Origin: Xenorhabdus griffiniae | GTDB lineage: Bacteria; Pseudomonadota; Gammaproteobacteria; Enterobacterales; Enterobacteriaceae | DNA: 43,070 nucleotides | Assembly (NCBI RefSeq): GCF_015163655.1 | Contig: NZ_JADEUF010000023.1 | Location: forward strand, 1 to 43,070 | Direction of reading: 5' to 3' | The notes under the pieces: generated by a model | The model's input: only the letters and a program-made list of their open reading frames with translations | Told to the model about the DNA's origin: nothing | The model's database searches: none | Position numbers and translations under genes: made by a program | Shown: positions 1 through 43,070 of the stretch, piece by piece | Numbering within the stretch: the stretch's first letter is position 1 | Layout of the letters: every line of letters starts with the position of its first letter

Positions 1-44
1 ATATTTAACTTAATTCGTATATTAATAAATCATCAATAAATGAA

Positions 45-983
45 TTATCTATTAATAAACTTTTCGCCTAATTCGATATCTTTCTTCAAAACATCCAGCA
101 TGTTATTCAATGCTTTCTGTTCGAAGTCACTCAATTTACCAATATCTAAACGTTCTTCGATACCATTTTTACCTAAGCGAACAGGCTGTGCAAAGAAACG
201 GGCATATTTGCCATCACCTTCGACATAGCTGCACTCAACAACATGGCTTTCGCCTTGCAAGCCACGGATCAGCGACAGCCCCAAACGAGCCGCTGCTTGT
301 CCCATAGACAGTGTTGCAGAGCCGCCACCCGCTTTCGCTTCAACAACCTCAGTACCCGCATTCTGGATACGCTTGGTCAATGCTTCAACTTCTTCATCAG
401 TGAAGCTAACACCAGGAATTTGCGACAACAGAGGCAGGATAGTCACACCAGAGTGCCCACCAATAACAGGAACTTCTATTTCTTCTACTTTCTTACCTTT
501 CAGTTCAGCAACAAAGGTGTTGGAGCGAATGATATCCAGAGTTGTGACACCAAACAGGCGGTTCTTATCGTACACCCCTTCTTTTTTCAGTACCTCAGCG
601 GCGATTGCTACCGTGGTATTGACTGGGTTGGTAATAATTCCAATTAATGCTTTTGGACAAGTTTTAGCAACCTGCTGAACCAGATTACGAATGATGCCCG
701 CATTGATATTGAACAAATCGGAACGATCCATACCAGGTTTACGCGCCACACCTGCAGAAATTAATACGACATCTGCACCTACCAGTGCAGGAGTTGCATC
801 TTCACCAGCAAAACCAGCGACTTTGACTTCCGTTGGGATATGGCTCAGATCGGTTGCCACGCCTGGAGTCACCGGAGCAATGTCATACAAGGAAAGTTCT
901 GAACCTGAAGGAAGCTGGGTCTTGAGTAGAAGGGCAAGTGCCTGACCAATACCACCGGCTGCACCGAGAACTGCAACTTTCAT
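45..983 (-). CDS. mdh: Malate dehydrogenase
   Basis: Cytosolic NAD-dependent malate dehydrogenase of the TCA cycle, interconverting malate and oxaloacetate. The 312-residue protein has the length of the enterobacterial enzyme. The N-terminal Rossmann motif GAAGGIGQ (residues about 7-14) binds NAD. The substrate-binding arginine loop ([10 protein letters not shown], about 80-89) and the catalytic histidine in IGGHSGVT (about 174-181) are present. The start is supported by an AAGGAG Shine-Dalgarno sequence six bases upstream. The gene is divergent from argR, as in E. coli. The terminator would lie outside the window. Identification rests on near full-length similarity to the E. coli protein. 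Confidence 0.98.
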
Positions 984-1859
<876 letters not shown>

Positions 1860-1870
1860 TCTTGTGGGTC

Positions 1871-1915
1871 GGTCTGCCGTATGACAATCTACTCAAAATA
1901 TGCGTATGGCAGACC
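1871..1915. terminator. Long stem-loop between convergent argR and mpl
   Basis: Arms 1871-1883 (GGTCTGCCGTATG) and 1903-1915 (CGTATGGCAGACC) pair over 13 bp with G-T wobbles around a 19-base loop. It sits between the stop codons of argR (plus) and mpl (minus). There is no strong T-run on either side, so it could stabilise 3' ends or terminate weakly in both directions. Confidence 0.5.
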
Positions 1916-1935
1916 TAGCTATAAGAAAATATTGA

Positions 1936-3306
1936 CTAAACCACGTTGGTTTTTTGCGCTAATGCAGCCAGTAGTTTTTCGTGAATACCACCAAATCCAC
2001 CATTACTCATCAGCAGAATATGGTCACCGGACTGTGCCGTTTCTACTATCATCCTAACTAAAGTATCAATATCCGCACTCCAACGGGCAGGCTGGACGCA
2101 CTGTTCAGCAATTTCAACAACCTGCCACGGAATATTGGTGGGTTGATAGAGGAAAACTTCATCGGCGCGTCCCAAAGAAGGAGCAATGTCATTTTTGCTC
2201 ATGCCCATTTTCATGGTATTCGAACGCGGTTCCAGCACAGCAAGAATGCGAGCCACACCACCCACTTTACTTCTCAATGCTTCCAGTGTGGCTAAGATAG
2301 CCGTTGGATGATGGGCAAAATCATCATACACTGAAATACCATTAACTTCGCCGCGCAATTCAAGGCGACGACGGGCATTAATAAATTTGCCAAGTGCCTG
2401 ACAGGCATCCGCAGGTTGAACGCCGACATGATGAGCTGCCGCAATTGCGATCAAACCATTATGCATATTGTGTTCACCGACTAATGACCACTTCACCTCC
2501 CCAACCTGCTCACCCTGATGGAAGACCTGATAGTGGCTGCTATCCTGGCTGGCTTTCTTCGCCTGCCAGTGACCACTTTCTCCGATCTGTTCTAATTCAC
2601 TCCAGTATCCCATTGAGAGCACTTGCTTCAAATTAATATCATTATCAGGAACAATGATTTTACCGGTACTCGGCACAACCCTGACGAGATGGTGGAACTG
2701 TTTTTGAATCGCGCCCAAATTTTCGAAAATGTCGGCATGATCAAACTCAAGATTGTTCATGACCAATGTACGGGGGCTGTAATGGACAAATTTCGAACGC
2801 TTATCAAAGAAAGCACTGTCGTATTCATCCGCTTCAATCACAAAAAATGGACTTTCACCAATGTGTGCTGAAACGTCAAAATTCCCTGGCACGCCACCGA
2901 TCAGAAACCCTGGTTTATAGCCACACTCTGCCAATATCCAGGTTACCATACCTGCTGTCGTTGTTTTGCCGTGAGTTCCCGCGACTGCCAATACCCAACG
3001 CTCCGGCAATATATGATCATGCAGCCATTGCGGGCCAGAGGTATAAGGAATGCCACGATCTAGAACGGCTTCTACGCAGGGATTGCCACGTGTCATGGCA
3101 TTACCAATGATCACCATATCTGGAGCAGGATCAAGCTGTGCCGGATCGTACCCCTGGATCAGCGCAATGCCCTGTTTTTCCAGCAAAGTGCTCATTGGGG
3201 GATAGACATTGGCATCAGAGCCGGTCACTTCATGTCCCTGTGCCCGAGCGAGGATCGCCAACCCACCCATGAAAGTACCGCAAATGCCAAGAATATGAAT
3301 ACGCAT
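1936..3306 (-). CDS. mpl: UDP-N-acetylmuramate:L-Ala-gamma-D-Glu-meso-Dap ligase
   Basis: Murein peptide ligase of the cytoplasmic peptidoglycan-recycling route. It joins recovered tripeptide L-Ala-gamma-D-Glu-meso-Dap to UDP-MurNAc with ATP. The 456-residue protein has the three-domain Mur ligase architecture: the N-terminal nucleotide-binding fold starts with IHILGICGTFMGG; the central ATPase domain carries the P-loop AGTHGKTTT (about 109-117); the C-terminal domain contains DDFAHHPTAI and LEPRSNTMK. These sequences are typical of Mpl rather than MurC. The gene is divergent from fbp, as in E. coli. Confidence 0.97.
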   Translation of the reverse strand: MRIHILGICGTFMGGLAILARAQGHEVTGSDANVYPPMSTLLEKQGIALIQGYDPAQLDPAPDMVIIGNAMTRGNPCVEAVLDRGIPYTSGPQWLHDHILPERWVLAVAGTHGKTTTAGMVTWILAECGYKPGFLIGGVPGNFDVSAHIGESPFFVIEADEYDSAFFDKRSKFVHYSPRTLVMNNLEFDHADIFENLGAIQKQFHHLVRVVPSTGKIIVPDNDINLKQVLSMGYWSELEQIGESGHWQAKKASQDSSHYQVFHQGEQVGEVKWSLVGEHNMHNGLIAIAAAHHVGVQPADACQALGKFINARRRLELRGEVNGISVYDDFAHHPTAILATLEALRSKVGGVARILAVLEPRSNTMKMGMSKNDIAPSLGRADEVFLYQPTNIPWQVVEIAEQCVQPARWSADIDTLVRMIVETAQSGDHILLMSNGGFGGIHEKLLAALAQKTNVV

Positions 3307-3415
3307 TTATTTCTACCTGATTCATGAACTGTATCACTATTCTACCCCTCAAATCAGAGATTAAAAATGCAATAGCCTATGAATCATCAGATTCTTTAGC
3401 TAAACTGCCCGCGCC

Positions 3416-3454
3416 TAAGTGCGGCACATAAGTGCGACACATCAGTGAAGCACA
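3416..3454 (+). repeat. Three tandem imperfect 13-bp repeats upstream of fbp
   Basis: Units TAAGTGCGGCACA (3416-3428), TAAGTGCGACACA (3429-3441) and TCAGTGAAGCACA (3442-3454) lie head to tail, ending 34 bp before the fbp ATG. The position suggests a regulator-binding array or part of the mRNA leader. No known regulator was recognised. Confidence 0.6.
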
Positions 3455-3488
3455 TTTCCTAAAAACATAACCAATTCAAGGCTTTGTC

Positions 3489-4493
3489 ATGAAAACATTG
3501 GGCGAATTCATCGTCGAAAAGCAGCAAGATTTTCCGCATGCTACAGGTGAACTGACTGCACTACTGTCTGCCATCAAGTTAGGTGCCAAAATTATCCATA
3601 GGGATATCAATAAAGCCGGTCTGGTGGATATTTTAGGCACAAGTGGCGTATCTAATGTTCAGGGTGAAGTCCAGATGAAACTGGATTTGTATGCCAATGA
3701 AAAACTCAAGGCAGCACTGAAAGCACGCGGCGAAGTTGCAGGCATTGCTTCCGAAGAGGAAGACGACATCGTTATTTTTGATGGCGACCGAGCAGAAAAT
3801 GCGAAGTATGTTGTTTTGATGGACCCACTGGATGGTTCTTCGAATATTGATGTAAACGTTTCCGTCGGGACTATTTTCTCAATTTATCACCGAATTACCC
3901 CGATCGGCCAGCCTGTCACCGAAGAGGATTTCCTGCAACCCGGTAATCGTCAGGTTGCAGCCGGTTATGTGGTTTATGGTTCATCCACAATGCTGGTTTA
4001 CACGACTGGCTGTGGTGTCCATACTTTTACTTATGATCCTTCCCTTGGTGTATTCTGTCTGACCCATGAAAAAGTCCAATTCCCGGAAAAGGGCAATATG
4101 TACTCTATCAATGAAGGAAACTACATCAAGTTTCCGATGGGTGTGAAAAAATACATCAAATATTGTCAGGAACAAGACGAAGCAACCCAGCGCCCTTATA
4201 CAACTCGTTATATCGGTTCTCTGGTTGCTGATTTCCACCGCAATTTGTTAAAAGGCGGTATTTATATCTACCCAAGTACGGCAAGCCATCCAACGGGTAA
4301 ACTCCGCTTACTTTATGAATGCAACCCAATCGCATTCCTGGCTGAACAAGCCGGAGGCAAAGCCAGCGATGGCACAAACCGTATTCTGGATATCGTGCCA
4401 AATAAGCTGCACCAACGCGTACCTTTTTTTGTCGGCACCAAATCTATGGTAGAAAAAGCCGAAAGTTTTATGGCCGAATTTCCTGAACAATAA
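3489..4493 (+). CDS. fbp: Fructose-1,6-bisphosphatase class I
   Basis: Hydrolyses fructose 1,6-bisphosphate to fructose 6-phosphate, the irreversible step of gluconeogenesis. The 334 residues fit the class I enzyme (332 in E. coli). The metal-binding sequence [20 protein letters not shown] (about 107-126) is the family signature, and the acidic cluster EEEDD (about 90-94) precedes it. The C-terminal half carries the sugar-phosphate site ([21 protein letters not shown]). A short AAGG lies before the ATG. The gene is divergent from mpl and is followed by a clear hairpin terminator. Confidence 0.98.
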
Positions 4494-4517
4494 GCAGTAT
4501 GATTAAGCCATAATTTA

Positions 4518-4539
4518 AAGAGGTGGGTTGCCACCTCTT
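4518..4539 (+). terminator. fbp terminator
   Basis: Perfect 9-bp stem AAGAGGTGG (4518-4526) / CCACCTCTT (4531-4539) with a four-base loop, followed by a T-rich stretch, 25 bp after the fbp stop. Confidence 0.8.
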
Positions 4540-4904
4540 ATTCCATTTATTTTTCACTCCGTAGTTTTTTTCATTTCAACGACTCTCACCTTACAATCCA
4601 ATAATCATATACACGCATATTGAAGTTAGATTGGTATATTCCTCCTGATACCTCATCGTCATTCCTGAAAAAAACTCTCTTTTGCATGAAAAATAACACC
4701 CAATTTCAGCATAAATAAAGCGATAACTTTGAGTTATCTACTGATAATCATTTTTCATTACGCATAACAACAAAAGCTTTCCTAATGTATGTAGGTATGG
4801 GAAATATTATCTTTTTTATATTAATGAGATAGCTATACCCAATAAAACCAAAATTTGGAACATCAAAGGTGTAATGCTAAAGCGCTGGCGACAGCCCATA
4901 TTTT
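4540..4904. other. AT-rich region upstream of the adhesin gene
   Basis: 365 bases without a gene. They are very AT-rich, which often goes with H-NS silencing of accessory surface genes. The region holds one half of the palindromic repeat family (4621-4638) and a TATACCCAAT end at 4834-4843 in the opposite orientation. No promoter could be assigned with confidence. Confidence 0.4.
4621..4638 (+). repeat. Half copy of the 105-bp palindromic repeat family
   Basis: TGAAGTTAGATTGGTATA matches the right end of the repeats found at 42719-42823 and 42540-42597. The left part is absent or decayed, so this is a relic end. Confidence 0.5.
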
Positions 4905-4919
4905 ATGAGGAATTCATAT

Positions 4920-7900
4920 ATGGACTCGTATATAAATCATAAGGTTTTTCGGCTTTCTATTATCATGTATTCGCTTTTTTTACCCTTTACTCCTATGAGT
5001 GCGCTTTCAGCGGGTGAAAAGATTCAAGAGAATAGAATACCTTTACAAGAGTCAGAAAATGAAAGGTACGCCAATCAGGCGCGGAATAAGCAAGCTATTC
5101 TTGATGCGGAAGCCGGTGTCATCGCACAAAATATCCACAAGATGAGTAATATTTTATCCTCTTCCCCATCACAATTAACCGAGCAAGCAAAATCCTACGC
5201 TCTGGGGAAAATCAATGGTGCAATATCCACAGAAACACAAAAGTGGTTATCCAGATTTGGTACAGGCAGGATTAATCTCTCCATCGATAAAAAAGGAAAA
5301 CTGGATAGCAGCGCTTTGGATTTGCTGTTACCTCTCTATGACAATAAAGCGGATTGGCTATTTTTCTCTCAGGTAGGTTATCGCCGTCACGATAGCCGCA
5401 ATACCCTAAACCTTGGTCTTGGTGGACGTTATTTCACGCCTGATTGGATGTATGGCTTAAATACTTTCTTTGACAATGATTTTACGGGACAGCATCAACG
5501 GTTAGGTGTTGGGGGAGAAATCTGGACTGATTATGTTAAATTATCGGCCAATACTTACTGGCGCGTGAGCAAATGGCGTGATTCTCCCAAAGAACTGGAC
5601 TATGAAGAACGACCAGCTAACGGCTACGATATTAATGGTGAATTTTTCTTACCCGCCTATCCAAACCTTGGTGGTAAGTTGAGTTATGAACAATACTTTG
5701 GCGATAACGTCGCCCTATTTAATCGGAAAACCAGGCAGAAAAACCCTAATCTTGCCCGTATTGGCCTGAATTATACCCCGATTCCACTGATGACAATGGG
5801 CGTGGATTATAAGTTCGGCAGCAGTGGACACAGTGAAGGGCTCTTCCTGGCCAATTTAAATTACCATTTTGGTATACCTTTTGCTGATCAGATTTCACCA
5901 AGTCATGTTGCAGCTATGCGCACACTGATGGGTAGCCGTTATGATCTGGTGACAAGAAACAACAACATCGTATTGGATTACAGGAAAAAGCCTGTGTTCA
6001 GCCTGGTCTTGCCAAATACCTTAAACGGATACAGTACCCAACATGTCCAAATCACGCCGAATATTACCGCTGAGGACAAACTGAAAAAATTATCATGGCA
6101 GGCTAACGAAGAATTCCGTAAAAACGGGGGAACTATCATCCCTCATGGCAAATCTGTTGAACTGGACTTGCCGAAATATTCTGTTAAGGGGATAAACAGC
6201 TATACCCTGTCTGCGACTTCTGAAATAACGGGCAGCAACAAGCCCATGACATCTTATATGAATGTGGTTGTTGAACCTTTTGCCATTAAAGAGCAAAGCA
6301 TCAAACCCAGTGGCACAGGCCCTGTAATTTCCAATGGCAAACCGGCTTATGATCTGGCAGCAACCATCACCTATGGCAATAAAAACAATCCGCCGATTAC
6401 AAACCAGGCAATACCGAAAGTGCAATGGAGCCTCGAGCCAGCAGATAAACATGCAACATTAGTCTGGGACTCAGCAGGCATGACCAATGATGCCGGCCAG
6501 TTAACTGCAACGTTGAGCAGCACTCAGCCACTAGATCCGAAAACAAAGATTTATCTGTCAATGGATGAGCAACCCAAATTGGAGATAAAAGGCGACAAGC
6601 CACTGAATTTCACCAATCTTGGTGATGCCATTCTAGCCAAAAATTTTGTATTTGAGCAAAAAGCGCCTTATGAGGCCATGGAACACAAGCCAATCACTGT
6701 GACTGCGGCTGTGTTCGATCTCAATGGCAACCCAATCAATAAAAAAATAGACATGAACTTACAATGGAGCGTCGAACCTACTGATATACCAGGATTATCT
6801 GTTAAGCCCGCTCCCGGCTATGAGAACTCATCTGATCAGGATGGTAATATTAAAGCGATTGTGACCAGTACCCAAAGCGCGAAAGGTGTTAAAGTTGGGG
6901 TATTGATTAATGAGCAACGTCAAAGCTTCTCTGAACCATTCGATTTTGTCACACCAAAAAGCCTGAAGTTTGCATTCGGTGTAATATCGCAGTCACCTAC
7001 AGGGCCATTAACTGCTAATGGAAAGGAACGCTATACTTATAAGGTGCCAGTTATCGACGTAGACAGCAAACTTCCTCTGAAGAATCAATCTCTTGGTAAA
7101 CTGGCAGTGGAACTATTGAGTGCTGAACAGCAAAATTATGTATTCCCAGACAAAACTAAGATTGAGTTTCCTGCAAATCCAATCACCGATGCTGAAGGTT
7201 ATGTGACTCTCTCGATGACAAGCCAAGTCGCTATGGATGGTCTTTATTTTACCCTGTCCCCAGATCCATCCAGTGGCAATGAGGCAGATAGCATACAATC
7301 CGAACCGGTAAATTTCGATCCTATTCCGGTGCCGGTGGGGATTTTTATGGGTACGAAAGTTTCAAATAACAAGAAATATATTCAGGAGCAGGGAAGGCCG
7401 TATAACGTCCATGGAGATCTCGTAATTCAATTGACGCAAGATGGAAAAAACAATTTGTTTACGGACTATAACTTCCCTGATGGTGATGGTAACATTATCA
7501 GTCCGGTCACCTTCAAATCTTCCAATCCCAAATTGGTGAGCGTAGATACCGATCCAAGCGGTAACGGAAATATCACATTCTCCGAAAAACATTTCTCCAA
7601 TGAGAGCTGGCCGGTAACAGTGACACTCATCAAAAAGACTGATCAGGGTATCAAGTATGGTTATTACTATACTTTCAACCCACGAAAATACATACTTTTC
7701 GCCGATAACGAGCCAACTGTTGATTTGAATATGGCTGATATCTGTCCGCAAGTGCAATGGAATCAAAACCGTCTCAATGGCCAGATAGCACATGATCCGA
7801 ATGTGTTTGATATAGGAGCAACTCCGCAAACGACCACACCGACTTCACTAAGTTATGAATATGACAAAGAGCATTTCCCTGACTTTGGACTTCAACATCT

Positions 7901-8093
7901 TAGTCAGAACATAGTGGGGACAACTATATTAAGAACATTTATTCCGGGAGATAAATCCACACAATATACAAAAGTGATGTATGGATATGACTATCTTACC
8001 AGAAAAGGTAAAAAGGCAACTGAATATGCATCTAAACAGCCGTCGATACCCATGTGTGTAATACGCGTTGATGGTTATGGCGAAATTCCTTAA
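4920..8093 (+). CDS. Intimin/invasin-type inverse autotransporter adhesin
   Basis: Surface adhesin of the inverse autotransporter class (type Ve secretion), in which an N-terminal outer-membrane beta-barrel exports a C-terminal passenger. I choose the ATG at 4920 (1057 residues) because GAGGAA lies seven bases upstream; an in-frame ATG at 4905 lacks this. Residues 1-31 form a signal peptide ending SALSA. The barrel spans about 105-320, starting WLSRFGTGRINLSI and ending NYHFGIPF, followed by the family linker with RYDLVTRNNNIVLDY. The passenger of about 700 residues holds at least three Ig-like repeats, marked by WSLEP, WSVEP and related segments. Two cysteines near the C-terminus (about 942 and 1046) could form the disulfide of an invasin-type tip. 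No LysM domain was seen. The receptor cannot be read from the sequence. Confidence 0.92.
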   Translation: MDSYINHKVFRLSIIMYSLFLPFTPMSALSAGEKIQENRIPLQESENERYANQARNKQAILDAEAGVIAQNIHKMSNILSSSPSQLTEQAKSYALGKINGAISTETQKWLSRFGTGRINLSIDKKGKLDSSALDLLLPLYDNKADWLFFSQVGYRRHDSRNTLNLGLGGRYFTPDWMYGLNTFFDNDFTGQHQRLGVGGEIWTDYVKLSANTYWRVSKWRDSPKELDYEERPANGYDINGEFFLPAYPNLGGKLSYEQYFGDNVALFNRKTRQKNPNLARIGLNYTPIPLMTMGVDYKFGSSGHSEGLFLANLNYHFGIPFADQISPSHVAAMRTLMGSRYDLVTRNNNIVLDYRKKPVFSLVLPNTLNGYSTQHVQITPNITAEDKLKKLSWQANEEFRKNGGTIIPHGKSVELDLPKYSVKGINSYTLSATSEITGSNKPMTSYMNVVVEPFAIKEQSIKPSGTGPVISNGKPAYDLAATITYGNKNNPPITNQAIPKVQWSLEPADKHATLVWDSAGMTNDAGQLTATLSSTQPLDPKTKIYLSMDEQPKLEIKGDKPLNFTNLGDAILAKNFVFEQKAPYEAMEHKPITVTAAVFDLNGNPINKKIDMNLQWSVEPTDIPGLSVKPAPGYENSSDQDGNIKAIVTSTQSAKGVKVGVLINEQRQSFSEPFDFVTPKSLKFAFGVISQSPTGPLTANGKERYTYKVPVIDVDSKLPLKNQSLGKLAVELLSAEQQNYVFPDKTKIEFPANPITDAEGYVTLSMTSQVAMDGLYFTLSPDPSSGNEADSIQSEPVNFDPIPVPVGIFMGTKVSNNKKYIQEQGRPYNVHGDLVIQLTQDGKNNLFTDYNFPDGDGNIISPVTFKSSNPKLVSVDTDPSGNGNITFSEKHFSNESWPVTVTLIKKTDQGIKYGYYYTFNPRKYILFADNEPTVDLNMADICPQVQWNQNRLNGQIAHDPNVFDIGATPQTTTPTSLSYEYDKEHFPDFGLQHLSQNIVGTTILRTFIPGDKSTQYTKVMYGYDYLTRKGKKATEYASKQPSIPMCVIRVDGYGEIP

Positions 8094-8118
8094 ATTAAAC
8101 CACGGTTAATATAAAATA

Positions 8119-8155
8119 AGCGCAGACTCAATTAGGGTTGGGTCTGTGCTTTTTT
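8119..8155 (+). terminator. Adhesin gene terminator
   Basis: Stem AGCGCAGAC (8119-8127) / GTCTGTGCT (8142-8150) with one G-T pair, followed directly by a T-run, 25 bp after the adhesin stop codon. Confidence 0.85.
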
Positions 8156-8215
8156 ATTATGCTTTTAAGCCATGCCAACAACCGAAAAATCCGAGGAATT
8201 TTGGCCTGCTTTGGC

Positions 8216-8221
8216 TATAAT
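8216..8221 (+). promoter_or_regulatory. Candidate -10 element of ppa
   Basis: A consensus TATAAT lies 43 bp before the ppa start. No good -35 hexamer was found at the usual spacing, so only the -10 is proposed. Confidence 0.4.
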
Positions 8222-8264
8222 ACCTCGCACTCCATTTTGGTTTAAAATTGAAGGAAACCGTTTT

Positions 8265-8795
8265 ATGAGCCTGAATAATGTACCGGCTGGCAAAGAGCTA
8301 CCTGAAGATATTTATGTCATCATTGAGATCCCAGCGAATGCAGATCCTATCAAATATGAAGTAGACAAAGAGTCTGGTGCCCTGTTTGTAGACCGTTTCA
8401 TGTCAAGTGCAATGTTCTACCCATGTAACTACGGCTACATCAACAATACCCTGTCTCTCGATGGTGATCCCGTTGACGTATTGGTGCCAACACCATACCC
8501 ATTGCAGCCAGGTTCTGTTATCCGCTGCCGTCCGGTTGGTGTCCTGAAAATGACTGACGAATCCGGTGAAGACGCAAAACTGGTCGCTGTTCCTCATACC
8601 AAACTGAGCAAAGAATATGATCACATCAAAGATGTGAACGATCTGCCAGAACTGCTGCGTGCCCAAATCACTCACTTCTTCGAGCACTACAAAGATCTGG
8701 AAAAAGGTAAGTGGGTCAAAGTTGATGGCTGGGATAATGTTGAAGCCGCTAAGGCCGAGATCCTGTCTTCTTTCGAACGCGCTACGAAAAAATAA
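8265..8795 (+). CDS. ppa: Inorganic pyrophosphatase
   Basis: Cytosolic soluble inorganic pyrophosphatase (family I, hexameric in Enterobacterales). It hydrolyses pyrophosphate and so drives nucleic-acid and aminoacyl-tRNA synthesis. The ATG at 8265 gives 176 residues, the same length and N-terminus ([15 protein letters not shown]) as E. coli. It has AAGGA upstream; the longer in-frame reading from 8172 runs through the promoter region. Metal-binding aspartates lie in [10 protein letters not shown] (about 65-74). The [16 protein letters not shown] and [15 protein letters not shown] segments are near-identical to E. coli. A bidirectional terminator separates it from ytfP. Confidence 0.98.
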
Positions 8796-8817
8796 TCCTG
8801 ACAGGTAGTTACAAAAA

Positions 8818-8848
8818 AACCTCTGTCCCGATTAAGGGCAGAGGTTTT
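8818..8848. terminator. Bidirectional terminator between ppa and ytfP
   Basis: Stem AACCTCTGTCCC (8818-8829) / GGGCAGAGGTT (8836-8846) with one bulged base. A T-run follows on the plus strand, and the A-run before it becomes a T-run on the minus strand. It lies between the convergent ppa and ytfP stops. Confidence 0.85.
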
Positions 8849-8861
8849 GTTTACCTCTAAT

Positions 8862-9209
8862 TTACTCTTCTTCGTGGCGTTTCAACCAGTCACCACAGGT
8901 TATCCGATGCAATCCGTCAACAGGCAATTTATAGAGGTAGATCCATGCCTTACCATACGGTGTTTCAATCAGTTCCCTTTCATACTCCTGAGCGTTTTTT
9001 TTCAACTCATCCAATTCTGTCAGGATGGATGGTGTAATACGATAAACTTCACATTCGATTGTTCCTTCACCACGGATAACCGCCGGATAGTGCCCCAGAT
9101 CATAAATTTCATAACCATCTAATCTGTGTTCTCCCAACAATTGGGCATCCGTCATCCAGTGATGATTGCCTTGTTTTCGCCTCAGGCTACCATAAACAAT
9201 AACTCGCAT
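8862..9209 (-). CDS. ytfP: Gamma-glutamylcyclotransferase-fold protein YtfP
   Basis: Small cytosolic protein of the GGCT/AIG2-like fold, 115 residues (113 in E. coli YtfP). The N-terminal VYGSLRRKQGNHH is the family's substrate-loop signature, and the acidic ELDELKKNAQEYERE segment contains the position of the general base glutamate. Its actual substrate in enterobacteria is not established. It lies two bases after tamB on the same strand, so it is the last gene of tamA-tamB-ytfP. Confidence 0.93.
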   Translation of the reverse strand: MRVIVYGSLRRKQGNHHWMTDAQLLGEHRLDGYEIYDLGHYPAVIRGEGTIECEVYRITPSILTELDELKKNAQEYERELIETPYGKAWIYLYKLPVDGLHRITCGDWLKRHEEE

Positions 9210-9211
9210 CT

Positions 9212-12200
9212 TTAAAACTCAAACTCATAGAGCAGATCTAAAGCCTGATCAATACCAGATACCGCTTCCAGATACAATCTTGGCATCACGCGATAACGCA
9301 ACGTCAATGTCGCTAAAGAGTCAAAAATACCCACCCCATACTTCACTTGTAAGTCATTGGTAATTCTGCCACTGACAACCACCTGAGATTTATCACCAAC
9401 TCCTTGGGTATCCAAAGCCAAATCAGAGACACCGAAAGTTTCCCCAATCTTACCGACTAATTGACTACTCTGAGCAATCCCTAATCCAATCAGCATGGCC
9501 GCCATCTGCGAGTTGTCAGAATCCCCTTTTTCTAACCCTTCGCCACGTAACAAGTAAGACAAAGCTTCCTGTTGGGATTTTACCGGATCAGAAAAAACTT
9601 CCACTTTCGGTTTATCTGCCAATCCAGTAACACGTACACCCGCGATAACTTTGTTCGCTGTCGATTCTGGATTACGGATAGCTTCAATGTTCAACAATGG
9701 CTGATCTGGCGGGCCAGAGAACATAATGGTTCCCTTACGCACTTGCAAATCTTGCCCATAAGCATGGAAATTCCCTTCCGGAATATCAATCTGACCATTC
9801 AGCCCCAGCCCCTGTTTATCCTGAATGACTTTCAAATTTCCTTTAAGCTGCGCCTTCAAACCAAATGCACTCAGGTGTACATCATCGCCAATATGAACAT
9901 TTAAATTACTTTGAATCAAAATAGGTGATTTTTTCTTCTCGATTGGCTGGAGGTTATTATCCAGCATCACTTCATCCGCAGAAACACCTACCGCTGATTC
10001 CGGTAACTCCTGAACGGTAATACGTGCCCACGGGATATCTACATTACCGTCAAGTTTCAACAGATTTGGTTTTGCCTCCAGCACCAAATTTGGACTGATA
10101 TCCACCTTCACCATCGGTGGAACCGTGACACGTAACTGGTCACCATCGGCTGTCACTCTGGCGTACCAGGCATTCAGGTTGCGCCAGTCAGCATAACCAT
10201 TTAGATTGAGTTGCCCTTTGGGTGTTCTAATCATGCCATGCATATCAGAGCTGGCACCGGCAAAGTGAACGGCTAACTGGCCTTGAGTGATATCGAATGG
10301 CAGCCAATGACTGCTCAGTTGCAGGGCATCAGCGTTAAGTTGACCAAATAGCAGCGGATCTCTGGCATTACCACCAATACGTAAATTGGCACTTAATCCC
10401 CCTTCCGCTTTTTCGCCTTTACCTAAAATGGGTTTAACCAAGCCTAAAGAAAGTGCCTGAATATCGACATTACCCGCTAATTTTCGGCTGCCTTCTAAAT
10501 CAGCGACCTGCACATCGCCTTTCAATATTCCATTGCCCGCTAACTTGAATAACCATGCCAAATTCGCCTTGCCATCTGCCAGACCTGCATTCAAGGTAAG
10601 TGTGTCAAAATTAATCGGTAATGTATTACCTTCCACAACCTGACGAACTTGTACCCCATTCCCTTGGAGAGCCACTTTTGCCTGGGGCAACCCCTGCCCT
10701 GCTGTCCATCTGATCTCAGCATTACCATTGAATACGCCTTTAAGTTGAGTGCTTTTATCAAGGAATGGTCGGATCATAGCCAGATCAAAGCGTTCAAGTG
10801 CCACTTGAGCATGACCGCTACTCCCCGCTTCAATAGGTTTTGAAAAACAAAGCTGAGCATCGGGATTGAGCCAGCAATGAGGCCCCACGATGGCCTTTTG
10901 CTGCAAGTTGAAGTAATCAATGGCTATCGCTTTACTTAAACGCCACTCACCAACCGGTGTATTAAAGTCAGTCTCGTTAATACTGCCTTGCCAGTGCTCC
11001 TTTTGACGATCAAAACTGCCATTAAGTGCCAATTGGCCTGATACCGGCGTTCCTTCAATTTTCAGTTGTAAATGATGCTGCTTTTCTGTGCCTTTCGCGT
11101 TGAGTGTCAGGTTCCTGATGGTTAAATCCGCCTGCTGCAATTGCCGCACAACAATCGACAACTGCCCCTGGATCTGCTCAGCCGAACGTACATCACCTTT
11201 GATAGTGGCACTATCCACGCTTAACTCATCCTGCCAGCGCAACCCACGTGCATTCAAATCTGCCATGACTTGGGGGGCTTGCATATTGCCACGCAGTTTG
11301 ACTTCACCGGTAATAAAGCCAGCCAAACCCGGCAATAAGCCAGTTAAATGTGGTGCATGAATTTCCCCATCCAGTTTCCACGCCTGATCCGTAAGCTGCC
11401 CCTGTACATTGAGCGTATTACGCCCAACGGCAAGATCAAGTTGAGGAATATTCCACTGACCTGCTGCATTACCCGATGCCTTGCCACGCGCTTTGATGAC
11501 ATTCTGCTTCACATGACCATCAAGGGCAATTTCAGGGACCTGGAGCTGCCAGCTTCCTCCATACAGGCTACCACGCACGGCTATTTGCCCGTTGATTTCA
11601 GCGGGCCATTCCGGCCACTGTTTGGCCGTATTAATACCATCCAACATTAATTTGGCATTCCAGCTAATGGCCTGACTCCAATCAACCACACCGACAATAT
11701 CGGCTTTACCCTGCAAGGCCGCCAAACGCAAGCGCGTTAACTTCAGTAATTCTTCATTGCCTTTTGCATCCAACATTAGCGATGCCGGCGGAAGATCATT
11801 GCCTTTAATATCCGACCGGAGAGAAAGATCGTAGTGGCTTGCTTGACCATTCAAGCGCAACTTGACGCCATCAAGCTGATATTCTGGCTTGCCTTGCAGC
11901 GGCCATTGCAGTTGCTGGCTTTTCAATGTCAGACGTACAGGCAAGTCAGCTTTTGCCAATTCAGTCTGAGCATCCAAACTGGCGGCAACAGGGCCAGAAA
12001 GATTCAACGCAAGATTAAGCTGCTGTAATAACGCACCTTTTAGCGTCAAATCGATCTGTTGGCCGGTTAAGTCATCCAGATTGATATGTTTTAAATTATC
12101 GACCTTACCCTTAACCTCCAGATTTACAGGCCATTGTTCAGCAAGTTTTGCCGTCCCCTGTATCGCCAATGAGCCTTCCGGTGCCTGCACACTTAATGTT

Positions 12201-12997
12201 TTTATCTCGACTGCCTGCCTCTGATTACTGGCCTGTAGCCGCAAATCGTTAATCTTGATATCGGTATCACCGGTTAAATGAAGCTGACTGCCGTGGATGC
12301 TTTCCAGCGTGATATCAAGCGGAATGGGAATATTGGGTAACTCTGTTAACAGCGGTTGGGCAAATAGCGCTTTCAACGTTTCACCCAGGGATTTTTCCGG
12401 TTTAGCCTGCTGGCTAACTTTTTGTGCTGTACCGATTTTTTCAGGTGCACTTTTTGGCAATGCCACTAACAGGTTATTAATTTCCGTCGGTTTTAATATC
12501 AGTTGTTTTTCCTGCCACTGAGCTGCCGTTTTAAACTCATCCAACGCAATGGCAATACCATCTACCTGCACATGAATGTTTTTCAAGGAAAGCAAATCCA
12601 GTGAAATAGGATACGGTGTTTGCAATTCAGTCAATGGTTCCGATTCAGTCGCAGGTGCCGATGGCGGCAATTCAGCGGTATTCACCGAAACAGTAACACC
12701 TTCAGTGGTCAAGGCATTGACACATACCTGGCTGTGTTTCAGGCAGGAAAGCTGGATAGAAAGGCGTAAATTATCCGCATTAACGTTAACACCTGGCATC
12801 TGATATTTGACGCCTTTTAACGTTAAATTGCGCCAACCGCCGCTGACACTCGCAATATCCAATCCCGGAACCCAACGTGCCGCACTGTTGATCACAAAAT
12901 GCAAACCCGTTTGCGTGCCAACCAGCCCAGTAACTGCCACCAATAACAGGCCGACAATCAGCAGGAAAGCAATACTTACCCTTTTTGCCCACTTCAT
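9212..12997 (-). CDS. tamB: Translocation and assembly module subunit TamB
   Basis: Very long inner-membrane-anchored periplasmic protein that bridges to TamA in the outer membrane. It takes part in outer-membrane protein assembly and, as an AsmA-like bridge protein, in phospholipid transport. It has 1261 residues (1259 in E. coli). Residues about 7-28 form a signal anchor. The bulk is repetitive beta-strand sequence forming a hydrophobic groove. The C-terminal DUF490/TamB domain covers about the last 330 residues, with [15 protein letters not shown] and a terminal YEFEF. Its ATG overlaps the tamA stop by 4 bp, implying translational coupling. Confidence 0.97.
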
Positions 12998-14736
12998 AGT
13001 TCAGCCCCTAACCCAATATAAAATTCAATATTGCGACTATCTGGATCTCTGATTGGCGTTGCCAAATCAAACTTTATCGGCCCAACCGGTGAAGCCCAAC
13101 GCACGCCAATTCCCGCACCGGTTTTAAAATTACTTTTTCTGATGTCATTCACCGCTTCACCGGAATCAACAAACAATGCACTCCACCAGTTACCATAAAT
13201 ATTGTATTGATATTCCAGCGAGCCAACCGCCAATTTTGATGCCCCGATTAACTTACCCCCACTGTCTTTTGGTGAGATTTTCTGGTACTTATAGCCACGA
13301 ATACTGCGATCCCCCCCGGCAAAGAAGCGCAAATCCGGTGGTACTTTGTCGAATTCACTGGTTTCTATCCAGCCCAAATCTGCCCGTACCACAAAACGGT
13401 GATTCTCCCGATACGTTCTTACCCATACGTGATGTGCCTGTAATACCAAAAAATCGACATTGGACTGCCAGGCTGTATCAGAAATATCGATCGAGTAACG
13501 CTGGCTATCTCCCCAATAAGGCATCGTGCCACCACGCTGGCGAATACGGCTGAGACTAAATCCCGGATAAAGCAACATGGTGGTATTACTGACTTTAGCC
13601 TGGGTAAAGTGGCTAAGACTCCAGCGCAGATTCACGCCGTATTGCCAACCCGTGAAACGATCCCAATTACGGGAAAGATTCAAGGTTGCCGTATCCGAAA
13701 TAGTGTCGTTAATATCTTTGCGTCGATAACCCGTTTGTAGTTGGTAATATTCTTCCAGTGGGTTGACTTTAAGCGGCATTTTGTAGGATGCGTCAATGAC
13801 TTGATCGCGTGCAGAAAGATTAAGGCTACTACTCAAACTGTGTCCACGAGAATTCAGCCACGGTTTTTTCCATTTAGCCTGAACACGAGGCCCGACATCC
13901 GTTCCATAACCGCCCCCCAATTCAACATAGTTAGCAGAGCGAGGCACTAAGGACGCATTTAATGGCAAGACTTTATCTTTACTCTCACGTCCTGTTTTAA
14001 AATCGGGCACAACAACCGCAGAATTGAACCATCCAGTATCAACCAAACGACGGTTAAACTCGGCTAATTGTTCCGAGGTATAGTATTCACCTGATTTGAA
14101 AGGAATAAGATTATCCAGGTAGGTTTCACGAATTTGCGATCCGAAGAATGTTACTGGGCCAAAACGATAACGTTGTCCGCTATCAAAATCAAAATCCCAT
14201 ATAGATTCATGCAGATCCTTTGCTACCCCTAATTCACTTTTTTTCATGACAGCATCAAAATAGCCTTTCTTAACCGCCAAATTTGTCAATGAATTTTTAA
14301 AATCTTCATATTCACCGTGGTTGAGTATTGTCCCGTCTTTTGGCATATTTTTCTTAATCAGGACGGCATAATCTTGATCTGTTTTCGCACCACCTTCCAA
14401 ATCAACATTCACTTTAGCGACTCGTACAGGTTCACCAAGCGTAACCTTTGCAGTTAAAACAGGGCGGGTAGGAGGCGTGTTCTCTTGATAGGTGAATTCA
14501 ACGGTGGAAGCATAATATCCCAATGGACGAAGCCCTTGTCGTATCGCTTTCTCCACCCGAGCACGAAAACGGCCATCAGGAGAAACTTCATCGGTGCTGA
14601 TATTGGAAAGTTGTACTCTGGCATTTTTTTCTAATTCGCCAGAAAGTCCTTCCAACTTCAATCGTAAGTTTGCACTATAAGCCGATGGAGTGATGATAGA
14701 GACAAAAAGCGCACATATGAGGGGATATCGTGACAC
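12994..14736 (-). CDS. tamA: Translocation and assembly module subunit TamA
   Basis: Outer-membrane Omp85-family protein that partners TamB. It has 580 residues (577 in E. coli). A signal peptide covers about 1-21, three POTRA domains about 22-265, and the 16-strand barrel about 266-580. The Omp85 signature region is visible around [14 protein letters not shown], and the last strand ends [11 protein letters not shown]. Translation starts at GTG, with AGGAG five bases upstream. It is the first gene of the tamA-tamB-ytfP operon and is divergent from msrA. TamAB has been linked to assembly of some autotransporters, so the adhesin at 4.9-8.1 kb is a plausible client (inference). Confidence 0.97.
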
Positions 14737-14873
14737 TCGAACTCCTAATATTTATCTACCTGTTGAATAAAATTCAACAACATAAAAATGCCGCAATGAA
14801 TTAATTCTGGTAAAGTTTTAATAATATACAAGCAACATATAACCATAAGACTTTGAATATACAGGAGGGAATC

Positions 14874-15521
14874 TTGCCAAATTCAACCAATGAAAGACAA
14901 CCTGTTTCTTCACCAGATGCCATACCGGGTAGAACCACTCCATTAACCGTATCACCCTACCATGTCATCACACAGCATGCGATAGAGAACATTCCTGAAA
15001 ATATGGAAATTGCCTATGTAGGAATGGGATGTTTTTGGGGCGTGGAACGCCTTTTTTGGCAGCAGGCAGGCATCTACACCACTTCCGTCGGTTACAGCGG
15101 TGGTACTACGCCAAACCCCACTTATGAAGAAGTGTGCACTGGTTTAACAGGTCACGCAGAAGTGGTCAGGATCGTATTTGATCCAACCCAAATTACCTAT
15201 TCGCAATTACTCACCCTGTTCTGGGAAAATCACGATCCCGCCCAAGGTATGCGTCAACATGGCGATATTGGTACTCAGTACCGTTCCGCCCTGTACACGG
15301 TTTCACCACAACAGTATGAACAGGCCATTACCAGCCGTGATCAATACCAACAAGCGCTGACGCAAAATAACGACCAACGTACCATCACAACGGAAATTCG
15401 TGAAGCGGGACCATTCTATTTTGCCGAGGATTATCACCAGCAATATCTTCACAAAAACCCCGAAGGGTATTGTGGCTTAGGAGGTATTGGTATCTGCTTC
15501 CCACCAACACTTGGAAACTAG
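14874..15521 (+). CDS. msrA: Peptide methionine (S)-S-oxide reductase MsrA
   Basis: Cytosolic repair enzyme that reduces methionine-S-sulfoxide in proteins, using thioredoxin. The catalytic cysteine is in MGCFWGVE (about 45-52). Recycling cysteines lie near the C-terminus in [15 protein letters not shown]. The HDPAQGMRQ and GTQYRSALY motifs are typical of the family. A strong AGGAGG at 14863-14868 points to a TTG start at 14874 (215 residues; 212 in E. coli). The upstream in-frame TTG at 14853 lacks a ribosome-binding site. The first 40 residues differ most from E. coli. Confidence 0.95.
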
Positions 15522-15593
15522 CTGATTGAGTTAGCCTATTAGCCCAATAGAAATTGAGGAAAGCTGCCTTGCATCAATAACTCACGATCAAAA

Positions 15594-15611
15594 AACGGCC
15601 GCAAGGCCGTT
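15594..15611. terminator. Terminator between msrA and ytfK
   Basis: Perfect stem AACGGCC (15594-15600) / GGCCGTT (15605-15611) with a GCAA loop. A six-A run on the left gives a T-tail on the minus strand, serving ytfK; the plus-strand tail is weaker, so it may also serve msrA. Confidence 0.75.
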
Positions 15612-15681
15612 TATTATACTAATGCAATGTATCATATTGATCTTATTACATTATCATTAGTCGATGAGCAGTTACAAACAA

Positions 15682-15888
15682 TCACCCTATTTCGGTCTGT
15701 AAGCGCAATACTTGCTGATTAACTTCACTCATTACATGGAAATGACGTTTATCTTTGATTTTCGGGGGTAAAATTTTTCCATAATTGAATTCAAAAGCGC
15801 CCATATCCTTAATATACAACCGCCCTCGAAATAGGGTTTTCACGTAGAGAGCAATTTTCACTGGGTTATAATGGCGAAAGATTTTCAT
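15682..15888 (-). CDS. ytfK: Stringent-response regulator YtfK
   Basis: Small DUF1107 protein of 68 residues, colinear with E. coli YtfK throughout ([40 protein letters not shown]). In E. coli YtfK binds SpoT and shifts it towards (p)ppGpp synthesis under phosphate or fatty-acid starvation. A GGAGG-type site lies before the ATG. It is divergent from ytfJ. E. coli has ytfL between ytfK and msrA; that gene is missing here. Confidence 0.93.
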
Positions 15889-16223
15889 CTCTGTTTTTTC
15901 CTCCCATGCTTCTTACGATATTATTCTATTGCTACTGCATAACATTTATTCACTACATAACGGCTCAATGCGTCACTGTTATGCCAACTGTATAGACTAC
16001 GTATATGGAAATTTGTTCCCCCAATATTCAGATTCAATCACTATTTTGATATAACATAATGATATTAATGAGCATTATATTACATCATCCTCTTGTTTAC
16101 TTATACATCGCTCTAAATGTTATCAAATTGTTTATTTTATTGAGGACAGACCAGTTAACAAGCGCTATGCTGAATATGTCACTCCCTGATAACATGCCAC
16201 ACCATGATAAATAAGGAATAAAT
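15889..16223. other. ytfK-ytfJ divergent intergenic region
   Basis: 335 AT-rich bases that should hold both promoters. I see imperfect direct repeats CTGTTAT and CTGTATA near 15977-15994, 12 bp apart, but not a convincing PhoB box, and no RNA or small ORF. Confidence 0.35.
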
Positions 16224-16796
16224 ATGTTAAAAAACAATACATTAATGAAAGTTGTGCTATCTGCAATATTGAGTATCACGTCAATATTTGCGTTCGCCCA
16301 TAACATCACCTTAGAACAACCGGTTCCCGCTGTCAGTGTGACAGATAAAGGTGAACTGTTGCTAAATGATGGTAAGTTCAACTACCAAAATTGGAATAGT
16401 GCAGAACTTCTGGGAAAAGTCAGGACGATCCAACATATTGCCGGTCGTAGTTCCGCAAAAGAGATGAATGATCCCTTGATTCAGGCATTGAAAGATGCGG
16501 ATTTACCCAAGGATAAATATCAAACCACCAGCATCGTGAATACCGATGAGGCTATTTTTGGCACTGGTGTTTTTGTTCGCAATAGTATCGAAGACAGCAA
16601 AAAACAGTTCCCGTGGTCACAATTTATTGTCGATAGTCACGGGCTGGTTAAAAAGGCTTGGGGACTGGAACCCAAAAGTTCGGCAATCATTGTGCTGGAT
16701 AAAAATGGTAAGGTGAAATTCGTCAAAGATGGCAAATTAAGTAACGAAGACATTACACACGTTATAGGCCTAATTAAAGACGAATTGGGAAAATAG
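16224..16796 (+). CDS. ytfJ: YtfJ-family periplasmic thioredoxin-fold protein
   Basis: Conserved enterobacterial protein of unknown function, 190 residues (184 in E. coli YtfJ). A signal peptide of about 25 residues ends AFAFA before HNITLE, so it is exported to the periplasm. The mature region matches the YtfJ family (VRTIQHIAGRSSAKEMNDPLI, TSIVNTDEAIFGTGVFVRNSIE, SAIIVLDKNGKVKFVKDGKLS). The last segment resembles the beta-strand and turn of thioredoxin-like folds. No CxxC pair is present, so redox activity is unlikely. AAGGAA precedes the ATG by six bases. Confidence 0.9.
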   Translation: MLKNNTLMKVVLSAILSITSIFAFAHNITLEQPVPAVSVTDKGELLLNDGKFNYQNWNSAELLGKVRTIQHIAGRSSAKEMNDPLIQALKDADLPKDKYQTTSIVNTDEAIFGTGVFVRNSIEDSKKQFPWSQFIVDSHGLVKKAWGLEPKSSAIIVLDKNGKVKFVKDGKLSNEDITHVIGLIKDELGK

Positions 16797-17208
16797 CTTA
16801 TTTCCCATAGGGATGGATAATTTACTATTATTAGTTGTTTTTGTTAAATAAATTCAAGATAAATTATCTGTTATATCCCCACATACTTTTTTCTCCCTCC
16901 CCTCTGTCTTCGGGCAAGGGGATTGAGAGCCATCAAAGATAATACATTCTGCTTTTGCCACCGTGATGCATCTCAAAATTCATAACTAATCAATCTGTTA
17001 TTACTTTTTATACTAAAATAACCATTGAAATAGTTCTCATTTGATATTACTTTTTAGCGAAGGTATTATTTCTATACCTAACAAAGGCACCAATGTTTAC
17101 TTATCTATCCTATCAAACAAAATATAAATCACTTTTAATATCAATAATATGAGTTAATTTCACCACTATTATAGAGAATAATTCTCACCATAGCTGAGGG
17201 TAAATAAA
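16797..17208. other. Intergenic region before the small secreted peptide
   Basis: 412 AT-rich bases. It contains a hairpin with a TTCG tetraloop (16898-16922, outer arms TCCCCT/AGGGGA) without a T-tail; a good promoter match, TTGATA (17041-17046) and TATTAT (17064-17069) 17 bp apart; and a second TATTAT at 17167-17172 next to the palindrome listed below. Confidence 0.45.
17173..17187 (+). promoter_or_regulatory. Fur-box-like palindrome
   Basis: AGAGAAT-A-ATTCTCA has a perfect 13-bp palindromic core and matches the 7-1-7 Fur consensus (TGATAAT-N-ATTATCA) at 11 of 14 positions. It directly follows a possible -10 (TATTAT, 17167-17172) and ends 9 bp before the ribosome-binding site of the small peptide gene. 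This position suits repression. Which regulator binds is inferred only. Confidence 0.4.
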
Positions 17209-17373
17209 ATGAAAAAGTACATCTCTATCGCATTATGTGCGGCTTATTTTGTATTTGTGCCTCTTCAAGCAAGTGCTTTTGTCTGTAGCCCTTACCAATC
17301 AGATCAAGATTATCTTAATTGTGTATTCAATTGTGCCCAACAGTGGTGGGTTCCTACGCTTATGTGTATTTAA
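17209..17373 (+). CDS. Small secreted cysteine-containing peptide (54 aa)
   Basis: Unrecognised ORF of 54 codons. ATG follows GAGGG with eight bases spacing. Residues 1-23 form a textbook signal peptide: MKKY, a hydrophobic core, then ASA before the predicted cut. The mature peptide of about 31 residues has four cysteines (26, 38, 42, 53) spaced C-x11-C-x3-C-x10-C, plus a WW pair at 46-47. This suggests an exported, probably disulfide-bonded peptide. It is a single gene between ytfJ and cysQ with its own leader and a Fur-box-like palindrome. It could be a secreted effector, a toxin or bacteriocin-like peptide, or a periplasmic metal- or stress-related peptide; the sequence does not decide. 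Confidence 0.65.
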   Translation: MKKYISIALCAAYFVFVPLQASAFVCSPYQSDQDYLNCVFNCAQQWWVPTLMCI

Positions 17374-17408
17374 CTCTGAGAATTATCTTGGGTAACTTAA
17401 GGTTATGT

Positions 17409-17448
17409 AGGTGGCTTCGATGATACACAAATCAGTACGGAGTCGCCT
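17409..17448 (+). terminator. Hairpin after the small peptide gene
   Basis: Arms 17409-17419 and 17438-17448 pair over about 10 bp with G-T wobbles around an 18-base loop, 35 bp after the small peptide stop. The tail TTAGG is not T-rich, so termination is uncertain. Confidence 0.35.
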
Positions 17449-17465
17449 CATTAGGTATAATGACG

Positions 17466-17492
17466 TTAAAATGGCTCCCTCATGGAGCCATT
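17466..17492 (-). terminator. cysQ terminator
   Basis: Perfect 9-bp stem AATGGCTCC (17470-17478) / GGAGCCATT (17484-17492). On the minus strand it is followed by TTTTAACG, 12 bp after the cysQ stop. Confidence 0.8.
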
Positions 17493-17504
17493 ATCAATTC
17501 AGCA

Positions 17505-18248
17505 TCAAAAAACTCTGACTCTAAACCCTGGATTCAGGAAAGATTCACGCGGCGTGTAATCGAGTGTTTTCCCTTCCCAATCCGTCACATATGCCCCCGC
17601 AGCAATAGCAATGGCATGGCCAGCTCCCGTATCCCAGATGTTGGTTGGCCCAAAGCGTGGGTAAAGTTGAGCTTTTCCCTCTGCCACCATGCAGAACTTA
17701 AGTGAAGAACCTACCTCAAGTGTGTCGTGCACTCCTAGCTGGGAAAGATAGTCTTGCAACTCCTCGTCGTCCTTGTGAGAACGACTGACTACCACCACTG
17801 GCGGCTTTGCCGGCATAACTTTAATGGGAAGCGTCTGACCATTGGTTTCTTTCCATGCCTGCCGCCCTTGCCCTGAATATAAGACATTCTGTACCGGAAC
17901 ATAGACAACTCCCATCACAGGCACACCATTTTCTACCAATGCGATATTAACGGTAAATTCACCATTGCGGCGAATAAACTCTTTCGTGCCATCCAATGGA
18001 TCAACCAGCCAATAACGCTGCCAATTTTTCCGCTCTTCCCATGCTGGTGGATCTTCTTCTGATAACAACGGAATATCAGGTGCAATGCGTAACAATCCCG
18101 CTTTAATGATCTGATGAGCTGCAATATCCGCAGCAGTAACAGGTGAATCATCCATTTTATGCTTTACTTGCAGCGGCTGTTCCGCCTGATAAACCTCCAT
18201 GATCGCTGCGCCTGCTTCCCGTGCTAATTGGCAGATCTGTTGTAGCAT
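17505..18248 (-). CDS. cysQ: 3'(2'),5'-bisphosphate nucleotidase CysQ
   Basis: Membrane-associated phosphatase that converts 3'-phosphoadenosine 5'-phosphate (PAP) to AMP, relieving PAP toxicity in sulfate assimilation. It belongs to the lithium-sensitive inositol monophosphatase superfamily. Metal ligands lie in LSEEDPP (about 62-68) and [10 protein letters not shown] (about 84-93), and the second signature is [12 protein letters not shown] choose the second of two adjacent ATGs (18248; 247 residues): GAGG lies six bases before it, and it aligns with the E. coli start. The protein ends NPGFRVRVF, as in homologues. Confidence 0.96.
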
Positions 18249-18361
18249 CATACACCTCTGCGTTTGTTGTTTGGCTATACCACTTGAAGTACCATTTTTA
18301 ACGCATTTTTTACTGGAATGGCGAATATTTTATTCATCCATCATTCCAAACTCAGCTAAAA

Positions 18362-18383
18362 AATAGCCGGTTAACCGGCTATT
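18362..18383 (-). terminator. fklB terminator
   Basis: Perfect palindrome AATAGCCGG / CCGGCTATT with a TTAA loop. On the minus strand it is followed by TTTTTAG, just after the fklB stop. Confidence 0.9.
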
Positions 18384-18390
18384 CAATAAG

Positions 18391-19011
18391 TTACAGAATT
18401 TCCAATAATTCCACTTCAAAGATCAGCGTGCTATAAGGCGGGATGGATGCCCCAGCGCCACGCTCACCATAAGCCAGATTATGTGGAATATAGAGTTCCC
18501 ATTTGGAGCCAACTGGCATCAAGGTCAATGCCTCAATCCAACCTGGGATCACGCCGCTAACAGGGAATTCTGCCGGCGTACCGCGCTGCACCGAACTATC
18601 AAATACCGTGCCATCGATCAGGCGGCCTGTATAGTGAACACGAACACGGTCAGTACGGGCAGGGATAGCGCCATCACCTTGTGTCAGGACAGAAAATTGC
18701 AGACCAGACTCTGTGCTGCTGACACCTTCACGCTGAATATTTTCTGCCAGGAATTTTTTGCCTTCTTCTGCCATCGCCTGCTGACGTTCACGGCGAACGC
18801 TATCAGCACGTTCATGTATCTCACGTAGCGCACGATGTAGTTCTTCTACCGGAATAGCAGGAGAACGGCTTTCCAACGCATCACACAGCCCTGCCAACAG
18901 TGCTTCTGGTTCTAACCCTTGTAAACCGGATTCCTGTAATTGTTGTCCAACCTGCAAACCAATACCGTAACTTGCGCGTGCTTCAATAGACTCAAAAGAA
19001 GGTTTTGTCAT
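18391..19011 (-). CDS. fklB: FKBP-type peptidyl-prolyl isomerase FklB (FKBP22)
   Basis: Cis-trans prolyl isomerase of 206 residues, the same length as E. coli FklB. An alpha-helical dimerisation domain (about 1-90) is followed by the FKBP domain (about 105-206), with [18 protein letters not shown], the pocket tryptophan in [22 protein letters not shown] and a final VELLEIL. There is no signal peptide, so it acts in the cytoplasm. In E. coli fklB lies close to rplI; here the HipA-like/DUF3037 pair sits between them. Confidence 0.97.
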
Positions 19012-19161
19012 GAAAGTACCTGTTATTAAATGAGTGAAAGCTCAAGCATAACAGCACTGTCTGGATGGGTAAACGCGTTAAAGAATTAATTGAATTATCA
19101 TCTACCATAATATTTGATAGCGAAATAGGCTACAACGCAATAAATAAACTTCAAATTCCTA

Positions 19162-19980
19162 CTATAGAGACAATCTTGCAAAATCAACGATAGATTTTTC
19201 ATCATCATGCCAAACATGGCAAATATTGCGCTCAACCAATGTCTTCTGTATCTCATCAAAAGCCTTAGACTCTAATTGACTAAGATCCTCTTTTACATAA
19301 ACCGTGAATAAAACCTTTCTTACATTCAATATATTTTCACTTGCAGCTCTGCTGATCCTGGCTACCCAAGAATCACAATGTTCAATCATTCCACTTGCCG
19401 CCTGCTGAGCAAATGCAAGGGGTTTTATGACACAAACGATTTCTTCTTTCTGTTTAGCAACAAATGGCAAGGTAAATTTAGATAATTCACCCTCAATTTT
19501 TTCTTTTTTAAATAAATTTCTTAAGTCATCATAACGATTCAACCTGTCTTTCAGTTCTCTGGTAAGAATGTTCTCCTTACGTTCTTTCGTATATTCTGAA
19601 TGATTGATGAACTTGTTATAAATATCAGTTAGCTCTTGACTTGGGTTCTCAGATAACACCACCCTTGGAGGACTAAAAAAGAAAATAGATTCTCTAGGTG
19701 CGATGAATGTATTAAAAAAATCGGCAACTTTATAAGGATCATGAATATCGCGAATCACCCCTTGGGCAAACATTAATTCCTTATGAACAGCATCCCTGGC
19801 ATAAGGAAACACTGAATCATCCCGAAAAAAATGACGAACTCTACTATTATTACTTTTTGTTAGCTTAAAATGGAATTCGCGTCGTTTAGGCACACACATG
19901 ACTATACCAATATTGACAAACTCTTCCGTCTCGGCAAAAGGGGCATATCTCACAATACTGTATAAGCATGGATTAGTCAT
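19162..19980 (-). CDS. DUF3037 domain protein
   Basis: Protein of 272 residues. Its N-terminus, CLYSIVRYAPFAETEEFVNIGIVMCVPKRREFHF, carries the hallmark of the DUF3037 family (YSIVRY followed by EFVNVG-like); no biochemical function is established. The C-terminal half has no motif I recognise. There is no signal peptide or membrane segment. AGGAG lies nine bases before the ATG. The ATG forms an ATGA overlap with the natural end of the HipA-like gene upstream, so the two are meant to be co-translated. DUF3037 genes commonly sit next to HipA-like genes (known association). The gene is clearly more AT-rich than fklB and rplI on either side, suggesting acquisition. Confidence 0.8.
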   Translation of the reverse strand: MTNPCLYSIVRYAPFAETEEFVNIGIVMCVPKRREFHFKLTKSNNSRVRHFFRDDSVFPYARDAVHKELMFAQGVIRDIHDPYKVADFFNTFIAPRESIFFFSPPRVVLSENPSQELTDIYNKFINHSEYTKERKENILTRELKDRLNRYDDLRNLFKKEKIEGELSKFTLPFVAKQKEEIVCVIKPLAFAQQAASGMIEHCDSWVARISRAASENILNVRKVLFTVYVKEDLSQLESKAFDEIQKTLVERNICHVWHDDEKSIVDFARLSL

Positions 19981-20759
19981 ATAATGCTACTCCTAAACTC
20001 TTCTGAGTATCCTCTGTTTAGTATCTTCTTTATATTATTAACAATATCTTCATAATCAAGATGTTCGTACTACTCACTTGGAATTTTAATAATCGAATAA
20101 CTGAAACTATATAGAATATTTTCTACAACATCATCTAATTCGTACTTATCTACCCTATCAAAATCCCAATCTCTGTTGATTGGAGAAAAAACATGGTAAT
20201 CAAATTCATTCGATTCACAAGGTGACATAAATGCCAAATTATGATCTATGAGATAATATCTATTTGTTTTATAATTATAAATAATATTTACATTGCCTCC
20301 TTTTGCAGTCAAATTTCTATCGGAATTATTGATTAAGCGATCAAAGAAGTATATTAACTTTTGATAACTTTTTTCTATCTTTGTATGCGCTTGATGATAG
20401 GTGATACAGGCTGAGTCAGGAATATATTTTGTAACAAACGCATGTCCTTCTGAAAGTTCTCCAGTTAAACAGGGCATGAATGCCAACAATTCTCTCGATA
20501 TATAGACAACTTTAATATCTGGCAGTGGAAGATTGATACTCTTAGCAAGATAAGAAGCTATCAGCTCATGAATAAGTTGGAGTTTTGGCATCTTAGGCTG
20601 GGATTTTACAACATATAAACCCCCATCATCACATTTACACAAATATGGTTCCGTTGAGCCATCTGACATTTTCCTAATTATTTCAACTACATTAATCACA
20701 TCCGAGAGCATAGCTGTTCTATAACCTCTATTGCTGACATCAATTTTACACGTACTCAC
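19977..20759 (-). pseudogene. HipA-like kinase-fold gene interrupted by an in-frame amber codon
   Basis: The reading frame from a GTG at 20759 codes 229 residues up to a TAG at 20070-20072. The same frame then continues for 30 sense codons (starting YEHLDYEDIVNNIKKI) to a TGA overlapping the DUF3037 ATG. The product resembles the HipA_2-type kinase-like family: an N-terminal lobe with LYVVKSQ (the ATP-binding lysine); a catalytic-loop-like FFDRLINNSDRN (about 149-160); and a metal-binding-like IDHN (about 186-189). It may start at the ATG at 20711, where family similarity begins and a GAGG lies 13 bases upstream. The short form keeps both catalytic motifs, so it may still be active. The family role is unknown; classic HipA phosphorylates glutamyl-tRNA synthetase. 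Confidence 0.7.
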
Positions 20760-20899
20760 CCTATATCAAGCAAGTTGAAACGAAGTACCTTACTTTAATT
20801 TGATTAAGATTTCGTAAGTTATCAACGAAAATGTGGAGGATATTCAGCTTTTAGCAAGCAACAGGTATGGAGAGAAAATAATTTTGCGACACAAAACAA

Positions 20900-20926
20900 A
20901 AAACGCCGGCAATGCCAGCGTTTTTT
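20900..20926 (-). terminator. rpsF-rplI operon terminator
   Basis: Stem AAAACGCCGGC (20900-20910) / GCCAGCGTTTT (20914-20924) with one internal mismatch. A-rich sequence on the left provides a T-tail on the minus strand, about 30 bp after the rplI stop. A T-run on the right would also stop plus-strand transcription. Confidence 0.85.
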
Positions 20927-20953
20927 GTCACATGTTCTTCAGCTAATCAACGA

Positions 20954-21406
20954 TTAAGCTTCTGGAACGATGTTAACGTTCAACTGTGCAAATACATCGC
21001 TGTGTACTTGGAAGTGAACTTCGTGTTCACCAACAGTACGCAGAACGCCGTTAGACAGGCGAACTTCGCTCTTAGATACTTCAACGCCAGCTGCAGTTAC
21101 TGCATCAGCGATATCACGAGTACCGATAGAACCGAACAGTTTACCTTCGTCACCCGCTTTAGAAGCGATAGTGACAGAACCCAGCGCACTGATTTTCTCT
21201 GCACGAGCTTGTGCTGCTGCCAGAACGTCAGCCAGTTTAGCTTCCAGTTCTGCACGACGAGCTTCGAAGAATTCGATGTTTTTCTTAGTTGCAGGAACAG
21301 CTTTGCCCTGTGGTACTAAGAAGTTACGGGCATAACCCGCTTTAACGTTAACTTGGTCACCCAGGCTACCCAGGTTCGCTACTTTATCAAGCAGAATAAT
21401 TTGCAT
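20954..21406 (-). CDS. rplI: 50S ribosomal protein L9
   Basis: Large-subunit protein that binds domain V of 23S rRNA and helps keep reading frame. It has 150 residues, near E. coli's 149. The N-terminal domain begins [17 protein letters not shown] and has the family signature around [14 protein letters not shown] long connecting helix (about 41-75) leads to the C-terminal domain ending NVNIVPEA. Last gene of rpsF-priB-rpsR-rplI. Confidence 0.99.
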
Positions 21407-21444
21407 TACCTTATCCTCTCAAAGTCGTTAATGGACTGAGCCTA

Positions 21445-21994
<550 letters not shown>

Positions 21995-21999
21995 GGTAA

Positions 22000-22398
22000 T
22001 TACTCTTCAGAATCCCCAGCTTCATCAGCATCATCAACCAGATCTTCTTCCAAGACCAGATCACGGCTGCGACGTTCGTCTTTAGCCTTAACCATTGGTG
22101 ATGCTTCAGTTATTGCGTGCTTAACGCGCATAACCATGCTACGGATAACGGCGTCGTTGAAGCGGAAGTTAGTTTCCAGCTCATCAATCGCTTCTTGTGG
22201 CGCTTCAACGTTCATCAGAACGTAGTGAGCCTTGTGCAGTTTGTTGATTGGGTAAGCCAGTTGACGACGACCCCAGTCTTCCAGACGGTGAATCTGACCT
22301 TGCGCGTTAGTGATAGTCGCACTGTAACGCTCGATCATGCCCGGAACCTGTTCGCTTTGGTCAGGATGGACCATAAAAACGATTTCGTAATGACGCAT
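22000..22398 (-). CDS. rpsF: 30S ribosomal protein S6
   Basis: Platform protein that binds S18 and the central domain of 16S rRNA. I choose the ATG at 22398 (132 residues, [17 protein letters not shown]), because AAGGAG lies eight bases upstream and this matches other S6 starts. The ATG two codons earlier is too close to that site. The acidic C-terminal tail ([16 protein letters not shown]) resembles the region that RimK extends with glutamates in E. coli. First gene of its operon. Confidence 0.98.
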
Positions 22399-22423
22399 TA
22401 GCATTGCTCCTTACGGATTATTA

Positions 22424-22458
22424 GCCTCCTGTCAGGGTCAGCCGTGGCCCATGGAGGC
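22424..22458 (-). promoter_or_regulatory. Candidate S6:S18 autoregulatory leader hairpin
   Basis: In the rpsF leader, GCCTCC and GGAGGC arms (22424-22429 and 22453-22458) enclose an inner GGG/CCC stem with a CCG-containing stretch. It lies 25 bp before rpsF. Known S6:S18 leaders in bacteria use a hairpin with an exposed CCG to bind the S6-S18 complex. The fit is structural and by position only. Confidence 0.45.
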
Positions 22459-22532
22459 AAGGAACGTGTTTAGTACGGCTGAAAAATCGACGCGTCACTA
22501 TACCCGTACAATACAAAAAACTCAATAAAGAA

Positions 22533-23270
22533 TTATCGGGCACTTCTCTGGCGCACGATTTCAAACAAGCATATCCCTGTTGCAACCGATACGTTTAAAG
22601 AAGAGACGGAACCCGCCATGGGAATACTGATTAATTCATCACAATGTTCACGAGTCAATCGACGCATACCTTCACCTTCCGCGCCCATCACCAGTGCCAT
22701 CGGTCCCGTCAACTTGCTTGCATATAAATCATGCGTGGCTTCACCGGCAGTGCCGACAATCCAGATATTGTTTTCTTGCAGTAAGCGCAATGTCCGCGCA
22801 AGGTTAGTCACTCGGATCAGAGGTACACTTTCTGCCGCACCACAAGCCACTTTTTTGGCGGTGGCATTCAATTGTGCAGAACGATCACGAGGAACAATAA
22901 CGGCATCAACTCCCGCAGCATCCGCGGTACGCAAGCAAGCTCCCAGATTATGCGGATCGGTGACACCATCCAATACCAGCAGAAATGGACGTTCTAGCCG
23001 AGATAACAATTCCGGCAGATCATTTTCCTGATACTGACGTCCTGGCTTGACTCGTGCAATGATCCCCTGATGGACGGCACCTTCTGTTTGGGAGTCCAAC
23101 CATTGACGGTTGGCGATTTGTACCGCGATACCGATACTTTCCAACTCTTGCAATAATGGGGTTAAACGGCGATCTTCACGCCCTTTCAACACATAAACTT
23201 CCATGAAACGTTGTGGATCGCGCTCCAGCAAGGCTTTAACGGCATGGATACCGTAGATAATTTCACTCAT
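22533..23270 (-). CDS. rlmB: 23S rRNA (guanosine-2'-O)-methyltransferase RlmB
   Basis: SpoU-family enzyme that methylates the 2'-OH of G2251 in the P-loop of 23S rRNA with S-adenosylmethionine. It has 245 residues (243 in E. coli). An N-terminal RNA-binding L30e-like domain (about 1-75) precedes the knotted catalytic domain. Its motifs are [33 protein letters not shown] and [17 protein letters not shown]. It lies about 100 bp after rnr, in the nsrR-rnr-rlmB operon order. Confidence 0.98.
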
Positions 23271-23372
23271 GACTGACTGATACCTGACTCACTGATATCG
23301 TTAAGATACCGAAAATAGTGGGCGGCCGAACCCGCCCTGTTTGATGATTGTATGGATTCACTTTACTCGTGA

Positions 23373-25811
23373 TTAGCTTGCGCTTTTTTTCGCACGCTTC
23401 GCTTTCAGTTTTGCCGCAATTTTTTTAGTCTTGCTTGACGGTTTTTTCTTTTTGCCTGACTTAGGCTCTGTAAACTTTTCCGCACTTTTCTTTTTACGAA
23501 AGGCGTTATCTGGCTCAAAATCGGCTGATTTTTTATGATCACGACCTTTTTTACTATTTTTACGCTCTGGCGTACCTTTTTTCGCCTTATTGCGGGCTGT
23601 CTTCCCTTGATTACGCGCTTTACGGGTTGTTGAAAGTAGGGTGAAATCGATGTTGCGTTCATCCATATGAACCGCTTCCACCCGAATCTCGACTTCATCA
23701 CCGAGGCGATAAGTTGTTCCAGAAGACTCACCAATCAAACGCTGGCCGACGTTATCATATCGATAATAATCATTATCCAACGTTGAAACATGTACCAAGC
23801 CGTCAATAAACAGATCATTTAAGCGAACAAAGAAACCGAAACCGGTCACGCTGGTAATCAATCCAGTGAAAACATTACCCACTTGATCTTGCATGAAATC
23901 ACATTTTAACCAGTCAGCCACATCCCTTGTCGCTTCGTCAGCACGGCGTTCGGTCATGGAACAGTGGTCACCCAATTGCAGCATCTGCTCCATGTCGTTG
24001 TGCCAACCTCCTGTTGGCGTCCCGTTCTGCTCAATAGCACCCTTTTCTTGTGCCAATAAGTACTTAATCGCACGATGCAGAGCCAGGTCAGGGTAGCGGC
24101 GGATTGGCGAAGTGAAGTGAGAATAAGAGCGTAATGCCAGACCAAAATGCCCCCGATTCTCCGGCTCATAGATCGCTTGCTTCATAGAACGCAACAGCAT
24201 CGTTTGTAGTAACTCGTGATCGGGCCGATCCGCAACTTGTTTCATCAATTGCGCATAATCTTTCGGTTCTGGCGTCAGGCCCCCCAACAAGCTCAATCCC
24301 AATTCATTGAAGACTGAACGTAGGTTCAGGATACTCTCTTCTTTTGGTCGATCATGGATGCGGTATAACGCAGGCTCATGGTGTTTTTCAACAAAGCGAG
24401 CTGCGGCAATGTTCGCCAAGATCATACACTCTTCGATAAGTTTATGTGCATCGTTACGTACAACGTGTTCTATACGTTCAATGCGACGCTCTGCATTAAA
24501 GATAAACTTGGCTTCTTCCGATTCAAACGAAATAGCGCCACGCTGTTCACGCGCATGTTCCAGTGCCTGATAAAGCTCATGCAGATGCTCAATATGTTGC
24601 ACCAGCGGCTTGTAGTGCTCACGTAGTTCTTGATCACCCTGCAAAATCTTCCAGACTTTGGTATAGGTCAAACGGGCGTGTGAATTCATCACCGCTTCAT
24701 AAAACTTGTAGGAAGAGAGCTTGCCTTGGGCGGAAACGGTCATTTCACACACCATACATAGGCGATCAACTTCTGGATTGAGGGAGCACAAGCCATTAGA
24801 TAGCACTTCCGGCAGCATAGGGACAACCTGGGATGGGAAGTAAACCGAGTTACCGCGGCTGCGTGCTTCCGTATCCAAAGCGGTTTGCGGACGAACATAG
24901 TAGCTGACATCAGCAATCGCTACCCACAACCGCCAACCACCACCCCGTTTTCTTTCGCAATACACCGCATCATCGAAGTCTCGTGCATCTTCACCGTCGA
25001 TTGTCACTAGCGGCAAAGTCCGTAAATCTACCCGGTCTTGCTTGGCCGATTCCGGTACATGCTCAGCCAAACCCGCAATCTGTTTTTCTACCATCGGCGG
25101 CCAGCTATGGGGAATTTCATGGGTACGCAATGCGATCTCAACCGCCATGTTCGTTCCCATCGTCTCGCCCAGCACTTCAACAATTTTGCCAATGGCTTTA
25201 GTCCGACGAGTCGGGCGATTTGTCAATTCAACCACCACAACATTACCCATTCTTGCCCCGCAAGTGACTTCTTTCGGGATCAAGATATCGAAACAGAGAC
25301 GGCTATCATCTGGGACGACAAATCCCATGCCAGCATCCATAAAATACCGGCCAACAATCTGGCTACTCTTGGGTTCCAAAACCCGCACGATACGCACTTC
25401 AACGCGGCCTTTTCTGTCTGGTCGCAAGGGCTGTGCCAGTACCACATCACCGTGGATCGCCATTTTCATCTGATCGGCTGGCAGGTAATAGTCTTCTTTG
25501 TGCCCTTCCGCACGCAGAAAACCATAACCATCACGGTGTCCAATCACCGTGCCTTTCAATAAATCCAGCCGCTCTGGTAATGCATAACATTGCCGGCGGG
25601 TAAAAACCAACTGTCCGTCACGCTCCATTGCCCGCAAACGGCGGCGCAGTGCTTCCTGTCCATCTGGAGTGGTTAACTGAAGTTCCTGTGCTAATTCCTG
25701 ACGGCTTACCGGCGTGTCGTGTTTAGAAATGATATCCAAGATGTATTCACGGCTTGGGATAGGAGATTCGTATTTTGCAGCCTCTCGTTCCTGAAAAGGA
25801 TCTTTTGACAT
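23373..25811 (-). CDS. rnr: Ribonuclease R
   Basis: Processive 3'-5' exoribonuclease that unwinds and degrades structured RNA and helps tmRNA-linked decay of defective mRNAs. I choose the ATG at 25811 (812 residues, [16 protein letters not shown]): it matches E. coli Rnr and has GAGGA six bases upstream. An in-frame GTG at 25859 overlaps the nsrR stop. Order: helix-turn-helix and cold-shock domains (about 20-230); the RNB catalytic domain with [15 protein letters not shown] aspartates (about 275-290); the S1 domain around 640-725; and a lysine-rich tail (about 730-812). Confidence 0.98.
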
Positions 25812-25855
25812 CATCATTCCTCTATTGTCATCAGCAAGCTGTTTATCCCCTTGCT

Positions 25856-26275
25856 TCACTTAACCAAAAGTAATTGATAAAGGGGACGATTGTCATTGAC
25901 CATGTCGGCCACAGTATGTTTATCCAACTCTTCCAAAAAATTTTCTACCGCTTGATTCAAGACCGACTTTAAGCGACATGCAGGCGTGATTTGACAGGCA
26001 CTACAGTTAACCAATGACAAAGGTTCTAATGAACGAACCACATCACCAATTTTGATCTCGTTGGCAGGTTTCCCTAAACTGATGCCGCCATTTTTTCCCC
26101 TGACAGCATTCACTAATCCTAAGTGACTCAGTTGATTGATGATTTTTACCATATGGTTACGCGAAACACCATAAACTTCAGTGACTTCTGCAATACTCGT
26201 CATTTGGCCCTCTGGTAACGAGGCCATATAAATCAAGGCACGTAATCCATAATCGGTAAAACTGGTTAACTGCAC
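25856..26275 (-). CDS. nsrR: Nitric-oxide-sensing repressor NsrR
   Basis: Rrf2-family Fe-S repressor of nitrosative-stress genes such as hmp. I choose the GTG at 26275 (139 residues): it aligns with the E. coli start ([17 protein letters not shown]) and has GAGG five bases upstream. The winged helix covers about 1-80, with [15 protein letters not shown] as recognition helix. The cluster ligands lie in [13 protein letters not shown] at residues 91, 94 and 100, so the first spacing is C-x2-C where E. coli has C-x4-C. The end overlaps the rnr upstream region, in the conserved nsrR-rnr-rlmB order. Confidence 0.95.
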
Positions 26276-26405
26276 ACTCACCTCTGGGAGACTGAATATA
26301 ACGGGGCTTATTTGGCACCAAAAAATGTATGTTTATTGGTTTTCGTTAGTTAGTCATCATTATGTGGGTATTTTAAAAATTAAGCAAAACGGGAAAAAAC
26401 AAAAA

Positions 26406-26422
26406 CCGGGCAATAAGCCCGG
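26406..26422 (-). terminator. purA terminator
   Basis: Stem CCGGGC / GCCCGG with an AATAA loop. The A-run on its left gives a long T-tail on the minus strand, about 30 bp after the purA stop. Confidence 0.85.
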
Positions 26423-26452
26423 CCATGTGTGCATAAAAGATGAATTTATCGA

Positions 26453-27760
<1,308 letters not shown>

Positions 27761-27896
27761 TCACTCGGTTGCTTAAAAATGGATTCTACCATCTCATTTA
27801 GCACCTTTCAGTATTTTTTATTACTTCTTGTTATTTCGTTTCATTATATAAATGGGATGATAAGTAAATAATTAGTAATTATAGCGGGTTATAAAA

Positions 27897-27925
27897 AAGC
27901 CACTGTCATTTTTTTACAGTGGCTT
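27897..27925 (-). terminator. hflC / superoperon terminator
   Basis: Perfect 10-bp stem AAGCCACTGT (27897-27906) / ACAGTGGCTT (27916-27925). On the minus strand it is followed by a six-T run, 20 bp after hflC. E. coli has the small gene yjeT between hflC and purA; it is absent here. Confidence 0.9.
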
Positions 27926-27944
27926 ACAGTAAGTTAAGAGAATA

Positions 27945-28934
27945 TTACTTCGCAGGGGCTTTCATATAACGGAAGAAGTCAGTATCTGGACTCAGTACCA
28001 TTACATCATTACCGTTATTCTTGAAGCTCTTCTCGTAAGCACGCAAGCTACGGATAAACGCATAGAATTCAGGATCTTGATTGAACGCATCCGCGAATAG
28101 TTTAGTGGCTTCCGCATCACCTTCACCACGTAATACCAATGCTTCGCTCTGTGCTTCTGCCCTGATTTCAGTTGCTGTTTTATCAGCAGCAGCCCGGATT
28201 TTTTCTGCTTCTTCCGAACCTTCTGAACGCAGGAGACGCGCTTCGGCTTCACGATCAGCACGCATACGCTGGTAAATAGCTTCTGAAATTTCCTGTGGCA
28301 AGTTGATCTGTTTGATACGAACGTCAACAACTTCAATACCTAACGCAGCCATGCTGTTTGGATTAATGGCTGGTTGCTTGCTTTTTGTCTCTTTTTCTAC
28401 CAAGGCCGCAGCAGAGGCAATGGCATTATCGACATCTGTTGCATCATCTTCTTCGTGGGTTCCCCGATTCAGGGCATCACGCACATCGGTAGTTAAACGA
28501 CCACGAGAATCAGTCACAATACCGCGTACATCAAGACGACCAATTTCAGAACGCAAACGGTCACTGAATTTACGTCTCAGCATCATTTCAGCTCGGTTAA
28601 TATCACCGTTACCTGTTGCCAGATAGTAACGACTGAAATCATTAATGCGCCACTTTAAGTAAGAATCAACGATCAGGTCTTTATTTTCACGTGTTAAGAA
28701 ACGGTCTGCCTTGATATCCATAGTTTGAATACGGGCATCAAGCGTCTTAACCGTTTCCACAAACGGTATTTTGAAATGCAGACCCGGCTCATAAATGATC
28801 GGTTTATTCTCTGCATCACGTACAACCTTACTAAAACGCAACACAATGCCACGTTCACCTTCTTTGACAGTAAAGATTGATGAATAGAGAACAACCAATA
28901 CCGCAATAATCGCAACAATAAATGAATTACGCAT
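27945..28934 (-). CDS. hflC: FtsH modulator HflC
   Basis: Membrane-anchored SPFH/prohibitin protein that, with HflK, forms a cage around FtsH and restrains its proteolysis of membrane proteins. It has 329 residues (334 in E. coli). An N-terminal membrane segment (about 5-23) precedes the SPFH domain (VKEGERGIVLRF onward). A long alanine- and glutamate-rich coiled coil (about 225-285) follows, ending in FFRYMKAP. It begins two bases after hflK. Confidence 0.97.
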   Translation of the reverse strand: MRNSFIVAIIAVLVVLYSSIFTVKEGERGIVLRFSKVVRDAENKPIIYEPGLHFKIPFVETVKTLDARIQTMDIKADRFLTRENKDLIVDSYLKWRINDFSRYYLATGNGDINRAEMMLRRKFSDRLRSEIGRLDVRGIVTDSRGRLTTDVRDALNRGTHEEDDATDVDNAIASAAALVEKETKSKQPAINPNSMAALGIEVVDVRIKQINLPQEISEAIYQRMRADREAEARLLRSEGSEEAEKIRAAADKTATEIRAEAQSEALVLRGEGDAEATKLFADAFNQDPEFYAFIRSLRAYEKSFKNNGNDVMVLSPDTDFFRYMKAPAK

Positions 28935-28936
28935 GA

Positions 28937-30148
28937 TTATGGTCTCCCTATTCTGACCGTATCACCGCGCAGGTTATCGCTACCACCATAAGTGTTAGAT
29001 TCCCGTTGTGATGTAGGTTGATTCTGACGAATCATCTTCTGTACTGCTGTGTTACTCGACGTATTTTGCTGAACATGTGCCTGATCTTTCACTGCTTGAT
29101 CCAATGGCAATAACAGCACGTTGTTACTCTTCTCGTTTGCAATGACTTTACGTGTATTGCTCAACACACGTTCCATCGTCTCGATATACAAACGTTCACG
29201 AGTAATTTCTGGAGCCGCCTTATATTCAGGTAAGATTTTGGCAAAACTAGCCACTTCACCCTTAGCATTCAATACCGCGCTAACTTTATAGGCTTTGGCA
29301 TCCTCAATAATACGCTGAGCTTCACCTTTCGCTTTAGGTAATACTTCGTTCTCGTAAGCTTTAGCTTCACGAATGGTTTGCTGCTTCTGTTCACGCGCTG
29401 CGATCACATCATCGAATGCAGCCTTAACTTCTTCTGGTGGACGAGCAGCCTGGAAGTTTACATCGACCACAGTAATACCCATATTGTATGGACGGATAGT
29501 CTCTTCCAGTACCTTCTGAGTATCGTTACGGACAATAGTACGCCCTTCCGTCAGATTGGTTTCCATCGAATATTTGCCAACAACACCACGCACGGCACTG
29601 TCTGTAGCTTGGCGCAAGCTATTATCAGGATTAGTCACACTAAAGAGATAAGCCGCTGGATCGGTAACACGATATTGAACGTTCATTTCTGCCAATACCA
29701 CGTTTTCATCTGAAGTCAGCATGGCACCCGTTGTTGCTAAATCGCGAACAGATTCAACGTTAACCGCCCTGACATGATCGATGAACGTCATTTTCCAATT
29801 CAAACCAGGCTGTACAACATGATTAAATTTACCAAACCGAGTTACTACACCACGTTCTGTTTCTTTAATCGTATAGAAACCACTTACAACCCAAACAGCA
29901 ATTGCAGCAGCAACGGCAAGACCAATAAGACGCCCGCCAAATTTAGGGTTCTGTCCAGAACCATTTCCACCTTTGTTTCCACCGAAACCACCGAGTTTTT
30001 CACTCAGCTTACGGAACAGATCGTCGAGATCAGTTGCCCCACGGTTACGACCACCTTTATTGTTGCCGCCGGAGTTGCCGCCATTATTATTGCTGCTTCC
30101 CCACGGGTCGCGGTCCTGTCCGTTATTACCGGGCTGATTCCACGCCAT
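28937..30148 (-). CDS. hflK: FtsH modulator HflK
   Basis: Partner of HflC in the inner-membrane HflKC-FtsH assembly. It has 403 residues (419 in E. coli). The cytoplasmic N-terminus (about 1-70) is rich in Gly and Asn. A membrane segment follows at about 74-94, then the SPFH domain (ETERGVVTRFGKF) and a coiled coil around 240-290. The tail is polar. The gene is preceded by a 320 bp gap, longer than in E. coli, which holds a strongly folded element. Confidence 0.97.
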   Translation of the reverse strand: MAWNQPGNNGQDRDPWGSSNNNGGNSGGNNKGGRNRGATDLDDLFRKLSEKLGGFGGNKGGNGSGQNPKFGGRLIGLAVAAAIAVWVVSGFYTIKETERGVVTRFGKFNHVVQPGLNWKMTFIDHVRAVNVESVRDLATTGAMLTSDENVVLAEMNVQYRVTDPAAYLFSVTNPDNSLRQATDSAVRGVVGKYSMETNLTEGRTIVRNDTQKVLEETIRPYNMGITVVDVNFQAARPPEEVKAAFDDVIAAREQKQQTIREAKAYENEVLPKAKGEAQRIIEDAKAYKVSAVLNAKGEVASFAKILPEYKAAPEITRERLYIETMERVLSNTRKVIANEKSNNVLLLPLDQAVKDQAHVQQNTSSNTAVQKMIRQNQPTSQRESNTYGGSDNLRGDTVRIGRP

Positions 30149-30182
30149 GTTTTAGCTCCACTTTCTAGTTTTTACTGGTTTT

Positions 30183-30301
30183 TCAGAGGTGACTGCTCTC
30201 CACCCAGATGGGTGAGGCTTCCCACTTCACAGGCCGTTGCCTGTCCCTGACAGGTTTGGCAGCGGCCTCCGTGGGCAGAAACGACAAACTTCATCGTTTT
30301 T
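30183..30301 (+). ncRNA. Highly structured element, possible small RNA with own terminator
   Basis: Four consecutive stem-loops fill the hflK-hflX gap. SL1: AGAG 30185-30188 / CTCT 30196-30199. SL2: CACCC 30201-30205 / GGGTG 30210-30214 with an AGAT loop. SL3, a long composite stem: CCCAC 30221-30225 / GTGGG 30271-30275, AGGCCGTTG 30231-30239 / CAGCGGCCT 30260-30268, and CCTGTC 30240-30245 / GACAGG 30249-30254. SL4: AAACGA 30279-30284 / TCGTTT 30294-30299, running into a T-run on the plus strand. The T-run favours a plus-strand RNA divergent from hflK. Alternatively it is the hflK 5' leader read on the minus strand. It is GC-rich in an AT-rich setting. A phage C4-type antisense RNA is one possible relative (speculative). 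Confidence 0.4.
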
Positions 30302-30469
30302 GTAAGCAACCAATATTATTGGGTGATAACTTTTGACAATGCTGACCTGTCACTGCAATTCTGGCACAGTCATTTCATCACCGCCATTTCATCTCTGCCA
30401 CTCCATAACTATAAGCACCTTGAAATGACGGATAAAATGATACCTTGTTTGTTGTCTTGCGCCAATCAA

Positions 30470-31750
30470 TCAGACAACATAGTCGGGTAATTTTGGTTCT
30501 TGTTTACACAGACGACGCCAATCGACCATTGGCATCCTGACTTCAACACCAACCTGACCATTCTCTTCCAGCCACTCACGCTCAATGGCCTGAAGCTGAT
30601 AAAAACGGCTACGCAGACGTCCTGCTTCAGGTGGAAGGTGCAATTTATAGTGCGCAATTTCACCTGAAAGACGCTCAGTCAATGCTTGCAGTAACAGAGG
30701 AATACCTGCGCCAGTTTGTGCAGATAACCAGACTCTGACCGGCCGATTTTCTTCATCACGATCAATACGGGGAATAAAATCTTCTAACATATCGATTTTA
30801 TTCATCACCATCAGCGAAGGGATCTCATTGGATTCAATCTCTTCAAGAACACTGTCAACAGCAATAATGTTTTCATCGAAGCGAGGATCAGCCGCATCAA
30901 CCACGTGCAGCAATAATCTCGCCTGCCGAGTTTCCTGCAAAGTCGCCTTGAACGCTGCCACCAAATCATGGGGTAAATGGCGAATAAAACCGACTGTATC
31001 AGCCAAAACAACCGTACCAACATCATCCACTTCTATTCGACGCAGTGTCGGATCCAAGGTGGCAAAAAGCTGGTCAGCCGCATAAACGTCGGCAGAAGTG
31101 ATTTTATTGAATAAACTGGATTTTCCCGCATTGGTGTAACCGACAAGGGAGACGGTTGGGATATCGGCTTTATTACGTGCCTGGCGCCCCTGTTCACGCT
31201 GCTTTTCAACTTTGTTGAGGCGTCCCAAAATCTGTTTGATTTTGTCACGCAGCATACGGCGGTCACTTTCCAACTGGGTTTCCCCAGGTCCACGCAGCCC
31301 GATCCCCCCTTTTTGGCGTTCAAGGTGAGTCCAGCCTCGAACCAGACGGGTGGACAAATGACGCAATTGCGCCAATTCGACTTGCAACTTGCCTTCGTGC
31401 GTTCTTGCTCGTTGGGCAAAAATATCCAGAATCACCCCCGTGCGGTCAACGACACGGCATTGGCACAAGCGTTCAAGATTACGTTCCTGAGCAGGGCTGA
31501 GGGCATGGTTAAACAACACCACATCTGCACCGCTGTTTTTGACAGCTTCAGCAATTTCCTCTGCCTTGCCCTCTCCGACAAAATATTTCGGATGAGGTGC
31601 CTTCCGGCTTCCCGTTACAATCTGCACAGGAGAAACACCAGCGGAAGTTACCAATGACTCGAATTCACTGAGATTTTCCGTATCTTTTTCCTGTGAGAAG
31701 AAAACATGCACCAGAACGGCTAACTCTCCGCCTTCATAACGATCAAACAA
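30470..31750 (-). CDS. hflX: Ribosome-associated GTPase HflX
   Basis: GTPase that splits stalled 70S ribosomes, notably after heat shock. It has 426 residues, as in E. coli. The N-terminal HflX domain (about 1-190) includes [14 protein letters not shown]. The G domain has G1 [10 protein letters not shown] (about 204-213), G3 DTVGFI and G4 NKID. The C-terminal domain ends with [16 protein letters not shown]. It lies downstream of hfq in the conserved order, with a strong hairpin between them. Confidence 0.98.
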
Positions 31751-31788
31751 CGGTGCAACCCCTCAGGCTGAGTAAAAATCCAATAAGA

Positions 31789-31823
31789 AAAAACATAGGT
31801 AAAGTCTCCCTACCTATGTTTTT
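31789..31823 (-). terminator. Terminator or attenuator between hfq and hflX
   Basis: Perfect 13-bp stem AAAAACATAGGTA (31789-31801) / TACCTATGTTTTT (31811-31823) with A- and T-runs on the outer sides, so it can act on either strand. It stands between hfq and hflX and should lower read-through into hflX-hflK-hflC. Confidence 0.8.
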
Positions 31824-31845
31824 ATTTTCAGGCACGGCTGCTGAT

Positions 31846-32148
31846 TTATTCAGCGCCATCGCCTTCCTGTTGTACTGTCGAGTTAGTGCCCGCATGATAA
31901 TTTCCAACACTAGTTGGTACATTCTGGTTGTTACCATGATGAGACACAGGACGGGAAGGCACAACAGTAGAGATGGCATGTTTATAAACCATCTGACTAA
32001 CCGTGTTCTTCAGTAAAATGACAAATTGGTCAAAAGATTCAATCTGACCCTGCAACTTGATGCCGTTTACCAAATAAATAGAAACCGGGACCCTTTCACG
32101 TCGTAAAGCGTTCAGGAATGGATCTTGCAAAGATTGCCCCTTAGCCAT
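31846..32148 (-). CDS. hfq: RNA chaperone Hfq
   Basis: Hexameric Sm-like protein that pairs small RNAs with mRNAs and affects RNA stability. It has 100 residues (102 in E. coli). The Sm fold (about 7-66) contains [29 protein letters not shown] and the Sm2 motif YKHAIST. The C-terminal tail (about 67-100) is disordered and ends with acidic residues. It lies about 120 bp after miaA. Confidence 0.99.
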
Positions 32149-32268
32149 TCTATATTTTCCTTATTTTGTTGTTTTTAACTAAGAACCGTTTGGTTCGAAA
32201 AGTAACTACTCAAAAATGATACTTTGTACTGATAATGGGTACTGATCAATTGTACACAATCAATGAAT

Positions 32269-33210
32269 TTATGTACTAATAACCTGCATGACTGTGTTTA
32301 GGTTTTGTTTAGGTTGATCGCTATCCAACCAAGTCACATTGTCCCAACTCCTGAGCCATGTAATCTGACGCTTCGCCAATTGGCGTGTCGCACAGATACC
32401 ACGATAAACCATCTCATCATGAGAGATTTCGCCCGCAAGGTAAGACCACATCTGACGATAACCAACACAACGAATGGAGGGTAAATCTGTATGCAAATCA
32501 CTACGAGCATAAAGCGCTTTGACCTCATCTTCAAACCCTGATTTGATCATTTGTTCAAAACGGGCTGCGATACGTTGATGCAACATTTCACGACTTGCTG
32601 GCGCGATCGCAAATTGATGAACTCGATAAGGCAATATTTCTCCAGACGTTTCAGTCAACTCAGTTAGAGTTTTACCCGAAATTCGAAAAACTTCCAGTGC
32701 ACGAGTAAGACGTTGTGGATCATTAGGATGAATCCTTGCCGCAGAAACGGGATCAATTTCCTGTAATTGTCGATGTAACGCGTCCCATCCCAGCTCTGCT
32801 GCCTGCTGCTCAATCTGCTCCCTCACCACCGGATTTGCAGAAGGCAAAGGCGATAATCCTTCCAACAATGCTTTGAAATATAGCATGGTTCCACCAACCA
32901 GGAGTGGTATTCTCCCAGCCGCGGTGATTTCTGCCATTTCTTGCAATGCATCACGACGAAAATCGGCAGCAGAATAGACTGCTGAAGGATCAAGAATGTC
33001 GATCAAACGATGAGGTGCTAGTGCCTGCTCTTCTGCGGAGGGTTTGGCTGTCCCAATATCCATTCCACGATAAATCAAGGCAGAATCGACACTGATTAAT
33101 TCAACCGGAAGATGCTGACGCAAAGCGATCGATAACGCTGTTTTCCCTGAAGCCGTCGGCCCCATGATAAAAATAGCTGTCGGCAGATGTTGAGTTTTTA
33201 AATCACTCAT
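32269..33210 (-). CDS. miaA: tRNA dimethylallyltransferase MiaA
   Basis: Adds the isopentenyl group to A37 of tRNAs reading UNN codons. I choose the ATG at 33210 (313 residues, [18 protein letters not shown]): it matches E. coli, and it starts 8 bp inside the end of mutL. A longer frame from 33243 lies wholly within mutL. The P-loop is GPTASGKT (about 17-24). Other conserved elements are [29 protein letters not shown] and [11 protein letters not shown]; the C-terminal region contains [11 protein letters not shown]. Confidence 0.98.
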
Positions 33211-35068
33211 GATTAAGGAATGCCACCACTGCTTGTAAATCAATTAACTGTAATAACCCATCTGGCGGCGATCTCACCAGCTGAGGGCAAAGACGTTCGA
33301 CATCAGCCAAAAGCTGGACAGCTTGTGCGATGTTCCACGTTTCATGCTCGCTATCCACGTGACGGGAAAGCCAACTGGCAACCTGCTCAACAGAAGCGGC
33401 TGACTGTTCCCCAAGATAGCCCAACAGTTCCGGCAAGAGTTTCGGCAGGTTCTGTTGACGCAGAGGCAACGATACCGCATGAATGGTTACTTTTCCATGT
33501 GCGACTGTCGATTCAATGCCAAAAGTCTTTAATAAGTCGCTATTCTGCTTTAAGACACTCATTTCTGACTGATTGAGAGCCAGTTTCAGCGGGATCAATA
33601 ACGGCTGGGATTTAAGCCCCTGTTCTCCGGGGGTGAGTTGTGCCTGTTTCAGCCAGCGTTCAGCAACGGGCAGGGAAAGCAACCCGATTCCCAATGGGGA
33701 TTCGATCAAAGCATAACAACCTGCATAGATACACAATACTTTTCCAAAGCTATGTTTCCCCTGTCCCGTTGGCACAGGCGTAGCAGAAACCGATACACTT
33801 TCCCGCGTACCCCGCTCTGGAAATAACGGGCGTTTTTCTTCCGGGGAGAATTGCATCATTTTTTGGTACAACTCCCCCTGTTTTTTCTGGTAGCTTTCCC
33901 CATGCTGTACTGGTTGCGTACCACGATCATGATGCTCATGACGGCGTGAAGAGGATTCATCCACTTGCTCAACACGCTTACGGGTAAAATGGTTTTCTCC
34001 CGCAGAAGGGCGATTCTCCGGCACCCACCTTGTAGCACTCTCCTGACAGCCGAGCGCCAATTCATCTCCCGTGCCGCGTTGTTTCAATACCGTAGCTACC
34101 CCCTGATAAATAAAATCATGTACCAGGCGAGCCTGATGGAAACGCACTTCATGTTTGGCTGGATGTACATTGACATCCACCTGACGCGGATCGATTTCGA
34201 GATACAAAACATAAGCGGGTTGTTGCTCCCCCTGAATCAAATCCTGATAAGCTTGACGAATTGCATGATTAATCAGGCGATCCCGCATCATACGCCCATT
34301 CACATAGCAGTATTGGATCTCGCTTACTGCCGTATTCACGGGATCTACAACCCAACCCTTAATAGACAAAGCATCATGCTGCCATGACAACGCCAGCGCC
34401 TGTTGCACAAAGGCAGTTCCACAAATGGCTGCCAGACGCCGTTCATGCTGAGATTCATCTTTAGCGGGACGATACTGGCGCACTAATTTCCCATTGTGAT
34501 TGAGGTTAATGGCGACATCCAACCGCGCCAAAGCTATCCGACGCACGACTTCATCAATATGGCCAAATTCTGTTTTTTCTGTTCTCAGAAATTTGCGGCG
34601 GGCAGGGGTATTATAAAACAGATCCAACACTTCAACCGTTGTTCCCACGGGATGAGCAGCAGGTTTTACCGTGACATCCATATCACGGCCTTCGGCATAA
34701 GATTGCCATGCTTCTGCCTGACTTTCGGGACGGGAAGTTAATGTCAGCCTTGAAACAGAGCTGATACTCGCTAAGGCTTCCCCACGGAAACCCATGCTGA
34801 CAATCGCTTCCAAATCGTCCAATGAAGCAATTTTACTGGTTGCATGGCGCGCCAGTGCCAGCATCAAATCCTGTTTGGCTATCCCACAGCCATTATCGCG
34901 GATTCGGATAAGCTTTGCGCCACCCCGTTCAATATCAATATCAATACGGGTTGCACCGGCATCAAGGCTATTTTCCACTAACTCTTTCACTACAGAAGAA
35001 GGGCGTTCAACCACTTCACCGGCAGCAATCTGGTTTGCCAATTGTGGGGGTAATATCTTGATAGCCAT
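33203..35068 (-). CDS. mutL: DNA mismatch repair protein MutL
   Basis: ATPase that links MutS recognition to MutH nicking in methyl-directed mismatch repair. It has 621 residues (615 in E. coli). The N-terminal GHKL ATPase carries [13 protein letters not shown] (about 29-41), IRDNGCGI and [11 protein letters not shown]. The linker (about 335-430) is polar and poorly conserved, rich in Arg, His and Gln. The C-terminal dimerisation domain follows. There is no DQHAXXE endonuclease motif, as expected for an organism using MutH. It overlaps the miaA start by 8 bp. Confidence 0.98.
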
Positions 35069-35114
35069 AATGTGACCTTACTTACAGTTCAGAGCCTTGA
35101 TAGGCTATATTTGG

Positions 35115-36422
35115 TTACTTTGGTGCAGACTGCAATGGATTGGCCAGAAAATAGTGACGTAATCCCGCATGAATAGCCTGTGCCAGTTTTTCCTGATACT
35201 GACTGGAGCCTAATAACGTTTCTTCAGATACGTTACTGATAAAACCGGTTTCCACTAAAATGGACGGAATATCCGGCGAGCGCAAAACACCAAGGCTTGC
35301 ATGTTCTGGTGTACGTTTATGCAGAGAACCAATTCTGGATAGCTGACTCAACACCTGCATGGCGACGTCATAACCAACCCGCTGTGAATGCCCAAATTGC
35401 AAATCCAGCACGGCCTTACTCAGATACGGATCTGTGCCATTGGCGAGAGCATCGCCGGCACCGCCCAGTAATTCCGATTGTTTTTCATGCTGCTCCAACC
35501 AGTTCCCCAATTCACTGTTTGCACGGCGGTTGGAGAGCACCCAGACAGAAGCACCTCTGGCACTGCGATTGGGAGCGGCATCGGCATGAATTGATACCAG
35601 TATATTGGCTTTATGTTTACGGGCGACTTCAGAGCGTCCTGCCACAGAGATAAAATAATCGCCATTTCGCGTCAACACAGGCGTGAACATGGGATCGTTA
35701 CGTAAAAGGACTTCCAATTTACGAGCAACATTAATCGTGACATTTTTTTCTTTCAACCCCCGTTGCCCAATCGCCCCAGGATCTTGCCCTCCATGCCCCG
35801 CATCAATAGCAACAACAATCGGATGAGATACTCTTCCTTGTGCAGACTGCTTTTTCACACTTTGCTCACGGTGGTTCGAGGCTGGCTGAGTCTCTTTTCC
35901 CGTCAGTTGAGCATTATTTGTAAGTAATCGCTTACTTTCATTTTGTAGGGCATGATGATTCGATACAGGTGAATTTTTCGCTACTCCATGGGCTTTTAGT
36001 GTCATCACCACTTGCGATTTATTGCCGACATTTTTCACCGTAGAGGTCACTGTAGCCTTATGTACCAATTCCAACACCACCCGCTGATGATGTGAATCAG
36101 GTGGCTGGCTGGAGCGAACCCGTTTTACCAGATTCTGGCCGGATAAAAGCATTGGTAATCCAATAACTTTACCAGGTTGGCGAATGTCTACCACCAACCG
36201 TTCAGGAGAATGCAAAGAAAAGAACCGATAATCAGGATGCCCGCCAGCGAATTCCAGCGTTACTACGGCCTCAGCTGGAGCATTCTTCACATGAATATTC
36301 GACAGCGTAGCCGCCGACGCTGTCGTCATAACCAGCTGGCTTAACATGAAAAACAAAACACAGGCCATTACCCAATAGGCTCGCCATTTTTTTATCACAT
36401 CCACGAAAAAGGCATTCATCAT
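35115..36422 (-). CDS. amiB: N-acetylmuramoyl-L-alanine amidase AmiB
   Basis: Periplasmic zinc amidase that splits septal peptidoglycan for daughter-cell separation, activated by EnvC in E. coli. I favour the ATG at 36422 (435 residues) because AAGGAA lies nine bases upstream; the ATG at 36440 overlaps the tsaE stop by 4 bp and remains possible. The signal peptide ends near ASAA. The AMIN domain (about 40-145) targets the division site. A polar linker follows. The amidase_3 domain (about 205-425) has zinc ligands in DAGHGGQDPGA, REKNVT and SIHADAAP, and the catalytic glutamate in LVETGFISN. Confidence 0.97.
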   Translation of the reverse strand: MMNAFFVDVIKKWRAYWVMACVLFFMLSQLVMTTASAATLSNIHVKNAPAEAVVTLEFAGGHPDYRFFSLHSPERLVVDIRQPGKVIGLPMLLSGQNLVKRVRSSQPPDSHHQRVVLELVHKATVTSTVKNVGNKSQVVMTLKAHGVAKNSPVSNHHALQNESKRLLTNNAQLTGKETQPASNHREQSVKKQSAQGRVSHPIVVAIDAGHGGQDPGAIGQRGLKEKNVTINVARKLEVLLRNDPMFTPVLTRNGDYFISVAGRSEVARKHKANILVSIHADAAPNRSARGASVWVLSNRRANSELGNWLEQHEKQSELLGGAGDALANGTDPYLSKAVLDLQFGHSQRVGYDVAMQVLSQLSRIGSLHKRTPEHASLGVLRSPDIPSILVETGFISNVSEETLLGSSQYQEKLAQAIHAGLRHYFLANPLQSAPK

Positions 36423-36436
36423 GGTCGGGTATTCCT

Positions 36437-36901
36437 TCATAAGGACTTCAAATTATCCAACAGACTTTCACCATATTCAGATAACGCAACAAAACGTGCC
36501 TGGCGCCCTTCACTGTCATAACTCAGGTGCAACTCAATATCTGCATCAGGCAAAACGCCAGCACCCTGTTGAGGCCACTCCACCAGACAAATAGAGTCCT
36601 GATGGAAATAATCCCGAATTCCCATAAATTCCAGCTCTTCAGGATCAGCCAGACGGTAAAGATCAAAATGGTAGACAGGCCGTGGTTGTAAGGCATAAGG
36701 CTCGACTAGCGTATAAGTCGGACTCTTCACATGCCCCTGATGGCCGAGAGCTTGCAGAAAACCACGGCTGAATGTGGTTTTTCCCGCACCAAGATCACCA
36801 TATAGATAAATAACATAGCCGCGATCGCCAACTGCCGCCACTGCATTACCTAATGCAACTGTGGCATTTTCATTTGGAAGTGATAAAACGAGTTCTTTCA
36901 T
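36437..36901 (-). CDS. tsaE: tRNA threonylcarbamoyladenosine biosynthesis ATPase TsaE
   Basis: ATPase of the TsaBDE complex that makes the essential t6A37 modification of ANN-decoding tRNAs. It has 154 residues (153 in E. coli). The Walker A motif is [14 protein letters not shown] (about 34-47), followed by [10 protein letters not shown]; the Walker B-like segment is VYHFDLYRL. It heads the tsaE-amiB-mutL-miaA-hfq run. In E. coli nnrE separates it from queG; here that gene is absent. Confidence 0.97.
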
Positions 36902-37107
36902 TGAAAAATATCTGTTTTGATTGATTGAATGAGAAACTAATCAGGTAGACATATCAGTTAAATAGCTTAACCCGTAACCATAACATAATTCAGACATTAT
37001 CATTTAGTCTCTTCTGTGCTACCGTAACAACTATATACCGCATTTTTTGTATTCAATTCCCGCTGTGTTAAGCTAAACCTCCTCTTTCAGCAGTAATTTG
37101 ATATTTC
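36902..37107. other. tsaE-queG divergent intergenic region
   Basis: 206 AT-rich bases with divergent promoters expected. There is no trace of nnrE, which lies here in E. coli, and no distinctive site. Confidence 0.5.
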
Positions 37108-38265
37108 ATGGCAACCCTCCTCGATCTGAATCTTTTGGCAACCAACATCAAACAATGGGGCCTTTCCCTTGGCTTCCAGCAAGTCGGCATTTGTGACACC
37201 GATTTATCGGCAGAAGAACCAAAGCTACAGGAATGGCTTGATAAGCAATATCATGGCGAAATGGACTGGATGGCTCGTCACGGTATGATGCGCGCCCGTC
37301 CCCACGAGCTTCTGCCAGGGACTTTGCGGGTTATCAGTGTACGCATGAATTATCTGCCTGCTAAGGCAGCATTTGCCAGTACGCTTAACAATCCACAAAT
37401 GGGTTATATTAGCCGCTATTCGTTGGGCCGAGACTATCATAAACTGCTGCGTCAGCGTCTCAAAAAGCTGGGCGACAAGATCCAAGAATATTGCAGCACT
37501 CATGAATATCAGGGAACTTTGAATTTTCGACCTTTTGTCGATTCCGCTCCGATTATGGAACGTCCCCTGGCAGAAAAAGCGGGGCTTGGCTGGGTTGGTA
37601 AACACTCACTTATATTAAATCGTGAATCTGGCTCGTGGTTTTTCCTTGGTGAATTACTGATTAATCTTCCCCTGCCCATTGATATTCCACAAGAGGAACA
37701 ATGCGGACGCTGCGTAGCCTGCATGACAACTTGCCCAACCGGTGCCATTGTTGAGCCTTACACCATTGATGCCCGACGCTGCATCTCTTATCTGACCATT
37801 GAATTAGAAGGTGCCATCCCAGAAGAATTTCGCCCACTGATGGGTAACCGGATTTATGGCTGCGATGATTGCCAGCTTATTTGCCCCTGGAACCGTTTTT
37901 CTCAATTAACAGATGAAGCTGACTTTAGCCCACGTGCCGCACTGCACACCCCTGACCTGCTAGAACTATTCAATTGGAGCGAGGAAAAATTTCTGCGTAT
38001 CACGGAAGGCTCGGCAATTCGCCGTATTGGATATTTGCGCTGGTTACGTAACATTTCCGTCGCCCTGGGTAATGCCCCGTATCAAGACGACATCGTGTTA
38101 GCATTGGAAAAAAGGTTCGGCTTAAGTGAAGTTTTGGATGAACATATCCACTGGGCGATAAGCCAACAAATGGCCCGCCGGAATGTTAATGCCATTGAGG
38201 TTCAAACCTCACAACAAAAACGATTGATAAGAGCGATCACCAAAGGCTTACCCAGAGATGCCTAA
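37108..38265 (+). CDS. queG: Epoxyqueuosine reductase QueG
   Basis: Cobalamin-dependent iron-sulfur enzyme that performs the last step of queuosine synthesis, reducing epoxyqueuosine in tRNA. It has 385 residues (379 in E. coli). The N-terminal region (about 1-190) binds cobalamin and substrate (FRPFVDSAPIMERPLAEKAGLGWVGKHS). Two [4Fe-4S] sites follow: CGRCVACMTTCPTGA (about 198-212) and CDDCQLICPWN (about 252-262). HEAT-like repeats form the C-terminus. Compared with E. coli there is a short insertion (EYQGT) around residue 132. No terminator is obvious behind it. Confidence 0.98.
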   Translation: MATLLDLNLLATNIKQWGLSLGFQQVGICDTDLSAEEPKLQEWLDKQYHGEMDWMARHGMMRARPHELLPGTLRVISVRMNYLPAKAAFASTLNNPQMGYISRYSLGRDYHKLLRQRLKKLGDKIQEYCSTHEYQGTLNFRPFVDSAPIMERPLAEKAGLGWVGKHSLILNRESGSWFFLGELLINLPLPIDIPQEEQCGRCVACMTTCPTGAIVEPYTIDARRCISYLTIELEGAIPEEFRPLMGNRIYGCDDCQLICPWNRFSQLTDEADFSPRAALHTPDLLELFNWSEEKFLRITEGSAIRRIGYLRWLRNISVALGNAPYQDDIVLALEKRFGLSEVLDEHIHWAISQQMARRNVNAIEVQTSQQKRLIRAITKGLPRDA

Positions 38266-38813
38266 TAATTAACCACCTAAATTTTTGGTAAAAAAAGCCG
38301 TTCATTTCCTTGTGAATAAAATAAAAATACTATGCTGATCAACTAACAAACAGAGAATAGATGTTGATCATGTTTTTTTTAAATTAGGTTAATTACTTTA
38401 ATTAATCAATAAGTTAAGTTTGAACTGTTGTTATGAATGATAAGTCAAAAAAAGCAAACACAAAGATGCCTCCTGTGGATAACTCTGTGTAACAAGTAGA
38501 GTATCATCAGGTGACTAAATAGGGTGATAATGTTAAAAACTGTGGATAAAAAACAAGAATTGAGTTCTAGTCACGCACACCAGAAATCAGCAGCAAAATA
38601 ATAGCCCACTCATCCATTCTAGACGCTAGTGGAGAAATTTTCCTCTACCCACCCAAAAATGAGGCGGCATTATGGACCTGTTGGGGCAGGATAGCAAGCG
38701 CTTTATCAACAATTTATTTTGGGTGGAGTTTGCAATAAGTGCCAACATTCCACGCTGGCACCTTTCCCTTTCCTTACTCATTTTCCTTACTGACTACGCC
38801 TTCATGCCCCAAA
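38266..38813. other. AT-rich junction after queG
   Basis: 548 bases where synteny with E. coli stops; E. coli has the glyVXY tRNA genes here, but no tRNA is visible. A 12/11-bp inverted repeat, CCACCCAAAAAT at 38649-38660 and ATTTTGGGTGG at 38716-38726, encloses about 55 bp. The hairpin GTGCCAAC (38739-38746) / GCTGGCAC (38754-38761), one mismatch, may end the hydroxylase transcript. An antisense reading frame (38672-38983) overlaps the hydroxylase and is not credible as a gene. Confidence 0.45.
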
Positions 38814-40247
38814 TTAAAGTATTCTTATCTTCTCCACCAATGCTCTGGACGCTTCCCAATCGTACTGATTGTAAAGACGTCCTAACGTCTGATAAGGGGC
38901 TCCCGCATAAAACAACTCATATTGGAGATGCCTTGAAGCAAACTCTGATCCAACCGCATCCCACACTAACTTCATCAACCTGACCCTTTCGACAGGAGTA
39001 GCAATTGACGAATATTGGGTTTTCTCAATGATGCCTAAAATTTCGCTATTTTCTAAATCTGCCTCACTTGATGGCAACATCAAAATGCCACCACCAGCTA
39101 ATTTCCTTATCGTTTCTAATACCTTGGGATATATTGACTGCGAGATAACCCGATAGGTGTAAAGCAGTGTTTTATCCGGTATATAAAACCCGTTATAAAC
39201 TTTGGGACAATGGAACACGCTATTGAAAAGCCCTTCGACATTCATTGCATAGCAGGCTAACTGTGCAAGTGATTCCTTCACCGCAGGGATCTGCTCAACA
39301 CCGTTTGTTTCAGCCATCGCCTGAGCCAGGCCAGCCAAAAAATGCAACTTAACAGCGTAACGAGCCAAGCTTTGGGTATCCATCATCACTTCTGTTGCCG
39401 TTGAGTCTAACTGCGTGAGGCACATTTCAATGTCTTCGAAGACAAATACCCTTTCCCAAGGTACCAGCACATCATCAAAATAGATCATTGAATCATTTTC
39501 ATCGAACCGAGACGATAGTGGATAATCCTTGGGATTTGCCCCTAATTCGTAAGATTTTCTTGAAATGATTTTGATGCCTTTGGTATTAAGTGGCAGAGCG
39601 AAAGAAAGTGCATATCGCTCATCAATGCCCTGTTTAAAGGGATAATGTGTACCAACCAAAACTTCATCTGCCAGAGCCGCTCCTGTTGCCAACATTTTTG
39701 CCCCTCTGACAACAATTCCCTTAGCATTCTTTTCCACTACACCAAGAGTGTGATAAATATTCTTAGTATGCTCACCAGGTGTTTTTGAACGGTCGCCTTG
39801 TGGGTTAATCAACGCATAAGTCAAATAAAGATCTTTCTCACTCGCATAGGAAAAATAATTTCGCAAAGCATCGGCCCGTTCTTGTGAATAAGATTCAAAT
39901 AACTCAATATGCGTTATCATTCCGGTAAGCGCCGATGCGACATAATCAGGGCTTCTTCCAAGCCAACCCACTGTCTGTTTAGCCCATTCATATGCAGCCT
40001 GACCACGAGCAATTAATTTTTCCGGTGTAGATGGTAATTGCCAATACAGGCCAATCTGCTCGCCTGTTTCGGTCTTAAAAGTCATCTTATCGGCATGTTC
40101 AACTTTATAATCATATAAGTTTGCAACCGATCTAATGGCATTCTTAAACGCTGGATGATCCACATGATTAGTGATCTTCTCCCCATTAATAAAAATGGTT
40201 CGGCCATCACGCAAATCATCAAGATATCTTTCTCCAGTTCTTATCAT
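38814..40247 (-). CDS. HpaB/PvcC-type FADH2-dependent aromatic hydroxylase
   Basis: Oxygenase component of the two-component 4-hydroxyphenylacetate 3-monooxygenase family, which uses free reduced flavin to ortho-hydroxylate phenols. The 477 residues fit the shorter Thermus HpaB/PvcC subgroup. The family core is clear: GWLGRSPDYVASALTGM (about 94-110), ALINPQGDR, YPLSSRFDENDSMIYFDDVLVPWERVF (about 238-264), and WDAVGSEFASRHLQYE. Arg98 and Tyr102 match the substrate-binding Arg and Tyr of Thermus HpaB, but the third residue, His142 there, is Tyr144 here. No flavin reductase (HpaC) is nearby, so a general reductase would be needed. The substrate is unknown: hydroxyphenylacetate, tyrosine or an isocyanide-type product are options. 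Confidence 0.85.
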   Translation of the reverse strand: MIRTGERYLDDLRDGRTIFINGEKITNHVDHPAFKNAIRSVANLYDYKVEHADKMTFKTETGEQIGLYWQLPSTPEKLIARGQAAYEWAKQTVGWLGRSPDYVASALTGMITHIELFESYSQERADALRNYFSYASEKDLYLTYALINPQGDRSKTPGEHTKNIYHTLGVVEKNAKGIVVRGAKMLATGAALADEVLVGTHYPFKQGIDERYALSFALPLNTKGIKIISRKSYELGANPKDYPLSSRFDENDSMIYFDDVLVPWERVFVFEDIEMCLTQLDSTATEVMMDTQSLARYAVKLHFLAGLAQAMAETNGVEQIPAVKESLAQLACYAMNVEGLFNSVFHCPKVYNGFYIPDKTLLYTYRVISQSIYPKVLETIRKLAGGGILMLPSSEADLENSEILGIIEKTQYSSIATPVERVRLMKLVWDAVGSEFASRHLQYELFYAGAPYQTLGRLYNQYDWEASRALVEKIRIL

Positions 40248-40304
40248 CTTTTTTATACTCCTATCGCTAAATAAGTTTTCATAATACTGAGAGTATTAGA
40301 TGTT

Positions 40305-40348
40305 GGAGTGCCTTACCCCCGCGCGGAGCGCGGGATAAGGAATACTCC
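40305..40348. repeat. Large GC-rich palindrome upstream of the hydroxylase
   Basis: GGAGT/ACTCC, CCTTA/TAAGG and CCCGCGC/GCGCGGG segments stack into one stem of about 17 bp with small bulges and a GGA loop. It is REP-like and lies about 60 bp before the hydroxylase start, in the 5' region. Confidence 0.6.
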
Positions 40349-40674
40349 TGCCATTTTGAAACGCTCTTTAGCTACGATTTTTAAAAGGTTAAGAAAAGAG
40401 TTTTTTTAATCAGCACCAGCGATGAATACACGAAGATAATTGCCCCTATTTAGAACGAGCATAACGACAATCCAGATATTAATATCGCAAAGAGCAAGAA
40501 TCTATGAATGCCATGAAAACCTACTTGCCATTATTCTACAGGCGCAAGATCTCAATGGGGAACATTACCTTTCCAGTGCTAACAAAAAACTTTACTTTTC
40601 AATGCACTGAAATATTCCTGTGAATTAACCAGAAAAGCGACATCAAATTCTAACGCTACCGTGATAATGAATAA

Positions 40675-40779
40675 TATACCAATCATATTTCAAGATGCGT
40701 CTTATATCTCCCCGCTACGCAGGGAGATATAAACAATCACATTGATTTGTAAGCTGTAGCTTGAAATTCATTGGGTATA
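40675..40779. repeat. 105-bp palindromic repeat, copy 1
   Basis: It begins TATACCAATC and ends TTGGGTATA. CAAG/CTTG sequences are set inward, and a central hairpin ATATCTCCC/GGGAGATAT lies around CGCTACGCA. It is about 85% identical to copy 2 at 42719-42823. The structure resembles a MITE or REP-type intergenic repeat; no ORF lies inside. Confidence 0.8.
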
Positions 40780-40904
40780 GATGGATTAGCTTAATTAACG
40801 AAAGTTATTTTTTTAAGACATGATTATTAAATCCACTTAATAATATAAGGAAATAATTTCAGTGTCTAACCTTCATGAGATACATCACAATATTATTTGA
40901 GCTA

Positions 40905-40937
40905 TATACCAATCTAACGTCAAGATGTGTGTGATTT
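40905..40937. repeat. Half copy of the 105-bp repeat family
   Basis: TATACCAATC followed by TCAAGATGTG matches the left end of copies 1 and 2. The right half is missing. It lies just downstream of the lyase gene. Confidence 0.6.
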
Positions 40938-40981
40938 TTCCCTATGCAGAATACATTGTACTTTTCATTCTTAACGCCTCA

Positions 40982-42382
40982 TCAACGTTCAATTTCCCTG
41001 AAACGAGCGGTAAATTGTCTTAATATTTTGGGTTCATATTCAAATTCAAGCGGTTTTAACATGTCAGCTTTTTTAACAACATCAATAAGTGAATCAGCGA
41101 CGTAATTCATATGATTATCAGTATAAGTTCGGCGCGGGATAGTTAATCTCATAAATTCAAATAATGAAGGTTCCTGCTGTCCTGTCATAGGATCTCTTCC
41201 CATCATTAATGAGCCTATTTCGACTGCTCTGACGCCGCTTTCTAAATACAAGGCATTACAAAGAACTTGAGCAGGGAAATTTTCCGGTTTAATATCAGGC
41301 AATATTTTACGCGCATCAACAAATACAGCATGTCCCCCAACAGGAGTTTGGATAGGAATACCTGATTGTTGTAATTTATGTCCCAAATATTCAACTTGAG
41401 CTATTCGACTGCGTAAATGATCTTCATTCAGTGCTTCCTGCAATCCAATGGCCATTGCTGCCATATCACGTCCTGCCAACCCTCCATATGTTATGAATCC
41501 TTCCATTGGGACACATCTTGTCTGAGCTTGTCTAAATAAAGATTCATTATTACGGAAGCAACATAAGCCTCCAATATTCACCATACCATCTTTCTTTGCA
41601 GACATAGTGAATATATCCGCCTCACTAAACATTTCTTTAACTATCTTGGAGATGCTTTCGTGAGAAAACTGGCTATCCCTTTGTTTAATAAAATAGGCAT
41701 TTTCTGCAAATCGAGCAGCATCAATAATAACTGGAATACCAGAATCACGCGCCATTCTGGCAGCAGAGTGAATATTCCCCATAGAAATTGGTTGTCCCCC
41801 CACACTATTACATGTAATTGTAATAATGATGGCAACAATATTCTTGCAATTATGTTTGATTTCATTGGACAATTTATTTAAATCAAAATTACCTTTCCAA
41901 TCATCCACAATTTCTGTTTGCAAGGAAGAAGCACAAATTAAGTTCTTAGCTTTGGCTCCGGCTATCTCTACATGGGCTTTTGTTGTATCAAAATGGTGAT
42001 TAGATAAAAAGACAGGCTCAGAAGCACCTTTTTCTTTCGCTAACTCCACAAGTAATGGAAATAGTATTTGTTCCGCTCCTCGACCTTGATGCACAGGGAT
42101 TGTATATTGAAAATCAAATAATTGCTCAACAGTCTGTGATAATAGATAATAACTCTTACTACCAGCATAAGCTTCATCACCTAAAAACATATTGGCCCAT
42201 TGCCGATCGCTCATAGCACCTGTTCCACTATCGGTGAGTAGATCAATAAATACATCTTCTGATTTTAAAATAAAGGGATTTAATCCGGCTTCTATCAATG
42301 CACTTTTACGTTGAGCTTTGGTTGTCATTCTAATTGGTTCAACCATTTTAATACGCCAGGGTTCTGGGATAGATCTCGACAT
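40982..42382 (-). CDS. Tryptophanase / tyrosine phenol-lyase family PLP enzyme
   Basis: Fold-type I PLP lyase that splits an aromatic amino acid to arene, pyruvate and ammonia. It has 466 residues (471 in E. coli TnaA, 456 in Citrobacter TPL). The PLP lysine is Lys264 in MSAKKDGM; Asp221 and Arg224 in DAARFAEN bind the cofactor. Tryptophanase-like features are FDTT at 131-134, EGFITYGG, and Ile389 in RAVEIGS where TPL has its tyrosine-binding Arg381. TPL-like is GLAGRDM (301-307). At the position of TnaA His463 and TPL Phe448 it has Gln456. I lean towards tryptophanase activity, but the substrate is open. GAGG lies before the ATG. Confidence 0.88.
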
Positions 42383-42539
42383 AACTTTTCACCTCAGATA
42401 ATGATTACTATTAAGATGCTATTGCCACATGAATAAATACGACTTCAGGACAGAAACTTGCTCATCACTAAGATCAATTTTTTTATTTTTATTCAAAATA
42501 TACGCATTAAACGTCAATTTACAACATTTTATGAAACCT

Positions 42540-42597
42540 GATTTCTTCCCCGCTTCGCGGGAAGAAATCACATGCACTTTGAGGTTAGATTGGTATA
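42540..42597. repeat. Partial copy of the repeat family
   Basis: Central hairpin GATTTCTTCCC/GGGAAGAAATC around CGCTTCGC, then a right end GATTGGTATA (42588-42597). The TATACCAATC left end is missing. It lies in the upstream region of the lyase gene. Confidence 0.6.
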
Positions 42598-42718
42598 TGT
42601 TTGATTGTGTTCAAACCACGATCACCATATTTATGAATATATTCTTTGACATACTCTATTGAATCTGAAATAAATGCTATATCAAATTATAACATCCCCC
42701 TGACAATTAATAATGGTA

Positions 42719-42823
42719 TATACCAATCGTCTTTCAAGATGCGCCTTATATCTCCCCGCTATGCGGGGAGATATAAACAATCACATTGATTTGCAAGCTG
42801 GAATTTGAAGTTGGATTGGTATA
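42719..42823. repeat. 105-bp palindromic repeat, copy 2
   Basis: Full copy with perfect terminal inverted repeats TATACCAATC / GATTGGTATA and a perfect central hairpin ATATCTCCCCGC/GCGGGGAGATAT. Same length as copy 1. Confidence 0.85.
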
Positions 42824-43070
42824 AACAGAATATTCTATTTCGATAAAAGTCCCGATGACTTTGTCACACAGTCATGCATTTCCGGTGAGGTATTTAGTCT
42901 GTGGGCAACAAGTTGTATACCCATCTCACTTCAAGATGCATATTGTTTCTCCCCGCTTCGCGCTGAGGAATCCCCAGAAAATAGACAAGCATAGCGTTGT
43001 GTGATCTACTGATTGTTCCACCAAGTCAATAGGGTCACTGCTATGCCTGCACGTCAAGTATGCCATAACT
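42824..43070. other. Terminal intergenic stretch
   Basis: Apart from the half repeat, it holds a small stem (TGACT/AGTCA around 42854-42872) and, at the edge, an ATG (43043) eight bases after AGGG that opens a frame running off the window (nine codons, MPARQVCHN). Too little is visible to call a gene. Confidence 0.3.
42916..42962. repeat. Left-half copy of the repeat family
   Basis: TATACCCATC, then CTTCAAGATGC and TCTCCCCGCTTCGCG match the left half of copies 1 and 2. The sequence then diverges, so the right half was lost or replaced. Confidence 0.6.

Follow-up and report, generated by a model that had tools for sequence, protein, structure and literature searches.

In this Xenorhabdus griffiniae chromosome, the rplI–fklB gap contains a copy, broken and probably decaying, of a defence system already known, the HipA-family kinase/DUF3037 pair HipAD (DS-6; PADLOC candidate PDC-M66). 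What looked like an orphan pair is thereby tied to a two-gene system described in 2025-2026, and it sits in a housekeeping gap, not in a prophage. An in-frame TAG closes the kinase gene early, an uninterrupted copy occupies the same site in a congener, and in a second genome of the species nothing has been inserted there. The likely explanation is that a prophage-type HipAD lies in a chromosomal slot between rplI and fklB, that its kinase was recently interrupted and would now be inactive or weakened, and that the intact HipD would persist as an orphan antitoxin.

The kinase/DUF3037 pair between rplI and fklB

The window, by which we mean the whole analysed stretch of 43,070 nucleotides, has two minus-strand ORFs in the rplI–fklB interval, where a sequence-only reading had placed two genes between conserved housekeeping genes. 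The features of the locus are:

18391..19011, minus strand: fklB, flanking core gene
19069..19076, minus strand: conserved box in front of fklB, presumed to belong to the fklB promoter; it bounds the slot on one side
19162..19980, minus strand: hipD, DUF3037 protein of 272 aa, intact (Pfam DUF3037 1.6e-20; PADLOC PDC-M66B 6e-17; PHROG 5137 3.5e-87)
19977..20069, minus strand: stretch past the TAG, its frame open for 30 codons, with the final TGA overlapping the hipD ATG
20070..20072, minus strand: in-frame TAG that closes the kinase ORF early, the one TAG inside the HipA_2 match
20070..20759, minus strand: hipA, HipA_2 kinase ORF, 229 aa from GTG (Pfam HipA_2 1.8e-67; PADLOC PDC-M66A 7.2e-17)
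20789..20818, no strand assigned: imperfect palindrome-like stretch upstream of hipA, seen by eye and also present in G016, a genome of the same genus
20896..20928, minus strand: rplI terminator hairpin, the other edge of the slot, an inverted repeat with 16-nt arms (fold z-score -4.9)
20954..21406, minus strand: rplI, flanking core gene

Profile searches agreed with the family assignments made from the letters. Both the HipA_2 and the DUF3037 match exceed their Pfam cut-offs and are therefore not due to chance, and the DUF3037 gene lies directly downstream of the kinase on the same strand. The hipA product covers positions 1-205 of the 240 of the HipA_2 profile, and its translation contains the three motifs on which the kinase assignment had been based (VVK, NNSDRN and IDHN). 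Among 15 aligned homologues, K52, D147, R148, D172, H173 and N174 are invariant. A kinase fold is predicted from this Pfam match. In comparisons with solved structures, the kinase gave only weak matches to HipT/HipA_C chains (E 0.025-0.038) and the DUF3037 protein had no clear relative (best E 0.0069, to a lectin chain, with no stretch passing singly). Translation of hipA probably begins at the ATG at 20711-20709, since the kinase of G016 starts likewise, and the encoded product would then have about 213 residues.

The pair is positioned between the rplI terminator and the box upstream of fklB. As the earlier reading had noticed, its composition differs from that of both neighbours, with a GC content of 0.30-0.36 in windows within the pair versus 0.44-0.51 on both sides. 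The rplI hairpin was not listed by a consensus terminator scan, and a promoter scan gave no excess (9 found, 9.3 expected). The palindrome-like stretch, which an inverted-repeat scan did not report, is a possible operator. The ORFs adjoining the pair are housekeeping genes, with no reverse transcriptase seen among them. No convincing direct repeats that could mark an insertion were found in the scanned surroundings of the pair, and the window contains no tRNA or tmRNA as an integration site. A cI remnant in the gap, as the scar of a prophage, was rejected: searches with 11 cI-like proteins gave chance-level matches only (best E 0.14).

Relationship to described HipA/DUF3037 systems

Both window proteins match the PADLOC candidate defence pair PDC-M66, although the kinase match, unlike a complete PDC-M66A/B pair, spans only positions 12-174 of 270. 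The pair also matches the phage families PHROG 3162 and PHROG 5137. The name HipAD/DS-6 goes back to Brenes and Laub 2025, an entry in the reference list of PMC13092281. The portion of PMC13092281 that treats the system uses the new name HipAD for DS-6, a HipA-family kinase with a DUF3037 protein, and reports phage protection, which was lost when a predicted catalytic kinase residue was changed. In the same portion, AlphaFold3 predicts a complex and a weaker contact with DNA, and the mode of action proposed is that of a toxin-antitoxin system, possibly an abortive one (PMC13092281). According to the excerpts of PMC12548924 that concern the Retron-Sda1 operon, deletion of HipA abolishes defence against Bas51, deletion of DUF3037 is toxic, the reverse transcriptase and ncRNA are dispensable for the HipA/DUF3037 defence, and PADLOC assigns this HipA/DUF3037 pair to PDC-M66.

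The statement that DUF3037 has no known function is accordingly out of date, an antitoxin role having been published for HipAD/DS-6 and Retron-Sda1. By analogy with these two systems and the PDC-M66 match, the suggested toxin-antitoxin or defence profile appears well placed. In the picture given by the published relatives, HipD (DUF3037) would restrain the HipA-type kinase in a working system, phage infection would free the kinase from HipD, and the freed kinase would phosphorylate a host target and stop growth as an abortive defence. By homology, the window pair would once have worked as such a HipAD; with the TAG in place, its kinase would be inactivated or weakened beside a persisting, intact HipD.

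The window pair resembles HipAD/DS-6 in its HipA-family kinase, DUF3037 partner and conserved catalytic residues, but differs in its truncated kinase, in its position in a housekeeping gap and in the DUF1829 region of DS-6B, for which window HipD gave no Pfam match at E up to 1; this feature of the DS-6 subtype may be subtype-dependent. With the Retron-Sda1 unit it shares the two-gene HipA/DUF3037 arrangement, but here housekeeping genes flank the pair and the kinase is interrupted. HipBA and HipBST are similar in that a kinase toxin would be held by a partner. Unlike in those systems, no HipB-like HTH antitoxin beside a HipA_C kinase is present, as Pfam gives only DUF3037 and HipA_2 above cut-off. 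The literature that we searched contains no experiments on a HipAD copy from this genus.

An early stop codon in hipA

The TAG lies 89 nt before the hipD ATG, at a nearly invariant alignment column, and removes about 31 conserved C-terminal residues, a loss that would leave the kinase inactive or weakened. Since the catalytic motifs precede the TAG, activity may remain. The stretch past the TAG looks like the C-terminal tail found in intact relatives. Set on its own against the corresponding part of G016, it is of equal length and 89% identical at the nucleotide level, with four synonymous and six non-synonymous changes in 30 codons and no length change. That the tail has decayed so little counts against a kinase that is inactive or weakened.

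The open frame past the TAG closes with a TGA overlapping the start codon of hipD, so that the 4-bp ATGA junction described earlier belongs to the intact relatives (77 of the 80 viral loci described below, and G016) and not to the present ORFs, for which an overlap would arise only past the TAG. Nor do the two genes form one translational unit, as had been proposed, because the kinase frame is interrupted. In G016 and in the same 77 viral loci, a complete kinase frame reaches hipD and overlaps it slightly; this is not so here, and for this reason the window pair is classed as a broken copy by descent and not as a working system. An amber-suppressor tRNA was considered and rejected: a strict pattern occurred at 5 places in the genome itself (4 in the reversed control), and ARAGORN called none of them a tRNA, a weak negative.

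HipAD pairs in related bacteria and in phages

DUF3037 and HipA_2 were each found in 4 of the 29 genus genomes searched, and the pair is therefore not core. In a sample of 394 genomes of the order, DUF3037 was above cut-off in 13, and in all 13 HipA_2 adjoined it, which rules out DUF3037 as a solitary gene among the matches above cut-off in this sample; a fourteenth DUF3037 match, below cut-off, had no adjacent HipA_2. HipA_2 itself was above cut-off in 19 of the 394 genomes, six of them without DUF3037. Among the 13 order pairs, a stop inside the kinase match occurs only in the window copy, and the HipA_2 matches of G016 and G027, both of this genus, are free of stops. Samples of the class (369 genomes) and the phylum (398) contain, besides the window copy, two copies of the full-length type that are clearly broken or partial: G837 (two pieces, one stop) and G645 (a partial match).

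Among viruses, 128 HipD relatives were confirmed, of which 80 were kept, forming 38 clusters at 95% identity. A kinase ORF lies directly upstream of hipD in 78 of these 80, and in 77 it overlaps hipD, by 4 nt or by more if an earlier start codon is taken. A cI-like repressor is located just upstream in at least 48 of the 80 loci (75 had room for one), a lower bound obtained with a cI model built from four proteins. The closest relatives outside this site are likewise phage and prophage copies (50-58% identity), often right after a cI-like repressor. In phage PhiR5_1, the pair right after cI is annotated as HipA toxin and HipD antitoxin; the two proteins are only 46% and 51% identical to those of the window, a point against the favoured explanation. 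The PhiR5_1-type pair is present in 283 of 5,426 E. coli genomes, with an identity of at least 99% in 282. Within the genus, G027 carries a HipAD copy beside a gene that looks repressor-like by eye, with a HipD 53% identical to that of the window. Two very diverged pairs of a kinase and a DUF3037-like protein, in L084 (4706-6444; G008) and L082 (4227-5832; G165), also come right after a gene judged repressor-like by eye and form a distant branch of this arrangement.

Broken copies are rare among the viral loci. By a strict count, which asks for a single frame reaching at least profile position 235 of 242, the kinase is whole in 78 of the 80 loci of a kinase-based set; in a hipD-based set, which shares many contigs with the former, it is whole in one frame in 77 of 80. 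In L187 (2297-3866; the same contig as L199), a frameshift breaks the kinase and leaves hipD whole. Its kinase ORF ends at profile position 210, against 211 of 242 in the window, and likewise 89 nt before hipD, whose product is 44% identical to window HipD. That two copies broke independently at this position could be coincidence, or loss of just that tail may be favoured. In L162 (1976-4828; the same contig as L269), an insertion with a transposase-like ORF, recognised by eye, splits the kinase beside a whole hipD, and L123 has a whole hipD with no kinase found. The opposite state is seen in L190 (3183-4827), where a whole kinase ORF accompanies a hipD broken in two frames, and in L222 (2498-3630), where it accompanies a short hipD. 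Both argue against toxin-antitoxin logic and are odd for such a pair unless their kinases are inactive. In addition, L056 (Salmonella phage SW-37, 2501-3004) has a kinase ORF of 167 aa from the first start codon with a full hipD and is possibly broken near its 5′ end, and L045 (Haemophilus influenzae HI-5290) has a short HipD match (residues 171-217) with small ORF pieces, partly masked, that are perhaps a HipAD remnant.

These copies bear on two other explanations of the window pair. The shortened kinase of about 213 residues could still be active, which would make the pair an attenuated HipAD. All invariant catalytic-type residues lie before the TAG, hipD is intact, and the diverged L187 kinase ends at the matching position. 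We regard this as unlikely, because the lost segment is conserved (the kinase continues to position 235 or beyond in all loci of the kinase-based viral set apart from the contig of L187 and another that carries an insertion), the TAG falls at a nearly invariant column, and two cases, the window and L187, are few.

HipD might also be kept for its own sake, as an orphan antitoxin that neutralises the HipA of incoming HipAD prophages or counters post-segregational killing (anti-addiction). Such a role would suit an intact HipD beside a broken kinase, the presence of a HipAD in G027 and the three of 80 viral loci (L187, L162 and L123) in which a whole hipD accompanies a kinase that is frameshifted, split or not found. 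However, L190 and L222 show the reverse, the 53% identity to the HipD of G027 is possibly too low for cross-neutralisation, and the TAG state is represented by a single genome; we consider this explanation quite improbable.

The intact copy in a congener

In G016, too, the pair lies at this site; its kinase, of 244 aa, is uninterrupted and overlaps hipD by 4 nt. Between the window and G016, dS is 0.435 for hipA before the TAG, 0.531 for hipD, 0.456 for fklB and 0.147 for rplI, and dN/dS is 0.107 for hipA before the TAG and 0.120 for hipD. The low dN/dS values and a dS near that of fklB indicate that both genes have been under constraint and that the TAG is younger than the split between the window and G016. 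By these codon comparisons, the pair has changed roughly as fast as fklB while purifying selection acted on it, and the TAG is recent on that scale. The pattern is compatible with vertical inheritance followed by losses, and also with an import that included flanking DNA. A tree built from fklB and the flank downstream of it does not place the window genome (G000) and G016 as sisters; it even groups G000 with G009 and not with G060, a genome of its own species, and recombination or uneven data may be involved. In G060 (fklB dS to the window 0.063) the rplI–fklB gap is empty and measures 145 bp.

The comparison with G016 also favours, to some extent, a more trivial explanation, namely that sequencing or assembly introduced a false TAG into what is an intact HipAD. 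The TAG is known from one draft assembly of 272 contigs, which also weakens the case for an interrupted kinase, and the frame beyond it is open, G016-like and ends at the normal junction. Modern assemblies seldom contain wrong single substitutions, and we give such an error a slightly lower probability still than a retained antitoxin. If the interruption is accepted, as we think likely, the intact copy of G016 and the interrupted copy of the window form a natural comparison that can show whether the C-terminal tail of the kinase is needed for toxicity or defence.

The rplI–fklB gap as a cargo slot

We measured the rplI–fklB gap, stop and start codon included, in 30 genomes of the genus. In the window, the interval between the two genes spans 19012-20953. 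The gap is short (139-277 bp) in 20 of them, including G060, and in G021 it measures 463 bp and contains no ORF of 60 aa. The remaining nine gaps are occupied by genes. G000 and G016 have HipAD there, while G004, G005 and G026 contain a MazE/MazF-like pair and G025 a RelB(DinJ)/YafQ-like pair; in G012, G015 and G024 the cargo consists of GDPD, IMPase-like and CMD genes. Toxin-antitoxin pairs of three unrelated types are hence found in 6 of the 30 gaps (HipAD in two, MazEF-like in three, DinJ/YafQ-like in one). Seven of eight cargo proteins searched had a Pfam match; for MazEF the search covered the G004 pair, with which those of G005 and G026 were compared codon by codon. This variable cargo, and the empty site in G060, agree with the mobile-looking slot suspected from the sequence. 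For this gap alone, three unrelated toxin-antitoxin types look like more than an accident and point to a small chromosomal slot where such modules come and go.

The edges of the slot are well conserved. In all 11 gaps compared, of which 10 are lengthened and one is empty, the rplI terminator has its T-run at a distance of 51-55 nt, counted from the first base of the rplI stop codon. The fklB box begins 64-65 nt upstream of the fklB ATG in 10 of these 11, with a variant in G024. Between G004 and G005, dS is 0.27 for fklB, 1.04 for mazF and 1.48 for mazE; as both maz values are far above that of fklB, one of the two genomes probably acquired its pair separately. Little or no excess was seen for G004-G026 (mazF 0.79, mazE 1.15, fklB 0.78) or G005-G026 (0.77, 0.88 and 0.76). 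Among 28 loci from elsewhere in the family, 14 have fklB at a distance of 857-1,419 nt after rplI, and in the other 14 no fklB was seen within reach, so that the slot claim is restricted to this genus. The main text of PMC3091717 contains none of the terms fklB, rplI, hipA and toxin-antitoxin.

A housekeeping role tied to the ribosomal protein or prolyl-isomerase genes, for which the position between rplI and fklB and a dS like that of fklB might speak, is contradicted by the distribution and hardly credible: the pair is absent from the gap in 28 of the 30 genus genomes, one of them of the same species, a terminator and an upstream box separate it from both neighbours, and its close relatives reside in phages and prophages.

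A broader proposal would be that the slot of this genus swaps unrelated modules (HipAD, MazEF-like, DinJ/YafQ-like), probably through recombination in the flanking core genes, that its HipAD came from a prophage cI operon, and that two diverged HipAD copies lost the same C-terminal segment under selection for a weaker kinase or for keeping the antitoxin alone, and not through chance decay. Taken as a whole, this proposal is speculative and rather unlikely.

Other observations in the window

In E. coli K-12, chpS/chpB lie between ppa- and ytfP-like genes. In the window, neighbours that look ppa- and ytfP-like by eye (8172-9209) lack chpS/chpB, while three congeners have the MazEF-like pair in the rplI–fklB gap. 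At 4905-8093, a 1062-aa ORF resembles, by eye, an intimin/invasin-type outer-membrane protein. An RpsF leader was found at 22396-22479 on the minus strand (Rfam RF02893, 89.2 bits).
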